Source of the DNA: Bacillota bacterium
GTDB taxonomy: Bacteria > Bacillota > Clostridia > Tissierellales > Peptoniphilaceae
DNA: 64,000 bases
Direction: 5' to 3'
Assembly (NCBI GenBank): GCA_030532225.1
Contig: JAUNLQ010000003.1
Location: 1 to 64,000, forward strand
Position 1 is the first letter of the stretch; every line of letters begins with the position of its first letter. The notes below the pieces were generated by a model. The model was not told the origin of the DNA, made no database searches, and saw only the letters and a list, made by a program, of their open reading frames with translations. A program made the position numbers and the translations under genes. This document shows, one piece after another, positions 1 to 64,000 of the stretch.

Positions 1-47
1 TTATAACATATCTTATATCTTGTAAATTTAAAAGAAAAGTTTTTGTG

Positions 48-74
48 AAAAAAAGACACCTTTTTAGGGTGCCT
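48..74 (-). terminator. Intrinsic terminator after topA
   Basis: On the minus strand a 7-bp stem (AGGCACC with GGTGTCT, one G-T pair) with a 7-nt loop is followed by a run of T. It lies just past the topA stop codon. Confidence 0.8.
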
Positions 75-81
75 AGTTTTC

Positions 82-2172
82 TTAATCTTCTTTACTTTTA
101 ATTGCTTCTTTATATGAACATTCTGGATTGGAACAAGTATAATTTTTTCCTCTCTTAGTTGTTGGTTCAGTTAACAAGGATCCACAAACTGGACACTTCT
201 TGTCTATAGGTTTGCCCCAAGAGACAAAGTCACAGTCTGGATATGAAGAACAGCCATAAAAAACTCTGCCCTTCTTAGATCTTTTTTTGATGATCTCACC
301 GTCTTTGCACTTTGGACACTTAAGACCAATTTTTTCTAACAAAGGTTTGGTGTTCCTACATTCTGGGAAATTTGGGCAGGCTAAGAACTTGCCGAAGCGT
401 CCCATTTTTATAACCATGTTAGCTCCACACTTGTCACAAATTTCATCTGTAACTTCTGGCTTTAGCTCAACTTTTTCCATTTCCTTTTCTGCGTAGGCCA
501 ATTTCTCTTGAAATTCTTTGTAGAAATCTCTTATAACCTCTTTCCACTCTTCTTGGCCAACAGAAATCTTGTCTAGCTCGTCTTCCATCTTGGCTGTAAA
601 GTCCTTGTCGGTAATCATTGGAAAATATTCAGTTAATTGAGAATTTACTGTAAGACCTAACTCTGTAGGCACAAACTTTTTGTCTTCTAGCTCTACATAG
701 TTTCTCTTTGTAATAGTAGAAATTGTTGGAGCATAAGTTGAAGGTCTGCCTATGCCTAGCTCTTCCAAAGTTTTAATTAAACTAGCTTCTGTATATCTTG
801 GAGGAGCCTTAGTAAAGTGCTTGTCTGCTTGTAGGTCTTCAAGCTTAAGTTTTTCTCCTTCAACAAGTTTAGGAAGCTTATTTTCTTTTTCGTCTTGGTC
901 AGCCTTATTTTTCAAGAGCAAAAATCCGTCAAAGGCTAGGTTTGAGCCAGTTGCCTTAAAGATTTGGTCATTGGAATAGATAGAGGCATTTATAGTGTCA
1001 AATTTGGCTGCTGCCATTAAAGATGCCATAAATCTTTCCCAAATTAATTTATAAAGCTTGTATTGGTCATTGGTCAAAAACTCCTTGATTGCCAGCGGGG
1101 CCAAAAACACATCTGTAGGCCTAATACACTCGTGGGCTTCTTGGGCTCCTGCCTTAGACTTGAATTTTCTAAAGGAAGAGTCGTAGTCTTTGCCATAGTT
1201 GTCTAAGATATAGGTTCTGGCTTGGGCTCTAGCTTGGTCTGAAATATTTACTGAGTCTGTTCTCATATAGGTTATAAGACCTGTAGTTCCCTTGCTACCA
1301 AGGTTAATTCCTTCATAAAGTTGTTGGGCCACTTGCATAGTCTTCCTACCTGGGAAGTTTATATACCTAGAGGCTTCTTGTTGGAGGGTAGATGTTGTAT
1401 AGGGAGGCCTTGGCGCCCTAGTTCTTTCTCCTAGCTTTACTTCTTTTACTAGAAAATTATTTTGGTCAAGGGCCTTTTTTACTGCTTCTACATCTGCTTG
1501 GGATTTTAATTCTACTTTTTCTTCTTTGCCAGCAGCAAGCTTGCCATAAAAGGCTGCCTTAAACTTGCCGGCCTTGGCCTTAAGATTTGCATCTAGAGAC
1601 CAATACTCTTCAGGAATAAAGTTTTCAATTTCTTCTTCCCTGTCTGAAATTATTTTTACTACTGCAGATTGAACCCTACCTGCAGAAAGTCCAGACTTTA
1701 CTTTCTTCCATAATATAGGAGAAATCTTGTAACCAACTAGTCTGTCTAAAATTCTTCTTCCTTGTTGGGCATCTACTAAATCTTGGTCAATGGTCCTAGG
1801 AGCCTTTAGGGAACTTTTTACAGCGTCCTTGGTAATTTCGTTAAAGGAAATTCTGTTTTTTCCAGCTGGATCCAGGCCTAAAATATAGGCTAGATGCCAA
1901 GAAATAGCCTCTCCTTCACGGTCATTATCTGTTGCTAGATAAACATTTTTTGCTGCCTTGGCTTCCTTCTTCAAATCTTTGATCAAAGGGCCCTTGCCTC
2001 TTATATTTATATACTTAGGCTCAAAGTCGTTTTCTATATCAACTCCAAGGGTAGACTTTGGTAGGTCTCTTACATGACCTACAGAAGCTACAACCTTGTA
2101 GGACTTGCCTAACATTTTTCCTATGGTTTTCGCTTTAGTGGGTGACTCAACTATTATTAAATTCTGTGCCAT
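82..2172 (-). CDS. topA: DNA topoisomerase I (type IA)
   Basis: Relaxes negatively supercoiled DNA by cutting one strand through a tyrosine. The N-terminal Toprim domain is plain (IIVESPTKAKTI, then TDNDREGEAI near residue 85), and the active-site tyrosine lies in ITYMRTDS near residue 305. Three C-terminal four-cysteine zinc fingers follow (CDKCG, CPKCK, CPVCG), the usual Firmicute layout. An in-frame ATG nine bases upstream would give MVNMAQN, but the ATG at 2172 fits family N-termini better and has AAGG/GGTGA just upstream. It lies downstream of two EamA genes but has its own likely promoter. In many Firmicutes topA directly follows dprA; here about 4.5 kb of other genes intervene. Confidence 0.97.
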   Translation of the reverse strand: MAQNLIIVESPTKAKTIGKMLGKSYKVVASVGHVRDLPKSTLGVDIENDFEPKYINIRGKGPLIKDLKKEAKAAKNVYLATDNDREGEAISWHLAYILGLDPAGKNRISFNEITKDAVKSSLKAPRTIDQDLVDAQQGRRILDRLVGYKISPILWKKVKSGLSAGRVQSAVVKIISDREEEIENFIPEEYWSLDANLKAKAGKFKAAFYGKLAAGKEEKVELKSQADVEAVKKALDQNNFLVKEVKLGERTRAPRPPYTTSTLQQEASRYINFPGRKTMQVAQQLYEGINLGSKGTTGLITYMRTDSVNISDQARAQARTYILDNYGKDYDSSFRKFKSKAGAQEAHECIRPTDVFLAPLAIKEFLTNDQYKLYKLIWERFMASLMAAAKFDTINASIYSNDQIFKATGSNLAFDGFLLLKNKADQDEKENKLPKLVEGEKLKLEDLQADKHFTKAPPRYTEASLIKTLEELGIGRPSTYAPTISTITKRNYVELEDKKFVPTELGLTVNSQLTEYFPMITDKDFTAKMEDELDKISVGQEEWKEVIRDFYKEFQEKLAYAEKEMEKVELKPEVTDEICDKCGANMVIKMGRFGKFLACPNFPECRNTKPLLEKIGLKCPKCKDGEIIKKRSKKGRVFYGCSSYPDCDFVSWGKPIDKKCPVCGSLLTEPTTKRGKNYTCSNPECSYKEAIKSKED

Positions 2173-2195
2173 ATTCACCATCCTTACGGTATCTT

Positions 2196-2224
2196 AAACT
2201 ATCACACTTGAAAAAATTTTTCAA
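2196..2224 (-). promoter_or_regulatory. Probable topA promoter
   Basis: Minus strand: TTGAAA, 17-bp spacer, TAGTTT, with TG one base before the -10 (extended -10). The same TTGAAA-17-TGATAGTTT arrangement occurs upstream of the XRE gene. The AT-rich setting makes chance matches possible. Confidence 0.4.
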
Positions 2225-2228
2225 CTAT

Positions 2229-3194
2229 TTATAAAGATTGGGGGTGACCCATATCAATTTTCTTGCTTTGGTAGGACTCATAAACTTGGATAAAGACAAC
2301 AGATCCAAAGAGAATAAAGGCCCCTATCATTTCCCTGCTAGACATAACTGTACCTAAAATAATCCATTGGCCTAACATGGCAACAACAGACTCTAAGGAC
2401 AGCATAAGTTGTGTTGTCAAATCTTCAACATGGACTTGGGCAAAGGCTTGGAGGGTAAAGGCTATACCAGAAGAAAAAATTCCAGTAAACAACAGAGTAG
2501 GCACAGCACTTTTAATGGCTTCCATTGAAACACTTTCAAAGATCACAGACAAAATAGTACAAGTAGCAGCTGCAAAGAAAAACCTAAAAGTTGTGTACTT
2601 AAAAGTTTCTACCCTTGTGGAATAATAGCCAGTTAAAATTGTATTAAAGGCATAAATAAAGGCAGAAATAATCAAATAAATCTCTCCAATATTTATGGAC
2701 AAATCAGAAGTCAAAGACATAATGCCTACACCAAAAACTGCAGTGAAAACTCCTAGCCATTGAAGGGCCTTTAATTTTTTTCCAAAAAATAGGCCAATAA
2801 CAGCTACAAAGACAATAGTAAGAGAAGCCAAGAAGCCTGCCTTGCCTGGGCTAGCTGTAGCCATGCCCATTTGTTGGAAGGTAACTCCAAAGCTAAGGGT
2901 AAGAGAATCAATAAAGGCTCCCTTTAAAGTTAAGGCCTTGTTGTCAACATGGTACCAAAAAGAAAGTTTGCCAGTGTTTTTTGTAGCCCTGAAAATTGCA
3001 ACAGGCAGAACTACAAAACCTCCGATCCAAAACCTTACAGCATTAAAAAATAGGGGTGGAACAAACTTAGCCCCTTCAGATTGGGCCAAGAAAGTCAGTC
3101 CCCATATTAAAGTTGCAGTAAAAAGCATTATCATTGCCAGCCTACGCTTTTCAAATCTGTTTAAATCTCCAGCTATAGTCTTAGCCTTAGTCAT
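2229..3194 (-). CDS. EamA/DMT-family permease, second of a tandem pair
   Basis: Integral membrane protein of 321 residues with about ten hydrophobic segments and two EamA repeats (ATLIWGLTFLAQSEG at the start, LFTGIFSSGIAFTLQ in the second half). The drug/metabolite transporter family exports or imports small metabolites; the substrate cannot be read from sequence. The start codon overlaps the stop of the upstream EamA gene by 8 bases (ATGACTAA) and has GGAG before it, so the two are translationally coupled. The proteins are clear paralogues (shared TSxGKAGFLxSLxIVFVxxI and LMLSLESVxxxLxGWIILG), so they arose by tandem duplication and may work as a heterodimer. Confidence 0.9.
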   Translation of the reverse strand: MTKAKTIAGDLNRFEKRRLAMIMLFTATLIWGLTFLAQSEGAKFVPPLFFNAVRFWIGGFVVLPVAIFRATKNTGKLSFWYHVDNKALTLKGAFIDSLTLSFGVTFQQMGMATASPGKAGFLASLTIVFVAVIGLFFGKKLKALQWLGVFTAVFGVGIMSLTSDLSINIGEIYLIISAFIYAFNTILTGYYSTRVETFKYTTFRFFFAAATCTILSVIFESVSMEAIKSAVPTLLFTGIFSSGIAFTLQAFAQVHVEDLTTQLMLSLESVVAMLGQWIILGTVMSSREMIGAFILFGSVVFIQVYESYQSKKIDMGHPQSL

Positions 3195-4113
3195 TCACTT
3201 TCTCCTTCCTTGCCTTTAGACCGCCATAAACCTGCATAGCCATAACAGCAGTAAACAAAATTGCAGATCCTAAAATCTCTCTGCCAGAAAGCTTTTGGCC
3301 TAGGATAATCCAGCCAGAAAGCAAAGAGAAAACTGACTCTAAAGACATAATAATCGATGTAGAAACATTGTCCAAATTTCTTTGGCTAAGAGCCATTAAA
3401 GTAAAGGCCACACAAGAGCCAAAGATACCAGAAAACAAAACAGGTTTCCAAACTAGGCTTAAAGTTGCCCAAGTCAGGTCTTCAAAAATCATAAAGATAA
3501 TAAAGGAAAAGAAACCTGCAAACAAAAATCTAAAAAAGGAAAACTTTATAGAATCTACCCTTTTATTAAAATGGCCAGCAGTCATAATATGCAAGGCTAT
3601 AAAAAAAGCAGTAGCAATCATAAAAAGGTCTCCAATATTTATTCCATTAAAATCATTGAAAGAAAGAATGGCAGCTCCAAGTAGGGAAAAGAAAATTCCC
3701 AGCCACTGGTAAAGCCTAACTTTTTTCCCTTCAAGGATGGAAATTAAAGGAACAAAAATAATAGACAAAGAAGACAAAAATCCAGCCTTGCCAACAGAAG
3801 TGTACCTTATACCAGTTTGTTGACAAGTAAGACCTGAAATTAAAACTAAGCCAGTAATAATACCGCCTAAAACAGTTTCTTTAATGTTGTCATCTTCAGT
3901 CCAAAAGGAAAGCTTCTTAAAGTCCTTGTGGTTTAAATATAAAATAATAGGCAGGATAAAAACAGCTGCAATCCACATTCTTAACATATTAAAAGTAAAG
4001 GGATCTAGGTGTTTAGAACCTTCTTGTTGGGCCACATAATTAAGTCCCCAAAGAACTGTAGCAAAAGTTAGACTAATTCCACTTAAAATTCTTGTTTTTC
4101 TAGATTTTTCCAT
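3187..4113 (-). CDS. EamA/DMT-family permease, first of a tandem pair
   Basis: A 308-residue membrane transporter of the drug/metabolite superfamily with about ten transmembrane segments and two EamA domains (FATVLWGLNYVAQQEGS near the start; SGIFGSCVAFTLMALSQ in the second half). An ATG 21 bases further upstream is in frame, but AAGGAG sits 10 bases before the ATG at 4113, so the shorter form is preferred. It is followed by its overlapping paralogue. An inverted repeat (AAACGA, 11 bases, TCGTTT) at 4156-4178 lies in the leader and could be an operator. Substrate unknown. Confidence 0.9.
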   Translation of the reverse strand: MEKSRKTRILSGISLTFATVLWGLNYVAQQEGSKHLDPFTFNMLRMWIAAVFILPIILYLNHKDFKKLSFWTEDDNIKETVLGGIITGLVLISGLTCQQTGIRYTSVGKAGFLSSLSIIFVPLISILEGKKVRLYQWLGIFFSLLGAAILSFNDFNGINIGDLFMIATAFFIALHIMTAGHFNKRVDSIKFSFFRFLFAGFFSFIIFMIFEDLTWATLSLVWKPVLFSGIFGSCVAFTLMALSQRNLDNVSTSIIMSLESVFSLLSGWIILGQKLSGREILGSAILFTAVMAMQVYGGLKARKEKVND

Positions 4114-4155
4114 AAGTCTAGCTCTCCTTATCATTAAATAAATAATAAGACTAGA

Positions 4156-4178
4156 AAACGAAAAATATGTAATCGTTT
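4156..4178 (-). promoter_or_regulatory. Inverted repeat in the EamA-pair leader
   Basis: AAACGA, 11-base spacer, TCGTTT, about 45-65 bases upstream of the first EamA start. It could be an operator. No regulator gene is adjacent and no convincing -35/-10 pair was found, so this is weak. Confidence 0.25.
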
Positions 4179-4282
4179 CTAAGCGTCCTAGTTCATTTTA
4201 ACATCTTGGAAAATCAAAGGCAATTACTTATCAGGATTTTATCAAGATTTTTGAAATTTCCTACTATAATATAGGAAGGCTT

Positions 4283-4318
4283 TTAAAAAAGACCTGAAAG
4301 AAAAAATCCTCAGGTCTT
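4283..4318 (-). terminator. Intrinsic terminator after fumC
   Basis: Minus strand: perfect 9-bp stem AAGACCTGA/TCAGGTCTT with a 12-base loop, then TTTT. It separates fumC from the EamA pair. Confidence 0.85.
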
Positions 4319-4328
4319 AAAAAATATT

Positions 4329-5702
4329 TTATTTGTGGGGGTGAACCATATCTTCTGGTTTAACCCATTTGTCAAAGTCTTCTTCACTTAAATATCCACT
4401 GGCTATGGCTGCTTCCTTTAAGCTTGTTCCCTTTGCATGGGCTGCTTTTGCAATTTCAGCTGCCTTTTCGTAGCCTATATGAGTGTTTAAGGCTGTTACT
4501 AACATTAGTGACTTGTTTAAGTTTTCTTTTATTTTTTCTTCATTGGCCTTTAGTCCTCTTAGGCATTTTTCTTCAAAGGACCTGGCTCCATCTGCTAGAA
4601 GCTGAACAGATTGTAAGAAGTTATAAATGATCATTGGCATAAAGACATTTAGTTCAAAGTTGCCTTGGGAGGCTCCCATTCCCACTGCCACATCGTTGGC
4701 CATAACTTGGACTGAAAGCATGGTCAAAGATTCTGCTTGAGTTGGGTTTACCTTGCCTGGCATTATAGAAGAGCCTGGTTCGTTGGCAGGAATTATAAGT
4801 TCTCCTATGCCACATCTTGGTCCAGAGGCTAGCCATCTTACGTCATTGGCGATTTTCATCATGTTGGCTGCTAGGGCCTTAAGGCTGCCATGAACATAAA
4901 CTAATTCGTCCTTAGATGTTAGGGAGTGGAATTTATTTGATGCTGTTACAAAATTTTTGCCAGTTAATTTGGAAATATTTTCTGCCACCTTGTCTCCATA
5001 AAGAGGGTGGGTGTTTAGGCCTGTGCCTACTGCTGTTCCTCCTAGGGCTATTTGTCTCAGACTTTCCTTGGCCTGGCTAATCATGGCAATGTTGTTGTCA
5101 ATCATAGACCTCCAGCCAGATATTTCTTGGCCTAGACTTAAAGGCGTTGCATCTTGAAGGTGGGTTCTGCCGATTTTCACTAGGTCCATATAGTCTTTTT
5201 CTTTTTCTAGAAGTTGGTCTCTGAAAATTTCCAGGGCTGGCAAAAGTTCATCTTCGATTTTAAGCAGGGCTGCTATGTGCATGGCTGTTGGGAAGGTGTC
5301 ATTAGAGCTTTGGGACTTGTTAACATGGTCATTAGGATGAATTGAGATTTCCTTGTTTAAGTCCTTGGCCCTGTTGGCTATTACTTCGTTAACGTTCATA
5401 TTAGACTGGGTGCCTGATCCTGTTTGCCATACTACTAGGGGGAAGTGGTCATCTAGGTCCCCTGCTAAAATTTCGTCACAAACCTTTCCTATTAGGTCCA
5501 CTCTTTCTTGGTCCAAAAGGCCTAGGTCTCCATTGGTCAAGGCTGATGCCTTTTTTATAATGGCAAAGGCCCTAATGATTTCCATAGGCATTTTTTCATG
5601 GCCAACCTTAAAGTTTTCATAAGACCTTTGGGTTTGGGCTCCCCAATAAGCATTTTCTGGAACTAATAAGGTTCCCATTGTGTCGTGTTCTTCTCTGTAC
5701 AT
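4329..5702 (-). CDS. fumC: Class II fumarate hydratase
   Basis: Interconverts fumarate and L-malate without an iron-sulfur cluster. The 457-residue length is typical of class II fumarases. The superfamily signature [11 protein letters not shown] is at residues 310-320 and the conserved [11 protein letters not shown] segment at about 178-188; the [18 protein letters not shown] region near residue 95 separates it from aspartase and argininosuccinate lyase. Aspartase is the closest alternative, but the residue pattern fits fumarase. Start ATG has AAGGAGG six bases upstream. It ends at a strong terminator and has no metabolic partner beside it in the window. Confidence 0.93.
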
Positions 5703-5772
5703 AAAATCCTCCTTAATTTATTCTATTACTACTTACTTGTAAAAATAATTTTCTCGGCTTTTTAAATTAAGT

Positions 5773-6618
5773 CTAAGCTTTGCCTATCATCTTCAAGGCA
5801 TTGGTCCTACAAATTTTTTCTGCCTCTTCTTGAGTAAAGTCCATTTGATTTAAGCTTTGAAAATATTTGTCATAAATTTCATCAGCCTTTAGACTTCTAT
5901 TGTCTGGATAGTCACTGGCAAAAACCAAACGGTCTACTCCCAGCTTTCGCAATATTTCATTGGTCTTTTCCAGGCCAAGTCGGTCTACATAGGCATTTAA
6001 AATAGCTGAAATATTAAAATAATAAGGCAGGCCAAAAAACTCTTGGTAGTGAAAACCTCCTAAATGGGCTATGGAAACTCTTAACCTTGGATAGGGCTCT
6101 AGGGCCTTTTTTATTCTAGCAGGTGAACACAAGTCATCTACAAGATGGTCTTTAGGATAGGAGTGTATTTCTACTAGCCTATTATTCTTTTCTGCATAGG
6201 ACAAAATCTCCTTGTAATACAAACCGTCTATAGGATAAGCTGCATTGTTTGGATGGATCTTAATCCCTAGAAAGTTTTCATGAGCCAAGACCCTGTCCAA
6301 TTCTCTTAAGGTCTCCTTGATCTCCAGCCTTAGGTCCACATCGGCAAAGGCATAGAGTTTTTGCTCCTGGCCTTCAATTATCTGAGCTAAATTTTTATGA
6401 ACACTTTCCACAGTAAAGTCCATGGACAGCATATAAGGGTCATTAAAGGGCATAATAAAGGCTGCTTCTATATTATATTTTTCCATTAGCCTTTTATAAT
6501 CTTCTAGCCCTCCATAGACTACAAATTTACCTCCAGTTTCTATATTTGCCTGTCTTACTTCCTCAGGCATTAAATGAATGTGGCTGTCGATTTTAGCAAT
6601 TTCTTTCCAGTTGACCAA
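5773..6618 (-). CDS. Amidohydrolase-2 family metal-dependent hydrolase
   Basis: A 281-residue TIM-barrel hydrolase of the amidohydrolase-related (PF04909-type) family. The metal-binding DSHIHL motif is at residues 11-16, with later conserved HSYPKDH, SIAHLGGFH and FASDYPD segments; the last carries the catalytic aspartate. Family members act as decarboxylases or lactone/amide hydrolases, and the substrate cannot be assigned here. The start is TTG at 6618, with AAGGAG six bases upstream and no better ATG. It follows dprA by 12 bases on the same strand, so it is probably cotranscribed, although nothing suggests a DNA-related role. Confidence 0.85.
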   Translation of the reverse strand: MVNWKEIAKIDSHIHLMPEEVRQANIETGGKFVVYGGLEDYKRLMEKYNIEAAFIMPFNDPYMLSMDFTVESVHKNLAQIIEGQEQKLYAFADVDLRLEIKETLRELDRVLAHENFLGIKIHPNNAAYPIDGLYYKEILSYAEKNNRLVEIHSYPKDHLVDDLCSPARIKKALEPYPRLRVSIAHLGGFHYQEFFGLPYYFNISAILNAYVDRLGLEKTNEILRKLGVDRLVFASDYPDNRSLKADEIYDKYFQSLNQMDFTQEEAEKICRTNALKMIGKA

Positions 6619-6630
6619 TTTGTTCTCCTT

Positions 6631-7710
6631 CTATACAAGCTTTATGCCTAGGCTGCCTAGGTCTGTAACCAAGCCCTTCATTTCCAATAGGATTATGGTA
6701 GAGGAAACTGTGGCCACTGGCAGGCCAGTCTTTGCCACTAGGTTATCTAACTTGTCTAAGCCTTCTTGGATTCCTTGGTAGACTAAGGCTTCTTCAGCTG
6801 ACAGGTCAAGACAGCTAAGGTCCATAGCTATTTGTTCTTTTTCTCTTAAGTCTGGCAGGGCAAGTTTTAGGTCTTCTATATCTAAAAGTGGGCTGGCTCC
6901 ATCTTGGATCAGCCTGTTGGTTCCCACTGAATAAAGGGAGTTAATGTTACCAGGAACTGCAAAAACTTCCTTGCCTTGTTCTGCTGCCAGTCTGGCTGTA
7001 ATCAGTGACCCTGACTTTTCTTTGGCCTCTATGACTATTACTCCATCTGACAGGCCAGAAATAATTCTGTTTCTCTCTGGAAACATATAGGGCTTGGCCT
7101 CAGTTCCCAGTGGATATTCACTAATCAAGGTTCCTTCCTTGTACATTCTTTCAAAAAGCCTTTGGTTTCTAGCTGGATATTTTAGATCCACTCCTGTGCC
7201 TAAGACTCCTATGGTATAGGTCCCCTTGTCTAGGGCATTTTTGTGGGCCAGGGCGTCAATGCCTAGGGCCATGCCTGAAATTATTGTGGCTCCCAGATCT
7301 GCCAGGTCTCCAACAAATTTTTCCACTGCATATTGGCCGTACTTGGTAGACTTTCTGGCTCCTACTACTCCCAGCTTTACTCCCTCTAAGTTTAAGGGCA
7401 GGCCCTTTAGGTACAAAACCTTAGGACTTGACTCTATAAGCCTAAGAGACTGGGGATAGGCTGGATCCAAAATAGTAATCACATTTGTTGCAGACTTGTT
7501 AATGTCTTCTACAAGTTTTTGTATATAGGATTTGGACCTGGACTCTAGGATTTTTTCCACACTTCTTGTTGTGGCTCCAGGAATTTTTTCCAGGTCTTCC
7601 TGGTCCATATAAAGTATGTCTTCTAAGTTTTCTAAGTCTAAAATCGCCTCAAAGTATTGGGCATTTAAAAATAAGGAATGGAGATAAATTAAAATTTCTC
7701 TGGCTTCCAT
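6631..7710 (-). CDS. dprA: DNA processing protein DprA (Smf)
   Basis: Binds incoming single-stranded DNA and loads RecA during natural transformation. The Rossmann-like core has GVVGARKSTKYGQ (near residue 113), SGMALGIDALAH (about 150), the GTGVDLKYPARN segment and PERNRIISGLSDG, all diagnostic of DprA. A helix-hairpin-helix-like N-terminus and a winged-helix C-terminus (about 300-359) complete the usual 360-residue form. ATG start with GGAGG five bases upstream. It sits 67 bases downstream of comM on the same strand, the usual neighbour. Competence itself would need other com genes, none of which is in the window. Confidence 0.96.
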   Translation of the reverse strand: MEAREILIYLHSLFLNAQYFEAILDLENLEDILYMDQEDLEKIPGATTRSVEKILESRSKSYIQKLVEDINKSATNVITILDPAYPQSLRLIESSPKVLYLKGLPLNLEGVKLGVVGARKSTKYGQYAVEKFVGDLADLGATIISGMALGIDALAHKNALDKGTYTIGVLGTGVDLKYPARNQRLFERMYKEGTLISEYPLGTEAKPYMFPERNRIISGLSDGVIVIEAKEKSGSLITARLAAEQGKEVFAVPGNINSLYSVGTNRLIQDGASPLLDIEDLKLALPDLREKEQIAMDLSCLDLSAEEALVYQGIQEGLDKLDNLVAKTGLPVATVSSTIILLEMKGLVTDLGSLGIKLV

Positions 7711-7777
7711 TGGGCCTCCTTGGAATTTTCTTCTTTATATAAGCTTAGTGGTTAGGGAGTAATATTTTCTTCTAAGG

Positions 7778-9304
7778 CTAACTGCCCCAATACTGGCTGG
7801 CCAAGGACCTGTAGGAAATTGCTTCTAGTAGGTGGCTGTCTTTTATTTGGTCACTGCCTTCTAGGTCTGCTATGGTCCTGGCAACTTTTAAAATCTTGTT
7901 ATAGGCCCTGCCTGAAAATTTATATTTTTTAAAGGCCATTTCTATTAATTTTTTTAGGCTAGGGTGAATTTCAATGTATTGGTGAATTAACTTGTCTGGG
8001 ATTTGGGAATTGGAATAAATCTTCTTGCCCTTAAATCTTTGTAGCTGGATGTTTCTAGCCCTTTCTACCCTTGCTAAAATAGAGGCTGACGATTCTGCCT
8101 TGGCTGCTGAAGCCAGGTCGTCAAAGGGCACAGGATTTACTTCAACGTGAATGTCAATCCTGTCTAAAATTGGGGCAGAGATTTTTCCTAGATAGTTGGA
8201 AATCTCCCTTTGGGAACAGGTGCACTCGTGGTTAGGGTCTCCTAGGTAGCCACATGGACAAGGGTTCATTGAGCACAAAAATAAGAAGTCTGATGGATAT
8301 TGTAAGGTAGCTGACACTCTAGAAATGTTTACTACACAGTCTTCCATAGGCTGTCTCAAGGCTTCTATTACTGGTCTTTGAAATTCTGGTAACTCGTCTA
8401 AAAACAAGACTCCATTATGGGCCAGGGACACTTCTCCTGGCTTAGGAATCCTGCCTCCTCCAATTAGAGAAGCTGCTGAGGCAGAGTGGTGAGGTGAACG
8501 GAAAGGCCTTTGTCTAATTAGGCCTTCTTCTTTTAAAAGTCCAGCTACTGAATAAATCTTAGTAACTTCAATGGCTTCTTCAAAGGTCAGCCTTGGCATT
8601 ATAGATGGTAGTCTTTTGGCTGCCATAGTCTTGCCAGAGCCTGGAGGTCCTAGCATGAGAAGATTGTGGTTGCCTGCTGCAGAAATTTCCAAGGCCCTTT
8701 TTAGTTTTTCTTGGCCTCTCATGTCTTCAAAGTCCAAGGCGAAAAAATCCTTGGCCATGTCTATGTCGTCAACAACATATCTGGAAATATCTTTTTTGCT
8801 GTCTAAAAAATCTACAACTTGGTTAAGATTTTCCACTGGATATATTTCCACATCTGCAATTACTGCACATTCGTTTTTGTTGGCTGCTGGCACTATAAAC
8901 TTTTTGTGGCCTAGGTCCCTACAAGAAATTACCATAGGTAGGGCTCCGTCAATTCTATTAATAGCTCCGTCTAAGGACAGCTCTCCTAAAAATATGTAGT
9001 CGTGGGATTTTTCGTAGTTTATTTGGTCAGAGGAAGCTAGAACACCTAGGGCTATGGCCAGGTCCATTTGGGTTCCTTCTTTTTTTAGATTAGCTGGACA
9101 AAGGTTGGTGGTAATTTTTGCAACAGGAAATTCCAGGCCTGAGTTTCTAATAGCTGCCCTGGCTCTTTCTATAGATTCTTTTATTGAAGTAGCTGGCAGG
9201 CCTACTAGCATAAACTTAGGCATGCCCCTAGAAATATCTGTTTCAACATCTATAATATGGCCTTCAAGTCCTTCTAAGGCACAGGTTTTTATACAAGAAA
9301 ACAT
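7778..9304 (-). CDS. comM: ComM/YifB-type Mg-chelatase-like AAA+ ATPase
   Basis: A 508-residue AAA+ helicase of the YifB/ComM family. In naturally competent bacteria ComM promotes branch migration during recombination; in non-competent species the role is open. The N-terminal Lon-like fold (residues 1-165) is followed by Walker A GPPGSGKT (219-226), then FRSPHHSASAASLIGGG, LFLDELPEF (Walker B) and a cysteine cluster SMNPCPCGYLGDPNHECTC; the C-terminal domain ends the protein. ATG start with AGGAGGAG upstream. Forms the conserved comM-dprA pair. Length and motifs are intact. Confidence 0.95.
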   Translation of the reverse strand: MFSCIKTCALEGLEGHIIDVETDISRGMPKFMLVGLPATSIKESIERARAAIRNSGLEFPVAKITTNLCPANLKKEGTQMDLAIALGVLASSDQINYEKSHDYIFLGELSLDGAINRIDGALPMVISCRDLGHKKFIVPAANKNECAVIADVEIYPVENLNQVVDFLDSKKDISRYVVDDIDMAKDFFALDFEDMRGQEKLKRALEISAAGNHNLLMLGPPGSGKTMAAKRLPSIMPRLTFEEAIEVTKIYSVAGLLKEEGLIRQRPFRSPHHSASAASLIGGGRIPKPGEVSLAHNGVLFLDELPEFQRPVIEALRQPMEDCVVNISRVSATLQYPSDFLFLCSMNPCPCGYLGDPNHECTCSQREISNYLGKISAPILDRIDIHVEVNPVPFDDLASAAKAESSASILARVERARNIQLQRFKGKKIYSNSQIPDKLIHQYIEIHPSLKKLIEMAFKKYKFSGRAYNKILKVARTIADLEGSDQIKDSHLLEAISYRSLASQYWGS

Positions 9305-9404
9305 AAGACTCCTCCTAAAGATAATTTATATAAGTCTAAATATAATTATAACATAGGAGGAAAAAATTTCAGCTGTCTCTAGGCTTTTCCTAGATTTTTT
9401 CTTG

Positions 9405-9432
9405 GCTGAAAAAAGAGACCTGCTTAGGTCCC
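9405..9432 (-). terminator. Intrinsic terminator after the radical SAM gene
   Basis: Minus strand: GGGACCT, loop AAGC, AGGTCTC (7 bp with one G-T pair), followed by TTTTTT. Confidence 0.85.
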
Positions 9433-9470
9433 TTTGAATTTTATTTGTTTTGCTGCTAGCAATTTTATTT

Positions 9471-10838
9471 TTACTTGTTTAAATTTCTAAGTTCAGGTCT
9501 TTGATCTAATCTTTCTTTCCATAGCTGGTCTGCCCTTGACTGCCAATTTTTAGCATAAGGTTGGCACTTCTTGCACAAATGGTCTGCAGATTCTGGTGCC
9601 TGCATGTCTGTAGATTTGGCTGCACTTGTTTGGACCATGTTATAAAGGGCCTGAGGATTTTCTAACATTGGACAAGGTTGTAAAAGATTCTTGTTAAAGG
9701 GTTGGCCATAGTGGTAAGCCTTAAATAGAGGTGAGTTTAAAGCCTCAAGTAAGGTTTTTTCTCTTATATTAGAATCTGAATAGTGAACAAAGGCACAAGG
9801 TTCATAGTCTCCGTTGGCATTTATGTGCAGGTACCTTCTTCCTCCAGCTATACAGCCTTGAACATATTCTCCATCGTTTTGGAAGTCAACAATAAACAGT
9901 GGATTGTTGGCTCGATAGTCCCTTATCCTCCTATAAACAAATTCCCTTTGATCAGGACTTGGCAAGAGTTCTGGACTTGCATCCATACCTACAGGCATAT
10001 AATGGAAGAACCAAGCAAAGTAGGCTCCATTGGCTGCTATCATGTCCAGGTATTCTTTAGAAGTAATGGCTTCATAGTTCAAGGATGTGTAGCAACAAGA
10101 TATTCCATAAATTAATTTCCTTTCATGAAGAATCTTCATGGCTTTTATAACCTTGTTGTAGACTCCATCTCCCCTGCGCTGGTCAGTGGCCTGGTCAAAG
10201 CCTTCTAGAGAAATTGCAGGGGCAAAGTTTTTTACCCTTAGCATTTGGTCAGCAAAGTCTTCGTCAATTAAGGTTCCGTTAGTAAAGGCTGTAAACATAC
10301 AGTCAGGATGTTTTTCACAAAGATAAATAAGATCATCTTTTCTTACTAAAGGTTCTCCTCCAGAAAATAAATAAGTATAAATGCCTAGTTTTTTTCCTTG
10401 GTCAATAATGTCATCCATTTCTTGGAGACTTAAATTTAGTTTGTTGCCATAGTCTGCAGCCCAACAGCCAGTACATTTTAAATTACAGGCTGATGTTGGG
10501 TCCATTAAAATAGCCCAAGGAATATTACAGTTGTACTTGTCTCTTAGCTTATCTTGGATAGGTGCACTGGCCAAATTAGAATTAATAAAGAAGTTTACGG
10601 CAAAAGTCTTCATTACTTCAGGGTCTATGTCATTAACCACATGGCGAACATATGGATAATAAGGGTCCTCAGGGTCTTCAATAGCCTGGCGAGCCAGTCG
10701 TCTAGGAGTCTCATAGAAACCTGCAGAAAATTTGTCTGCCCAATCCATAAGATCACGTAAACTTTTTTCTGGATCTTCATAAAGATGGTCAAAGGCACTA
10801 GTTAGTCCAAGTTTTGAAAGTTTTGATTTAACAGTCAT
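9471..10838 (-). CDS. Radical SAM/SPASM domain protein
   Basis: A 455-residue iron-sulfur enzyme using S-adenosylmethionine radical chemistry. The cluster-binding CNLKCTGC motif is at residues 118-125, followed by the SAM-binding FSGGEPL. The C-terminal half has a SPASM-like cysteine set (CIAGGRRYLHINANGDYEPC, then CP and CKKC near the end), so extra Fe-S clusters are expected. Such proteins mature peptides or activate enzymes, but no precursor peptide was found next to it and the substrate is unknown. ATG start with AGGAGG upstream. It lies 108 bases downstream of a TetR gene on the same strand, with a perfect 16-bp palindrome in the gap, so TetR control is likely. Confidence 0.85.
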   Translation of the reverse strand: MTVKSKLSKLGLTSAFDHLYEDPEKSLRDLMDWADKFSAGFYETPRRLARQAIEDPEDPYYPYVRHVVNDIDPEVMKTFAVNFFINSNLASAPIQDKLRDKYNCNIPWAILMDPTSACNLKCTGCWAADYGNKLNLSLQEMDDIIDQGKKLGIYTYLFSGGEPLVRKDDLIYLCEKHPDCMFTAFTNGTLIDEDFADQMLRVKNFAPAISLEGFDQATDQRRGDGVYNKVIKAMKILHERKLIYGISCCYTSLNYEAITSKEYLDMIAANGAYFAWFFHYMPVGMDASPELLPSPDQREFVYRRIRDYRANNPLFIVDFQNDGEYVQGCIAGGRRYLHINANGDYEPCAFVHYSDSNIREKTLLEALNSPLFKAYHYGQPFNKNLLQPCPMLENPQALYNMVQTSAAKSTDMQAPESADHLCKKCQPYAKNWQSRADQLWKERLDQRPELRNLNK

Positions 10839-10914
10839 TTTTTAACCTCCTATTCTTTCTTAATCTTAGCATAACTAAAATTAAGGGCTTTTCGAAGATT
10901 CAAAAAATAAATGC

Positions 10915-10930
10915 TGTCCTAATTAGGACA
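10915..10930 (-). promoter_or_regulatory. Perfect palindrome upstream of the radical SAM gene
   Basis: TGTCCTAATTAGGACA, a perfect 16-bp palindrome. A second half site TGTCCTA lies at 10943-10949, over the TetR stop codon. Best read as the operator of the adjacent TetR protein. An alternative is a small terminator hairpin for the TetR gene, because a T-rich stretch follows on the minus strand. Confidence 0.55.
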
Positions 10931-10946
10931 AATCCCTTAAATTGTC

Positions 10947-11504
10947 CTAGGCTTTTTGCCTATGATCAGAAAACATACAGTCTAAAAGTTCCCCATAAAG
11001 GCCCCAAAGTTCGTCTACCTTTTTTTCAATGTCCCCTTTCATTCCTTCCCACAAAAATTCAGTGAAGAAACCATAAATAGAATATCTTACAATATCAGCA
11101 ACAGCCTTGGCCCTTTCTTCCTTAACATTTAACTCTTGGGCCATTTTCATAAGGTGAAACATAATGGCACTGTTAGTCCCTTGAAACACATATCTTTCTA
11201 AACGGTCTCTAGATATAGAGTTGAAAATATTGTAGACTTTTTTTCTATTGGCCTTGCAAGCATACAAAAAGCTCTTAAAAACCTCTGGCAAGTCCATGTC
11301 CTTGGCTGCGTTTTCGTATTTTTCCAAAACTCCCAGCATTACCTGGTCCAAAAGGTCGTAAATATCTTCATAGTGATAATAAAAAGTATTTCTACTAATG
11401 TTAGCCTCATTGATTAAAGCTGTAACTGTAATTTTGTCTAAGGGGGTTCTTTCTAACATGCTAGTAAAAGTTGTCACAATAAGTTTTTCTGTAAAATTCG
11501 CCAT
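10947..11504 (-). CDS. TetR/AcrR family transcriptional regulator
   Basis: A 185-residue DNA-binding regulator. The N-terminal helix-turn-helix is clear at about residues 22-45 (ITVTALINEANISRNTFYYHY), followed by an all-helical ligand/dimer domain like that of the TetR_C_8/DhaS-type subgroup. ATG start with AAAGGGAGA upstream. It is immediately upstream of a radical SAM gene on the same strand, with a palindromic site between. Ligand unknown. It also lies downstream of the cytochrome c assembly gene, but a terminator separates them. Confidence 0.88.
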   Translation of the reverse strand: MANFTEKLIVTTFTSMLERTPLDKITVTALINEANISRNTFYYHYEDIYDLLDQVMLGVLEKYENAAKDMDLPEVFKSFLYACKANRKKVYNIFNSISRDRLERYVFQGTNSAIMFHLMKMAQELNVKEERAKAVADIVRYSIYGFFTEFLWEGMKGDIEKKVDELWGLYGELLDCMFSDHRQKA

Positions 11505-11584
11505 AAAGTCTCCCTTTCTATCTTAAGCAGGTCAAAGTCTGTACATGAATATTATAATATAAGCTAACAAAACTTCCAAAATAA

Positions 11585-11615
11585 AAATCAGAGGAGAAAA
11601 ATTCCCATCTGATTT
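11585..11615 (-). terminator. Intrinsic terminator after ccsA
   Basis: Minus strand: AAATCAGA/TCTGATTT stem with an inner GGGA/CTCC-rich loop, followed by TTATTTT. It ends the nrfA-resB-ccsA transcript. Confidence 0.8.
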
Positions 11616-11633
11616 CATTCTTTCTATTTACTT

Positions 11634-12446
11634 TTATACATAAGAATGCAAACTTGGCAAAAGTGTATTCACTCCCACATAGGTAAAGAGCACTGCAAGA
11701 AAACCTAGGATACAAAACCAGGCTGACTTTTGGTCTGCCAGTCCCTTGGACCTTCTTAAATGTAGGTAGATAGTATAAATAATCCAAGTTACTAAGGACC
11801 AAGTTTCCTTAGGATCCCAGGCCCAGTATCTGCCCCAGGATTTTTTGGCCCACAAGGCTCCTGTAATTATGGTCATAGACAGAAATAGAAAGCCTAGGAC
11901 CACAGCCCTGTAAGTTATCTGGTCCAAGTCTTCTTTGCCAGGCAGTCTAGAATCTGGACCATCCTTTTTATTTTGGATCAAAAACATAATGGACGTTCCT
12001 GTTGCAAGAGCAAAGGACCCATAGGCTAATATGGCCAAGGAAACGTGTATAAGCAGCCACCAAGACTTAAGAGCTGGCATAAGGGGCTGGATTTCTTTGT
12101 TGGCCAAGGCTGCATAGCCAATTACTATTAATAGCAAGGGAAGGACAAAGCTACCCATAGAATAATACTTGTACTTGTTTTCAAAAATTATCAAAAACAA
12201 GGCCACTCCCCAGGCAAAGGCTGTTGCAAATTCATATTGGTTGCTTAAAGGCATCCTGGCTGCTGCCAAGCCTCTAACTATTATTGCTGCTGTGTGAATA
12301 AGAAAGCTCAGTCTTAAGGCTACTTGGGCCTTCTTGGCAATTTTTTCATTTTTATTTATATAAGATAAAAAGTATAAGACCATGCTTAGGGCATAAATAA
12401 ATACTGCAAACAAAAACAACTTATCTTCTATTTGGACTAGGGTCAT
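11634..12446 (-). CDS. ccsA: Cytochrome c assembly protein CcsA (ResC/CcsB type)
   Basis: Membrane protein of System II cytochrome c maturation, which carries heme to the outside of the membrane and ligates it to apocytochromes together with ResB. The heme-handling WWD-type segment is present (KKSWGRYWAWDPKETWSLVTW, near residue 205), with about eight transmembrane helices and conserved histidines. The start is the ATG at 12446, which overlaps the resB stop as ATGA and has AGAGG upstream; a longer reading with 20 extra residues lacks support. The position directly downstream of resB and nrfA indicates that its client is the multiheme NrfA. Confidence 0.92.
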   Translation of the reverse strand: MTLVQIEDKLFLFAVFIYALSMVLYFLSYINKNEKIAKKAQVALRLSFLIHTAAIIVRGLAAARMPLSNQYEFATAFAWGVALFLIIFENKYKYYSMGSFVLPLLLIVIGYAALANKEIQPLMPALKSWWLLIHVSLAILAYGSFALATGTSIMFLIQNKKDGPDSRLPGKEDLDQITYRAVVLGFLFLSMTIITGALWAKKSWGRYWAWDPKETWSLVTWIIYTIYLHLRRSKGLADQKSAWFCILGFLAVLFTYVGVNTLLPSLHSYV

Positions 12447-13471
12447 TTCTTTTCCTCTTTCTTTCTTGGTTGATAAAATACCATAAAGCTTCCAAGCATA
12501 AAGCACAAGGCTCCAAGGCCAGTTAAAAGTTCAAAGCTATCCTTTCTAATGTCTAGAATTGGATAGTAGGCAGGATTTGTAAACTCTATTTCATAAGATC
12601 CAACTTGGACCTTGCTTTCAGCTGAGACAAGGTCAGTTTTCACTGCCATAGTGCCTAGGTAGGCTGTGTATTCTAGCATAGGATTTTTTATTAGCTTAGA
12701 ATTATTTATTAGGTCTCCGTCCTTTTCCTTAACATCTGGATAAAATCTGTTAAGCCTTAGGGTCAATCTTCCATCTTCTATGGAAATATATTCATTTTCC
12801 AAAAGGGCAGCCTGGCCAAGTTTTTCTCCATCCTTGAAGACTGTAGCTTCAACATAATAGCCATAAGAAGCCTGGGAAAATTGGTAGCCCTTAATGGTCA
12901 TTGGATGGTTAACAGAAATTTCTCCTTGGTCTAAGAGATTTTTTTCTTGGTCATAAAATTTCACCTGGCTCTTGTACTGGTCAATGTGGCCCTGGTCTGA
13001 AAGGACTAAGTCAAAGTCTAAAATTTCTATGCTTATATCAGTTTCAGGAACAGAACTTAAGGTTCCGCATACATTGTAGACCCTGTTTTGGTAGGCTGTG
13101 GCATTGCCAAGGGCAAAAAATAAAATAAGTAAAATCAAACCTAAATGCAAGAGCCACAGGCCCATATAAGTTAGTCCTTGTTTAAAATTTCTTGTCCTAA
13201 AAATTTTTATTAAAGGCTTTAGCTTAACAACTATACAAAAAAATATAGACAAAGACAAGAAAACTGCCAGCAACAAATACCAAGTAGAAGTATAAAGCTG
13301 GTCCAAATTTAGCCTAAGAATTAAGTCTCCAAAGTTTTCATAAGTGGCCCTATAAAATTCTGGGGCCTGGTTTTGGGGAATAAGACTGCCAATTATAGAA
13401 ACTAGCATTAAGGCTATGAGAATTATTATGGCAAACTTCATTGATGCCAAAATTTTTACTATCTTTTTCAA
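12443..13471 (-). CDS. resB: Cytochrome c biogenesis protein ResB
   Basis: Partner of CcsA in System II heme attachment, a 342-residue membrane protein. It shows the N-terminal helices (MKFAIIILIALMLVSIIGSLIPQ), a second pair around residues 65-125, a large extracytoplasmic domain (about 130-305) and a final helix (LGALCFMLGSFMVFYQPRKK). It is at the short end of the ResB range. The start is TTG at 13471 with AGGAG five bases upstream. It overlaps ccsA by ATGA and follows nrfA across a 66-base gap that contains a hairpin. Confidence 0.9.
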   Translation of the reverse strand: MKKIVKILASMKFAIIILIALMLVSIIGSLIPQNQAPEFYRATYENFGDLILRLNLDQLYTSTWYLLLAVFLSLSIFFCIVVKLKPLIKIFRTRNFKQGLTYMGLWLLHLGLILLILFFALGNATAYQNRVYNVCGTLSSVPETDISIEILDFDLVLSDQGHIDQYKSQVKFYDQEKNLLDQGEISVNHPMTIKGYQFSQASYGYYVEATVFKDGEKLGQAALLENEYISIEDGRLTLRLNRFYPDVKEKDGDLINNSKLIKNPMLEYTAYLGTMAVKTDLVSAESKVQVGSYEIEFTNPAYYPILDIRKDSFELLTGLGALCFMLGSFMVFYQPRKKEEKK

Positions 13472-13490
13472 AATATCTCCTAATTTAAAA

Positions 13491-13530
13491 GGCTGTGTGG
13501 CTAAGATCCTTTCCTAGCTCAGACACAGCC
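13491..13530 (-). terminator. Hairpin between nrfA and resB
   Basis: Minus strand: perfect 8-bp GGCTGTGT/ACACAGCC stem with a nested GCTA/TAGC pair, followed by only TTTT. Either a partial terminator that lowers resB-ccsA expression relative to nrfA, or an mRNA processing hairpin. Confidence 0.6.
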
Positions 13531-13537
13531 CTTGATT

Positions 13538-14818
13538 TTATAGACTTTCTATAAGGTCGTTGCCTTCTTTTATTAACTGTTCACAATGGTCAAGGTATTG
13601 TAAGGCCTTGCCTTGGTTGTGGAAGCCTTCAGAATTTTCTACAAATACATAGTCCCAATAGAATTGGGCTTCTCTTTGGATGTCTTGTAACTTTTCTAAA
13701 TTTGTTTCATCTAGGCCACCCATGGCAACTAGGTCTGCTAAATTTAAAATATAGGCTTCTAGGTCCTTGCCTAGGGCATCTGTTCTTTCAACAACTGGCT
13801 TTTGAATACTTTCTGCCATTTTCACAATACTTTCTGCTGTTTGGTCGCTGTGACACTTTAAGCAAGAAGCTTCTGGAGTCTTTAGTGGGCTAGTCCAGTG
13901 ATGGGAATAAATAGTTTCTCCATCTTGGTCCATCCTTGGCATATGACAGGCTAGACAGTCTAGCTTGGCCATTTGGTGAACTGAGCCATTAAAGGTTTCA
14001 GTTTCTGGATGTTGGGCCTTTAAAACTTTGGCTCCTGTAAGCTCATGAACCCAATCATAAAAGCCTAGGTCTTGGTAGTACTTATAGGCTTCATCTGCTC
14101 CAAGGCCTTGAGTCCAAGGAAGCTTTACGATTTTTTCATCAGCAGTCATATAGTATTCCACATGACATTGGGCACAAGAAAGCATGCTGCCCCTTAAATA
14201 ATCTGGATCTGGATTAGCATCTAAGTGGTCTTGTAGGTGCTTTCTGTTAATTTGAACCTTACCTGGAGTGTCTCCATGGCAGTCATAACAAGTAAAGCCA
14301 ACTATGTCTCCATGGGCTTCAATGTATTGGTCAAAGTCCATGGCTGCCAGACTAGGATCCTTTACAAACTCTTCGTTGTAAATAGAAACCTTACAGGCCA
14401 AACATGAGGCTCCAGCCTTTGGTCTTTTTGTGTTCATAACATCTTCTAGGGCATAAACATGGCCTCTGGCCCTGTCGTATTGGTGCTCAAAAACATAACC
14501 CTTGTAGAAGGTTTTTAAGTATGGATATTCAGCTAGATAATCAACTTGAACTGAGCCTCCATAGGTAGTTGCTTCCATTTGGCTATTTTTTTCAAATGAG
14601 GCTACTACAGCTGGAAAGGCTTCCTTATAGTCCTCAACAGGAGCTATGTCCTTTGGAAAGTCCTTAGTGGCCACAACCTTGTCGCCGTCACTTGTAGCTT
14701 CTGTTGGATTTTCACTGACTGGATTTTCTTTTTCAGCCTGGTCCTTAGACCCACAAGCTGTTAAGGCAAAAATAGTAAGTAATAAAATAAGTAATGAAAA
14801 TTTCTTTTTCAATTTCAT
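13538..14818 (-). CDS. nrfA: Pentaheme cytochrome c nitrite reductase, lipoprotein type
   Basis: Reduces nitrite to ammonia with six electrons outside the membrane. The protein has one CxxCK site (C139-C142-K143, the active-site heme with lysine ligand) and four CxxCH sites (177-181, 215-219, 288-292, 319-323), the exact NrfA heme set. Catalytic residues are visible: arginine 118 in RARGHVYAL, tyrosine in CHVEYYM (about 221-222), and histidine 270 in KAQHPE. The N-terminus is a type II signal with lipobox LTAC (cysteine 22), so it should be lipid-anchored. No nrfH (tetraheme quinol oxidase) is adjacent; resB and ccsA are. ATG start with AAGGAGG upstream. Confidence 0.96.
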   Translation of the reverse strand: MKLKKKFSLLILLLTIFALTACGSKDQAEKENPVSENPTEATSDGDKVVATKDFPKDIAPVEDYKEAFPAVVASFEKNSQMEATTYGGSVQVDYLAEYPYLKTFYKGYVFEHQYDRARGHVYALEDVMNTKRPKAGASCLACKVSIYNEEFVKDPSLAAMDFDQYIEAHGDIVGFTCYDCHGDTPGKVQINRKHLQDHLDANPDPDYLRGSMLSCAQCHVEYYMTADEKIVKLPWTQGLGADEAYKYYQDLGFYDWVHELTGAKVLKAQHPETETFNGSVHQMAKLDCLACHMPRMDQDGETIYSHHWTSPLKTPEASCLKCHSDQTAESIVKMAESIQKPVVERTDALGKDLEAYILNLADLVAMGGLDETNLEKLQDIQREAQFYWDYVFVENSEGFHNQGKALQYLDHCEQLIKEGNDLIESL

Positions 14819-14873
14819 TTGTTTCCTCCTTTCTATAAACTATGTCTTACAAGTCCATTATAACATAATAAAT

Positions 14874-14887
14874 TTAATAAATATCAA
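14874..14887 (-). promoter_or_regulatory. FNR/CRP-like site upstream of nrfA
   Basis: Minus strand TTGAT-ATTT-ATTAA matches the FNR consensus TTGAT-N4-ATCAA at 9 of 10 positions. A TATAAT lies at 14857-14862 on the minus strand. The region is very AT-rich, so this is suggestive only. Confidence 0.3.
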
Positions 14888-14922
14888 AGACCAAAGTTTT
14901 TTCTAGGCTTTTTAAAAAAAAT

Positions 14923-14951
14923 TTGGCTTAAGGCAAGTCTTTATTTATAAT
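14923..14951 (+). promoter_or_regulatory. Promoter of the YgbA-family gene
   Basis: TTGGCT, 17-bp spacer, TATAAT on the plus strand. The transcript would start near 14958, next to the ribosome binding site AAGGAGG, giving a very short leader. Confidence 0.6.
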
Positions 14952-14969
14952 TAAGCTAAGGAGGAAGCA

Positions 14970-15257
14970 ATGACTAAAAAAATAGAAAAAAAGAAGGAAA
15001 TTCTAAGACTGATGGTGGAAATTTATAAAAAAGCCCACCCTGATCAAGCTGAAGATCTTTTGGCCTTGGAAACTTATGCCATTGACAAGATGACAAACTG
15101 TCCTAACAAAAACAAAAACATAGTCTGCAAGTCCTGTACCATCCACTGCTACCAAAAAGAACAAAGACAGCAAATAAAAAAGATAATGAGATTTTCTGGA
15201 CCTAGAATGTTGGTCCTTCATCCCATTTTGACTATAGAATATTTTTTTGGCCAATAA
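14970..15257 (+). CDS. ygbA: YgbA-family (nitrous oxide-stimulated promoter) protein
   Basis: A 95-residue protein of the YgbA_NO family. In Escherichia coli ygbA is strongly induced by nitric oxide through NsrR; its biochemical role is not settled. The family cysteine pattern is clear (CPNKNKNIVCKSCTIHCY, residues 49-66), followed by the conserved RFSGPRMLVLHPILTIEY near the C-terminus. The cysteines could bind metal. ATG start with AAGGAGG upstream. It is divergent from nrfA over a 151-base shared promoter region, which fits a joint nitrite/NO response. Confidence 0.85.
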   Translation: MTKKIEKKKEILRLMVEIYKKAHPDQAEDLLALETYAIDKMTNCPNKNKNIVCKSCTIHCYQKEQRQQIKKIMRFSGPRMLVLHPILTIEYFFGQ

Positions 15258-15271
15258 AAATATATAAACAA

Positions 15272-15310
15272 AAATCAGCTGGAAAGTAAAAATTCTCAGC
15301 TGATTTCTTT
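15272..15310 (+). terminator. Intrinsic terminator after ygbA
   Basis: Perfect 10-bp stem AAATCAGCTG/CAGCTGATTT followed by CTTTT on the plus strand. Confidence 0.82.
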
Positions 15311-15382
15311 TACTTAACTTTTACTTGTTATTAAAGCCTTCTTGGTTTTTCTGACCTAAAATTTCCTTAGGAGATGATAATT

Positions 15383-15637
15383 GTGGTTAAGCATTTACTG
15401 GCTAGAAAATTTATTGACTGCCTTTCTACCATAAGCCTAGTTGTTTTAGGTACTTATCTTATGCCCTTCTTAGACTTAGATGGTCATAAGATTTTGCCCC
15501 TACTTGCTGGCCTTGTGGCCATGAACCTAGTCCTTACCTTTGGCTTTTATCGCTGCCCTTCTTGTGGCAGACTATTAAAACTTAGCTTTCCAGCTGAACC
15601 TAGCTGTCCAGACTGTGGCCATAATCTTAAAAAGTAA
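15383..15637 (+). CDS. Small membrane protein with a C-terminal zinc ribbon
   Basis: About 84 residues. Two hydrophobic segments (CLSTISLVVLGTYLMPFL and LPLLAGLVAMNLVLTFGF) are followed by a cytoplasmic-type zinc ribbon CPSC...CPDC and a lysine-rich end. No function is recognised. The GTG at 15383 is preferred because AGGAG sits nine bases upstream of it; the in-frame ATG at 15374 directly abuts that AGGAG and cannot use it. It is convergent with the rnhB-yraN fusion, only two bases apart. The zinc-ribbon protein could be structural or regulatory; nothing in the context decides. Confidence 0.6.
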   Translation: MVKHLLARKFIDCLSTISLVVLGTYLMPFLDLDGHKILPLLAGLVAMNLVLTFGFYRCPSCGRLLKLSFPAEPSCPDCGHNLKK

Positions 15638-15639
15638 AC

Positions 15640-16638
15640 TTATTGAAAGGCATCTACAAAGTGATTAATTTCATCTGTTTCTGTATAGATTTCAATTACG
15701 TCAAAGCGTGGTTGAAGGTCTTTATCTTTAGCTTTAAATTGGTAGTAGTATTCTGCTGCCTTTTTTATTTTTCCTTGTTTTATTGAGTCAACTGCTTCTG
15801 CCCCATAGCCGTAGTTGGCGTTTTTTCTTTGTTTCACTTCTACAAAGACCAAATAAAAATCTTTTCTAGCTATTAAGTCAATTTCCCCTTCATTGTGGAA
15901 GATAAAGTTTCTGTCTATAATTTTATAGCCCTGGGCTTCTAAGTAGGCCTGGGCTTTTTCTTCTCCCTGGTCTCCTAGTCTTTTGGCCTCGTCTTCCCAC
16001 TTTTTCATGTTCTTTAAAAAGCTTCTTCTGTGAATTGGACTTGGCCCTAGGTCTATGAGAGCCTGTCTGTGGGCCTTGGTTCCATAGCCCTTGTGCTTGG
16101 CAAAGCCATAGCCTGGATAGGCCTCTTCATATTGCTGGCAAAGAACATCATCCCTATAAACCTTGGCCAAAATCGATGCACAGCCAATGGAATAACACTT
16201 GTCGTCACCCTTGGTTAGGGACACAGTTTCTAGGTGGCTTGCTATTTTCACTGAGTCTACAAGGACCAGGTCTGGCTCAATGCCCCTGTCCCTTAACTTG
16301 CTTTCTAAATCCTTCAAGGCTTTTTCCATAGACAGTTTGGTGGCCTGGAGAATATTTATCTTGTCTATAACTTGGGCCGAGGCTCCTGCTAGGGCAAAGT
16401 CCACTGTTCCTTCTTTGATCTTGGTGGCCAGGTCTCGTCTCTTTTTCTCTGTTAATTTTTTTGAGTCCTTGACTCCAGCTATTAGGCCTAGGTCGTGGGC
16501 TGACTCATTAATTTGACCAAAGTCAACACAAACTGCAGCTGCCACCACGTCTCCTGCCAAGGGTCCCCTGCCAACTTCGTCAATGCCAATTATATATCTT
16601 TTGCCTTCTTTGTAATAGGCTAGTTCTATATCAAACAT
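15640..16638 (-). CDS. rnhB: Ribonuclease HII fused to a YraN-family nuclease-like domain
   Basis: A 332-residue two-domain protein. Residues 1-200 are ribonuclease HII, which removes ribonucleotides and RNA-DNA hybrids, with the GIDEVGRGPLAGD motif and further acidic residues in LVLVDSVK and LAKVYRDD. Residues about 215-332 form a YraN/UPF0102 domain of the PD-(D/E)XK type, with the catalytic-like GEIDLIARKD and VFVEVKQRK. These two are normally separate neighbouring genes. The ATG at 16638 overlaps the ylqF stop by 8 bases and has GGAG upstream; an ATG 48 bases further upstream lies inside ylqF and is less likely. No frameshift is needed to join the domains. Confidence 0.93.
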   Translation of the reverse strand: MFDIELAYYKEGKRYIIGIDEVGRGPLAGDVVAAAVCVDFGQINESAHDLGLIAGVKDSKKLTEKKRRDLATKIKEGTVDFALAGASAQVIDKINILQATKLSMEKALKDLESKLRDRGIEPDLVLVDSVKIASHLETVSLTKGDDKCYSIGCASILAKVYRDDVLCQQYEEAYPGYGFAKHKGYGTKAHRQALIDLGPSPIHRRSFLKNMKKWEDEAKRLGDQGEEKAQAYLEAQGYKIIDRNFIFHNEGEIDLIARKDFYLVFVEVKQRKNANYGYGAEAVDSIKQGKIKKAAEYYYQFKAKDKDLQPRFDVIEIYTETDEINHFVDAFQ

Positions 16639-17482
16639 TAGGTTGCTCCAAGGAAATTCTGCCAATATTGGCCTTCCTAAATTCATCTAGGATTATATCT
16701 GTAACACGGGTGTAGTCAATTTCATTGCCCCTCATAATGGCCCCTCTCTTCCTGGCAATTTCTTCCATAGTCTCTAAGGGTCTATCTTGGATTTGGATTT
16801 TGAATCTAGCTTCTAAAAGGTCTGGATAAAGGTCTGACAGCCTTTCAACTAATTTCAAGGCCACATCCTCCCTAGGCAAAACTTCATCCTTAATAGAACC
16901 AATATAGGCTAGGTGCAAGGCCTGTTCTTCAGTTTCAAACTTTGGCCACAAAACACCTGGAGTGTCTAAAAGCAAAAGGTCGTCGCCAACTTTTATCCAT
17001 TGGTTGGTCCTAGTTACACCTGGAGTGTTGCCAGTTTTGGTAGACTTTCTTTTGGCTAAGGAATTTATTAGGGTAGACTTGCCTACATTGGGAACGCCAA
17101 TAATCATGGCCCTAACCTGCTTGGAGATTATGCCCTTTTCTCTGTCCTTGGCTCTCTTGTCTTCCATTTCTATGTGAACCTGTTTTAAAAGGTCTGGAAT
17201 TCCCTTGCCTGTGTTGGAATTTAGCTCTACAACAGCAAGGCCCTTGGACTTATAATAGGCCAGCCACTTTTTGTTAGTTTCAGGATCTGCCAGGTCTGCC
17301 TTGTTGAAGATTAAAATCTTTTTCTTGTCTCCTAACAGCTGTCCCAGCAAGGGATTTTCTGTAGCCCTTGGGGCCCTAGCGTCAATTAGCTCAAAGGCCA
17401 GGTCTACTTTTTTTAAATTTTCTTTAATGGACTCTGAGGTCTTTTTCATATGACCTGGATACCAGTTTATATTTAAGTTCAT
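16631..17482 (-). CDS. ylqF: Ribosome biogenesis GTPase YlqF (RbgA)
   Basis: A 283-residue circularly permuted GTPase needed for late assembly of the 50S ribosomal subunit. The permuted order is visible: NKADLAD (G4) near residue 60, then the P-loop GVPNVGKSTLIN (about 128-139) and DTPGVLWPK (G3, about 173). The N-terminal INWYPGHMKKT motif is typical of RbgA. Coupled to rnhB-yraN by an 8-base overlap. ATG start with AAGGTG upstream. Confidence 0.95.
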   Translation of the reverse strand: MNLNINWYPGHMKKTSESIKENLKKVDLAFELIDARAPRATENPLLGQLLGDKKKILIFNKADLADPETNKKWLAYYKSKGLAVVELNSNTGKGIPDLLKQVHIEMEDKRAKDREKGIISKQVRAMIIGVPNVGKSTLINSLAKRKSTKTGNTPGVTRTNQWIKVGDDLLLLDTPGVLWPKFETEEQALHLAYIGSIKDEVLPREDVALKLVERLSDLYPDLLEARFKIQIQDRPLETMEEIARKRGAIMRGNEIDYTRVTDIILDEFRKANIGRISLEQPNV

Positions 17483-17499
17483 TTATATCACCTTAGCTA

Positions 17500-17527
17500 A
17501 TTATACTATAGAACTTTTCTCTTTACA
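17500..17527 (-). promoter_or_regulatory. Probable ylqF promoter
   Basis: Minus strand: TGTAAA, 16-bp spacer, TATAAT. It lies 18-45 bases upstream of the ylqF start. The -10 is perfect and the -35 is weak. Confidence 0.45.
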
Positions 17528-17616
17528 GCTAAATGTACTTATTATCCAAAAAAGCCCCAAGGACAACTTAAGGTCTAAGTTAGTCTTGAGACTTTTCTTA
17601 TAGGGAAAAAATATGT

Positions 17617-18756
17617 TTACTTAATTTCTTGGTAGTACTTGTTAAAGGTCTGTCTTAAAGACTTGTCCAAAGGATGACCAAGGTCTGCAAAACTTTGGTC
17701 CAACATTTGGAAAAGCAAGTCAAAGTTTTCGTAGCTAATGTTGTTGCCCATATGGCCAATTCTAAATAGCTTTTCAGCCATAGGTCCTGCACCCTTGGAG
17801 ATTTCAATGTTTTTCTCTCTCATTTTTTCCAACAAGTCTTGGGCCTTTACGTCCTCAGGAAGGACAACTGCAGTTAAGGTGTTAGAATGGTGGTCCTTGG
17901 CATAAAGTTCAAAGCCACAATCTACAACAGTCTTCCTAGTAATGTCTGCATATCTCTTGTGCAAGGCCACAAAATCTTTTTCCAAAACAAGATTAAGAGC
18001 CTGGTCTAAGGCATAGGTTAAGTGCTCGTTCATTGTATATGGGAAGGCAAAGGTTGGGTCAGAGTAATTATAATAATTTTCAAAATTCATATAATAACTT
18101 GGAACCTTGGTCTTTCTGTTTTTAATTTTTTCCTTGGCCCTGTCAGAAATAGTAACCATAGACAGGCCAGTTGGGGCACTAATGGCCTTTTGGCTGCCCC
18201 CTAAAATTAGGTCAACGCCAAAGTCGTCAAAGTCAATATACTCTCCACCAACAGCTGACACAGAGTCAACAATTGATAGGATGCCATACTTGTTTAATTC
18301 AGCTGCTATGGCCTTAATGTCGTTAGTAACTCCAGTTGGAGTTTCACAGTGAACCATAGTTGCCAGTTGGAAGTCATGGTCCTTTTCCAAAAATTCTCTA
18401 AGCTCTTCAATATTAAAGCCATGTCTGTGGTCTCTTTCATAAAGGACAGCAGAGCCACCAAAAAAGTCCACATAATCAGCAAAGCCTGCACCGAAAACTC
18501 CATTAGACAAAACCAAAACCCTGTCTCCCTTGTCCATTAAAGAACAAATAGAGCCTTCAAGGATAATCATTGCTTCACCTAAAACTATAAAACTTGTAGC
18601 ATCTGTATTTAAAAGTTTGCCATATTTTCTTTCAACTTCTCTGTGGAAGTTCAAATATTCTGGGTCCAAATCAGGGTTAGTAGAAACTGAAACCATTCTC
18701 TCTAAAACCTTTTCATTAATAGAAGTTGGACCTGCACTAATAATTTTTCTTTTCAT
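17617..18756 (-). CDS. Class V aminotransferase (alanine/serine-glyoxylate aminotransferase type)
   Basis: A 379-residue PLP enzyme of the AGXT/PucG/SgaA group, which moves amino groups between alanine, serine or ureidoglycine and glyoxylate. The PLP lysine is in GGSQKAISAPTG (about residue 190). Other conserved parts are the N-terminal SAGPTSI (in place of PGPT), HCETPTGV and VDSVSAVGGEYIDF. Substrate choice within this group cannot be read by eye. A ureidoglycine role would fit the purine locus 24 kb away, but serine/glyoxylate exchange is equally possible. ATG start with AGGTGAT upstream. Its leader carries an inverted repeat around a possible -10. Confidence 0.88.
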   Translation of the reverse strand: MKRKIISAGPTSINEKVLERMVSVSTNPDLDPEYLNFHREVERKYGKLLNTDATSFIVLGEAMIILEGSICSLMDKGDRVLVLSNGVFGAGFADYVDFFGGSAVLYERDHRHGFNIEELREFLEKDHDFQLATMVHCETPTGVTNDIKAIAAELNKYGILSIVDSVSAVGGEYIDFDDFGVDLILGGSQKAISAPTGLSMVTISDRAKEKIKNRKTKVPSYYMNFENYYNYSDPTFAFPYTMNEHLTYALDQALNLVLEKDFVALHKRYADITRKTVVDCGFELYAKDHHSNTLTAVVLPEDVKAQDLLEKMREKNIEISKGAGPMAEKLFRIGHMGNNISYENFDLLFQMLDQSFADLGHPLDKSLRQTFNKYYQEIK

Positions 18757-18784
18757 TTCATCACCTATCTTTAAGATACCATAG

Positions 18785-18809
18785 ACTGTACCCCTTATAT
18801 AGCTACAGT
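18785..18809 (-). promoter_or_regulatory. Inverted repeat around the aminotransferase promoter region
   Basis: ACTGTA, 13-base spacer, TACAGT; the spacer contains TATATA, a possible -10 for the minus strand. A second palindrome, TATCTTTAAGATA, is at 18766-18778 next to the ribosome binding site. Possible operator sites; no regulator gene is adjacent. Confidence 0.35.
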
Positions 18810-18832
18810 TCGACTAAAATAAAGGGAACCAA

Positions 18833-18864
18833 AAAAGCTGCCAGAATTTTTTCTAACAGCTTTT
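18833..18864 (-). terminator. Intrinsic terminator after the M3 peptidase
   Basis: Minus strand: a 14-bp stem starting AAAAGCTG and closing with CAGCTTTT, a 4-base loop, then TT. Strong. Confidence 0.88.
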
Positions 18865-18883
18865 GGAATATATTAATTTTTAT

Positions 18884-20578
18884 CTAAAACTTACTGTCGT
18901 CAATCTTGTCTAGTTGAGATTTAATAGTTGCTACAGCTTCTTCCATGGTTCCATCTGCAAATGGATTTTTTAAACCAGTTGAGGCAACTAGGTCTAAGAA
19001 GGACTTGGATCCACCTAGGCGGCAAAGGTCAAGGTAGGTTTCCATGGCCTTGTCATGGTCTTCTAGGCTCATTTTAAAGAAGCCAATGGCACAAACTTGG
19101 GCCAAGGTGTAGTCTATATAATAGAAAGGACTTTGGAAGATATGGCCTTGTTTAAAGAAAAAGCCTCCATTTTCTAAAAATTCATTGTCTCCATAGTCTC
19201 TGTGTGGCAGGTAGATTTTTTCCAGTTCTCTAAACTTCGCCCTTCTTTCAGCTGGTGTTGCGTCAACATTTTCATATACAAAGTGTTGGAAGTGGTCTAC
19301 CAAGGCTCCATAAGGCAAGAATTCCATGGTGCCAGCCATATGGGCAAACTTAAATTTTTCAGTGTATTCTTTAAAGAACAGGTCTATATAAGGGTAGGAC
19401 AAAAATTCCATAGACATAGAATGGATTTCGCAAGCTTCTAGGGTTGGGAAACCATAGGCTGATAAAATTTGGTTCCTAGCCAAATACATTTGTAGGGCAT
19501 GGCCTGCTTCATGGGTTAGAACCTCAACATCACCTGCTGTTCCATTTAAGTTGGCAAAAATAAATGGCACCTTGTATTCATCTAGGCTGGTGCAATAACC
19601 TCCAGCCATTTTTCCGTCACGGCTTAGTAGGTCAAAAAGTTCGTACTTGACCATAGTTGAGAAAAACTCATCTGTAACAGGTCCTAGGGCCTTGTAAAGG
19701 TCTTTGCCCCTGTCTAAAATCCAAGCAGGGTCACCTTGAGGATTGGCATTGCCTGAGTTAAAGTTTAAGGCTTCATCGTAGTAATAAAGATGGTCTAGGC
19801 CCAGTCTTTTTTCTTGTCTTCTTCTAAGTTCTGTTGCATAAGGAACTACGTGTTTTACAATGGCTTCCCTGTAAGCTGCAACTTCTTTTGGACCATAGTC
19901 TGACCTTGACATTCTTAAGTAGGCTAGGTCTACAAAGTTGTCGAAACCAAGTTTCTTGGCAATTCTGTCCCTAACCTTTACTAGGCGGTCGTAAATATCG
20001 TCAAACTTGTCCACGTTTTCTTCAAAGAAACCGAAGTAGGCTTCAGATGCCTTGATCCTAGTTTCCCTGTCCTTTGACTCGATTAAAGGTCTAAGACGAG
20101 ATAGGGTGTAGGTTGTTCCATCTAAGTCAATTTGAGCAGAACCAATTAGGTCTTGGTATTCATTGGCAATTTTAGATTCTTCTACTAGGTCTTCCATAAT
20201 TTCTGGAGCAAAGATTTTTTCCCTCATGGAATAAAGGTTGAAAATTTGCTTACCAAAAAGTTCTTCTAGGCCCTGTCTGTGTTGGGAGTCTAGGACTGCC
20301 TTGTTAAAGACTTTCAGCTTGTCTTCAATTTTAGGTTCTACTTCATAAAAGTATTCCACTTCACCCTTATAAAACTCATCTCTAGTGTCGATGGTGTACC
20401 TAATGTGGGCAAGAGTTCCAGCTGTGGTAATTTTTTCTCCAGCCTTGTCCAAGGCCTTGATTAAGTCTACTTGGCCTTGAAGGTCAAGCTTGGGGAACTG
20501 TTCACTTGCTTCTTCAATTACTTTTAGAAATCCGTCAACGTCAGGTCTTTTGTATTCAATTTCGCTAAACTTCTTCAT
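18884..20578 (-). CDS. M3 family oligoendopeptidase
   Basis: A 564-residue zinc metallopeptidase of the M3 (PepF-like) family that cuts intracellular oligopeptides. The zinc site HEAGH is at residues 356-360, with the downstream glutamate in the FPTLEACEIHSMSMEFLS stretch. No signal peptide, so it is cytoplasmic. Length matches M3 oligoendopeptidases. ATG start with AAGGAGG upstream; own terminator. Fits a peptide-fermenting lifestyle, together with the M16C and M20 peptidases in the window. Confidence 0.93.
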   Translation of the reverse strand: MKKFSEIEYKRPDVDGFLKVIEEASEQFPKLDLQGQVDLIKALDKAGEKITTAGTLAHIRYTIDTRDEFYKGEVEYFYEVEPKIEDKLKVFNKAVLDSQHRQGLEELFGKQIFNLYSMREKIFAPEIMEDLVEESKIANEYQDLIGSAQIDLDGTTYTLSRLRPLIESKDRETRIKASEAYFGFFEENVDKFDDIYDRLVKVRDRIAKKLGFDNFVDLAYLRMSRSDYGPKEVAAYREAIVKHVVPYATELRRRQEKRLGLDHLYYYDEALNFNSGNANPQGDPAWILDRGKDLYKALGPVTDEFFSTMVKYELFDLLSRDGKMAGGYCTSLDEYKVPFIFANLNGTAGDVEVLTHEAGHALQMYLARNQILSAYGFPTLEACEIHSMSMEFLSYPYIDLFFKEYTEKFKFAHMAGTMEFLPYGALVDHFQHFVYENVDATPAERRAKFRELEKIYLPHRDYGDNEFLENGGFFFKQGHIFQSPFYYIDYTLAQVCAIGFFKMSLEDHDKAMETYLDLCRLGGSKSFLDLVASTGLKNPFADGTMEEAVATIKSQLDKIDDSKF

Positions 20579-20739
20579 AAGTCCTCCTTGTATAATTATC
20601 TACTGTCTATTATAGTACAGAAATCCTTTTCATAAAATAGCAAAGGAAGAAGAAATTAAAGCTTTGTCCTTCTTAAATGAAATTTTTATCTTAAAATTTT
20701 TTATAAAAGTAAAATTTTCAAAAAAAATCTCCATTATAA

Positions 20740-20768
20740 AAGGCTGGGACTTTGGCTTTCCCAGCCTT
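20740..20768 (-). terminator. Intrinsic terminator after the M16C peptidase
   Basis: Minus strand: perfect 10-bp stem AAGGCTGGGA/TCCCAGCCTT with a 9-base loop, followed by TTTTATAAT. Confidence 0.83.
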
Positions 20769-20773
20769 ATTTC

Positions 20774-23659
20774 TTATTCATTCATTAATTTTTCTTCTTG
20801 GAAGTTTCTTTGGGATCCTTCTATTAGGTCTTTAGACCCCATTACTGCATAAAACTTTTTCCCTAGAACTTTGTTGAACAGGTCCTTGTAGGCCTTGATA
20901 TCAGCAACCTTGGTCTTAATGGCTTGGTCTTTCATCACAGATAATTCTTCGTGACCAAAGTCTGTAAAGTATCTGGCCAGGGCCATGTTGGCATACTGGC
21001 TGGCTGTTGTTGGCGGATCAAATTGGTTCATTGTTGCAATTATAAAGTCCACCAGTTCCCTTTCTTCAAGGTCCAAGTTTTCTAAATAGTCTCCTATTTT
21101 GTCATAGGTCTCAAAGGTCTTGTCCAGGTTAGGGTCCCTGTAGGAGTAGCTTGTCACATTGCCATTAGGGCTAATGCTTAGGCCTGCTCCATAGGCTCCT
21201 CCCTTGGCCCTGATTTGGGTGTGAAGGTAGTCTCCTGAAATTATTTTTGCCAAAACTCTTTGGGAACCCATGGCTTCTATGCCATAGTCTTTTAGGTTAA
21301 AGCCATCTGATACATAGCAAACATTTGATGATGATTTTAAGGCCAAGGACTTTATGTCTTCCCTTTGGTAGGCAAATATCTCTTCAAAGTCTGTCAGCTG
21401 GTCTTGGATTTTTTCTAGCCAAGCTTGGCTTTTGTCCGCATAGGATTCTTCTCCTGCTATTGATAAAGTTATCTTTTTGTTGAAAATTTTCTTGTAGACT
21501 CTTTCTAAGTTGGCCCTTACTTGGTCAGGGTCTTGGTCCAAGTCTTTTAGGATTTTTCTTAGGGCAAAAAGGAACTTCCTGCCTCCTAAAATATTTCTAA
21601 GGTCTGCACTGTCATCCATCATAGAGGCAACTTCTGACACTACTAGAGAGTGGCCTCCTTGTTCTATTGAGGCTTCCATGTCAGATTTTTCTGCTAGAAG
21701 GAGATCTTTAATCCTCTTAGTGTTGTCAAATTTTGTCCTAAAGATTATTTCTTCTACTAGGTCCAAGTAGCTATCAATCTTGTCTTCCATGGCCCTGCCC
21801 TTAAGATTGCCTTGGATTTTGTAGGCCAGGGTCTTAGGGTTTTGGTAGCTGGCTGGAGAGAAGTTTATGCCTCCTGTGTTTATATCTATTTGGTTATTTA
21901 AGTCCTTGTAAGAATAATTTTCTGTATCTAAGGACCCTAGTAGGTCTAGGACAACTGCTGCGTAGGCCAGGTCTTCTTTAACAAGATTTTTCAGGTCAAA
22001 GGACATGGTCATATGGTAGACAGATGAGGTAAAGGCCTTGGTAAAGATTAAAGTCTGGTCTCCCAAGTCTTTAATTTGGCTGTCTAGCTTGCTGACTCCT
22101 GGAGAAATATCTGCCAGTTCTAACCTTGGTATAGTAGCCTTGGCTTCTTTTGAGTCTTCCTTGGTTTGGTAGGCAAAAAGATCTTGGGTAGCCTTTACTA
22201 GGTCTTCCTTTTCCTCTTGGGACAAGGATTCTTTGTAGCTGGCTAGTTTTTCTTTTTGGGCCTGGTCTTTTTCTGCAAATTCTCCTGGATTTGCTCTTAT
22301 GGTCATTTGAATTTTATGGCCATTGTTTAAGATTCGGTCTTCAATATATTTTTCCACTATGCCCTGGTCTAAGTTGTCTTTTATATAGGCTAGGCTTTCC
22401 TTGTATTTCAAGGCTTCAATTGGACTTCCGTCATAAAGCCAGGATCTTAAAACTGATATATTTAATAGAACTCCCTTGTGGATGCCTAGGTCCTTTTTAG
22501 AAAATTCGTAGGAATTTAAGGTTGCTGCCAAAAGGTCCTTGTCTATGCCCTTTTTCACAGCTTCTTTTAGGCCTTCTTCTATAATTTTTACAAAGTCTTC
22601 TAACTTGTTTCCATCTCCATTTTTCCCAAGGATAAAAAGGTCTTGGTTAATAGAGGTTGTAGCCTGAGCATAATAGTCCTGGCAAAGTCCTGATTGTAAA
22701 AACTTGTCTTTTAAAATCGATGAGTCTGAGTCTATTATAATATCTTCAAGGATAGACTTCATAAACCTGTCTAAAGGAGAAGTAGATTGTCCTAACTTTA
22801 CTCCATAGACATAGTAGGCCTTGTTGGCTGGGTCTTCGTCTGCTCCTATTGAATAGGTCATGTCTAGGCTTTCTTTTGTTTCTAGAGTCCTGCCTGGGTC
22901 CACCTTAGAGTCTACTTCTAGGTAATCAAAGTTGGCCAGGTATTCTTGGTCAATATAGGCAAGGACTTCTTCTATATCCATCTTGCCATTTAAAAATATA
23001 TAGGAGTTAGATGGATGGTAGTAGGTCCTGTGAAAGTCTAAGAAGTTTTCATAGGTCAAGTCTGGTATATGGTGGGGATTTCCACCTGAGTCGTGGGCAT
23101 AGGTAGATTGAGGATAAAGGCCTGCAGGCAGTAGCTCTATTACTTGGCCGTCTGGGTCTGAGTAGGCTCCCCTCATTTCGTTATAAACAACTCCGTTATA
23201 AACTAAGGGTCCATCTAGGTCTTCCATTTCCAAATGCCAGCCTTCTTGGTCAAAGATCTTCTTTTCTTCATAAATACTTGGATAGAAAACTGCATCTAAA
23301 TAAACATCCATTAGGTTGTGGAAGTCCTTGTCATTCCTTGAGGCTATTGGATAAATAGTCTTGTCTGGAAAGGTTATGGCATTTAAGAAAGTTTGCATAG
23401 AAGAGTTGACCAGGTCCATAAAAGGTTCCTTGGTCTTGTATTTTCTAGATCCTGACAAAACTGTGTGCTCTACTATATGGGCCACACCTGTTGAATCCTT
23501 AGGCGGAGTCCTAAAACCAATGGAAAAGGTCTTGATTTGGTCTTGGTTTTCCAAATATAGGACCTTGGCCTGGGTCTTATTGTGGACCAAATAGTAGGCT
23601 GTAGTCTCTAGTTCTTCAATATATTCTTTCTCTTTTACTGTATAATTTTTTACATTCAT
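20774..23659 (-). CDS. M16C insulinase-type zinc peptidase (presequence protease-like)
   Basis: A 961-residue single-chain M16C peptidase, the size of PreP-type enzymes, with four tandem M16 half-domains that form a closed chamber for peptides up to a few kilodaltons. The inverted zinc motif HIVEH is at residues 61-65, followed by TVLSGSRKYKTKEPFMDLV; the distal glutamate lies in the GVVYNEMRGAYSDPD region near 160-170. No signal peptide. ATG start at 23659 has only a weak AAGG upstream. It lies 15 bases downstream of the HAAS-domain gene and is probably coexpressed with it. Confidence 0.93.
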   Translation of the reverse strand: MNVKNYTVKEKEYIEELETTAYYLVHNKTQAKVLYLENQDQIKTFSIGFRTPPKDSTGVAHIVEHTVLSGSRKYKTKEPFMDLVNSSMQTFLNAITFPDKTIYPIASRNDKDFHNLMDVYLDAVFYPSIYEEKKIFDQEGWHLEMEDLDGPLVYNGVVYNEMRGAYSDPDGQVIELLPAGLYPQSTYAHDSGGNPHHIPDLTYENFLDFHRTYYHPSNSYIFLNGKMDIEEVLAYIDQEYLANFDYLEVDSKVDPGRTLETKESLDMTYSIGADEDPANKAYYVYGVKLGQSTSPLDRFMKSILEDIIIDSDSSILKDKFLQSGLCQDYYAQATTSINQDLFILGKNGDGNKLEDFVKIIEEGLKEAVKKGIDKDLLAATLNSYEFSKKDLGIHKGVLLNISVLRSWLYDGSPIEALKYKESLAYIKDNLDQGIVEKYIEDRILNNGHKIQMTIRANPGEFAEKDQAQKEKLASYKESLSQEEKEDLVKATQDLFAYQTKEDSKEAKATIPRLELADISPGVSKLDSQIKDLGDQTLIFTKAFTSSVYHMTMSFDLKNLVKEDLAYAAVVLDLLGSLDTENYSYKDLNNQIDINTGGINFSPASYQNPKTLAYKIQGNLKGRAMEDKIDSYLDLVEEIIFRTKFDNTKRIKDLLLAEKSDMEASIEQGGHSLVVSEVASMMDDSADLRNILGGRKFLFALRKILKDLDQDPDQVRANLERVYKKIFNKKITLSIAGEESYADKSQAWLEKIQDQLTDFEEIFAYQREDIKSLALKSSSNVCYVSDGFNLKDYGIEAMGSQRVLAKIISGDYLHTQIRAKGGAYGAGLSISPNGNVTSYSYRDPNLDKTFETYDKIGDYLENLDLEERELVDFIIATMNQFDPPTTASQYANMALARYFTDFGHEELSVMKDQAIKTKVADIKAYKDLFNKVLGKKFYAVMGSKDLIEGSQRNFQEEKLMNE

Positions 23660-23674
23660 TCTTGTATCTTTTCC

Positions 23675-25138
23675 TTACTTATTATTTTTCTTCATAAAAT
23701 CGGCTATACTAGGAGCCTTGTCCTCTTCTTGGTCCTGGTTGAAAATTGAATTTTCATTTTCTGGATCCAATTCACCAAGAGGATCAAACTTTGTCTCCAC
23801 TTCCTTTAGGGGATCAATTTTTTCTTGGTCTTGGGTCTGTAAGTCTTCAGGATCAATTTTTTCTTGGCTACTAGCTTGGCTGTCTGAGTTTTCTGCCATT
23901 AACACTGGCTCTGTAGCCTTTAGGGGATCAATTTTGTCATCTAGGACCTCATCAATTGAGTGAACCTTAGGCAGGTCCTCCTCTGGTCCTTGGCTGTCTG
24001 AGGTTTCTGCCATCAACACTGGTCCTGTTGCCTTCAGTGGGTCGATTTTGTCTTCTACAACTGTAGTTTGCTTTAAGCCTTGGTCATCAGCTAGGTCTTT
24101 TTCATCTTCTTGGGACAGATCCTTAGTAGCTAGGTCAGCTTTTCCAAAGCTATCTTGATAAATAGCTTCTACTGAATCTTTCTTGTTAGAGTGGAAGCCT
24201 AAAGCTGTGGCAACTATGTCTATACAAGCCAGAATAACCACTAAGAAAAATACCACTAGGCCTAGGTTGTTAACCATGCCAGCCATTAGGTCGTTGTTAG
24301 GAAGAAGGCCAGCTAGCCAGGTCCTAAAGTTTTGGCTAAAGGCATCTTCTTTTACAAAAATAAAATAGGATAGGGCAATTATTGCCAACTTGCTAATTAT
24401 TGTTGTAAACAAAACTCCTCCACTGTATTTTCTGTCTATTTCTTTGTAGGCCACATTAATAGTGTGGAAAAAGTAAACCAAAATAAGCAAAGGGGTCATT
24501 AAAATCATATAGCCATTGCCTAGATTAACACCCTTAAAGTCCAAGGCCAACATATCATTGGCAAAGGCAAAAATCACAAGCAGGATTATGCCTAGGATTA
24601 CTTGGAATTTAATTTCAAAGGCAGAAACTCTTGAGGACTTAGAAGGTTGGGACTTAAGGTTTTTGGAAAACTTGTCCCAGGTCTTTAGCCTAGATCCTGA
24701 TACCCAGGAAAAACTTAAGCTGTAGGCAATATAAACTACTAGTAAAATAGAGGCAATATCCACTAGAGAATTAAGAACAAAGTCAGGACCAAAGTTAGCT
24801 GTAGAAAAAGTCCTTAGGGACAAAAATCCCAATAGGCCATAAAAAACTAGGCCAATAACATAGGCTAGGTTTTTGTCAACCTTGTAGTGGCTGAAATGGG
24901 GCTGAGGCACCAGGGCCTTGGATCCATTGTGGCTATATTTTTGGGCTACATCAGCTGGACTACCATATTCTTTTAGAACTTGGAGAATTTCTTCCTTAGT
25001 CTCAACTGGCCCCTGCTTGGTCTTTTCTATTTTTTCGTAAATCTCCTTTTCTAATTTTTCATAAACTTGTTTTCTATCTTTTCTAGATAGGGATTTAGTA
25101 ACTTCGTACAAATATCCATCAACTATTTCTCTATTCAT
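23675..25138 (-). CDS. HAAS-domain membrane protein with a repeat-bearing acidic tail
   Basis: A 487-residue protein. The N-terminal 75 residues (MNREIVDGYLYEVTKSLSRKD...) match the HAAS-type helical domain often found with PadR regulators. About six transmembrane helices fill residues 85-325. The rest is a hydrophilic acidic tail with repeated KIDPLK motifs, including two near-identical 20-residue copies around DKIDPLKAT-PVLMAE-SDSQ. The ATG at 25138 is preferred over one 39 bases upstream because GAGGAGG lies just before it. Function unknown. No PadR gene is adjacent; the downstream partner is the M16C peptidase. Confidence 0.7.
   Translation of the reverse strand: MNREIVDGYLYEVTKSLSRKDRKQVYEKLEKEIYEKIEKTKQGPVETKEEILQVLKEYGSPADVAQKYSHNGSKALVPQPHFSHYKVDKNLAYVIGLVFYGLLGFLSLRTFSTANFGPDFVLNSLVDIASILLVVYIAYSLSFSWVSGSRLKTWDKFSKNLKSQPSKSSRVSAFEIKFQVILGIILLVIFAFANDMLALDFKGVNLGNGYMILMTPLLILVYFFHTINVAYKEIDRKYSGGVLFTTIISKLAIIALSYFIFVKEDAFSQNFRTWLAGLLPNNDLMAGMVNNLGLVVFFLVVILACIDIVATALGFHSNKKDSVEAIYQDSFGKADLATKDLSQEDEKDLADDQGLKQTTVVEDKIDPLKATGPVLMAETSDSQGPEEDLPKVHSIDEVLDDKIDPLKATEPVLMAENSDSQASSQEKIDPEDLQTQDQEKIDPLKEVETKFDPLGELDPENENSIFNQDQEEDKAPSIADFMKKNNK
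23876..24052. repeat. Two 63-bp direct repeats within the HAAS-protein gene
   Basis: Copies at 23876-23938 and 23990-24052, same length and roughly 80-85 percent alike by eye. Each encodes the DKIDPLKAT/PVLMAE/SDSQ unit of the tail. Consistent with internal duplication followed by drift. Confidence 0.75.
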
Positions 25139-25273
25139 AAGTAGGTCCTCCTCATTGCTATTTGTATTTAAAAACATACCCTAAAAATCTACTATAAATC
25201 AGCTTTTAAGTGGATTTGCTCCCTTTAGGCCATAATTATTTTTTGATTATTTTGAATTTTTTCGAAATAACTC

Positions 25274-25302
25274 TTGTAGAATAAGTTTTAAAATGCTATA
25301 AT
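25274..25302 (+). promoter_or_regulatory. Promoter of the sdpR operon
   Basis: TTGTAG, 17-bp spacer, TATAAT with an extended -10 (TGC before it). Transcription would start near 25309. Confidence 0.65.
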
Positions 25303-25320
25303 CTATTTAGATAAAAATAG
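25303..25320 (+). promoter_or_regulatory. Candidate ArsR/SdpR operator
   Basis: Perfect inverted repeat CTATTT, 6-base spacer, AAATAG, starting right after the -10 and covering the expected transcription start. Well placed for autorepression. Confidence 0.45.
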
Positions 25321-25334
25321 AAATAGGTGATACT

Positions 25335-25613
25335 GTGGGACTTGATAAAACTTTAAAAGCCCTGGGAGATACTAATAGGAGAAAGATTCTTAAAATGCTA
25401 AAGGACCAGCCTATGACTGCTGGAGATATTGGCAAAGAATTTGACATGAGTCCAGCTACTCTGTCCTACCACTTGTCCTTGCTCTTAGAGGCCCAGCTAA
25501 TATTTTTGAGAAAAGAAAAAAACTTTAGGATTTATTCCTTGAACCTGTCAGTTTTTGAAGAACTGATGGCCTATATTATGAATTTTACGGAGGATAAAGA
25601 TGAAAAGAAATAA
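25335..25613 (+). CDS. sdpR: ArsR-family regulator, SdpR type
   Basis: A 92-residue winged-helix repressor. The core DTNRRKILKMLKDQPMTAGDIGKEFDMSPATLSYHLSLLLEAQLI is the ArsR/SdpR DNA-binding fold. In Bacillus, SdpR represses the sdpRI operon and is pulled to the membrane by SdpI when toxin is bound. No metal-binding cysteines are seen, in agreement with the SdpR branch rather than metal sensors. The start is GTG at 25335 with AGGTGA upstream. It overlaps sdpI by 14 bases. Confidence 0.85.
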   Translation: MGLDKTLKALGDTNRRKILKMLKDQPMTAGDIGKEFDMSPATLSYHLSLLLEAQLIFLRKEKNFRIYSLNLSVFEELMAYIMNFTEDKDEKK

Positions 25614-26259
25614 AGCTTTTAAACTTGGCCTGGCCTTGTCTATGATTCCTTTTATTATAAACGCTGTTTTTTATAGTAAATTGCCTGACCAAATCGCCAC
25701 CCACTTTGATATTAATGGAGTTCCAGATAATTACTCCTCAAAAAACTTCGCCCTTTTTGGCCTTCCTGCCATAATGCTGGCTATTTATGTTACAGCTTAT
25801 GTTATTACTAACTTGGATCCAAAAAGAAAAAACCAAGGGGACAAGGCTTTGAACATTGTCTTGATCTTCTTGCCTTTAATGTCCATAGTTATTTCCATAA
25901 TGACCATAGCCTTTACTTTAGGGAAAAAAATAGATATTCCTATAATTATGGCTAGCTTAGTCTCTTTAATGCTAATTCTTATTGGCAATTACCTGCCAAA
26001 GGTGAAGAGAAACTATACCATTGGCGTAAAACTGCCATGGACTTTGGATAGTGACTATGTTTGGGACAAGACCCACAAGCTAGCTGGCAAGGTTTTTATC
26101 CTAGGAGGCTTAGGTCTTTTATTAAACACTATTTTTTATAATAAACTTTGGTCCAGCTTAGTTATTGTGGCTATAATAATTTTTATACCAGGCATATATT
26201 CTTATGTGATTTATAAAAACCAAGCTTCTAGTATAGGCGATGATGAAGATGAAGAGTGA
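25600..26259 (+). CDS. sdpI: SdpI-family membrane protein (DUF1648 plus SdpI domain)
   Basis: A 219-residue membrane protein with about six helices. The N-terminal DUF1648 part is visible in IPFIINAVFYSKLPDQIATHFDINGVPDNYSSK; the SdpI part in GNYLPKVKRNYTIGVKLPWTLDSDYVWDKTHKLAGK is diagnostic. In Bacillus SdpI gives immunity to the SdpC cannibalism toxin and senses it for SdpR. No sdpC-like toxin is in the window, so the ligand here is unknown; it may protect against toxins from others. ATG start with GGAGG six bases upstream, inside sdpR. Confidence 0.87.
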   Translation: MKRNKAFKLGLALSMIPFIINAVFYSKLPDQIATHFDINGVPDNYSSKNFALFGLPAIMLAIYVTAYVITNLDPKRKNQGDKALNIVLIFLPLMSIVISIMTIAFTLGKKIDIPIIMASLVSLMLILIGNYLPKVKRNYTIGVKLPWTLDSDYVWDKTHKLAGKVFILGGLGLLLNTIFYNKLWSSLVIVAIIIFIPGIYSYVIYKNQASSIGDDEDEE

Positions 26260-26869
26260 TTTTCAATGTTTTAAACTCTTTGTCTTAGGTTGCTTAAGTT
26301 TTTTTATAAGTCAAATTGTCCTTAGGCTTCCTCTTTTAAATTACCTCAATAGCAACTTTTCCTTTACAAAGTTTGCCCTTGCTTTCCCACTATTTGTAAA
26401 TGGTCTGATTTTAGTCTCTGCTGGACTTTTTGAAGAAAGCTTTAGGTTTTTCTTTAGAAAATTTTTCTTAAGGGCAAACAATTATAAAGACCAAGGCTTA
26501 CTTTCCTTTACTGACAAGATAAAGGCTCCAATTGTATTTGGCCTTGGCCATGGTCTGTGTGAGGTTGTTTATGTTTTGTATCTGGCAGGTTTTGGGTTTG
26601 GCCTTGAAAATTACTTACTTATTTTTGTAGAAAGATTTTTGGCTGTAGTCTTTCATATTTGCCAGTCCATACTTATTTTTAAAGGCTTTAGACTGGGAAA
26701 AGAATACCTATATTTATTTATTGGAATTTTCCTTCATACAGCCTTTAATGGCCTAATTTATTTAGGGTCTGCTCTTGGGCTTATGGGACTTTATGGTCTT
26801 TTCTTAATTTTTGATTTAGTTTATGTTTTGCTATTAAAAAATTTAACTTATGAAAGGAAGGTAATTTAA
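26240..26869 (+). CDS. YhfC-family intramembrane protease-like protein
   Basis: A 209-residue, roughly seven-helix membrane protein of the YhfC type, related in fold to CAAX-type intramembrane proteases. The likely catalytic glutamates are in LFEESFRFFFRKFF (about residue 60) and a histidine/glutamate pair in FGLGHGLCEVVY (about 100-111), with another histidine in the later LHTAFNGLIY. Activity is not proven for this family. It overlaps sdpI by 20 bases; several ATG codons (26240, 26243, 26249) are close together and the true start among them is uncertain. Third gene of the sdpR operon. Confidence 0.72.
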   Translation: MMKMKSDFQCFKLFVLGCLSFFISQIVLRLPLLNYLNSNFSFTKFALAFPLFVNGLILVSAGLFEESFRFFFRKFFLRANNYKDQGLLSFTDKIKAPIVFGLGHGLCEVVYVLYLAGFGFGLENYLLIFVERFLAVVFHICQSILIFKGFRLGKEYLYLFIGIFLHTAFNGLIYLGSALGLMGLYGLFLIFDLVYVLLLKNLTYERKVI

Positions 26870-26870
26870 A

Positions 26871-27284
26871 ATGAAAAAATTTTTACTTGTTAGTCTACTT
26901 GTTTTAGGTCTAGTTTTGACTGCTTGTTCTAATGGCCAAGCTAGTGAAGAAATGGAAGCTGCAGAAGAAGAAAAATATGTTACTATGTCTAAGGAAAATA
27001 TTCAGCTTATTAATGAACAAGGTTTTGAAGCCTTAGAGGACTTATATTCTCAAGAAATGAAAGAAGCGATGGCAGCTTCTTCCATGGAAGAAACTAATAG
27101 AATAATAGTAGACAAGGGAGCTTTTAAAGAATTTGGCCAAGGAGGAGCAGTATATTTTACAGATGAGTCTACATCAAATAAGTATATAGTAAGTCAAGTT
27201 GAAACTATTTATGAAAATGGAAAATTAATATTTACCATTAACTATAACCTTGACGACCAAATAATAGGTCTCTTTATGAAATAA
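26871..27284 (+). CDS. DUF3887-type lipoprotein
   Basis: A 137-residue secreted lipoprotein. The N-terminus MKKFLLVSLLVLGLVLTACS has a clear lipobox (LTAC, cysteine 19). The mature part has an acidic linker followed by a compact alpha/beta domain like DUF3887 (NEQGFEALEDLYSQEMKEA...KYIVSQVETIYENGKLIFTINYNLDDQIIGLFMK). Function unknown; such domains may bind ligands. It follows the YhfC-type gene by one base, ends the operon, and has a terminator. Possibly an extracellular sensor or scavenger for the SdpI system. Confidence 0.7.
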   Translation: MKKFLLVSLLVLGLVLTACSNGQASEEMEAAEEEKYVTMSKENIQLINEQGFEALEDLYSQEMKEAMAASSMEETNRIIVDKGAFKEFGQGGAVYFTDESTSNKYIVSQVETIYENGKLIFTINYNLDDQIIGLFMK

Positions 27285-27291
27285 AAAATTT

Positions 27292-27316
27292 AGCCAGCAA
27301 AAAGCTGGCTTTTTTC
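27292..27316 (+). terminator. Bidirectional intrinsic terminator
   Basis: AGCCAGC, loop AAAAA, GCTGGCT followed by TTTTT on the plus strand; on the minus strand the hairpin is followed by AAATTTTTT. It lies between the convergent sdp operon and the UvrD-like gene and probably serves both. Confidence 0.85.
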
Positions 27317-27336
27317 ATGCTTATTTACTTTTTTTT

Positions 27337-29175
27337 TTACTGCCTACAGGCCTGGTCTAGTTCTAAGAGAAATTCAGAAATTTCTGTTTCTTTTCTAGCA
27401 ATTTTCCCTGGATAAAGGATAGTCAGTCTTTCCTTGGCCCTAGTCATGGCTACATAAAAAAGCCTTCTTTCTTCTTCCCATTCTGGGCCTAGGCTTTGGT
27501 CCTTAGACTTGGCTGGAAACATTCCTTGATAAAGATCTATTAAAAATACATCTTTATATTCCTTGCCCTTGGCTGAATGAATGGTAGATAGCTTTAAGCC
27601 CTCACTAACATAGGCTGACCTAGATACATATTGGTCCAAGTATTTTAGTCTGCCTATAAATTCCCTAAGATCTAAGGCTTTTTTAGAAATCCTATTTAGG
27701 TTTTGGAAGACTAGAAGCTCACTTTCCAGGCCATAGCCTTCTTTTTTGGAAAAGTAACTTAGGTAAGCCCCATAGCCTAGGTCTGTGTATATATGGTCTA
27801 GCTTTTGGTCCATAGGAAGACTGGCCAAGATCTCCATAGACCTTTGTAATTCTTCTATAGACTTTATGGAATAAGGCTTTAGATCTGCTAGCCTAGTTAA
27901 ATTTTCTAGCACATTGCCTGGCCTGGCTAGACTTTTTAAGTCTTCTAACATAAGTCTAGATACATAGCCTTTGACCTTGTAGAAAAATTCTTGGAAAAGG
28001 TCTAGGCGGCTAGGGTCAGCAGCAAAGTTTATAATATTTTCTAGGTCCTTAGTAATCCTGTGGCCATAAAACTTTATTTTTGAAGAGTCTGCCAGCTTAA
28101 AGGCAATATTTTTTCTTTCTAGGTATTCTACTAGTCCCATGGCAGAAACATTGTTCCTGTAGAGAATGCCAACTTGGTCCAAGTCTGCTTCTTTTATCTT
28201 GTCTAAGATATAGGCATATTGGTCTTCTGTACTATCAACTTTTACAACTTCAACTGGCTGGCTATAGTCCTTTGAAGATTTTAGGTCTTTTTTGTAGCGA
28301 AGCTGGTTTTGGTCTATAAAGGACTTGGCTGCTAGGACTATGTTTTTTGTAGACCTGAAATTTGTTTCCATATAGTAGATTTTTAGGTCCTTATAGTCTG
28401 CTTCTAAGGAAAACAGGCCCCTAGGATCTGCTCCCCTAAAGGAATAAATTGACTGGTCATCATCTGCAACTATAAAAAGATTGTTTTTCTTTTTAGTTAA
28501 GATTTTTACTATTTCCATTTGTAACTTGGAGGTGTCTTGGCCTTCGTCAACTTGAACATAGTCATACATGTTAATGTATTTGTTTCTGATGGAAGAATTG
28601 TCTTTTAAAATCCTTAGGCCTTCTTCTAACATATCGTCAAAGTCTATATACTTGTATTTTTTCTTAAAGCCTTCATAGAGGCAATAAATTTGGTCAAAAC
28701 AGTCTATTTCAGAATTAATAGTCTTTGGGTCCAAAAGCATGTTTTTTACATAGCCAATTCTATTTATAAGCTTGTCTAACTTTTCGTCAGATATATAGGT
28801 CTTGTGAACCTGCTTATAAAATTTGGCCAAAAGCTTGTACTTGTTTAGGCTTTTGTCTCCTTCTAAAAGCTTGTAGTCTATGCCCTTTCTCCTTCCATAG
28901 TCCCTAAGGACAATATAGGAAAAAGCGTGGATAGTGTGAAAGTGAGGCAGCCTTTCTTGGTCAGGATTCTTGGCCTTAAATCTTTCTTCTAGTTCCCTGG
29001 CTGCTGCCCTGGAAAAACTTATGGTCAAAATCCTTTCTGGGTCCACTCCCTTGGCTATTAAGTTATTTATTCTTTGTAAAAGCATGGTAGTCTTGCCAGC
29101 TCCTGGAGTGCCTAGGACCAGACTAGAGCCAGACAAAGACTGGGATGCTCTTTTTTGTTCATCTGATAAGATCAT
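27337..29175 (-). CDS. UvrD/PcrA-like superfamily 1 DNA helicase
   Basis: A 612-residue ATP-dependent 3'-5' helicase, shorter than PcrA (about 720-740) because the C-terminal extension is missing. Motifs in order: Walker A GTPGAGKTT (22-30), DYVQVDEGQDTS (motif II), ADDDQSIYSFRGADP (motif III), the ETNFRSTKNI segment (motif IV), STIHSAKGKEYKDVF (motif V) and YVAMTRAKERLTILYP (motif VI). Repair or fork-clearing is likely. ATG start with GGTGAT upstream. Monocistronic and convergent with the sdp operon. Confidence 0.88.
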   Translation of the reverse strand: MILSDEQKRASQSLSGSSLVLGTPGAGKTTMLLQRINNLIAKGVDPERILTISFSRAAARELEERFKAKNPDQERLPHFHTIHAFSYIVLRDYGRRKGIDYKLLEGDKSLNKYKLLAKFYKQVHKTYISDEKLDKLINRIGYVKNMLLDPKTINSEIDCFDQIYCLYEGFKKKYKYIDFDDMLEEGLRILKDNSSIRNKYINMYDYVQVDEGQDTSKLQMEIVKILTKKKNNLFIVADDDQSIYSFRGADPRGLFSLEADYKDLKIYYMETNFRSTKNIVLAAKSFIDQNQLRYKKDLKSSKDYSQPVEVVKVDSTEDQYAYILDKIKEADLDQVGILYRNNVSAMGLVEYLERKNIAFKLADSSKIKFYGHRITKDLENIINFAADPSRLDLFQEFFYKVKGYVSRLMLEDLKSLARPGNVLENLTRLADLKPYSIKSIEELQRSMEILASLPMDQKLDHIYTDLGYGAYLSYFSKKEGYGLESELLVFQNLNRISKKALDLREFIGRLKYLDQYVSRSAYVSEGLKLSTIHSAKGKEYKDVFLIDLYQGMFPAKSKDQSLGPEWEEERRLFYVAMTRAKERLTILYPGKIARKETEISEFLLELDQACRQ

Positions 29176-29260
29176 TAAATCACCAAGAATATTTTATCAT
29201 AGATTTTACAAAAGAATAAGGAAAAGCCTAGGACCTTAAGAGTAAAATATTAAAGAGGGG

Positions 29261-29266
29261 TATAAT
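29261..29266 (+). promoter_or_regulatory. -10 box upstream of the PAP2 gene
   Basis: TATAAT 20 bases upstream of the PAP2 start. No good -35 was found at the right distance. Confidence 0.35.
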
Positions 29267-29286
29267 AATTCCAAGAGGACGTGACT

Positions 29287-29844
29287 ATGAAAGAGAAAAA
29301 TAACATTTTTATTAGATTTGACAATTTTATTTTAAAAATAATAAATGGCAACTTGAAAAATAGATTTTTTGACCAATTTTTTCCTAGGTTTACTAACCTG
29401 GCAGGTGGTCTTTCTATTACTGTGTTTATTCTTGCTGTATATTTTTTCTCCTCTAGTAGCTATTCAAAGACCTTTGCCTTAGAAGTTCTTGGAGGCCAAA
29501 TTTTGACCCAAATAGCTGTCCACACTATAAAGTTTTTAGCAAAAAGGTTAAGGCCCTATGAAGTGCTAGAATGGCTTAACACCTTTGATATAGTAATGCG
29601 TGACTACTCCTTTCCATCTGGCCACACAGCCTCAGCCTTTTCTCTGGCCATGGTTGGAGCCAAATATTTTCCTGGCTTTGCCTTGGGCTTTTATATTTTC
29701 GCTGGCCTTATAGGCATGTCCAGGCTGTATTTGGCAGTTCACTTTCCAACAGATGTACTTGTTGGAGCCATAGTAGGATCTATAATGACAGCCCTTAGCC
29801 TAGGCTACTTTGGCCCTTGGTTAATAAATCTTATAATTTATTAA
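29287..29844 (+). CDS. PAP2-family phosphatase
   Basis: A 185-residue membrane phosphatase with about five helices. All three PAP2 catalytic motifs are present: KFLAKRLRP (K-x6-RP, about residue 83), FPSGHTASAF (PSGH, about 115), and SRLYLAVHFPTD (SR-x5-H-x3-D, about 150). Substrates may be undecaprenyl pyrophosphate or phosphatidyl phosphates. A GTG two codons upstream is in frame, but the ATG at 29287 is at proper distance (8 bases) from AGAGG. Probably involved in lipid carrier recycling; unlinked to neighbours. Confidence 0.9.
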   Translation: MKEKNNIFIRFDNFILKIINGNLKNRFFDQFFPRFTNLAGGLSITVFILAVYFFSSSSYSKTFALEVLGGQILTQIAVHTIKFLAKRLRPYEVLEWLNTFDIVMRDYSFPSGHTASAFSLAMVGAKYFPGFALGFYIFAGLIGMSRLYLAVHFPTDVLVGAIVGSIMTALSLGYFGPWLINLIIY

Positions 29845-29905
29845 AAATAAATAATTTAACAAAATAAGGGTATGAAAGAAGTAAGATTAAATGGAGGCGA
29901 CTTTT

Positions 29906-30715
29906 ATGAAATCAATAAAAAGCTATTTGAAAGAAAGAAAATCTACTAGAAACTTTCAAGACAGAAGACTAAACACAGACGATACATCAAATGTAAGAAA
30001 TGCCATTAAGGAAGTTGCAGACGACTTAGGCTGGGACCAAGTACAAGTAGACCTAATTGAAAATGGAGAAAAAGTCTACAAAGTTTTAGATGGCAAGGCT
30101 GGATATAATGGAGTATTTGTAAAGGCTTGGACCTATATGCCTATAAAATATTCAGCTGACAATTTAATCAACCAAATTAAGGCAGCCTTTTATATAGGCA
30201 ATATTACTACAAAGCTTTACCAGCTTAAACTAGGCTCAGTTGTAATTACCCTTGGCGATAATATAAAAGAAGAAAAAGAAGCACTTTTCGGCCCAGATGG
30301 TAAGGACGTTCACTATATTATTGGCCTAGGCTATCCAGAAGACAAGAAGGCCTTTACTCCAGAGCCAAGTGCACCTAGACTTAATGTGGAAGATATAGTT
30401 TTCTTAGACGAAAATTTTGAAAAACCAGCAACAGACAAGCTTAGAGAAATGAATCTTTTAGATCTTTTTTCTGACTTAAAATATGCACCATCTTATAAGA
30501 ACCTCCAACCTTGGAGATTTGTCCTTGACAATGGTATTCTTTATGCCTATGTTAAAAATGGAGAAATGTTAGACCATTCAGTAGTAGATGTTGGTCTTTC
30601 TATGTACTTCTTCCAAGAATTGGCAAAATCCATGGGTATAGACAATAACTGGGAAATCCTAGAAAACATAGACCCAAGTGGCGACTATATAAAACTAGGC
30701 AGATATAAAATTTAA
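29906..30715 (+). CDS. Nitroreductase-family protein
   Basis: A 269-residue FMN-dependent oxidoreductase-like protein, close to the putative TM-nitroreductase subgroup. The N-terminus SYLKERKSTRNFQDRRL is the typical flavin-binding start, and APSYKNLQPWRFVLDNG (about 205) is the second conserved part. Substrate unknown. An ATG 15 bases upstream is in frame, but GGAGG overlaps it and stands seven bases before the ATG at 29906. May be cotranscribed with the PAP2 gene, from which it is 61 bases away. A terminator follows. Confidence 0.85.
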   Translation: MKSIKSYLKERKSTRNFQDRRLNTDDTSNVRNAIKEVADDLGWDQVQVDLIENGEKVYKVLDGKAGYNGVFVKAWTYMPIKYSADNLINQIKAAFYIGNITTKLYQLKLGSVVITLGDNIKEEKEALFGPDGKDVHYIIGLGYPEDKKAFTPEPSAPRLNVEDIVFLDENFEKPATDKLREMNLLDLFSDLKYAPSYKNLQPWRFVLDNGILYAYVKNGEMLDHSVVDVGLSMYFFQELAKSMGIDNNWEILENIDPSGDYIKLGRYKI

Positions 30716-30733
30716 AACAATAAAGAAACTTAC

Positions 30734-30758
30734 AGGAGCCTGGAAAATGGCTCCTTTT
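30734..30758 (+). terminator. Intrinsic terminator after the nitroreductase gene
   Basis: Perfect 7-bp AGGAGCC/GGCTCCT stem with an 8-base loop followed by TTTAA. Confidence 0.75.
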
Positions 30759-30808
30759 AACTTGCCTTTAATATAATTTAAGAAAAATAAAAAATTTGCC
30801 TAAAAGCC

Positions 30809-30837
30809 TTTACAAAAAAGTAAAAAAGGTCTATACT
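30809..30837 (+). promoter_or_regulatory. Promoter of tRNA-Lys
   Basis: TTTACA, 17-bp spacer, TATACT, ending 12 bases before the tRNA. Near-consensus. Confidence 0.75.
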
Positions 30838-30849
30838 AATACAAGTAAT

Positions 30850-30925
30850 GCACCTTTGGCTCAGTTGGTAGAGCAACTGACTCTTAATCAGTGGGTCGGG
30901 GGTTCGAGTCCCCCAAGGTGTACCA
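30850..30925 (+). tRNA. tRNA-Lys (anticodon CTT)
   Basis: Folds as a full cloverleaf: acceptor GCACCTT/AAGGTGT, D-stem GCTC/GAGC, anticodon stem ACTGA/TCAGT with loop CTCTTAA (anticodon CTT, reading AAG), T-stem GGGGG/CCCCC with loop TTCGAGT, discriminator A and encoded CCA. The first acceptor pair is G-T (G1-U72 in RNA) rather than G-C. Own promoter and terminator; single tRNA gene. Confidence 0.95.
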
Positions 30926-30928
30926 TGG

Positions 30929-30965
30929 AAGTCCTTTGAAGATAAGCTTCAAGGGACTTTTTTTA
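30929..30965 (+). terminator. Intrinsic terminator after tRNA-Lys
   Basis: 13-bp stem (AAGTCCTTTGAAG with its complement, one G-T pair), 5-base loop, then TTTTTT. Confidence 0.9.
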
Positions 30966-30982
30966 TTTTCCCTTAATAAGTA

Positions 30983-30991
30983 TGCTATAAT
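30983..30991 (+). promoter_or_regulatory. Extended -10 promoter of the Fic gene
   Basis: TATGCTATAAT: a perfect TATAAT with TG one base before, about 40 bases upstream of the Fic start. No good -35 is visible. Confidence 0.45.
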
Positions 30992-31031
30992 TAAACCATA
31001 GACGGAGAAAGAAAAAACTGGAGAGCCTATT

Positions 31032-31592
31032 ATGAAAAACGAAGAACTTTTAAGCAAAAAACGTGCCCTAGAACTTTGGGACAAAAATCTTCTTCCTAGT
31101 TTTCAAATTGGAACTTTTAAAGGCCTATGCCAAATTCACCACTATCTTTTTCAAGATGTTTTTGACTTTGCTGGAAAATTGAGAACTGTTAATCTTTCCA
31201 AGGGAAATTTCCGCTTTGCTCCTATACTTTTTTTAGAAGAAAATCTAAAGATTATAGAAAAAATGCCTGAAGCTAACTTTGAGCAGATTATAGACAAGTA
31301 TGTGGAAATGAATGTGGCTCACCCTTTCAGAGAGGGCAACGGTAGGGCCACTAGAATTTGGCTAGATATGATTTTAAAAAACAGGCTAGGCCAATGTGTA
31401 GACTGGTCTAAGGTCCAAAAGGAGGCCTATCTTTCTGCCATGGAAAGAAGTCCTGTAAATGCTTTGGAAATCAAAACTCTTTTGAAAGAAGCCCTGACAA
31501 CAGAAATTCCCAATAGGACAGTTTATATAAGGGGCATCCAGGCTTCTTATTCCTATGAGGGCATAGATAGTTATGATATTTATGAGCTTTAA
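31032..31592 (+). CDS. fic: Class III Fic adenylyltransferase
   Basis: A 186-residue Fic (Fido) protein that transfers AMP from ATP to hydroxyl side chains of target proteins. The full active-site motif HPFREGNGRATR occupies residues 97-108 with catalytic histidine 97. The C-terminus has SYSYEG (S172, E176), matching the (S/T)xxxE(G/N) autoinhibitory motif that in class III Fic proteins (Neisseria Fic type) blocks ATP binding in trans or cis. Size agrees with that class. Class III enzymes can modify DNA gyrase and topoisomerase IV; that is family knowledge. ATG start with GGAG eight bases upstream. No separate antitoxin gene is present, as expected. Confidence 0.92.
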   Translation: MKNEELLSKKRALELWDKNLLPSFQIGTFKGLCQIHHYLFQDVFDFAGKLRTVNLSKGNFRFAPILFLEENLKIIEKMPEANFEQIIDKYVEMNVAHPFREGNGRATRIWLDMILKNRLGQCVDWSKVQKEAYLSAMERSPVNALEIKTLLKEALTTEIPNRTVYIRGIQASYSYEGIDSYDIYEL

Positions 31593-31618
31593 TAGGCTTT
31601 TTGTAAAATATAGCAATT

Positions 31619-31653
31619 AGTGTTGACGAATAATTTTCGTCAGCACTTTTTTT
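31619..31653 (+). terminator. Intrinsic terminator after fic
   Basis: 12-bp stem beginning AGTGTTGACGAA with its complement (one T-G pair), then TTTTTTT. Confidence 0.88.
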
Positions 31654-31671
31654 ATTTAGTAAACCCCCAAC

Positions 31672-31696
31672 AAAAAAACTCCTAGAAAACTAGGAG
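31672..31696 (-). terminator. Intrinsic terminator after the ZIP gene
   Basis: Minus strand: CTCCTAG, loop TTTT, CTAGGAG followed by TTTTTTT. Confidence 0.88.
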
Positions 31697-31704
31697 CTTA
31701 CTTT

Positions 31705-32463
31705 TTAAAACAAGGCGCTGAGGGCCATCATCACTATAAAACCTAGGACTACTCCATAGGTGGCTTCTCTTTCGTAGCCGTTGTTGTGGGTTTCTGGGAT
31801 TATTTCGTCAGAGATTACAAAGAGCATAGCACCTCCAGCTAGAGCCAAAATAAAAGGCAAGACTGGGGCGAAAACTGACACTAACAAGAGTCCTAAAAAG
31901 GCTCCTACAGGTTCTAATAGTCCTGTTAAAGCTGCTATCCAAAAGCCTTTTTTAATGCTATAGCCTTCCTTTACTAGGGCCAAGGCAACTGCCAAACCTT
32001 CTGGCATATTTTGCAAACTTATACCTACGGCTATTGATAGGCCGTTTTTTATATTGTCTCCACCAAAGCCAACTCCAGTGGCCAAGCCTTCTGGAAAGTT
32101 GTGAATGGCTATGGCAATTACAAAAAGCCAAAGCTTGGAAATTTCTTTTTTCTCTGCTCCTCCTTCCATTCTCTTGTCCATTAAATGTTCGTGGGGAGCG
32201 TACTTGTCTATTAAATCTAACATAATCGCACCAGCAAGAAGGCCTAGAGATGTAATCATAACTCCAGACAGACTGCCTCCTCCTGACTCTAAGGATGGTA
32301 TTATTAAAGAAAAGCAAGTGGCAGCTAGCATAACTCCTGCTGCAGCTGAAAGTAAGATGTCCAAAAGCTTTTGGCTAACATTTTTGGTAAAAAATATAGG
32401 AATAGCCCCTACTCCTGTCATAATCCCTGGAAGGACACATCCAAGTATAAATCTTATATCCAT
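31705..32463 (-). CDS. ZIP-family metal transporter
   Basis: A 252-residue membrane transporter with about eight helices that moves zinc or related divalent metals into the cytoplasm. The metal-binding helices are clear: AIHNFPEGLATGVGFG (about 115-130) and SLQNMPEGLAVALAL (about 145-160), the family hallmark. The ATG at 32463 with AAAGGAG upstream is preferred over an in-frame ATG 30 bases upstream. Single gene with its own terminator. Metal specificity cannot be read. Confidence 0.92.
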   Translation of the reverse strand: MDIRFILGCVLPGIMTGVGAIPIFFTKNVSQKLLDILLSAAAGVMLAATCFSLIIPSLESGGGSLSGVMITSLGLLAGAIMLDLIDKYAPHEHLMDKRMEGGAEKKEISKLWLFVIAIAIHNFPEGLATGVGFGGDNIKNGLSIAVGISLQNMPEGLAVALALVKEGYSIKKGFWIAALTGLLEPVGAFLGLLLVSVFAPVLPFILALAGGAMLFVISDEIIPETHNNGYEREATYGVVLGFIVMMALSALF

Positions 32464-32527
32464 AATTTTCTCCTTTAAAAACTCTTTATCCATTTTATTA
32501 TAAGGAGTTTAAAAAGACAACAAAACT

Positions 32528-33739
32528 TTATTCTTTTTCTTGGCTAAGTAAGTTAGGCTGGTCTTTGGCTAGTTGATCCTTTTTATCATCTGCTAAGGCA
32601 CTTTCAATTTTTTCTTGTAGGTCTTGTTTAGTTTGGTTAACTGATTCTAAAACATTTTCTACAAATAGATCCTTAGACTGGCTGAGAAATTTTCCTATTA
32701 GGTCTACTATCAGGTCATACTGGGATTTTGGTAGGCTTTTTGCAGCTTTAAGGACCTGCTTTATAGACTTTAGGCCTCCTTCTTGTAGCTCTAAAAAGGT
32801 GGCTGCCCTAGCTGCTTCTAAGGAATAAAAAACTCCATCTATAGCCTCTTTTCTTTGGTCATAGGGTATTTGGGCTAGCCAAGAATCTATGGCTTTTTTT
32901 ATAAAGATGGCGTCTTCTGAAAGGGCTTCTTCCCTTACTAAACTTTTGCCTAAAACCTGCCAAGTGTGTAGGTAGTGCTGGTCAATAAGCTTGGCATCTG
33001 CTTTTATTATTTGGGACTTGACTACTTGTTCCATTAATAGGCCTATAACTGATGATTGAGGCACAAAAAGACAGATCCTATCTTTTATTTCCATTAGTTG
33101 CTGGTCAACTTCCATATGGTGGGTAAAGCCTGGGCTGTCGTTGGCCCAAATTGTCCTAAGTCTAGCCTTGGTTTTTGGGTCAGCAAAAATTCCTGCATAC
33201 ATGGCCAGGTTGCCTCCCTTTGAGTGGCCGCCTAAGTCTATGGGTCCTGATAAAATCTTTTCCATTTCTTCAAGATAGGCTAGGGCCAAAAGCTGGGACT
33301 TGGTACCAGAGTCATAGGAAAAATAAAGGTCATCTTTCCAGGCTATTAAGGTGTTGTCAGATCCTCCATAGGCTATGTAGTTTATCTGGTCTAAGACATA
33401 AGTTACTGCTACAAACTGGCTGGCTGGGTCTTTGCTTACAATGTGTTTGTAGTGGCCAATTTTTATGTCCTTATATCTTTCACTTTGGCCAAGGTCTTTT
33501 AAGGCCTTTTCTGCTATAAGCTTAGGGGTAATTTTTTTCTGGTCTGGATTTTCTGGCATCCTAGCCTTATAAAGCTCATAGACTTGTTTTAAAGGCAAAA
33601 AGTCCTGGTCCAGCTCTTTTAGGAGCTTAAAGTCTGCATAGCTAAGCTGGCAAAGTATTAGGTTGTCTACTTCGTTAAAGGGATCTGAATCAAAGCTAAG
33701 ATCTCCTCGCCACTTTATATAATCAAATAAGTTGGCCAT
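32528..33739 (-). CDS. DUF2974/Mbeg1-like alpha/beta hydrolase
   Basis: A 403-residue protein with a lipase-like nucleophile elbow GGHSKGGNL (serine near residue 163) in an alpha/beta hydrolase fold of the DUF2974/Mbeg1-like type. The N-terminal FDYIKWRGDLSFDSDPFNEVDNLILCQLSYADF is typical of this family, with candidate acid in WANDSPGF and histidine in HYLHTWQVLG. The C-terminal ~90 residues are a charged helical tail. Substrate unknown. It lies 11 bases downstream of rlmH and its AAGGAGG ribosome site overlaps the rlmH stop. Confidence 0.8.
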   Translation of the reverse strand: MANLFDYIKWRGDLSFDSDPFNEVDNLILCQLSYADFKLLKELDQDFLPLKQVYELYKARMPENPDQKKITPKLIAEKALKDLGQSERYKDIKIGHYKHIVSKDPASQFVAVTYVLDQINYIAYGGSDNTLIAWKDDLYFSYDSGTKSQLLALAYLEEMEKILSGPIDLGGHSKGGNLAMYAGIFADPKTKARLRTIWANDSPGFTHHMEVDQQLMEIKDRICLFVPQSSVIGLLMEQVVKSQIIKADAKLIDQHYLHTWQVLGKSLVREEALSEDAIFIKKAIDSWLAQIPYDQRKEAIDGVFYSLEAARAATFLELQEGGLKSIKQVLKAAKSLPKSQYDLIVDLIGKFLSQSKDLFVENVLESVNQTKQDLQEKIESALADDKKDQLAKDQPNLLSQEKE

Positions 33740-33750
33740 AAGTCCCTCCT

Positions 33751-34233
33751 TTATTTGTGATAGGGTTCCTTGGCAATAATTTTCATGGCCCTATAAATTT
33801 GTTCCAAGAGAATCACCCTCATTAGCTGGTGAGGGAAGGTCATTTCTGAAAAGCTAAGGGCATAGTCTGAGCGAAACATTACATACTTAGACAGACCGTT
33901 GGACCCTCCAATTACAAAGACCAAGTCTCTACCAAAGCCTTCTAGCATTTCCTTTTGGAAAAAGTCTGCAAATTTTTCGCTGGACATTTGTCCGCCTAAA
34001 ATCTCTAAGGTTACCACAAAGGCATCGTCCTTAATTTTTTCTAGGATCCTTTGGCCTTCCTTTTCCTTGACTATTTCCAGGTCCTTGTCTGACAGGTTTT
34101 CTGGCGCCTTTTCGTCAGCTAGCTGGGTGATCTTCAATTTTACATAGGGTCTTAACCTTTTTTCGTATTCTGCTATGGCATCACTTAGGTATTTTTCTTT
34201 TATCTTGCCAACAGCAATTATTTCTATATTCAT
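33751..34233 (-). CDS. rlmH: 23S rRNA (pseudouridine-1915-N3) methyltransferase
   Basis: A 160-residue SPOUT methyltransferase that methylates pseudouridine 1915 in helix 69 of 23S rRNA. The C-terminal SAM-binding knot is diagnostic: [46 protein letters not shown]. Full length. ATG start with GAGGGGA upstream. A TATAAT box lies at 34262-34267 on the minus strand, just past the terminator of the upstream gene. Confidence 0.97.
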
Positions 34234-34269
34234 AACATCCCCTCGTCTTCTTTATACTTATATTATAAC

Positions 34270-34299
34270 AAAAAAACTTGCTAGGACTAAGCTAGCAAG
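34270..34299 (-). terminator. Intrinsic terminator after the SpoIIM-like gene
   Basis: Minus strand: perfect 8-bp CTTGCTAG/CTAGCAAG stem, 7-base loop, then TTTTTTT. Confidence 0.9.
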
Positions 34300-34310
34300 A
34301 AAATTTTGTC

Positions 34311-34952
34311 TTATATAAATAAGGATAAAAGCCTTGGTGTTAGAAAGGCTTCTATAAAGCCTGCTAGAACAAGCAGGGGAATTGATACAAAGACCAGGGT
34401 CTTAATGCCATTGGCAAAGGCTTGGTTAATACTTAGCCTTGGATTTTTCCTTCTGATAGTTTTGTTAACTGCAGATGATAAATTAAAACCAGCTGCTAAG
34501 CCAAAGAATATGGCAGTAAGTTCAAAGACTCCATGGGGCATAATGCCAAAAACAAAAATTATTAAGGCATTCATTAAAGATTCCATTCCTGCCAGGCCTA
34601 AAAAGCCTCCAACTATAAGGGCGTTAACAAGAAGTATAAAGGCTGGCAAGTATAAAAATGGCACAATACCAATTACAAAGGCTAAGGCAGCTACCCTAAC
34701 ATTGTTGAGAATAAGGCCAATAACATTAATCTGTCCATCTTCTCCAATTAACTGGCCTAAATTTTCCATAACTCCTTCTAAGCCCTCTTTTAGAAAAGTT
34801 CCCAAGCCTCCCAGGTCATAAATGGTAACCAAGAAAGCTATAAGACCAATAATAATAAAGGCCAAGGCAATTATTAGAACATGGGGCCTTATTTGGTCCA
34901 AATAGTCCTTAAAGCTAAGATTTTCACTGTAAGATCTTTTATTGTTTTCCAT
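34311..34952 (-). CDS. SpoIIM-family (stage II sporulation protein M-like) membrane protein
   Basis: A 213-residue membrane protein with about five helices, similar to SpoIIM/DUF95 proteins. The ILNNVRVAALAFVIGIVPFLYLPAFILLVNALIVGGFLG stretch and the PHGVFELTAIFFGLAAG motif are the family marks. In sporulators SpoIIM helps remodel peptidoglycan during engulfment with SpoIID/SpoIIP, but the family is widespread in non-sporulators, so sporulation cannot be concluded. ATG start; no operon partner. A structured inverted repeat lies directly upstream. Confidence 0.8.
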   Translation of the reverse strand: MENNKRSYSENLSFKDYLDQIRPHVLIIALAFIIIGLIAFLVTIYDLGGLGTFLKEGLEGVMENLGQLIGEDGQINVIGLILNNVRVAALAFVIGIVPFLYLPAFILLVNALIVGGFLGLAGMESLMNALIIFVFGIMPHGVFELTAIFFGLAAGFNLSSAVNKTIRRKNPRLSINQAFANGIKTLVFVSIPLLVLAGFIEAFLTPRLLSLFI

Positions 34953-34967
34953 TGTCTCCTCCTATAG

Positions 34968-35039
34968 AAAGTATTTACCCTAGGAAAAGCTTCTTAAAAT
35001 CTAATAATTTCTTAAGCTTTCCTTGGAAATAAATACTTT
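34968..35039. repeat. 72-bp imperfect inverted-repeat element
   Basis: The outer arms AAAGTATTTA (34968-34977) and TAAATACTTT (35030-35039) are perfect complements. Inner arms AGGAAAAGCTT and AAGCTTTCCT pair with one bulge, around an AT-rich centre. It lies between the XRE gene and the SpoIIM-like gene. It may be a hairpin terminator/leader, or a small MITE-like repeat; no target duplication is obvious. Confidence 0.55.
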
Positions 35040-35053
35040 TCTGGAGAATTTCT

Positions 35054-35794
35054 CTATTGATATTTTTTCCCAAGGAAATAAACTGGCCCAAAGGCAGAGC
35101 CAAGAATCAAAAATAAATATAGCCAAGAGCCAAGATTTGACTGGGACCTTTCAAGGGCCAAAAAAATAAAGGGACTTAGTAAAAAAACACTTATAGTCCA
35201 AAATCTAAGATAATTTAGGACTGGCTTCCAGTTTGAGTTATTAAAGCTAAGCCCAACTAGGTTTATCCTAAAAACTCCATTGGAAACAAAGGAGATTTTA
35301 TTTTCGTCATAGTAGGCTGGCAACTTTTCTTTTAAAAACAACCAAGTCTGACTAGCAAACAAGAGGCCTAGAATAAAAGGTGTTAATAACAAGTTCAAAC
35401 TTAAATTTATATATTTATAGAAGACAAAGTATTCTAAGACTCCCATTAGGCTTACTAAGGCAAAAATAAGTAAGTTTTTCTTTTTCTTTTTTCTTTCTCC
35501 TTCTGGATTTGTAGCTGTCATTGCCACTACATTTTTTATTAGCCCTTCTACATCTGCAGGCTGCCTTTCTTCAAAGTCTTCTTGGCCTTGTAAAAGGTCT
35601 ACAAGTTTTACTTGCAAAATGTCAGCAAGGGGAATTAGTAGGCTTATGTCTGGATAAGATTGGCCCCTTTCCCACTTGCTAATGGCCTGAGGAGAAATAA
35701 ATAATTTTTCTGCCAGGTCCTTTTGAGTTAGGCTCAGGTCCTTTCTCTTTGTAGCAATAAATTGTCCAAATTTTTCTTTATCAATTGTGTTCAT
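35054..35794 (-). CDS. XRE-family regulator with a C-terminal membrane domain
   Basis: A 246-residue protein. A helix-turn-helix domain (residues 5-62: FGQFIATKRKDLSLTQKDLAEKLFISPQAISKWERG) is followed by a lysine-rich linker (about 100) and four hydrophobic segments, so the DNA-binding head is membrane-tethered. Such regulators often react to envelope stress or antimicrobial peptides. It is divergent from two paralogous genes of unknown role (35958-36838), and an inverted repeat in the shared 163-bp region overlaps its own promoter. ATG start with AAGGAGG-like site upstream. Confidence 0.85.
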   Translation of the reverse strand: MNTIDKEKFGQFIATKRKDLSLTQKDLAEKLFISPQAISKWERGQSYPDISLLIPLADILQVKLVDLLQGQEDFEERQPADVEGLIKNVVAMTATNPEGERKKKKKNLLIFALVSLMGVLEYFVFYKYINLSLNLLLTPFILGLLFASQTWLFLKEKLPAYYDENKISFVSNGVFRINLVGLSFNNSNWKPVLNYLRFWTISVFLLSPFIFLALERSQSNLGSWLYLFLILGSAFGPVYFLGKKYQ

Positions 35795-35845
35795 TTTTCT
35801 TTCCTCCTTGCTTCCAATTTATCTGAAATACAGGCTTATGTAAAT

Positions 35846-35874
35846 AAACTATCAGTTGAATCAAGGATTTTCAA
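35846..35874 (-). promoter_or_regulatory. Probable promoter of the XRE gene
   Basis: Minus strand: TTGAAA, 17-bp spacer, TAGTTT with TG before the -10. Same arrangement as the topA promoter candidate. Confidence 0.45.
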
Positions 35875-35876
35875 CT
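35854..35876. promoter_or_regulatory. Candidate XRE operator
   Basis: Perfect inverted repeat AGTTGAA, 9-base spacer, TTCAACT, overlapping the -35 and spacer of the XRE promoter and lying 80-100 bases upstream of the divergent gene pair. Confidence 0.45.
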
Positions 35877-35900
35877 AATATTAGAGTTTTTTCTTTTGCT

Positions 35901-35929
35901 TTAATATTTTAGCTCTTCTAGGGTATAAG
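35901..35929 (+). promoter_or_regulatory. Probable promoter of the paralogous gene pair
   Basis: TTAATA, 17-bp spacer, TATAAG, about 30 bases upstream of the first start codon. Confidence 0.45.
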
Positions 35930-35957
35930 TAAAGAAAGACTAGACTAGGTGGTAACA

Positions 35958-36392
35958 ATGACTGACAATATTTCAAATAGAAAAATTCAAGAGGTCCTAC
36001 TTTTATCTCACAGGACCCTTATACATTTAAATTCAGCCTTAAAGGAAATTGATTCAGCTGGCAACTGGGGAGCCTTTAATAACTTAACTGGCGGCTTGCT
36101 CTCTAGCTTTACAAAAAACGACTTTATTGAAGATGTTCTTGATGAACTTTTTAGGGCCAAGGAAGAAGCTGGATCTTTAAGGGCTAACTTAGAAGACCTG
36201 CAATTTTATATGGACCTGGCCTCTATAGACCAATTTTTGTCTTTTTCTTCTGGCTTTTTTGATGATTATCTTAGTCAGTTTCTAGCTGACTTAGATTTAG
36301 ACCAGGCTCAAATTAATATAAAAAGGGCCATTGGAGAAGTTGAAGCCTTGCAAATGGCCTTTGGACCATATGTTAACAAGAAACTTTATTAG
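35958..36392 (+). CDS. Unrecognised helical protein, first of a paralogous pair
   Basis: A 144-residue protein I do not recognise. It has no signal peptide and is mainly helical, with a central stretch rich in aromatic residues (SIDQFLSFSSGFFDDYLSQFLADLDLD, about 88-114) that could touch a membrane. It aligns end to end with the next gene product: shared SA-x3-I-x-SA-x2-WG (about residue 26-37), a GG turn, LEDLxxYxD, and a closing helix. The ATG at 35958 has AGGTGG upstream; an in-frame GTG nine bases earlier is less likely. Divergent from a membrane-bound XRE regulator. Confidence 0.65.
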   Translation: MTDNISNRKIQEVLLLSHRTLIHLNSALKEIDSAGNWGAFNNLTGGLLSSFTKNDFIEDVLDELFRAKEEAGSLRANLEDLQFYMDLASIDQFLSFSSGFFDDYLSQFLADLDLDQAQINIKRAIGEVEALQMAFGPYVNKKLY

Positions 36393-36406
36393 GAGGAGAT
36401 GTACTT

Positions 36407-36838
36407 ATGGACTTTAAAAAAGAACTAAGGGAAGCTATTGTGGCCTGTGACAAGGTTATAGGCAGACTAGACTCAGCTATAGATGCTATAAATTCTGCCC
36501 AAGGTTGGGGACTTTTAGACCTAGTAGGTGGAAAGTTTTTTATGACATTTTTTAAAAGGAGAAAAATTGCCAAGGCTGAAAATGAAATTGTTAAGGCCAA
36601 AAAGGACATAGAAAATCTTAATTCAGAACTGGCAGACCTTAAGGCCTATGTGGACATTGACTTTGAAACTGGTGGCCTTCTAGGCTTTCTAGACTACTTT
36701 TTTGGCGGTTCTATTGCTGACTTTTTGGTCCTTAGTAAGTTAGGTTCAGCTAAGAAAAAAATCCAATCTGCCAAGACTAGGGTTTTGGAAATAAAAATTG
36801 ATCTTGAAGACCTACTGGCCAAGGAATTGGCTAGATAA
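36407..36838 (+). CDS. Unrecognised helical protein, second of a paralogous pair
   Basis: A 143-residue protein I do not recognise, paralogous to the preceding gene. Helical, with coiled-coil-like charged stretches (RRKIAKAENEIVKAKKDIENLNSELADLKAYVD, about 51-83) around a hydrophobic middle (GGLLGFLDYFFGGSIADFLVLSKLG, about 89-113). The ATG has GGAG about eight bases upstream and lies 14 bases after the first gene, so the two form an operon ending in a strong terminator. The pattern, a charged coiled coil around a hydrophobic hairpin, could suit a membrane-associated stress protein; this is speculation. Confidence 0.65.
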   Translation: MDFKKELREAIVACDKVIGRLDSAIDAINSAQGWGLLDLVGGKFFMTFFKRRKIAKAENEIVKAKKDIENLNSELADLKAYVDIDFETGGLLGFLDYFFGGSIADFLVLSKLGSAKKKIQSAKTRVLEIKIDLEDLLAKELAR

Positions 36839-36858
36839 GTTTATAAAAGTTTTGTTTT

Positions 36859-36893
36859 AGTGCTAATAGAAAGGCTATTGGCACTATTTTTTT
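36859..36893 (+). terminator. Intrinsic terminator after the paralogous pair
   Basis: 11-bp stem beginning AGTGCTAATAG with its complement (one T-G pair), then TTTTTTT. Confidence 0.88.
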
Positions 36894-36899
36894 GCAAAT

Positions 36900-36921
36900 A
36901 AAGAAGAAGGCCTAGGCCTTC
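36900..36921 (-). terminator. Intrinsic terminator after the M20 peptidase
   Basis: Minus strand: GAAGGC, loop CTAG, GCCTTC followed by TTCTTT. The whole is a perfect 16-bp palindrome. Confidence 0.7.
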
Positions 36922-36948
36922 CCCTTTAATTTCTTTTTAAATTTTGTA

Positions 36949-38052
36949 TTAAACGTCTGCTCTGGCTATTTCTATAAGCAGTTTTGCTCCATTTACTATA
37001 TCTTCTACCTTACAGAATTCATCTACTGAGTGAGCCTTGGTCATTCCTATGCCTAGGTTTACTGATGGGATGTTGTGTAAGTTGTAGTTGTTAGTGTCTG
37101 AGCCTCCACCTGATTTTGCTGGTGAAAATTCAAAGCCTAGTCTGTCACAAGCTGCCTTAACTGTTTGGGCTGGTAGTGAGTCTAGTTCTACTTTAAATGG
37201 TTTGTAGGCTTCTAGAACTTCGATTTCTGCTTCTATGCCATATTCAGCTTGGGCTTCTTCTACACATTTAACCATGTGGTCAACTTGAGCTTGAAGTTTT
37301 TCGTCATTTAAAGACCTGGCTTCTGCGTGGATTTCCACTGTATCTGTTACAATATTTGTTGGGCCGCCGCCATTAATATAACCAATGTTAGCTGTTGTTT
37401 CTTCGTCAATTCTTAAAAGCTTCATTTTTGAAATAGCTTGAGCTGCTACTACTATAGCTGAAACTCCATCTTCTGGGGCTACACCTGCATGGGCAGATCT
37501 TCCCTTGAATTTAACGTTGATTTTGGTTTGGGCTGGTCCTTGAACAATTGTGTGTCCTGGTGCTCCACCTGAGTCTACTACTATACCAAAGTCTGCATTG
37601 ATCTTTGAGTAGTCTAGGTTCTTAGAGCCTCTTAGGCCACCTTCTTCTGCAATGTTAAAGGCAATTTCTATGTTGTGGTGAGGAATGTTTTCTTCTTTTA
37701 AGACTGTCAACATTTCCATTATAGCTGAAACTCCAGCCTTGTCATCTGATGCAAGGATAGTGTCACCCTTGGATCTTAAAATGTTGTCTTCGTCTATATA
37801 TGGTTCAATTCCCTTGCCTGGTGAAACTGTGTCCATGTGGGCTGAGAATAGGATAGTCTTATCTCCTGTTCCCTTTAGCTTGGCTATTAGGTTACCAGAG
37901 TTAGAGCCTACTACTTCTCCTGCCTTGTCTTCATAGACTTCTAGGCCTAGGTCTTCTAGGTCTTTTTTTAGTCTTTCTTTAAAGTCATATTCATTTAAAG
38001 TTTCGCTGTCGATTTTTGCATATTCAATAAATCTTTCGATTACTCTTTCCAT
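36949..38052 (-). CDS. M20-family metallopeptidase (PepT-like)
   Basis: A 367-residue cytoplasmic dizinc peptidase of the M20 PepT/YqjE-like type. Zinc ligands lie in FSAHMDTVSPG (about 69-79), LASDDKAGVSA (about 99-109) and NIAEEGGLRGS (about 130-140), with a last histidine in GMTKAHSVDEF. Substrates are probably di- or tripeptides or acylated amino acids. ATG start with AAGGTGA upstream. It is downstream of an AbgT-type transporter on the same strand, a terminator apart; AbgT partners in other bacteria are also M20 hydrolases. Confidence 0.9.
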   Translation of the reverse strand: MERVIERFIEYAKIDSETLNEYDFKERLKKDLEDLGLEVYEDKAGEVVGSNSGNLIAKLKGTGDKTILFSAHMDTVSPGKGIEPYIDEDNILRSKGDTILASDDKAGVSAIMEMLTVLKEENIPHHNIEIAFNIAEEGGLRGSKNLDYSKINADFGIVVDSGGAPGHTIVQGPAQTKINVKFKGRSAHAGVAPEDGVSAIVVAAQAISKMKLLRIDEETTANIGYINGGGPTNIVTDTVEIHAEARSLNDEKLQAQVDHMVKCVEEAQAEYGIEAEIEVLEAYKPFKVELDSLPAQTVKAACDRLGFEFSPAKSGGGSDTNNYNLHNIPSVNLGIGMTKAHSVDEFCKVEDIVNGAKLLIEIARADV

Positions 38053-38114
38053 TTGTTTTTCACCTTTCTTTTCTAATCTTTATATTTACTTATACCCTTT
38101 TATATTTTATTCTA

Positions 38115-38148
38115 AAAAAATATCACCGAAAGGCTGGCTCTCGGTGAT
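38115..38148 (-). terminator. Intrinsic terminator after the AbgT gene
   Basis: Minus strand: ATCACCGA/TCGGTGAT 8-bp stem, 11-base loop, followed by ATTTTTTT. Confidence 0.88.
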
Positions 38149-38166
38149 TGATTTTTTCATTTATTA

Positions 38167-39708
38167 TTATAAATAAAGTGGAGCACCTGGTCCTACTGGA
38201 ATTCCTAAAGCCATCCAGATAATTAGGAATAATGTCCAGAATACTAGGAAACTCATTGAGTAAGGTAACATTGTTGAGATTAATGTTCCTAGACCATTGT
38301 CTTCGTCATATTTTTGCATGAAGGCAACGATTACTGCAAAGTAAGACATAAGTGGGGTAATGATGTTAGTTGATGAGTCCCCAATTCTGTATGCTACTTG
38401 AGTAAGGGCTGGGTGGATTCCAGCTTCTGCCATCATTGGAACGAAGATAGGAGCCATAATAGCCCATTTTGCTGAAGCTGATCCCATAAATAGGTTTAAG
38501 AAACCTGAAAGAAGAACGAAGATAACCATTAGAGGTATACCTGAAATTCCTGCTTCTTTCAAGAAAGTAGCTCCAGATATGGAAATAATCTTTCCTATAT
38601 TAGTATGACCGAAGTAGTTAACGAATTGTGATGCAAAGAAAGCAAGTACAAGGTATGAACCCATGCCTGCCATAGCCTTTGACATTGTCTTTACTAGGTC
38701 GTTTGAGTCTTTAATAGTTCCAACTGTTTTACCATAAACAATACCTGGGATCATGAATAGAAGTAAGATACCAAGCATTAAACCGTTGTTAAGGAAGAAC
38801 TTAATGCCGTCAATACCAGCTTTTCCTTCTTCTCTAAATACAGCGTTTTCTGGGAACATTAAGAAGGCCATAATAACAATATAAACTAATACTGCAATTC
38901 CAGCTCTCTTAAGACCTTTTAGTTCAACTTCTGTTAGTGGAACGTCTTCATGAACATAAGATCCTGTATATTTTCCAAGGTTCTTTTCTACGATTTTTTC
39001 AGTTACTACAGCACCAATAATAGTTACCATAAATGTTGAAGCAAATAGGAAGTACCAGTTACAAGTTGGAGCTAGTTCTATTCCTAAGCCTGAAATTCTT
39101 AAAGCTTCGTTAGTAATACCTGTTAGTAGTGGGTCTGTTGTACCGATTAAAAGGTTAGCTGAGAATCCACCAGATACTCCGGCAAAGGCTGCTGCAAGAC
39201 CTGCAATAGGGTGTCTATCTGCAGCTGCAAACATCATTGCTCCTAGAGGTACTACTATTAGATAACCTGCGTCAGATGCTATGTTAGAAATTACCCCTGC
39301 TAAGATAACTACTACAGTTAAAACTCTTGGGTTAACTCCTGATAACATTCTCTTTAGTGATGCGTTAAATAGACCTGAATTTTCTGCTACACCAACACCA
39401 AGCATTGCCACTAGAACTGTTCCTAATGGAGCAAAGCCTGTAAAGTTTTTAGTAGCTTGGTTGAAAATGTAGGCCAAACCTTCTTTGTTCAATAGAGAAA
39501 TAGCACCGATTTGTACTTCTTCACCTGCTTTTGCGTCAAAGTAAGTCCAAGTAGCGCCACTTCTTGCTACAAGTTCTGCCACGATGATTAATATTACTGA
39601 TAAGATAACAAATATCATTGCTGGATGTGGAAGGGCGTTACCTACACGTTCAACACCTTTCAGAAATCCACCTACATCATTGGCATCTCTTTTTTGATTT
39701 TTAGCCAT
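38167..39708 (-). CDS. AbgT-family transporter
   Basis: A 513-residue membrane protein with about twelve helices of the AbgT type, known for p-aminobenzoyl-glutamate uptake in Escherichia coli and for sulfonamide efflux in some homologues. Diagnostic stretches: GVERVGNALPHPAMIFVILSVILI at the start, GVAENSGLFNASLKR, ASDAGYLIVVPLGAMMF, GGFSANLLIGTTDPLL, and SASAKWAIMAPIFVPMM. Substrate here could be a folate breakdown product or a dipeptide. ATG start with AAGGAGG upstream. Its leader has two hairpins and a strong promoter. Confidence 0.92.
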   Translation of the reverse strand: MAKNQKRDANDVGGFLKGVERVGNALPHPAMIFVILSVILIIVAELVARSGATWTYFDAKAGEEVQIGAISLLNKEGLAYIFNQATKNFTGFAPLGTVLVAMLGVGVAENSGLFNASLKRMLSGVNPRVLTVVVILAGVISNIASDAGYLIVVPLGAMMFAAADRHPIAGLAAAFAGVSGGFSANLLIGTTDPLLTGITNEALRISGLGIELAPTCNWYFLFASTFMVTIIGAVVTEKIVEKNLGKYTGSYVHEDVPLTEVELKGLKRAGIAVLVYIVIMAFLMFPENAVFREEGKAGIDGIKFFLNNGLMLGILLLFMIPGIVYGKTVGTIKDSNDLVKTMSKAMAGMGSYLVLAFFASQFVNYFGHTNIGKIISISGATFLKEAGISGIPLMVIFVLLSGFLNLFMGSASAKWAIMAPIFVPMMAEAGIHPALTQVAYRIGDSSTNIITPLMSYFAVIVAFMQKYDEDNGLGTLISTMLPYSMSFLVFWTLFLIIWMALGIPVGPGAPLYL

Positions 39709-39732
39709 GCAAATTTCCTCCTTAAGTTATTT

Positions 39733-39756
39733 CTCCTTGCAAATGCTTGCAGGGAG
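39733..39756 (-). promoter_or_regulatory. Hairpin in the AbgT leader
   Basis: A 10-bp stem with loop GCAT; the core is the inverted repeat TGCAA-N4-TTGCA (39738-39751), and a third TGCAA lies at 39758-39762. A second hairpin, AGTGTT/AACACT, is at 39771-39789 near the expected transcript start. Either an operator or an mRNA switch near the ribosome binding site. Confidence 0.45.
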
Positions 39757-39796
39757 TTTGCATAATCTACAGTGTTTTTTTCGAACACTTGCTGAT

Positions 39797-39826
39797 AGAA
39801 TAACATAGTTTTCACTTTATTGTCAA
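39797..39826 (-). promoter_or_regulatory. Promoter of the AbgT gene
   Basis: Minus strand: consensus TTGACA, 18-bp spacer, TATTCT. Transcription would start near 39790, giving a leader of about 80 bases. Confidence 0.6.
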
Positions 39827-40071
39827 GATAATTTCATCTATTATATGAGTTGAATTTTAGACCAAGTTTATTCTTTCTTTGCTTATAATTTCAAGGGATT
39901 TTTCAGCTTAGGTTTTTTAGAATTTTGTTTTTTATTATATTAAATTTGTATAAATTGTTTAATATAGTTTCCACGCTGACTTCTGCCTTTGCCATCTTTT
40001 CTTTTCCTATTATTTTTTACTTAAGGCATACTTTTTTTCTCTTTTAGGATATAATTAAGCTAGGTGATCTA

Positions 40072-41373
40072 ATGAACATAATCCAAATTATTAATAGAAA
40101 AAAGTATAAAGAAAATTTAAGCCAAGAAGAAATAAACTTCTTCGTCCAAGGTCTAGTTTCTGGGTCTGTTAAAGACTACCAGGCCAGTTCTCTTTTAATG
40201 GCCATCCTTTTAAATGGCATGAGCCTAGAAGAAACAAGTTTACTCACCAAGGCTATGGTAGATTCTGGAGGCCAAGTAGACTTATCTTCAATTCCTGGAA
40301 CCAAGGTAGACAAACACTCTACAGGTGGAGTTGGTGACAAGGTGTCCCTGGCTCTAGTTCCCCTTTTAGCCTCTTGTGGACTTAAGGTGGCCAAAATGAG
40401 TGGCAAGGGCCTAGGCCATACTGGTGGGACCTTAGACAAGCTTGAATCTATTCCTGGTCTTAAAATAGAACTTGAAGAAAAAAATTTTATCCAAGCTGTC
40501 AAAGACTATGACGCTGCCATAATTTCTCAAACTGACAACCTAGTTCCAGCTGACAAAATTCTCTATGCCCTAAGGGATGTTAGTGGTACTATAGACTCTA
40601 TTCCCCTAATAGCCTCATCTATTATGTCTAAAAAGTTAGCTTCTGGAGCCGACACAATATTTTTAGATGTAAAGGTTGGAAGGGGAGCCTTTATGAAAGA
40701 CTTAGACTCTGCCACAAGTCTAGCTGAAACTATGGTCTATATTGGCAAAAGCTATGGCAAGGACACTCAGGTTATAATTTCAGATATGAACCAGCCTTTG
40801 GGCTTGGCTATTGGCAACTCCCTAGAGCTAATAGAGGCCATTGAAACTTTAAAAGGCCAGGGACCAAAAGACTTTGAAAGCCTAGTCTTGACAGCTGGGT
40901 CTATAATCTTAAAGCAGGCAGGTCTGGAAATGGACCAAGGCAAGGGAGAAAAACTTTTAAAAGAGAAAATTTCTGATGGGTCAGCTTTAAAGGCCCTGAA
41001 AAAATTAATCCTTGGCCAAGGAGGAGACCCTGAACTTATAGATGACTATAAGAAACTGCCTATAGCTTCAGCAGTTACAGAAGTTTTGTGTCCTGAAGAT
41101 GGCTACATTGAGGAAATCGATCCTTTGGAACTTGGACTTTTGTCTGCTGACTTAGGAGCAGGTAGAAAGGTTCTTGGAGATAAAATTGACCATGGATCTG
41201 GCTTTGTTTTAAGAAAAAAAGTTGGAGATTTTGTAGAAAAAGACCAGCCTCTACTTTCCATCTACCACAACAAGGACCTGGACAAGGACTTTGTTAAAAA
41301 AGTTTTGGCTGCCTATAAATTTACTAAGGAAAAGTGTCCACCAAGGACCCTAGTTTATAAACACATTTCTTAA
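40072..41373 (+). CDS. pdp: Pyrimidine-nucleoside phosphorylase
   Basis: A 433-residue phosphorylase that splits thymidine, deoxyuridine and uridine with phosphate into base and (deoxy)ribose-1-phosphate. The family signature SGKGLGHTGGTLDKLESIPG (about residue 108-127) and the phosphate-binding KHSTGGVGDKVSL (about 81-93) are intact; the lysine in the KMSGKG motif and the length fit the Firmicute Pdp branch rather than enterobacterial DeoA. ATG start with AGGTGA upstream. Followed by deoC 10 bases later, so the two form a deoxynucleoside catabolic operon. Confidence 0.94.
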   Translation: MNIIQIINRKKYKENLSQEEINFFVQGLVSGSVKDYQASSLLMAILLNGMSLEETSLLTKAMVDSGGQVDLSSIPGTKVDKHSTGGVGDKVSLALVPLLASCGLKVAKMSGKGLGHTGGTLDKLESIPGLKIELEEKNFIQAVKDYDAAIISQTDNLVPADKILYALRDVSGTIDSIPLIASSIMSKKLASGADTIFLDVKVGRGAFMKDLDSATSLAETMVYIGKSYGKDTQVIISDMNQPLGLAIGNSLELIEAIETLKGQGPKDFESLVLTAGSIILKQAGLEMDQGKGEKLLKEKISDGSALKALKKLILGQGGDPELIDDYKKLPIASAVTEVLCPEDGYIEEIDPLELGLLSADLGAGRKVLGDKIDHGSGFVLRKKVGDFVEKDQPLLSIYHNKDLDKDFVKKVLAAYKFTKEKCPPRTLVYKHIS

Positions 41374-41383
41374 GGAGGAAATA

Positions 41384-42022
41384 ATGGAACTAAATAAGTA
41401 TATTGACCACACCTTTTTAAAGGCTGATGGAAAAAAGGCTGACATTGACAAGCTAATTGCAGAAGGAAAAGAATATGACTTTATGAGCCTTTGCATTAAC
41501 CCTGCTTGGATAGAATATGTTAGCGACCAGCTTAAAGGCACTGATGTAAAAGTTTGTACTGTTGTAGGTTTTCCTTTGGGAGCTATGACCACTGAAGGCA
41601 AGGTTTTTGAAGCTTCTGATGCTATTTCCAAGGGAGCTGACGAAATTGATATGGTTATTAATATTGGCAAGTTAAAGGACAGGGACCTAGACTATGTAGT
41701 AAAGGAAATTAAGGCCCTTAAAGAAACTTGCAAGGACAAGGTTCTTAAGGTAATTATAGAAACTGCCCTTTTGGATGAAGAGGAAATCCGCCTAGCAGCC
41801 CAGGCTGTTTTAGATGGTGGAGGAGACTTTGTAAAGACCTCTACTGGTTTTTCCACTAGGGGAGCCAGCCTAGAAGATGTTAAAATAATCAAAGAAGTTG
41901 TTGGAGACAAGTGCAAGATCAAGGCTTCTGGTGGAATTAGAAGCCATGAAGACATGATGGCTATGATTCAGGCAGGAGCAGATAGGATTGGAGCTTCTGC
42001 AGGAGCTGTTTTATTAGGCTAA
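41384..42022 (+). CDS. deoC: Deoxyribose-phosphate aldolase
   Basis: A 212-residue class I aldolase that cleaves deoxyribose-5-phosphate to glyceraldehyde-3-phosphate and acetaldehyde. The N-terminal YIDHTFLKADG, the KVIIETALLDEEE segment and the Schiff-base lysine in FVKTSTGFSTRGAS (about residue 148) are clear, as is IKASGGIRS with the second lysine. ATG start with AAGGAGG upstream. Second gene of the pdp-deoC operon. A phosphopentomutase would be needed and is not in the window. Confidence 0.96.
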   Translation: MELNKYIDHTFLKADGKKADIDKLIAEGKEYDFMSLCINPAWIEYVSDQLKGTDVKVCTVVGFPLGAMTTEGKVFEASDAISKGADEIDMVINIGKLKDRDLDYVVKEIKALKETCKDKVLKVIIETALLDEEEIRLAAQAVLDGGGDFVKTSTGFSTRGASLEDVKIIKEVVGDKCKIKASGGIRSHEDMMAMIQAGADRIGASAGAVLLG

Positions 42023-42028
42023 AACACA

Positions 42029-42072
42029 AAGCACCTAGCTGAGAAAAATTTTCTTGGCTAGGTGCTTTTATT
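42029..42072 (+). terminator. Intrinsic terminator after deoC
   Basis: Perfect 11-bp stem AAGCACCTAGC/GCTAGGTGCTT followed by TTATTTTATT. Lies between convergent deoC and the purine locus and may stop both. Confidence 0.85.
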
Positions 42073-42876
42073 TTATTCAAATTCTAGTTTTTGTTGGACC
42101 AGCTGGCCTGAGTTTTTTATTAGTAGAATTTCTGCCATAATGGAAATGGCTATTTCTTCCACTGACCCATTGTCTATGTCTATGCCTATTGGCATATGGA
42201 TTTTATCGATTTCTTCCTTACTAAAGCCCTTGGCTGTAAGTTTTTTTCTTAGGCTGTGGACCTTGGCCTTTGAGCCAATATTGCCCAGATACTTAAAGTC
42301 CTTTCTTAAAATATTTTCTAGGACTTCTTGGTCTTGGGCATGGCCCCTAGTTGCTACTACTATATAGGTAGAATCCTTGGAGAAGTTTAAGTCAGCTAAG
42401 GCCTCTTCTGGGTTTTTGCCTATAAAGGCTGAGATATCTTTTAAGTCTTCTGCATCTTTAAAGTCTATCCTGTCGTCTACTACCCTTACATCAAAGGCTG
42501 TCTTCACTGCAATTCTAGCTAACTTTTGGCCTACATGGCCTGCCCCAAAGATTATTAGTTGGCTGTTAGGATAAAATACTTTCACAAAACCTTGGGAGGC
42601 TCCTCCACAGGACATTTGTAGTTTTCCATCCTTAGAAAGATTATAATCAAATTCAAAGTCCTGGCCATCTTTTATGGCTTGCTGGGCCCTTTTCATTATG
42701 TCATATTCTATGGCTCCACCTCCAACAGTTCCTAGGCTAGATCCATCTTGGAAGACTGCCATAGTTGAACCTTGTCTAGCTGGAGCTGAGCCCTTATTTT
42801 TTGTCAGTATAACTAGGGCTGCCCTTTGGCCCTGGCTTACCCTCAAATCAATTTCTCTTAGTATTTTGCTTTCCAT
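42073..42876 (-). CDS. XdhC/CoxI-family molybdenum hydroxylase maturation factor
   Basis: A 267-residue protein that in relatives binds molybdenum cofactor and helps add the terminal sulfur (or here selenium) ligand before insertion into xanthine dehydrogenase. N-terminal XdhC/CoxI motifs (GSAPARQGSTMAVFQDGSSLGTVGGGAIEYD, MSCGGASQGFVKVF) precede a Rossmann-type domain (LIIFGAGHVGQKLARIA, about 131-147). Not the iron-sulfur subunit also called XdhC, which is at 52296-52901. Last gene of the minus-strand locus, one base after yqeB. Confidence 0.9.
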   Translation of the reverse strand: MESKILREIDLRVSQGQRAALVILTKNKGSAPARQGSTMAVFQDGSSLGTVGGGAIEYDIMKRAQQAIKDGQDFEFDYNLSKDGKLQMSCGGASQGFVKVFYPNSQLIIFGAGHVGQKLARIAVKTAFDVRVVDDRIDFKDAEDLKDISAFIGKNPEEALADLNFSKDSTYIVVATRGHAQDQEVLENILRKDFKYLGNIGSKAKVHSLRKKLTAKGFSKEEIDKIHMPIGIDIDNGSVEEIAISIMAEILLIKNSGQLVQQKLEFE

Positions 42877-42877
42877 T

Positions 42878-43687
42878 TTATCCCTCCTGTTTTTCTAATT
42901 TGTTTTCTAAAATTAATATACCTTCTAAGACTCCGCCGCCTATGGCCCTGGCCTTGTCTGAAATTGTATAAAGGTTGTTCTTGTCCCTTCTAGGGTCTAC
43001 ATCTCCAATTTTCATTCCCTTAAAGACTAGGCTACCTTCTTGGATCAAGCCTCTAACCATGCCCCTTAGGCCAGCTTTTACTTCCTTGCCATTTACATAG
43101 GCTAGAGTTTGGTCCTTTTCTACAAAATCTCCTATGGCAGCTACTAGCTGTATTGGTCCACTTTCTGGAGCCCTTAAAATTCTTTCTTGGCTATAGCCTT
43201 GGATTTCTCCTGGCCTGCCAGTGTTAGCTGCTGCTGGTCCTGAAAAAATAAGCCTGGCTAGGTTGTGGCCTCTTTTTGTTTCTATTACTAGGTCCACATC
43301 TTCTCCTGCCACAAAGCCTGGCCCCAAGCCAATGGTTATAGGAGCCATGTCTCTAGAAGTTCCTAGGTTTTTCTTGGCTAAGATTCCATCTACCACTACA
43401 TAGGGCTTTAACTTTTCAATATAAAGGCCTTTTTCATCTACTATTATAGGAATCTGTCCCTTATTCCAAGTCTCATATATTTCTTCTAGCTTATTAACTT
43501 TTTTTATAATCATATCTTCTATTTGAAGGCTAGAGTCATAAATAGCCTGGGCACAAGAAACTGTTGTCCTTATACAAGTTGGTTGGGCTGTTTCTAAAAT
43601 TAATAGCTTAAAGCCAACTCTGTAAAGTTTTTGGATAGTGCCTGTGGCTATGTCTCCTCCACCTCTTACAATTACTATCTTATTCAT
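42878..43687 (-). CDS. yqeB: YqeB-family selenium-dependent molybdenum hydroxylase accessory protein
   Basis: A 269-residue protein of the YqeB/EF2563 family, a marker of selenium-dependent molybdenum hydroxylase loci. N-terminal VIVRGGGDIATGTIQKLYRVGFKLLILETAQPTCIRTTVSCAQAIYD and the GLGPGFVAGEDVDLVIETKRGHNLAR segment are typical. Thought to help make or insert the labile selenium cofactor; exact chemistry unknown. Its ATG overlaps the mocA stop by 8 bases. Confidence 0.9.
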   Translation of the reverse strand: MNKIVIVRGGGDIATGTIQKLYRVGFKLLILETAQPTCIRTTVSCAQAIYDSSLQIEDMIIKKVNKLEEIYETWNKGQIPIIVDEKGLYIEKLKPYVVVDGILAKKNLGTSRDMAPITIGLGPGFVAGEDVDLVIETKRGHNLARLIFSGPAAANTGRPGEIQGYSQERILRAPESGPIQLVAAIGDFVEKDQTLAYVNGKEVKAGLRGMVRGLIQEGSLVFKGMKIGDVDPRRDKNNLYTISDKARAIGGGVLEGILILENKLEKQEG

Positions 43688-44252
43688 AGGTCTCCTTCAA
43701 GCTTTTATACTGGTCGTAGGAATCTATGTCCCAAAGTTCTTCTGGATTTTCAACAAGAACAGACTGGCCATCTTGGTCATTAAAAACAGCACTTCCTCCT
43801 TGGTCCTTTTTCAAGGATAAAAGAGCCTGCCTATAGGACTTGGGAAAAATTACTGGTGACCCTTTTCTCTTAGGGGTTTTTGGAAAAGTTACTAGGTCTT
43901 TATTTTCAAAGGCCCTTATTAGTCTTTGGCAAGTTTCTAGGCCCAAAAGAGGCTGGTCTGCTACAAAAAACATTAAGGCTGAGTCTGGGTCTGCCTGGCC
44001 AACTCCTAGTCTAATCGAGGCAGCCTTGCCTTCTTGGTTATTAGGATTATAAACACAAGTAAAAGCTCTAGCCTGGCCTTCTTTTAAGATTTCTTCATAG
44101 GAACTTACTAAAATCACCTGGTCCAAGTCTAATTGGCCTACTAGGTCTAAAACATGTTTGTAAAGGTCTTGGCCCTTAAAGTCTAAAAATAGCTTGTTAG
44201 TTCCCATCCTAGTAGAAAGACCTGCTGCCATAATTATGCCACTAATCTTCAT
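43680..44252 (-). CDS. mocA: Molybdenum cofactor cytidylyltransferase-like protein
   Basis: A 190-residue nucleotidyltransferase of the MocA/YgfJ family that adds CMP to molybdopterin for hydroxylase enzymes. The signature GIIMAAGLSTRMGTNKLFLDFKG is at residues 4-26, with FFVADQPLLGLETCQ near 95. ATG at 44252 has GGAG ten bases upstream and overlaps the yqeC stop by 11 bases; an in-frame ATG nine codons earlier precedes the ribosome site. Part of the tightly coupled yqeC-mocA-yqeB-xdhC group. Confidence 0.88.
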   Translation of the reverse strand: MKISGIIMAAGLSTRMGTNKLFLDFKGQDLYKHVLDLVGQLDLDQVILVSSYEEILKEGQARAFTCVYNPNNQEGKAASIRLGVGQADPDSALMFFVADQPLLGLETCQRLIRAFENKDLVTFPKTPKRKGSPVIFPKSYRQALLSLKKDQGGSAVFNDQDGQSVLVENPEELWDIDSYDQYKSLKETYE

Positions 44253-44958
44253 AATAGCTATGCTCCTTTGTAGATCCATAGAAAAATTTTATGCCTGGAA
44301 ATTTATCCCTTAAATAGCCTACAAGATCTCTAGCCCTTTGTATTTCTTCCTGGCTTTCAACTTGGCTAATAAATACATACTTAGGCCCAGCAAAGTCGGC
44401 AAAGGGGCCTGGCTTAGATAAAATTAGTTTTTCAATAGTCCCTTTGCTTATTACTTGGTCCTTTATTTGAGCCTGGAAGGCTGGATAATTGTATATAAAA
44501 TCAGAGCCTGCTTCTCTTCCTAAAACTTTTAAGGGGAAAACTGCCACTGCCTTAGTGGAAAAATCGTAGATAACAGGTTCATAAGGCTGCCAAAACTTTA
44601 AAGGCAATCTTCTAGCCCCGTCTGCTTCTACTAAAACATAGGCAAAATCTTTGGAAATTTCCCTTAAGGCTTCTTGGTCTATGGCCGCCAACTTGTCCTT
44701 GGCTGGGATTTTTTCTCCTAGGACTAGAATTTTTTTACTATAGTCCTGGCTTTGGTAGTGGTCTAGGCTAGTAAAGACATAGTCAACCTGACCCTTGCTT
44801 GGCAGACCTATTTTTGTTGATGGGCTTATTAAAACTGACCCAAAATTTTTTAGGTCTGCTGCCAGGGCCATCATTAGGCTAGTCTTGCCTCCTGATCCTG
44901 TTATGGCTACAAGGTCTCCTTTTTCTATTTCTAATATTTCTATTAGTCTTTCTGTCAT
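44242..44958 (-). CDS. yqeC: YqeC-family selenium-dependent hydroxylase accessory protein
   Basis: A 238-residue protein of the YqeC family, found with YqeB and SelD in selenium-dependent molybdenum hydroxylase systems. An ATP-binding-like loop AITGSGGKTSLM is at about residues 18-29, and VLVEADGARRLPLKFWQPYEPV is characteristic. Role in cofactor selenation is inferred from co-occurrence. ATG start with AAGGA upstream, 34 bases after the dehydrogenase gene. Confidence 0.9.
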   Translation of the reverse strand: MTERLIEILEIEKGDLVAITGSGGKTSLMMALAADLKNFGSVLISPSTKIGLPSKGQVDYVFTSLDHYQSQDYSKKILVLGEKIPAKDKLAAIDQEALREISKDFAYVLVEADGARRLPLKFWQPYEPVIYDFSTKAVAVFPLKVLGREAGSDFIYNYPAFQAQIKDQVISKGTIEKLILSKPGPFADFAGPKYVFISQVESQEEIQRARDLVGYLRDKFPGIKFFYGSTKEHSYYED

Positions 44959-44992
44959 TTTAAAAATCCTTAGCTTTTTTCCTTAGAAAAAT

Positions 44993-47611
44993 TTATTTTT
45001 TATTCTTAGGCTTTTTTGAATAAGCTGTATCTTCTAAAGGCAGACTGGTCCTAAACTTGCCATCTAGGGCATAGTAGGCTCCTTGGACTGCTGGGGTAAT
45101 TGGAATAGTTGAGATTTCTCCTACTCCCTTGGCCCCATAGGCTATGTCTAGAAGCTCAGTTTTTTCTACAGTTATTGGATAGATTTTCGGTATATCAGTT
45201 GCCTTCCACAATCCTAAACTGCCAAACTTAGCCTTTATTACAGAATTTTCAAGGCGAAGGTCTTCTGTCAAGCTGTAGCCTAAGCCCATAACTATACCAC
45301 CTTCAATTTGGCCTTCTATTGAATTTGGATTTATTACTTTTCCTGCATCAAAGGCGCCATGAACTTCTTTGATCTTGCCATGGTCATCTAAAATAACCAC
45401 ATTACTTGCATAACCATAGGCTATATGGGAAACTGGATTTTTCTTAGTAGAAGTTATTGGATCTGTTGGGTCAAAATATTCATAAAAATATTCTTCTCCT
45501 TCTAGGTCTACCAAGGTCTTATTTTCCAAGTCCTTGGCTAACATTTGGCCAACTTTTTCTACTGCCTGGCCTGAAATCAAGGTTTGCCTAGACCCTGAAG
45601 ATGTTCCTGAGTCTGGAGAATCTTCTGAAGATGGGCCCATAACCCTTAGCTTAGAAACATCTAAGCCTGTAGCCTGGCCTAATATTTGTAAAAATACTGT
45701 TTGACAGCCTTGGCCTAGGTCTGAGGCTGCACAGTAAAGTTTGGCAATGCCATCTTCTACCTTTAGCCTAGCCCTACCCTTGTCTGGCAGACCTACACCA
45801 ACTCCTGAATTTTTCATGGCACAAGCTATACCAGCACGGTCCTTGTTCTTTTCATATACATCCTTTACAGCCTCTAGGGTTTCTACTAGGGCTGTTGACC
45901 TGTCTGCTATTTGGCCATTTGGCAAAACTTGGCCTGGTCTTATGGCATTTCTGTAGCGAATTTCCCAAGGAGAAATTCCAACTTCTTCAGCTAAAAGGTT
46001 GATCAAAGCCTCTAAGGCAAAATTTGACTGACATACTCCAAAGCCTCTAAAGGCACCTGCTGGAGGGTTGTTAGTATAATAGCCATAGCCATTAATATTT
46101 GTATTTTGGTAATTATAAGGTCCTACTGAGTGGGTACAAGCCCTTTCTAAAACAGGCCCACACAAGGAAGCATAGGCACCTGTATCAAAATAAATTTCTG
46201 CCTCCATGGCTTGGAAAATTCCATTTTCATCACAGCCTAGGGTAAAGCTTCCAATCATTGGATGGCGTTTTGGATGCCATCTTAAAGATTCGTCCCTAGT
46301 CATTTTATGCTTAACTGGTCTTTGGTAGACATAGGCCGCTAGGGCTGCTGCTGGCTGAACTGACATGTCCTCCTTGCCTCCAAAGGCTCCACCTATAAGA
46401 GGATTTTCCACAACTATTCGATCTGCCTGGTCTTCCCAGCCAAACATTATTGACAGTTCCTTCCTAGTGTCATAAACAGATTGGTCTGAAGAATACACCT
46501 TGACTCCATCCTTGTAAGGCAGGGCCACACAACACTCTGGCTCTAAGTAGGCATGTTCTGTAAAAGGAGTGCTAAAAGTCCTGGTTACTACATGGGCACA
46601 AGACTTTAAGGCTTCTTTTGAATTTCCACGGCTTACATGTCTTTCTTGGCAAAGATTGCCTCCTTGGTGGATTTTTGGTGCATCAGCTTTCATAGCTTCT
46701 TCTATTGTGCTAACTGGCTGTAATTCTTCTAAGTCAACCTTGACTAGTTTTTTTGCCTCATTTAAGATTTCTTCACTTTCAGCAACTATAAAACAAAAGG
46801 CATCTCCTAGGGACCTGGTAATTTCCCCTACATCAATAAAAACATCCCAGTCTTGTTGGATATGGCCGATTTTTTTATTAGGTAGGTCCTTGGCCGTTAA
46901 AACTCCAATAACTCCCTCTAGTTTTTCAGCCTGGCTAGTATCTAGGCTAAGAAGTTTGGCCCTAGGATATTTAGTTCTTACACAGGCTCCATAGGCCATA
47001 TTTGGAAGTTCTATATCATCAGTATAAATACCCTGGCCTAAAATTTTGGCCTTGGCATTGACTCTAACTTTGGAAATTCCAATTTGGGCATCTTCTACAA
47101 GGTCCCCAATTTCTTCTTGGCCCCTTAGAATTTTGCCAGCTAAATTTATAGCTTCAACAATCTTTACATAGCCAGTACAACGGCAAATATTATTTTTTAT
47201 TGCTTCTTTTATTTGGTCTTCATTAGGGTCTGGATTCTTCCTTAAAAGACTGGCTCCAGCCATTACCATACCAGGAATACAAAAACCACATTGGACAGCT
47301 CCAACTTCAGAAAAACTATAAGTAAAGGCATCTTTTTCCCTTTGACTTAAGCCTTCAATGGTGATTACTTCCTTGCCTGCAAGCTTAGAAATTTTCTTTA
47401 CACAGGCCCTAGTAGCTTGGTCGTCTAGAATTATTGTACAAGTTCCACAGGCCCCTTGGCTACAGCCATCCTTTACTGAAGTTATTTTCAAATCATCTCT
47501 TAAAAATCTTAAAAGAGACTTGTCCTTATAGCTAATATAAGTTTTTCCATTTACATTTACTTCTATTTTTTTATCTGCTGGACCTAAGTCTCCAATTAAT
47601 ATTTTTTCCAT
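44993..47611 (-). CDS. Selenium-dependent xanthine dehydrogenase, fused Fe-S and molybdenum chain
   Basis: An 872-residue hydroxylase in which the [2Fe-2S] domain and the molybdopterin domain form one chain, the Se_dep_XDH arrangement. First cluster: CSQGACGTC with a further cysteine (about 50-70); second: CGFCIPG and CRCTGY (about 105-145). Molybdenum domain from about 180, with NPLIGGAFGGKEDM, GAFRGFGVCQSN and active-site glutamate in KGVGEIS near the C-terminus. There is no FAD domain, so electrons must leave through a partner. Selenium is a labile ligand, not selenocysteine, and no in-frame TGA is needed. The ATG at 47611 with AGAGG is chosen over a GTG two codons upstream. Confidence 0.92.
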   Translation of the reverse strand: MEKILIGDLGPADKKIEVNVNGKTYISYKDKSLLRFLRDDLKITSVKDGCSQGACGTCTIILDDQATRACVKKISKLAGKEVITIEGLSQREKDAFTYSFSEVGAVQCGFCIPGMVMAGASLLRKNPDPNEDQIKEAIKNNICRCTGYVKIVEAINLAGKILRGQEEIGDLVEDAQIGISKVRVNAKAKILGQGIYTDDIELPNMAYGACVRTKYPRAKLLSLDTSQAEKLEGVIGVLTAKDLPNKKIGHIQQDWDVFIDVGEITRSLGDAFCFIVAESEEILNEAKKLVKVDLEELQPVSTIEEAMKADAPKIHQGGNLCQERHVSRGNSKEALKSCAHVVTRTFSTPFTEHAYLEPECCVALPYKDGVKVYSSDQSVYDTRKELSIMFGWEDQADRIVVENPLIGGAFGGKEDMSVQPAAALAAYVYQRPVKHKMTRDESLRWHPKRHPMIGSFTLGCDENGIFQAMEAEIYFDTGAYASLCGPVLERACTHSVGPYNYQNTNINGYGYYTNNPPAGAFRGFGVCQSNFALEALINLLAEEVGISPWEIRYRNAIRPGQVLPNGQIADRSTALVETLEAVKDVYEKNKDRAGIACAMKNSGVGVGLPDKGRARLKVEDGIAKLYCAASDLGQGCQTVFLQILGQATGLDVSKLRVMGPSSEDSPDSGTSSGSRQTLISGQAVEKVGQMLAKDLENKTLVDLEGEEYFYEYFDPTDPITSTKKNPVSHIAYGYASNVVILDDHGKIKEVHGAFDAGKVINPNSIEGQIEGGIVMGLGYSLTEDLRLENSVIKAKFGSLGLWKATDIPKIYPITVEKTELLDIAYGAKGVGEISTIPITPAVQGAYYALDGKFRTSLPLEDTAYSKKPKNKK

Positions 47612-47648
47612 ATGCACCTCTTTTATCTCAATACTAAATCTTCTTGCT

Positions 47649-49016
47649 TTAAAATCTTCTTTTTATAAATTGGCCTCTAGCTTTTTGGCCAAGTAATTTT
47701 CCTTGGTCCACTATTATTTCTCCCCTGGAAATTACTGTGCTTACCCTATAATCCACTTCAAAACCTTGATAACTTGTATAGTCAACCTTAGAGTGGCGGT
47801 TGTCCTGGGAAATCACATAGGATTTTTTCTCCAATAGGACTAAGTCTCCATCTGCTCCAACTTCTAAGGACCCCTTTTGAGGATAAAGTCCAAAGATTTT
47901 AGCAGGATTTGTACATAATACTTGGACCAGGCTTTCAAGGGACAGGCCTCTTTTTAAGCCTGCACTTATAAGCAGTTCTAGTCTTTCTTCTACTCCAGGT
48001 CCTCCTCCAGGACAAGTCAAAAAGTTTTTTGCGTGGGGGAGTTTATCCCTTTGGTAGAAAAATGGACAGTGGTCTGTGGCCACTACATCTATACTTCCAT
48101 CTCCAAGGCCAGCCCACAGGGCTTCTTGGTCTGTTTTCTTTCTTAAAGGTGGAGCCATAATGTATTTTACTCCTTCTTCTGGCCCTCCTTCTAAGTACTT
48201 GTCTTCATCTAAAAAAAGATATTGGGGACAAGTTTCACAGTAGAGATTTTCCACTCCCCTTTGGCGGGCCAGTTGGATTTCTCTAAGGCCTGCTCCACTA
48301 GATACATGAACTATATATAATTTAGGACAGCCTGCCATTTGGCTAAGATAAGTCAGTCTGTTAATGGCCTCAGCCTCTGTTTCAGCTGGCCTAGTCTTAG
48401 CATGATAAATAGGGTCTAGCCTGCCTTCTTTTTCTGCCTGGTCTCTTAGGGTCTTAATGGCTCCGTCATTTTCACAATGGACACAAACTACAGTGCCTGT
48501 CTCCTTGGCCTTTTTCAAAACCTTGAGAATTTGGTCGTCTGTAAGCTTCCCTCCATAGGTAGTGTAAATCTTTAAGGACACAATGCCCTGGTCATATAGG
48601 CCTTGAAATTCTTGTAAGTGGCTGTCTTCAACTTCTTGGATGGCTCCATGGAAAGAATAATCAATTATAGACTTTTTCCCTAGGTCATAATACTTGTCAA
48701 CCATAGCCTGTAAACTAGATCCCCTTGGTCCAAAGCCAATATGGTCAACAATACTAGTAGTACCTCCAAAGGCTGCAGCCCTAGTTCCACTATAAAAATC
48801 ATCTACAGAAATATAGTTGCCTAGGTCTAGCTCCATATGAGTATGAACATCTACTCCTCCAGGAAGGACAAGTTTATTTTCAGCAGAAATTACATCAGCC
48901 TCTAAGTCCTCTATGTCCTTGGCAATTTTTTCAATTTTCCCTTGAGAAATAAGTAGGTCTACTACTTCTTCTCTGGAATCTTTTATTATCTTTGCATTTT
49001 TTATTAATAGCTTCAT
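47649..49016 (-). CDS. hyuA: Dihydropyrimidinase/hydantoinase-type cyclic amidohydrolase
   Basis: A 455-residue dinuclear-zinc hydrolase that opens cyclic imides such as dihydropyrimidines and hydantoins. Metal ligands: VDVHTHMELDLG (about 56-67), the carboxylated lysine in VSLKIYTTYGG (about 151), HCENDGA and YIVHVSSGAG, and the aspartate in VATDHCPFF. In selenium-dependent hydroxylase loci this gene type is a standard member, and in anaerobic purine degradation it probably opens a purine-derived ring. ATG start with AGGTGA upstream; 8 bases downstream of ade. Confidence 0.92.
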   Translation of the reverse strand: MKLLIKNAKIIKDSREEVVDLLISQGKIEKIAKDIEDLEADVISAENKLVLPGGVDVHTHMELDLGNYISVDDFYSGTRAAAFGGTTSIVDHIGFGPRGSSLQAMVDKYYDLGKKSIIDYSFHGAIQEVEDSHLQEFQGLYDQGIVSLKIYTTYGGKLTDDQILKVLKKAKETGTVVCVHCENDGAIKTLRDQAEKEGRLDPIYHAKTRPAETEAEAINRLTYLSQMAGCPKLYIVHVSSGAGLREIQLARQRGVENLYCETCPQYLFLDEDKYLEGGPEEGVKYIMAPPLRKKTDQEALWAGLGDGSIDVVATDHCPFFYQRDKLPHAKNFLTCPGGGPGVEERLELLISAGLKRGLSLESLVQVLCTNPAKIFGLYPQKGSLEVGADGDLVLLEKKSYVISQDNRHSKVDYTSYQGFEVDYRVSTVISRGEIIVDQGKLLGQKARGQFIKRRF

Positions 49017-49024
49017 CTTGTCAC

Positions 49025-50728
49025 CTATACATTTATATCTACAAAATCAAATATATCTACATCAAAAAGTCCCTTGTCAGTAAGCTTTAAATGGGGAATG
49101 ACTGGCAGGGCCATAAAGGCCAAAGTCAGCAAGGGGTCTACTTGGCCTCCTAGGTCTGTCTTTATAAGCTTAAGTATATGGTCTAGGCTTGTCCTTAGTT
49201 CATGGAGGGACTTGTTAGACATTATTCCTCCTATTTCTAAGGCTAGGCTAGCTAAGACCTTGCCATCTTTTACTAGGACCAGGCCTCCTTGGATCCTTTC
49301 AATTTCCTTCATAGCCAAGTACATATCCCTGTCATTGGCTCCAACTATTATTAGGTTGTGGGAGTCATGGGCAATAGTTGACCCTATGGCTCCAGCCTTT
49401 ATGCCTAAATTTTTAATTATTCCTAGGCCCATACTCTTTAGGCCCTTGTGTCTTTCTATAACTGCAAGTTTCAAATAAGGTCCTTGGGCCAAAAACTTAG
49501 CACCTACTACAGGGACCTCTTCTATAAGCTTGTCTGTTATTAGGTCCCCCTTGTTAACTCCAATAACCCTAGCCTTAGTAGACCTTAGTGGTATTTGAAA
49601 GTCTTCTTCTTTAAAGGGATAAATTTTTACACTTTCTATAAGGTCTATAGGCTGGCTTTCTTTAATATCTATAAGTAATTTTCCTTGGCCAAAATACCTT
49701 TGTCCCCTTATATAAACATCAGAAATTTTAAAATCTTCTAAGCCCTCTAAAACTATAAAAGAGCCTTCATAGCCTGGAGCCAAGGCTCCCTTGTTTTTTA
49801 AGCCATAACAAAGGGCAGGGTTTATGGTGGCCATTTTTATGGCATCAATTGGATCTACTCCATTTCTAATGGCTATCTTTATGTTTTCATTAATAGATCC
49901 CTTGGCCTCTAGGTCTGCAGGGTGCTTGTCATCTGTACAGAACAAACACCTGGCCACATTGTCCTTGTTTACATTTTTACTTAGAACTTCAGCATTTTGT
50001 GCAGCAGTTCCCTGGCGAATTAGTAGATACATGCCCCTAGCCAGCCTTTGGTTCATTTCCTCAATGCTTGAAGACTCGTGGTCAGTTTTTATGCCAGCTA
50101 AGACATAGGCATTTAAGTCTTGGTCCATAAGACCTGGGCTGTGGCCATCTATTATCCTATCTGAAAAAGAACAAATCTTTTTTAAAATTTCCTCGTCTTC
50201 ATTAAGCAGGCCTACATAGTCCATCATTTCTCCTAAGCCTAGGACCCTGTCTTTGTTTTTATATTTTTCCAAGTCCTGGTAGCTTAGCCTGGCACCTGAA
50301 TTTTCAAAAGGAGTACAAGGTACACAAGATGGAAGCATTAGCCTTACATCTAAAGGCAGGCCTTCAGATGCAGATAAAATATAGTCTATCCCCCTTAGAC
50401 CAAGTACATTTCCTATTTCATGAGGGTCAGCTATTATAGTTCCTACACCATTTGCTAGAAGAATTTTTGCCAATTGGCTAGGACTTAGCATAGAGGATTC
50501 TATATGTATATGGCTATCTATTAAAGTTGGACAAATGTATCTTCCTCCTAGGTCAACTTCCTCCTTGCCAGCATAAGAACCAAAGCCTAGAATTTGTCCC
50601 TTATCTAGGGCCAGGTCACAAGGAATTATTTGACTTGAAAAAACGTCAATTACTTTTACATTTTTAAAAACCAGGTCTGGCTTTTCAAGGCCCCTAGCCT
50701 TGGTAATTTTATTTTTTAAATTTTCCAT
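49025..50728 (-). CDS. ade: Adenine deaminase
   Basis: A 567-residue amidohydrolase that converts adenine to hypoxanthine and ammonia. The N-terminal IDSHIHIESSMLSPSQLAKILLANGVGTIIADPHEIGNVLG (about 70-110) is diagnostic for Ade, and the C-terminal domain has the typical AHDSHNLIIVGANDRDM segment. Full length. It follows a terminator placed after the NCS2 permease, so it may start a separate transcript (ade-hyuA-Se-xdh-yqeC-mocA-yqeB-xdhC). Feeds adenine to the xanthine dehydrogenases. Confidence 0.95.
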   Translation of the reverse strand: MENLKNKITKARGLEKPDLVFKNVKVIDVFSSQIIPCDLALDKGQILGFGSYAGKEEVDLGGRYICPTLIDSHIHIESSMLSPSQLAKILLANGVGTIIADPHEIGNVLGLRGIDYILSASEGLPLDVRLMLPSCVPCTPFENSGARLSYQDLEKYKNKDRVLGLGEMMDYVGLLNEDEEILKKICSFSDRIIDGHSPGLMDQDLNAYVLAGIKTDHESSSIEEMNQRLARGMYLLIRQGTAAQNAEVLSKNVNKDNVARCLFCTDDKHPADLEAKGSINENIKIAIRNGVDPIDAIKMATINPALCYGLKNKGALAPGYEGSFIVLEGLEDFKISDVYIRGQRYFGQGKLLIDIKESQPIDLIESVKIYPFKEEDFQIPLRSTKARVIGVNKGDLITDKLIEEVPVVGAKFLAQGPYLKLAVIERHKGLKSMGLGIIKNLGIKAGAIGSTIAHDSHNLIIVGANDRDMYLAMKEIERIQGGLVLVKDGKVLASLALEIGGIMSNKSLHELRTSLDHILKLIKTDLGGQVDPLLTLAFMALPVIPHLKLTDKGLFDVDIFDFVDINV

Positions 50729-50744
50729 AGCCTACCTCTCTATA

Positions 50745-50777
50745 TAAAAAAGCCTCGTAAAAAAACATTACGAGACT
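50745..50777 (-). terminator. Terminator between the NCS2 permease and ade
   Basis: Minus strand: 10-bp stem AGTCTCGTAA/TTACGAGGCT (one T-G pair), 7-base loop, then TTTTTT. It divides the purine locus into two transcription units or reduces read-through. Confidence 0.85.
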
Positions 50778-50789
50778 TTTTATAATTAT

Positions 50790-52097
50790 TTATCCAAATA
50801 TCTTATAGACTATAAATAGTGCAGCAAGGATTATCATTAATATTGATACCTTTTCTTTCTTGCCTGTTAATAGGTTTAGGATTGCATAAGAAGTAATCCC
50901 CCAAACAATACCTTCTGCAATAGAATAAGCAAATGGCATCATTATAATAGTCAAGAAGGCTGGAATTGATTCTGTATAGTCGTCAAAATCAATTTCTTTT
51001 ATTGGACTCATCATAAACAAGCCAACTATAATTAGGGCTGGAGCAGTTGCTGCTGCTGGTATAATTGCAAAGATTGGGAATAAGAATAAACTTATTAAGA
51101 ACAAGGCTGCTGTTGTTAAAGAAGTTAGGCCTGTTCTTCCACCATCTGCAACACCTGAAGCAGATTCTACATAAGTAGTAATTGTAGATGTTCCAAGTAA
51201 GGCTCCCACTGTAGTACCAATAGCATCAGCTAATAGGGCTGGACCAAGCTTTGGTAGGTCCCCTTGGTCGTCTAACATGTCTGCCTTTGTTGCTACACCA
51301 ATTAAAGTTCCAATTGTATCAAAAACATCTACAAACAAGAACGCAAATACAACTGCAAACATTTCTTTTGTAAAAACATTTGACCATTGTAGTTTAAAGG
51401 CTATTGGTGCAAGTGAAGGTGGTAGAGAAAATACTTGGCTTGGTAGGCTAGTTACGCCTAAAAACATAGCCAAGACTGTTGAGGCTAAAATACCAATCAA
51501 AAGTCCTCCCCTAACCTTAAATTTTAGAAGAACACCAATTACTATAAGTCCAAAAATGGCAACTATAGATGTTGGAGCTGTTAGATCTCCTATAGAAACT
51601 ATGGTTCCACCTTCGCCAACGATTAAGCCTGCATTTACTAGACCAATCATTGCGATGAAAAGACCGATCCCCACTGATACCCCTTTTTTCAAAGTCATTG
51701 GTATGGCGTGGAAAATAGCCTCCCTTACATTAAATATTGACATTAGTATAAAGATTACACCTTCAATAAAGACTGCTGTTAGTGCATAGGTCCAATCTTT
51801 TCCCATACCTAGTACAACTGAAAAAGTAAAGTAAGCATTTAATCCCATTCCTGCTGAAAGGGCAAAAGGATAGTTAGCCATTAAGGCCATTAGTATGGTT
51901 GCCAAGGCTGAAGCTAAAATAGTTGCAGTGAACACTGCCCCTTGGTCCATGCCAGTTTGACTTAACATGCCTGGATTTACAGCCAATATGTATGACATAG
52001 TCATAAAGGTTGTTATGCCAGCCATTACTTCAGTTCTTACTGTAGTATTATTTTCAGAAAGTTTAAATTGTCTTTCTAAAAAACTTTTTTCTGCCAT
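50790..52097 (-). CDS. NCS2-family adenine/guanine/hypoxanthine permease (AzgA/PbuG type)
   Basis: A 435-residue purine:cation symporter with about 13 helices. The NTTVRTEVMAGITTFMTMSYILAVNPGMLSQTGM start and FALSAGMGLNAYFTFSV motif are the AzgA/PbuG branch marks, as is LFVDVFDTIGTLIGVA. Likely imports adenine, hypoxanthine or guanine. ATG start with AAGGAGG upstream, after a structured leader with a TATAAT at 52202-52207. No purine riboswitch core was found in the leader. Confidence 0.9.
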   Translation of the reverse strand: MAEKSFLERQFKLSENNTTVRTEVMAGITTFMTMSYILAVNPGMLSQTGMDQGAVFTATILASALATILMALMANYPFALSAGMGLNAYFTFSVVLGMGKDWTYALTAVFIEGVIFILMSIFNVREAIFHAIPMTLKKGVSVGIGLFIAMIGLVNAGLIVGEGGTIVSIGDLTAPTSIVAIFGLIVIGVLLKFKVRGGLLIGILASTVLAMFLGVTSLPSQVFSLPPSLAPIAFKLQWSNVFTKEMFAVVFAFLFVDVFDTIGTLIGVATKADMLDDQGDLPKLGPALLADAIGTTVGALLGTSTITTYVESASGVADGGRTGLTSLTTAALFLISLFLFPIFAIIPAAATAPALIIVGLFMMSPIKEIDFDDYTESIPAFLTIIMMPFAYSIAEGIVWGITSYAILNLLTGKKEKVSILMIILAALFIVYKIFG

Positions 52098-52121
52098 GAA
52101 AATACCTCCTTATTAAATTGT

Positions 52122-52207
52122 ATAAGTGCAATAACTTATGCCATCAAAAAACTTCAATGGCTCTACTTTAAAGTAGACAAAACTCTATAGCTTCTATCCT
52201 AATTATA
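52122..52207 (-). promoter_or_regulatory. Promoter and structured leader of the NCS2 permease
   Basis: TATAAT at 52202-52207 (minus) with a partial -35. The leader has three hairpins: the 16-bp perfect palindrome TCTACTTTAAAGTAGA (52162-52177), GCCAT/ATGGC (52140-52161) and ATAAGT/ACTTAT (52122-52139). It does not match the conserved purine riboswitch core that I know. Could be a repressor site or an unrecognised leader element. Confidence 0.4.
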
Positions 52208-52295
52208 CCCTATATTAATTTAAATGTTTATTTTTTGTCGCAATTTGTTAAATTTTTCAACTAAGACCTGTCTCGTAAGCCCCTAATTGAAATTA

Positions 52296-52901
52296 TTAAT
52301 ATTTAATTTTTTCTTCCTTGTCCTCTTGTCTAATAACATTAACTTCATGGTCTTCAAGGGGTTCAAAGCCATTGGCTAGGTTATTGGCCTTTTCCACTGC
52401 CCTTAAAATATTTTCGTAACCAGTACACCTACACATATGGTTGGCAAGTTCTTTTCTAAGCTCTTGTCTAGTATAAGGTTTTTTCCTAGCAATAATCTCT
52501 GTTGCAGAAACAATAAAACCTGGTGTACAAAAACCACATTGAACTGCTGCCTCTTGTAAAAAAGCCTCTTGAACCAGGGACAGGCTTCCATCTCTTAAAA
52601 GTAAGCCTTCTGTAGTCCAAATATCCTTATTCTCTGCCCAAATAGCCAGATAAATACAAGAATTAAAGGACTTGCCATTGATCAATACTGCACAGGCTCC
52701 ACACTCTCCTACTTCACAACCCTTCTTTACAGAAGTTAGTTGAAAGTCGTTTCTCAAAAAGTCAGTTAGTGAGGCCCTAACATCTACCATCTTTGCTACA
52801 GGAACACCATTAATTCTACATCTTACTAACTTATATTGAGCTTCATAAGTTAGGGGCATTGCTGGTCTTGGCTCATAGGGTCCATGTTGTGAGTTATGCA
52901 T
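52296..52901 (-). CDS. xdhC: Xanthine dehydrogenase iron-sulfur subunit
   Basis: A 201-residue [2Fe-2S] subunit. Cluster 1: CEVGECGAC with a fourth cysteine (about 61-82). Cluster 2: CGFCTPG (about 120-126) and CRCTGYENILRA (about 157-168). A 30-residue N-terminal extension precedes the usual start, but the ATG at 52901 with AAGGAGG upstream and the 8-base overlap with xdhB favour it. Forms the heterotrimer XdhABC with the next two genes (Escherichia coli naming). Confidence 0.92.
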   Translation of the reverse strand: MHNSQHGPYEPRPAMPLTYEAQYKLVRCRINGVPVAKMVDVRASLTDFLRNDFQLTSVKKGCEVGECGACAVLINGKSFNSCIYLAIWAENKDIWTTEGLLLRDGSLSLVQEAFLQEAAVQCGFCTPGFIVSATEIIARKKPYTRQELRKELANHMCRCTGYENILRAVEKANNLANGFEPLEDHEVNVIRQEDKEEKIKY

Positions 52902-53778
52902 TATGGCCTCCTTTCCTTTCTTCTATAATTTTATACAAGGATCTTTTTCCAATTTCATATAGGATTTGCCTTCTAAAATCCTTAGAGGCCCTCCAAGAAT
53001 CCCTTGGCTGTAATTCATCTAGGGCTAGTTTACTAAAGGCCTTAATGTTTTCGTCACTGGCCTCCTTGCCCTTTAAAAATTCTTCAGCCTTGTAAACTCT
53101 CATTGGAATTGGTCCTGCTACTCCATAGGCAGCCCTTATATCTACTACTTTTAAGTCCTCATCTAACTTGGCTAAAATTCCACAAGAAGATGTGGCTATA
53201 TCCATAGCATTTCTCATGGCATACTTATAGTAATAACCTGAGTAGCCTTGGTAGTCTGGCTTTTTTATTTTAATTCCCAGTAATAAATCCTTAGGACCTA
53301 GGTCCACCTTGCCTGGGCCAAGATAAAATTCTTCTATAGGAACTTCCCTTTGACCTTGGGGATTTTCCAAAATAAGCTTGGCTTCATAGGCAAATAAGAT
53401 TGGGGCTGAATCTGCAGATGGCACTCCATTACATACATTGCCTCCAATGGTAGCAATATTTCTAAGTTGAGGACCTCCTGCTGTGTCAACTGCCTGGGCC
53501 AAACTTGGGCAACATTTATTGACTAGGTCATCTTCAGTGATTTGGCTAAAAGATCCTAGGGCTCCAATTATTAAATCTTCATTTTCATCTAAATAAATCT
53601 CTCTTAATTGGTCACATAGATAAAGAGAAATTAGTTTTCCTGCCTTGATTTTGCCATCTCTAATTTTTACTAAAAGGTCTGACCCTCCTGCTATAAACCT
53701 AGCTTCAGGGTACTTGTCCTTTAAAGCTATTGCTTCTTGGATTGTATAGGCTTCATAAATTTTTTCTATATCATACAT
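52894..53778 (-). CDS. xdhB: Xanthine dehydrogenase FAD-binding subunit
   Basis: A 294-residue FAD subunit that passes electrons from the iron-sulfur clusters to NAD. The ARFIAGGSDLLVKIRDG and ATIGGNVCNGVPSADSAPILFAYEAKL motifs (about 28-44 and 109-135) bind FAD; the C-terminal CO dehydrogenase flavoprotein domain follows. Lies between xdhA (12-base gap) and xdhC (8-base overlap). ATG start with GGGGGG-rich site upstream. Confidence 0.93.
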   Translation of the reverse strand: MYDIEKIYEAYTIQEAIALKDKYPEARFIAGGSDLLVKIRDGKIKAGKLISLYLCDQLREIYLDENEDLIIGALGSFSQITEDDLVNKCCPSLAQAVDTAGGPQLRNIATIGGNVCNGVPSADSAPILFAYEAKLILENPQGQREVPIEEFYLGPGKVDLGPKDLLLGIKIKKPDYQGYSGYYYKYAMRNAMDIATSSCGILAKLDEDLKVVDIRAAYGVAGPIPMRVYKAEEFLKGKEASDENIKAFSKLALDELQPRDSWRASKDFRRQILYEIGKRSLYKIIEERKGGHNA

Positions 53779-53790
53779 TTTTAGCCCCCC

Positions 53791-56085
53791 TTAATCTAAG
53801 TCATCTTCTATTAGTCCTGCTTCTTTAAATAAAGGAATAAGGACTCGGGGAGTCATTGGAATTTTATTGGCTCCTAGTCCTGTTGCATTTAATATTGCAT
53901 TTCTAATAGCTGGTGCTGGTGAACAAGTTGGCGGTTCTCCTAGGGATTTTGTTTGGAAAGGAGAAGTAGGCTCTGGGTTTTCTATAAAATAAACTTCTAA
54001 GTTAGGATGGTCCATAGTAGTAGATAACTTATAGTCTAAAAGGTTGTCATTTAAAATTCTTCCATTTTTATCATAGAGAATTTCTTCAGAAAGACCATAG
54101 CCAATGGCCATTGACATTCCTCCATGGACTTGGGCTTCTGCCAATCTTGGATTTATTAACTTACCACAATCGTGGACATTTATTAGTCTTAAAACTTTTA
54201 CCTTGCCTAGGCTTATGTCAACTTCTACTTCTGCAAAAGAAGCACCAAAGGAATAGGCGTTGTTCTTTATAGTATAAGTAGCTTCAGCAGTTATATGTTC
54301 ATTATCTAGCTGTTCATATAAGACCCTCATAGCCAAGTCTTCTAAGGTCATTAAAGGTTCTTGGTCATTTTTCCTAAGAATTACTCCCTTAACAAGGTCT
54401 AGGTTTTCCAGTCCAACTCTAGTGTATTTTTCAACTTGCTTAAAGATCTTTTCCCTTAAAATTTTTGCTGTCTTGCTTATGGCAAAGGAAACCATATAGG
54501 TCTGCCTAGAAGCATAGGCTCCTAAACCAAAAGGTGTAACATCTGTGTCTTGAGTTGAAATGATGTGAACATTTTTAAGGTCAAGGCCTACTGCATCTGC
54601 TGCCATTTGGCTAAAGGCTGTGTCTGCACCTTGGCCAATTTCAGTTTCACCAACTTGGACCTGGATAGATCCATCTTGGTTTAAGACCATCCTACAAGAT
54701 GAGGTTTCTAAGGATATTGGATAAACACCTGTGTTATACCAAAAACAGGCCATGCCTACACCTTTGCGGATATTGCCCTCTTGGTTCTTATAGGCCTGGT
54801 ACTTTTCTTCATAGCCTAGGGCCTTAGTTCCAACTGCCAAACACTCTCTAAAGCTGTCATAGTAGTTCTTATTTTTTGAAAAGTCATCAACATAGTCCTT
54901 GGCCATAATATTTTCATACCTATAGGCTAAAGGATTTTTTCCGAGAGCCTTACAGATATCGTCTATATGGGCCTCTCCAGCAAACATAGCCTGAGGAATA
55001 CCATAGCCCCTCATGGCTCCTGCAGCTGGTAGGTTAGTATATATTGTATAAGCATCTCCTTCTATATGGTCACAAGGATAAAGTTGAGAGAAACAACCTA
55101 GGGCCTTGGCGGCTATAGAATGACCATGGGAAGCATAGGCTCCGTTGTTAGAATAAATTTCAATCTTCCTAGCTGCAAAGCTTCCGTCAGCCCTTACATG
55201 GGATATGATGTGAATCTTCATAGCATGTCTGGTCCTAGACGACTTAAAGGTTTCCTCCCTAGATGAATTTAAAACAACTGGGTGGCCTCCTACTTGGCTA
55301 GTCAAATAGGCACAAAGAGGTTCGTATAAGGCATCTTGTTTGTTGCCAAAACCTCCACCTATATAGGGTTTAATTATTCTGATTTTTCCCCATGGTATGC
55401 CTAGGGCCTGACCACAAACCCTTCTAACTATGTGAGGGATTTGGGTAGATGCAACTACTACAATTTTTCCTGCTTCTTCATAGGCCAAGGCTATGTGGTT
55501 TTCTATATGGGCATGTTGGGCAATTGGAGTTTCGTACCATCCCTCAACTACCCTTAAGCCTTCTTCTTTAATGGCCTCTTGGTAGTTGCCCTTGTTGGCT
55601 GTAGAATGAGCCAAAATATTGTCAGGCCTGTCTTCATGAATAGGAGTCTCTACATTTTTTATTGCTTCAAGGGGGTCTGTAAAAACTCCATATTCTTCAT
55701 ATTCAACTTCAATTAGGTCCAAGGCCTGCTTACAGGCTATTTCATCTCTGGCTATTACTACTGCTATATCATCTCCATAATACCTTACATGTTCATTTAA
55801 CAGCCTTCTATCTGCCCTATCTTGGTGGGCTGGATCCATAGACCAAGGGTGGCCTGCTGTTGGAAAACCATGTTTAGGAACATCAAAGCATGTAATGATT
55901 TTTATAAGGCCTGGAACATTTTGGGCCTTTTCAGTATTAATAGCCAAAACTCTACCATGGGCTATTGGGGCATGTAAAATTTTTGCTACATAGGCATTAG
56001 ACATTACTAGGTCCTCTGTGTACTTGGCTCTACCAGCGACTTTGTCATAGGCGTCTACTCGGTTTACACTTTTTCCTACATACAT
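53791..56085 (-). CDS. xdhA: Xanthine dehydrogenase molybdenum-binding subunit
   Basis: A 764-residue molybdopterin subunit that hydroxylates hypoxanthine and xanthine. IGGGFGNKQDALYEPL (about 243), GAMRGYGIPQAMFAGEAHIDD (about 360), IGQGADTAFSQMAADAVG (about 500) and active-site glutamate in SLGEPPTCSPAPAIRNA near the C-terminus are intact. Substrate preference cannot be fixed by eye. ATG start with AAGGAGG upstream; a TATAAT lies at 56138-56143 on the minus strand, so it may start its own xdhABC transcript after the NCS2 gene. Confidence 0.93.
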   Translation of the reverse strand: MYVGKSVNRVDAYDKVAGRAKYTEDLVMSNAYVAKILHAPIAHGRVLAINTEKAQNVPGLIKIITCFDVPKHGFPTAGHPWSMDPAHQDRADRRLLNEHVRYYGDDIAVVIARDEIACKQALDLIEVEYEEYGVFTDPLEAIKNVETPIHEDRPDNILAHSTANKGNYQEAIKEEGLRVVEGWYETPIAQHAHIENHIALAYEEAGKIVVVASTQIPHIVRRVCGQALGIPWGKIRIIKPYIGGGFGNKQDALYEPLCAYLTSQVGGHPVVLNSSREETFKSSRTRHAMKIHIISHVRADGSFAARKIEIYSNNGAYASHGHSIAAKALGCFSQLYPCDHIEGDAYTIYTNLPAAGAMRGYGIPQAMFAGEAHIDDICKALGKNPLAYRYENIMAKDYVDDFSKNKNYYDSFRECLAVGTKALGYEEKYQAYKNQEGNIRKGVGMACFWYNTGVYPISLETSSCRMVLNQDGSIQVQVGETEIGQGADTAFSQMAADAVGLDLKNVHIISTQDTDVTPFGLGAYASRQTYMVSFAISKTAKILREKIFKQVEKYTRVGLENLDLVKGVILRKNDQEPLMTLEDLAMRVLYEQLDNEHITAEATYTIKNNAYSFGASFAEVEVDISLGKVKVLRLINVHDCGKLINPRLAEAQVHGGMSMAIGYGLSEEILYDKNGRILNDNLLDYKLSTTMDHPNLEVYFIENPEPTSPFQTKSLGEPPTCSPAPAIRNAILNATGLGANKIPMTPRVLIPLFKEAGLIEDDLD

Positions 56086-56137
56086 ATTAGAACCTCCTTC
56101 GTAATTATTTTATTTTAAAGTTTCTTTACTTACTTAT

Positions 56138-56188
56138 ATTATATGCCTTATTAGCAAAGAATGAAAATGTTTACCTTAAATTTTCATT
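56138..56188 (-). promoter_or_regulatory. Possible xdhABC promoter and upstream hairpin
   Basis: TATAAT (minus, 56138-56143) with no good -35. Just upstream is an AT-rich 9-bp hairpin AATGAAAAT/ATTTTCATT (56160-56188) that lacks a T tract, so it is not a typical terminator. Confidence 0.35.
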
Positions 56189-56194
56189 TGTTTT

Positions 56195-57568
56195 TTACAT
56201 GTCCATTAAGTCTCTTTCCTTTTGTTCTTCTTCTAGGGTCTTCTTAGGAAGTAATATATTTAGAACAAAGACCACAACTGTTGCTAGTACAACTGGAGAT
56301 GATGTAAAGACCATCCTAAACCATTCTGGAAACTGGGCCAAGGCCTGGTCTCCTAGCTGTACTATTCCCATTCCCAAGGCTATACCAAGGCCGACTATAG
56401 TTACATTTCTACTGCTCATTTCATCTGATGTTATAAGCTTCATGCCACTCATAGTGATTTGAGCAAATACTGTAACTGTAGCTCCACCTATAACAGCTTG
56501 GGGAACTGAAAGCATAATGGCTCCAAATTTTGGAATAAAGCCAGCTATACAAATTAACAGGGCTGTGATTTTAAATACATTTTTACAAACTACCTTGGTA
56601 AGGGAAACTATACCTACATTTTGACTATAAGTAGCTGTTGGAAGACCGCCTATAAAGGATCCGAAAATTGATGCTATTCCATTTGCCTTTATGCCACCTT
56701 CTAGTTCATCGCCACTTGGTGGTCTATTAAAACCTCCAGCTGTGGTAGAGGATAAGTCTCCTACAGCTTGAATTGAATTTACTATAAACATAACTGACAT
56801 AGTTATAACTGCATCTAGGGGAAAGTCTAAACCAAAAGGCAAAAGCTTTGGTAAAGTTAGCCACTGAGCTTGGCCAATAGATGCTAAATTTACTATACCT
56901 AAGGCCAAAGATGCTATATAACCTGCAATTATTCCCAACAATATTGCAGCAAGTTTTACTATGCCTTTAGCAAACATATTACAAACTAAAACTACAACAA
57001 GGGTTAGGACAGCTACTGCCCAATATTTTAAGTCTCCTTGGTTAGGGTTTCCATTGCCTCCAGCCATATAATTTAAGGCTACTGGGTACAAGGAAAGTCC
57101 AATTGTCAAAACTACAGTACCACTTACCATTGGTGGAAAGTATTTATAAATCTTCTTTATGTTCATACCTACTATAAAGGCGACTATACCTCCCACTAGT
57201 TGGGATCCATAAACTGCTGCCATACCATATTTAAGTCCAATACTTGTTAGAACTGGAATATAGGCAAAGGATACTCCCATTATTACTGGTAAGTTGGCTC
57301 CTACTTTAAAGACAGGATACAACTGCAAAAATGTTGCTATGGCTGCTATAAACATTCCAGCCTGAATTACATATAAGGATTCTTGAGAACTTATAGCAAA
57401 GGGGGTGTTTGCTAATTGTCCTGTTAAAACAATAGCTGGAAGTGTGTTACCAACGATCATAGCAAGTAAGTGTTGCAAGGCTATAGGAAAACTCTTTTTT
57501 AAACTAGGTTTGCCTTCTAATTCAAATAAAGAGTTACTTTCTAGGGTTTTTTCCGTTTTTGTTTTCAT
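56195..57568 (-). CDS. NCS2-family uracil-xanthine permease
   Basis: A 457-residue nucleobase:cation symporter with 12-14 helices of the UraA/PbuX/UacT branch. Start SLKKSFPIALQHLLAMIVGNTLPAIVL carries the conserved QH motif (about 30-32), and SIQAVGDLSSTTAGGFNRPPSGDELEGGIKANGIASIFGSFIGG and ATYSQNVGIVSLT are the substrate-site marks. Xanthine or urate import fits the locus. ATG with AGGTGA upstream; 21 bases after ssnA. Confidence 0.9.
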   Translation of the reverse strand: MKTKTEKTLESNSLFELEGKPSLKKSFPIALQHLLAMIVGNTLPAIVLTGQLANTPFAISSQESLYVIQAGMFIAAIATFLQLYPVFKVGANLPVIMGVSFAYIPVLTSIGLKYGMAAVYGSQLVGGIVAFIVGMNIKKIYKYFPPMVSGTVVLTIGLSLYPVALNYMAGGNGNPNQGDLKYWAVAVLTLVVVLVCNMFAKGIVKLAAILLGIIAGYIASLALGIVNLASIGQAQWLTLPKLLPFGLDFPLDAVITMSVMFIVNSIQAVGDLSSTTAGGFNRPPSGDELEGGIKANGIASIFGSFIGGLPTATYSQNVGIVSLTKVVCKNVFKITALLICIAGFIPKFGAIMLSVPQAVIGGATVTVFAQITMSGMKLITSDEMSSRNVTIVGLGIALGMGIVQLGDQALAQFPEWFRMVFTSSPVVLATVVVFVLNILLPKKTLEEEQKERDLMDM

Positions 57569-57589
57569 TTTTTCACCTAAACCATCCTA

Positions 57590-58915
57590 CTACATGCCTG
57601 GCCAAATTTCTGCTGCTCTTTGGCGAGATTTAGCATGAATTTCTTTTTGGTCAACTTTTTGGATAATCTTGTTTCTCATTACAAATTCTCCATTTATAAT
57701 GGTGTCATTTACGATTTTTCCTGTAAAACCAAATAGTGAATGTCCACCCCAGTTGTCCTTGTTAAGAGGAGTTATTGGGTCATAGTCTAAGGTTATTATA
57801 TCTGCATAGGCACCTTTTTTAAGAACTCCAATTTCCCTTTCCAAATACCTGTTCATAATAAGTGGATTGTTTTTAAATTGTAATTGTAAGGTTTCACCAA
57901 AGCCCTTAGTTGGATCACAGGCGTTGTGAGATAATAAAATGTTAGAAACCTTCATAGATTCAAACATATCGTTGGTGTAGGCATCTGTTCCTAGGCCAAC
58001 TGTTATTCCCTTTTCCATCATTCTTAAAATCGGTGGGCAACCTACTGCGTTATTCATATTGGATTCTGGGTTAAAGACTGCTGGAGTCTTGTGATAAGCA
58101 AGAATATCCATTTCCCTTGCGTTAATATGAACATTGTGAATAGCCAAGGTATTTTCAGATAAAATATCAAAACTTTCTAATCTTTCCACAACTCTTTTGC
58201 CATGTTTTTGTACAGATTCCCATTGGTCTTCAATACCTTCAGCAACATGGACATGGTAGCCATTATAAAGGCCTTCCATTTCAGTCCTTGCCTTTTCCAA
58301 GGTTCTGTCTGATAAAGTAAAGGCTGCATGTAGGCCGAATAAACCATGTAACATGTCTCCGTGATTGTCTTTTTGGCAGGCCTTGATCCAGTCTATATTT
58401 TCTTTTATTCCCTTGTCTGCAATTTCTTGGCCATCTCTGTCTGAAACTTCATAACAAAGGGAGGCTCTCATTCCTGTTTCCTTGGCTGCTTCAGCTAGGG
58501 CGAAAAGTGAACCTTCTACAGAATTTGGTCCAGCATGGTGGTCAATAACTGTAGTAACTCCGTTTGTAATAGATTCCATAAACATAGTTAAACCATTTAG
58601 TTTTACATCTTCAAGGGTCAGCTTTTTGTCTAAGGCCCACCATAGGTTTTTCAAGACGTTATAGAAATTGTCAGTTGGCTTTGATGCTGCCATGCCCCTA
58701 GCATATGTTGAATAAATATGGGAGTGGGCACAGATCATACCTGGCATTATTACTCTACCACTACAATCTATAACTTCTTCATTTGGGTATTTATTTTTAA
58801 TTTCTTCACTAGGTCCAAGGTCTTCAATAACATTGTCCCTTACATAAACTGCTCCATTATCGTAAAAATTATTTTCCTTGTCATTTGTAATTACAATACC
58901 ATTTGCTAATATCAT
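57590..58915 (-). CDS. ssnA: SsnA-type aminohydrolase
   Basis: A 441-residue amidohydrolase of the Se_ssnA type, related to guanine and cytosine deaminases. Metal site: MICAHSHIYSTYARGMAAS (about 60-78), HVHVAEGIEDQ (about 224), and GLGTDAYTNDM (about 310). A standard member of selenium-dependent hydroxylase loci. Deamination or amide cleavage of a purine-derived ring is plausible. ATG start with GAGAGGAG upstream. Confidence 0.9.
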   Translation of the reverse strand: MILANGIVITNDKENNFYDNGAVYVRDNVIEDLGPSEEIKNKYPNEEVIDCSGRVIMPGMICAHSHIYSTYARGMAASKPTDNFYNVLKNLWWALDKKLTLEDVKLNGLTMFMESITNGVTTVIDHHAGPNSVEGSLFALAEAAKETGMRASLCYEVSDRDGQEIADKGIKENIDWIKACQKDNHGDMLHGLFGLHAAFTLSDRTLEKARTEMEGLYNGYHVHVAEGIEDQWESVQKHGKRVVERLESFDILSENTLAIHNVHINAREMDILAYHKTPAVFNPESNMNNAVGCPPILRMMEKGITVGLGTDAYTNDMFESMKVSNILLSHNACDPTKGFGETLQLQFKNNPLIMNRYLEREIGVLKKGAYADIITLDYDPITPLNKDNWGGHSLFGFTGKIVNDTIINGEFVMRNKIIQKVDQKEIHAKSRQRAAEIWPGM

Positions 58916-58941
58916 TATTTGCTCCTCTCTATAGTTGGAAA

Positions 58942-58964
58942 AAGGGGAAGACTTTCTCCCCCTT
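58942..58964 (-). terminator. Weak terminator-like hairpin between ygfK and ssnA
   Basis: Minus strand: AAGGGG/CCCCTT 6-bp stem with a short TTT tract in the 53-base gap. Probably attenuates or protects the transcript rather than stopping it. Confidence 0.45.
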
Positions 58965-58968
58965 ATAT

Positions 58969-61900
58969 TTATTTTACCTTTCCTGTTGGTTCAATATAGT
59001 AGCTGTAGTTAGCTTCAACTGCCCTAATAAAGGCTTCTAAGTCAGCACTTAACTGACCGTCCCCAAGTTTTGCTTCAACTATATTGCCATTTTCCATACG
59101 AACCTTATAAGAGTCTTTTTCAAGTTTTAAGAAGCCTACATTTGTTGAGTCAACAAAGTCTTCTTCAGTCCAGAATAAGGTGATCTTTTCCTTATAAGGA
59201 TCTCCTGCATGTGGACAGAAGACTCCACAGTTACCACATTCATTACACATACCATCTATATGAAGAATTTGGTGTAGGTTTTCATAGCCTTCAACACTTA
59301 TGGCCACATTGGCCCTATTTGGACAAACTTGAGTACAGATTTCACAAATTTGGTCACACTTTAAGCATCTCAAGCCTTCACTTTGGTCAGATTTTGCTAA
59401 GTCTAAGTGACCAACCCTAGATCTTAAAACTTCCTCAGCTTCAGGGAAAGAAAACTTTTCAAAGTCATTGTCAAGATTTTCTTTTCTTAGAATATCAAGG
59501 GCCACAGTCTTTGCATCTCCCATGGCTTTTACTATGGTAGATGGGCCTGCCTTACAGTCTCCAACAAAGTAGACATTTTCAATATTAGACTCTAGGCTAG
59601 GCAGTAATTTTAACCTGCCTTTTTGGTCCATATTAATAGCATTTTCTTCAAAGGCTGAAGTGTCTACCTTGGCTCCTGTTGCTCCAATAACTGTGTCAAA
59701 TTCTAGGTCAATAAATTCTCCACTTCCTACAACAGATTTTCTGCCAGAAGCATCAAAGTCTCCAAGGATCATTTTTTCGCAAGTAAGAATCTTGCCATCG
59801 TATTTTACAGGTGCAGTAAGCTCAAGAATTTTGTGGCCTTCTGCCTTTACGTCATTAACTTCTTCTTGGGTAGCTGGCATATAGCTTTCAGTTCTTCTAT
59901 AAACTAAACAAACTTCTTCAACTCCAGCTTGGCGGGCTGCTAGTCTTGTACAGTCCATAGCCACATCTCCAGCTCCAACTACAGCAACTTTTTTGCCTAG
60001 GTCTATGCCATTTTCCATCCTAGTTTTCCATAGGAATTCTAAGGCATCTACTACATTTTCTTGGCCTTCTTTTACTGGAGAAACTCCTGGAGCCCAGGCA
60101 CCAGTTGCAACTACTATATAGTCAAAGTCTTTTTTAAGGTCTTGGTATTTTTCTTTAACTTCTCTATTAAATTCAAATTTTACACCTTGCTTTACTGCAA
60201 GCTTATAATCTTTTTCAATTTCAGAATCTGGCATCCTAAATTCTGGAATAACATGACTTACAATACCATATGGCTTGGCTAGCTTTTCATAAACTGTAAC
60301 GTCCATGCCATTTCTTCTTAAATAAGAAGCTGCAGCAATTCCTCCAGGGCCTGCTCCAATAACCAAAACTTTTTTGTCAGATTTTAAATCTACAGCCTTA
60401 ATGTTTTCTACAAATTTTTCTTGGGCATTTTTAGTTGCAACAAGTTTCATGTCTCTAATTTGTAGGCTATTTTCATAATCCACCCTTGTACAGTGTTCTT
60501 GGCAGTGGTGGGCACAAATTGTTCCTAAAATAGTTGGGGCTGTGTTATCATTGGCAATAACCATCATTGCCTCATCGTATCTTTCTTCTGCTACAAGTTT
60601 TAAATACTCAGGAATTTGTTGTTCAATTGGACAACCTCCATCCTTACAAGGAGCCTTGTAACAGTCTACTAAAGGTAGGTCAGAATCTGTCTTTCTAGAT
60701 CCTACTTTTTCTCTGTATAATTTATTGTTTTTCCATTCAGATATTATTTTATCCCTTAGGGCAAGAATTTTTTCTACATCTATTCCCTTATAGTCCCTAT
60801 CTAAAAGGTCTTCAGTTTCAGTTGCAAGTTGGTTAAACCTAGGATAGCCACCTGGTTTTAAGATAGTTGTTGCAACTGTAATAGGTTGGCCTATAGCATC
60901 AAAAATATCTCTAATATTTAGGCCATCGGCTCCACCTGAATAAGCCATAGGAAGCTTGCCTTCAAACTTTTCAGAAAGCATGGCAGCCATTGAAATAGAT
61001 AAAGGAAGTAAAGATCTGCCTGACATGTACATTTCTTCTGAAGGAAGTTCATTTCTCTTTACGTCTACTGGGAAAGTGTTGGTAATTTTCAAACCAAAGG
61101 CAAGCTTATTTTTTTCTCCTAAGGCCAATAGTCTTTGGAACATTTCAACAGCGTCCTCATATTGGAGGTCATTGTTAAAATGGTGGTCTGTAAAGGCTAT
61201 ATAGTCAAAGCCCATAGAATCTAGGGTATTTCTTGCATAGTCATAACCTAACATAGTTGGGTTACATTTTATGAAAGTAGGCATTTTCTTTTCGTCTAAA
61301 AGATAAGTTGCAATAGCTTCAATTTCATGGGCTGGGCAACCATGAAGAGTGGAAAGGGTAATAGATTGGCAAATATTAGCTTGAATATTTTCCAAGTCTT
61401 GTCTATTAAATCTTTCAAACTTGTCTAAATTTTCTTCTAAGTAAGTATAACATTCCTTGTAGATTTGAGTGTTTTCAGCGTTTCTTAAATTTTCAATATA
61501 AGTATCTACTTTTTCAGATTTTATGCCAGCTAAGTCATAGCCAACTGACATATTGTAGGCAAAGTCTTTTTTATCAGCAATATTAAATTCTTTTGCCAAG
61601 ACTAAAATAGCAAAATAAGCCTTAGTATATTCTTCAAAGGCTTGGCCAACTGTTAGTTCTGTTGACCACTCACAGTTGTAACACTCATCTTCAGCAAAAA
61701 TACAAGGTCTTGCCACTGCCTTTTGGATTTCTTCTCCGTCCATAATTTGAACAGTTTTTATTTCCATAAACCTGGCCCCTGTTAAGTAGGCTGAAATTAG
61801 GTTTTGGGCTAGTTGAGATTGAGGTCCAGCTGCAGGTCCAACTGCTGAAGCAATTTCATCTCCAAATACAGTTTTTAACATTTTGCCAGACTTGTTTCTA

Positions 61901-62007
61901 TAAAACTTGTCCTTGTGAATACCAAAAACCTTGTCTTCATTTTTATATTCTGCCAAGGCCCATTCAATTAATTCTTTAAAAGGTATTGGTCTCATAAATT
62001 CGCTCAT
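58969..62007 (-). CDS. ygfK: YgfK, putative iron-sulfur flavoprotein oxidoreductase
   Basis: A 1012-residue redox protein of the Se_ygfK family (annotated as a putative selenate reductase subunit, though a role in purine or hydroxylase electron transfer is more likely). Order: a dihydropyrimidine-dehydrogenase-like region (1-430), a GltD-type Fe-S helical region with CKDGGCPIEQQIPEYL and ICAHHCQEHCTR (about 445-525), FAD (VLVIGAGPGGIAAASYLRRNG, about 550) and NAD(P)H (VAVVGAGDVAMDCTRLAARQ, about 675) binding domains, then ferredoxin-like CxxCxxxCP clusters (CLKCDQICEICTQVCP; CNECGNCGVFCPH). ATG at 62007 has GGAGG five bases upstream; an in-frame ATG 12 bases earlier overlaps that site. Confidence 0.9.
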   Translation of the reverse strand: MSEFMRPIPFKELIEWALAEYKNEDKVFGIHKDKFYRNKSGKMLKTVFGDEIASAVGPAAGPQSQLAQNLISAYLTGARFMEIKTVQIMDGEEIQKAVARPCIFAEDECYNCEWSTELTVGQAFEEYTKAYFAILVLAKEFNIADKKDFAYNMSVGYDLAGIKSEKVDTYIENLRNAENTQIYKECYTYLEENLDKFERFNRQDLENIQANICQSITLSTLHGCPAHEIEAIATYLLDEKKMPTFIKCNPTMLGYDYARNTLDSMGFDYIAFTDHHFNNDLQYEDAVEMFQRLLALGEKNKLAFGLKITNTFPVDVKRNELPSEEMYMSGRSLLPLSISMAAMLSEKFEGKLPMAYSGGADGLNIRDIFDAIGQPITVATTILKPGGYPRFNQLATETEDLLDRDYKGIDVEKILALRDKIISEWKNNKLYREKVGSRKTDSDLPLVDCYKAPCKDGGCPIEQQIPEYLKLVAEERYDEAMMVIANDNTAPTILGTICAHHCQEHCTRVDYENSLQIRDMKLVATKNAQEKFVENIKAVDLKSDKKVLVIGAGPGGIAAASYLRRNGMDVTVYEKLAKPYGIVSHVIPEFRMPDSEIEKDYKLAVKQGVKFEFNREVKEKYQDLKKDFDYIVVATGAWAPGVSPVKEGQENVVDALEFLWKTRMENGIDLGKKVAVVGAGDVAMDCTRLAARQAGVEEVCLVYRRTESYMPATQEEVNDVKAEGHKILELTAPVKYDGKILTCEKMILGDFDASGRKSVVGSGEFIDLEFDTVIGATGAKVDTSAFEENAINMDQKGRLKLLPSLESNIENVYFVGDCKAGPSTIVKAMGDAKTVALDILRKENLDNDFEKFSFPEAEEVLRSRVGHLDLAKSDQSEGLRCLKCDQICEICTQVCPNRANVAISVEGYENLHQILHIDGMCNECGNCGVFCPHAGDPYKEKITLFWTEEDFVDSTNVGFLKLEKDSYKVRMENGNIVEAKLGDGQLSADLEAFIRAVEANYSYYIEPTGKVK

Positions 62008-62041
62008 ATTTCCCTCCATTTTACTTATAATTTTCTATATT

Positions 62042-62974
62042 CTATTCTATCCAAGTTCCTGTCTTTCTTTCTAAGGCCTCATCTGCCTTTTCAAGTGAGG
62101 TAATTAAGGCTTTTCTACCTGGCTTTGAGCCTACAAAGCTCATGGCTGCTTGTACCTTAGGTAGCATAGAGCCTGGGGCAAAGTGACCTTGTTCAATATA
62201 TTTTTTACAATCCTCAAGACTCATAGTCTTAAGCCACTGTTCATTTTCTTTAGCATAATTAATGGCAACTTGGTCTACAGCTGTAAGGATTACAAGTACA
62301 TCTGCATCTACTAGTTCAGCTAGTTTTGCTCCTGTAAAGTCTTTATCAATTACTGCTGGAACTCCAACATATTGGCCATCTTTTTTTATTACTGGAATCC
62401 CTCCACCTCCTCCTGCTATAACAACATTGCCTCCCTTATAGAGTTGGATTATAGCTTGTTTTTCAACAATATCAACAGGTTTTGGTGATGGAACTACTCT
62501 TCTGTAGCCACGACCAGCGTCTTCTTTAAAGACGTAGCCATTTTGTTTTGAAATTTTTTCTGCTTCTTCCTTTGAATAGAAACTGCCAATTGGCTTTGTA
62601 GGATTTTCAAAGGCTGGATCATTTTCGTCTACTAAGACTTGTGACACTACTGTCACTACTGGCACATCTCTTCCCAGTCTATCAAATTCATTTCTTAAAG
62701 CATTTTGTAAGTGATAGCCAATATAGCCTTGGCTCATGGCTCCACATTCTGGAAAGGGCATGGCAGGTATATTTTCATCAACTTGATGAGCTTTTTCCAT
62801 GGCTAGGTTAATCATTCCAACTTGGGGACCGTTACCATGGCCTACTAATATTTTGTTGCCTTGGGCAACTAGCTTAACTAGGCTTTTAGCTGTTTTTTTA
62901 ACTGCTTGTTTTTGTTCTTGGGGACTATTGCCTAGGGCATTGCCTCCAAGACCTATAACAATTTTATATCCCAT
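62042..62974 (-). CDS. arcC: Carbamate kinase
   Basis: A 310-residue amino acid kinase that makes ATP from carbamoyl phosphate and ADP. Motifs: VIGLGGNALG (about 5-14), VGHGNGPQVGMI, and VIAGGGGGIPVI (about 207). The locus partner expected upstream in other bacteria is a YgeW carbamoyltransferase. Here it probably conserves energy from ring-derived carbamoyl groups. ATG start with only a distant AAGGA (11 bases). It follows ygeY after a 71-base gap containing a strong hairpin. Confidence 0.95.
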   Translation of the reverse strand: MGYKIVIGLGGNALGNSPQEQKQAVKKTAKSLVKLVAQGNKILVGHGNGPQVGMINLAMEKAHQVDENIPAMPFPECGAMSQGYIGYHLQNALRNEFDRLGRDVPVVTVVSQVLVDENDPAFENPTKPIGSFYSKEEAEKISKQNGYVFKEDAGRGYRRVVPSPKPVDIVEKQAIIQLYKGGNVVIAGGGGGIPVIKKDGQYVGVPAVIDKDFTGAKLAELVDADVLVILTAVDQVAINYAKENEQWLKTMSLEDCKKYIEQGHFAPGSMLPKVQAAMSFVGSKPGRKALITSLEKADEALERKTGTWIE

Positions 62975-62998
62975 AATTATTTATTCCTTATCTATTTG

Positions 62999-63028
62999 CC
63001 AAAGGAAACTTTTTAGGGTCTCCTTTGG
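62999..63028 (-). other. mRNA hairpin between ygeY and arcC
   Basis: Minus strand: 11-bp stem beginning CCAAAGGAGAC with its complement (one G-T pair) and an 8-base loop, without a T tract after it. A processing or stability hairpin is more likely than a terminator. Confidence 0.6.
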
Positions 63029-63045
63029 TCTTATTTTAATTTATT

Positions 63046-64000
63046 TTATTTTGTATATTCTAGTGGTAGTACAGCATAGGTTGCAGCACAAGTTACAAGG
63101 TCTTGTTTAAAGGTTACTTCATTTGGTGCATGGGCTTGGTCTTCAGCTCCTGGTCCAAAGCCAATAACTGGAATTCCATGACGACCCATTATGGCTACAC
63201 CATTTGTTGAGAAGGTCCACTTGTCTGTTAGTGGTCTAGCTGCTCTTTTTTGTTCTTCCTTTTTAATAGGAGGAGCAATTCTTTCATCTCCGAAAAGTCC
63301 CTTATAGGCTCTTTCAAGGGCTTGGGTTACCTTGTGGTCTTCTGGAATTACCCAAGTTGGGAAGTAGGCTTCTTGTTCGTAAGAAAGGCCAGTCCAAGAT
63401 GGTCTAGCATAGTCATACATAGTTACCTTGGCATTGTGTTTTTTGGCTGATGGAAGATTTTCAATTTCTTCTATACAAGATTGCCAAGTTTCGCCAGCTG
63501 TCATTCTTCTATCAAGGGAAATTGCACAAGAGTCTGCCACTGCACATCTTGATGGAGAAGTGTAGAAGATTTGAGAAGTAGTAATTGTACCCCTACCTAA
63601 AAATCTAGCTTCCTTCCATTGAGGATTGTATTTTTCATCAAGCATTTTTACAAGGCCCTTAATTTCTACTGAATCATCAGCAGGGTTTTCGTTTAAGGCT
63701 TCAACTTCTTTTAAGATGTCAGCCATCTTGTAAATAGCATTGTCTCCTCTTTCTGGAGCTGAACCATGACAAGAAACGCCTTGGACTTCTACTCTAATTT
63801 CCATTCTTCCCCTTTGGCCTCTGTAAATACCGCCGTCAGTTGGTTCTGTAGAAACTACAAATTCTGGTTTAATACCTTCTTTTTCAATCATATACAACCA
63901 GCAGTTACCATCACAGTCTTCTTCTTGAACAGTTCCAGTTACTAAAACTCTAAACTTATCATTTAATAGGCCTAGGTCCTTCATGATTTTAGCCCCATAA
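63046..64000 (-). CDS. ygeY: YgeY-family selenium-metabolism hydrolase, cut by the window edge
   Basis: M20-family metallohydrolase of the YgeY type (usual length about 400). At least 318 residues are visible; the frame stays open to the window edge and the true N-terminus with the first zinc ligands lies outside. Visible parts: [14 protein letters not shown] (zinc ligand/catalytic glutamate region), [41 protein letters not shown] and the last ligand region [15 protein letters not shown] near the C-terminus. Acts, by locus context, on a deacylated or ring-opened nitrogen compound. Most upstream visible gene of the locus. Confidence 0.9.

Follow-up and report, generated by a model that had tools for sequence, protein, structure and literature searches.

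Genes and features of the locus

The gene under study lies in the window, i.e. the whole 64,000-nucleotide stretch of DNA that was analyzed. Its open reading frame occupies positions 13538-14818 of the minus strand, exactly the interval given in the sequence-only reading; read on the plus strand, this interval contains many stops. The features of the locus are given below (residue numbers are those of the nrfA product).

11634..12506, minus strand: ccsA/ccsB, System II heme lyase subunit (PF01578; TIGR03144, 251 bits against a cut-off of 188)
12443..13471, minus strand: resB, System II cytochrome c maturation (PF05140, E=3.7e-38)
13538..14818, minus strand: nrfA, pentaheme cytochrome c nitrite reductase, 426 aa (PF02335, solved relatives, fold match)
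13850..13864, minus strand: heme motif CLKCH, residues 319-323 (sequence)
13913..13936, minus strand: loop R295-T302 at the NrfH-docking signature positions (D. vulgaris Tyr323/Lys331), signature absent (sequence)
13943..13957, minus strand: heme motif CLACH, residues 288-292 (sequence)
14162..14176, minus strand: heme motif CAQCH, residues 215-219, followed by E221 and Y222 (sequence)
14276..14290, minus strand: heme motif CYDCH, residues 177-181 (sequence)
14390..14404, minus strand: catalytic heme motif CLACK, residues 139-143 (sequence)
14753..14818, minus strand: type II (lipoprotein) signal peptide, lipobox L19-T-A-C22 (sequence, and a lipobox in 21 of 21 NrfH-less NrfAs of the order)
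14970..15257, plus strand: ygbA-like gene, nitrous oxide-stimulated promoter family, YgbA_NO (PF11756, E=1.4e-27; NF007714 above cut-off)

The nrfA product matched PF02335 with E=1e-78 in a family profile search. Its best solved relatives were NrfAs from two Desulfovibrio species, D. vulgaris and D. desulfuricans (D. vulgaris NrfHA, PDB 2vr0/2j7a: E ~1e-49 to 1e-48). A model was calculated in AlphaFold2 from an 11-sequence alignment and was of modest quality (mean pLDDT 64, pTM 0.66); its top structural match was 2j7a (Z 22.4, 326 residues, rmsd 5.0). The complete heme pattern and catalytic residues reported in the sequence-only reading were all present. The catalytic CXXCK and four CXXCH sequences constitute the five covalent heme motifs of an NrfA, and the catalytic arginine, tyrosine, and histidine (R118, Y222, H270) are kept along with the heme-ligand lysine (K143) and the Ca2+-site residues E221, K267, and Q269. 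The catalytic and Ca2+-site residues predict that the protein is a genuine ammonia-forming NrfA.

The same reading had placed resB and ccsA after nrfA, and family profiles identified both, on the same strand; System II (Ccs/Res) maturation is thus represented by ResB and CcsA together. The true start of ccsA is probably at 12446, overlapping the resB stop. Either resB or resB-ccsA directly followed nrfA in 18 of the 21 NrfH-less loci of the order; of the remaining three, one is truncated by the end of its contig, and the others have nrfA by itself.

Absent from the earlier reading was the ygbA-like gene, which is divergent from nrfA and begins 151 bp from the nrfA start. The same divergent arrangement occurs in Tissierella sp. 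P1. In enteric bacteria, ygbA is a member of the NsrR/NO regulon (PMC5320621, PMC1274295). Among the relatives, a ScdA/RIC repair gene was located directly upstream of nrfA (L185) or a few kb away (L184), and a Crp/Fnr regulator gene was near nrfA in two loci (L029, L055). The NO-stress neighbors ygbA and ScdA/RIC suggest a protective role for NrfA. They also bear on whether the physiological substrate might be something other than nitrite, such as NO, hydroxylamine, or sulfite: NrfA enzymes reduce all three (PMC8840924), and the divergent neighbor is an NO-response gene. However, every catalytic and Ca2+-site residue of the nitrite-reducing NrfAs is kept, and such a substrate was considered improbable.

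A search upstream of nrfA for a CRP/FNR/HcpR-type site gave one near match, TTGATATTTATTAA (P ~0.03 by shuffling, with several motifs tried); it was not conserved in relatives and was dropped. Regarding recent plasmid carriage, a plasmid collection yielded no near match to the nrfA locus. Two other frames of the window, both on the minus strand, were recorded. The 348-aa frame at 15640-16686 appears by eye to be a fusion of RNase HII with a YraN/UPF0102-like domain. The frame at 9471-10838 encodes a 455-aa radical SAM/SPASM protein whose best NCBIfam match was NirJ2 (heme d1 type), at 87 bits and thus far below the 500-bit cut-off.

Predicted membrane anchoring

The N-terminus of the window NrfA, MKLKKKFSLLILLLTIFALTAC, constitutes a type II signal in which Cys22 closes the sequence FALTAC, and lipid anchoring had been predicted earlier from this LTAC lipobox. 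Because 21 of 21 NrfH-less NrfAs of the order carry a lipobox, the one in the window is not due to chance, and anchoring via Cys22, as predicted from these N-termini, is well supported. Lipoprotein NrfAs in Firmicutes were already predicted in 2012, in company with NrfH (PMC3475470). The lipid anchor is ordinary; the independence from NrfH is the new part.

A link between the lipobox and NrfH loss was entertained and rejected: many other lipobox-bearing NrfAs of Firmicutes adjoin nrfH, and several NrfH-less NrfAs use a membrane helix instead. Since the members of the NrfH-less clade described below are anchored by either a lipobox or an N-terminal membrane helix, the lipobox was taken to be a retention device and not a mark of NrfH loss.

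Absence of NrfH across the lineage

The sequence-only reading had stated that no nrfH adjoins nrfA and had proposed a genome-wide search for one. That search covered the whole assembly (1.43 Mb, 73.6% complete) and found no NrfH/NapC-type gene (PF03264). The adjacent gene is indeed missing, and its absence extends through the lineage and to the docking residues of NrfA. NrfA was found in 14 of 130 genomes of the family; NrfH exceeded the cut-off in none of the 130, of which 108 are at least 90% complete, and several sub-threshold NrfH matches fell within NrfA itself. At the level of the order, NrfA was present in 22 of 249 genomes and NrfH in one (G149). The nrfHA genes of G149 (L191, G149:C140) resemble the Bacteroidota (Tannerella) type and share their contig with Hcp and an integrase-like gene. 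Because of the Tannerella-type nrfHA and the integrase-like gene alongside it, this contig is probably contamination.

NrfA loci were then gathered phylum-wide, with a match in 96 of 398 genomes, and a maximum-likelihood tree was calculated from the 96 sequences. The window NrfA was among 38 rows separated from the rest by a split supported at 99/90. No tetraheme NrfH gene was found near nrfA in any of these 38 (within 3.2 kb where the contig allowed), and most of the other 58 rows do have nrfH near nrfA. For tree rows outside the order, the check for NrfH covered only the nrfA neighborhood, not the whole genome. In nearly all partnered loci, nrfH directly adjoins nrfA. As judged from these genome sequences, the loss of NrfH appears to be real and lineage-wide, a conclusion that is well supported.

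A docking signature in NrfA

An unbiased column scan identified five positions that are near-invariant in NrfH-partnered NrfAs and less than 30% conserved in the NrfH-less clade. Three of them (R225, G213, and L198 in D. vulgaris numbering) were rejected as docking marks, because NrfAs without NrfH in other parts of the tree retain them. The other two, D. vulgaris Tyr323 and Lys331, lie in one loop and are also lost in NrfH-less NrfAs elsewhere in the tree. Residue 331 of D. vulgaris NrfA is taken here to be the lysine that ligates an NrfH heme. The NrfH heme that is ligated by a lysine of NrfA is the one passing electrons to NrfA (PMC8840924).

The Tyr323 position was occupied by Tyr in 49 of 50 NrfH-partnered rows versus 0 of 44 NrfH-less rows, and the Lys331 position by Lys in 50 of 50 versus 6 of 44; none of the six NrfH-less rows that keep the loop Lys has the Tyr. 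The combined signature was thus present in 49/50 partnered and 0/44 NrfH-less rows. Two signature-bearing loci (L208 and L221) had an overlapping nrfH upstream on a wider look and were counted as partnered. The window NrfA has Arg295 and Thr302 at these positions.

Because the signature columns were chosen from the same data, the weight is carried by held-out loci and solved structures. Seventeen loci were held out, some of them close relatives of loci already used. Of these, 12 combined the signature with sufficient upstream sequence, and every one of the 12 had nrfH; neither of the two pentaheme NrfAs without the signature (L281 and L282) was accompanied by nrfH; the rest were two octaheme enzymes and one locus cut at a contig end. 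Among solved NrfAs, those of Wolinella succinogenes, Geobacter lovleyi, G. metallireducens, and both Desulfovibrio species have both Tyr and Lys. The E. coli enzyme, whose partner is NrfB, has neither, and that of S. oneidensis, whose partner is CymA, has no Tyr. An independent-pair test on the tree agreed in three of three pairs, a number that cannot reach significance. The Tyr/Lys signature provides a sequence test of whether an orphan nrfA expects NrfH.

These results bear on the possibility that the locus belongs to an ordinary NrfHA system whose nrfH resides in the quarter of the genome that the assembly does not cover. The incompleteness of the assembly would allow it. Against it stand the empty family-wide search, the confinement of NrfH in the order to G149, the missing Tyr and Lys in the window NrfA, and the habit of nrfH to lie directly beside nrfA; a hidden nrfH was accordingly deemed highly improbable. 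That the window encodes an NrfH-independent lipoprotein NrfA is held with high confidence.

Cytochromes and quinone

Within the family, ResB was found in exactly the 14 NrfA-bearing genomes and in none of the other 116. In the window's own assembly, 100 of 101 CXXCH-coding DNA sites were read in frame, and labels were assigned by eye from the sequence. The sites other than those of NrfA were in radical-SAM-type proteins, a PheS-like protein, a zinc-ribbon protein, and short, probably spurious frames. No second multiheme or NrfB-like cytochrome was encountered at these 100 sites of the 73.6%-complete assembly, in which NrfA appears to be the sole c-type cytochrome. As a separate observation, a 460-aa protein with about 20 heme motifs is encoded in another genome (G295, L267:4099-5481), at a distance of a few kb from an nrfA without nrfH; G295 also carries an NrfH-partnered nrfA (L213).

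UbiA/MenA was absent from 12 of the 14 NrfA-bearing family genomes, including that of the window, and also from G001, a complete genome of the same genus; it was found in 14 of 14 control genomes. The exceptions were G011 and G016. In G016 (L173:437-3040), genes for a polyprenyl diphosphate synthase, UbiA, and a MenG-like methyltransferase occur in a row. The NrfA of the window lineage probably works without quinone; quinone is not absent throughout the lineage. A quinol pool could feed NrfA via a different membrane protein (e.g. an NrfCD-like or cytochrome b-type oxidoreductase), and the two UbiA-bearing relatives, one with the clustered genes just described, are consistent with this arrangement. 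It was nevertheless viewed as unlikely, given the lack of UbiA in the other 12 genomes and G001 and of an NrfB-like cytochrome in the assembly.

Members of this fermenter family present an NrfA that is apparently their only c-type cytochrome, with its own heme-attachment pair, no NrfH, and mostly no quinone route. Because the lineage is without NrfH, its surface contacts and, mostly, a quinone-making enzyme, electrons must reach NrfA by an undescribed route. How a six-electron reductase at the outer face is fed without a quinol pool is now a testable question.

Proposed electron donor

A flavin-type donor had been raised in the sequence-only reading, which also proposed looking through the genome for FMN-binding extracytoplasmic proteins. 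The search found an Rnf operon that includes RnfG, along with two FMN_bind lipoproteins (120 aa and 261 aa, the latter with a TSCPD domain) and one membrane-anchored FMN_bind protein. Candidate donors are thus present, but a connection to the enzyme did not emerge: FMN_bind proteins were found in 19 of 19 genomes tested, whether or not these have NrfA, and because every NrfA-less relative tested has them, nothing ties them to NrfA. Neither operon structure nor co-occurrence linked an FMN-binding protein to NrfA, and none of the 21 loci of the order had a flavoprotein donor gene beside nrfA. An unusual pairing was noted on contig C13 of the same genome (L003:753-2112), where a twin-arginine-like TSCPD protein is directly followed by an FMN_bind+TSCPD lipoprotein; the pair is possibly an outer-face redox module.

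The enzyme might have no dedicated donor at all; it would then scavenge NO and nitrite at the outer surface and be reduced slowly by free flavins, thiols, or sulfide. Such a role would fit the NO-response neighbors and the lack of a linked donor gene. As a weak argument to the contrary, an enzyme that is consistently membrane-anchored and inherited together with its maturation pair would be expected to occupy a set position in an electron chain; a donorless enzyme was rated a serious but rather unlikely alternative.

With a second cytochrome lacking and quinone probably absent as well, an outward-facing flavoprotein is the simplest donor, and there is precedent for flavinylated proteins as the donors of extracytoplasmic reductases of other kinds (PMC8238504). 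By this analogy, RnfG or an FMN-binding lipoprotein is tentatively favored as the donor. In the proposed mechanism, the organism, a Gram-positive fermenter, would export NrfA and retain it through the lipid on Cys22 on the outside of the cytoplasmic membrane, where the cell's own ResB-CcsA pair would attach the hemes of the enzyme. Reduced ferredoxin or NADH would drive the Rnf complex, and its outward FMN subunit, RnfG, might pass electrons directly or via a small FMN-binding lipoprotein to heme 2 of NrfA. NrfA would then form ammonium from nitrite (and from NO or hydroxylamine), serving as an electron sink and a defense against nitrosative stress.

The compound statement, that an NrfH-independent lipoprotein NrfA is served by a flavin route, was given slightly less than an even chance. 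With somewhat more reserve, we propose that a separate clade of membrane-anchored NrfAs in Firmicutes may bypass quinol and take electrons from extracytoplasmic flavoproteins, namely RnfG, FMN-binding lipoproteins, or both. If true, this would add a fourth way of delivering electrons to those via NrfH, CymA, and NrfBCD, and two NrfA residues would suffice to recognize it. The findings also suggest that ammonification or NO defense has been overlooked in anaerobic Gram-positive cocci.

Comparison with known systems

A 2025 review gives NrfH, CymA, and NrfB(CD) as the sole partners of NrfA, all of them quinol-linked (PMC12285233). No prior description of this NrfH-less clade or of the Tyr/Lys signature was found among the open papers examined.

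The D. vulgaris NrfHA complex (PDB 2j7a, 2vr0) shares with the window the catalytic-subunit fold, the five hemes, the catalytic residues, and the Ca2+ site, at ~32% identity in the structural alignment of the NrfAs. The D. vulgaris NrfA precursor likewise contains a lipobox-like sequence, in its case AGC. However, D. vulgaris has NrfH along with Tyr323/Lys331, whereas the window has Arg295/Thr302 and no NrfH. The NrfAs of Bacillus azotoformans and Desulfitobacterium hafniense (PMC3475470, PMC3306737) are likewise predicted to be lipid-anchored in a Gram-positive cell; these organisms have nrfH in the operon, and the window lineage does not. In the nrfH-nrfA-resB-ccsA operons of Syntrophomonadaceae (L034-L037), nrfA is followed by resB and ccsA, as in the window, but nrfH is directly upstream, NrfA is anchored by a membrane helix, and the docking Tyr/Lys are present.

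The E. coli NrfABCD system resembles the window in having an NrfA without NrfH and a loop without the docking Tyr and Lys. It differs in its possession of NrfB, as the window genome shows no NrfB or other c-type cytochrome, and in maturation, for which the window has System II genes and E. coli its nrf maturation genes. A 2014 paper recorded orphan NrfAs in some genomes from the gut (PMC4257093), and these, like that of the window, are encoded without co-localized membrane components. They belong to other taxa and were described by co-localization only, whereas the NrfH independence of the window lineage draws on whole-genome searches and the docking-site analysis.
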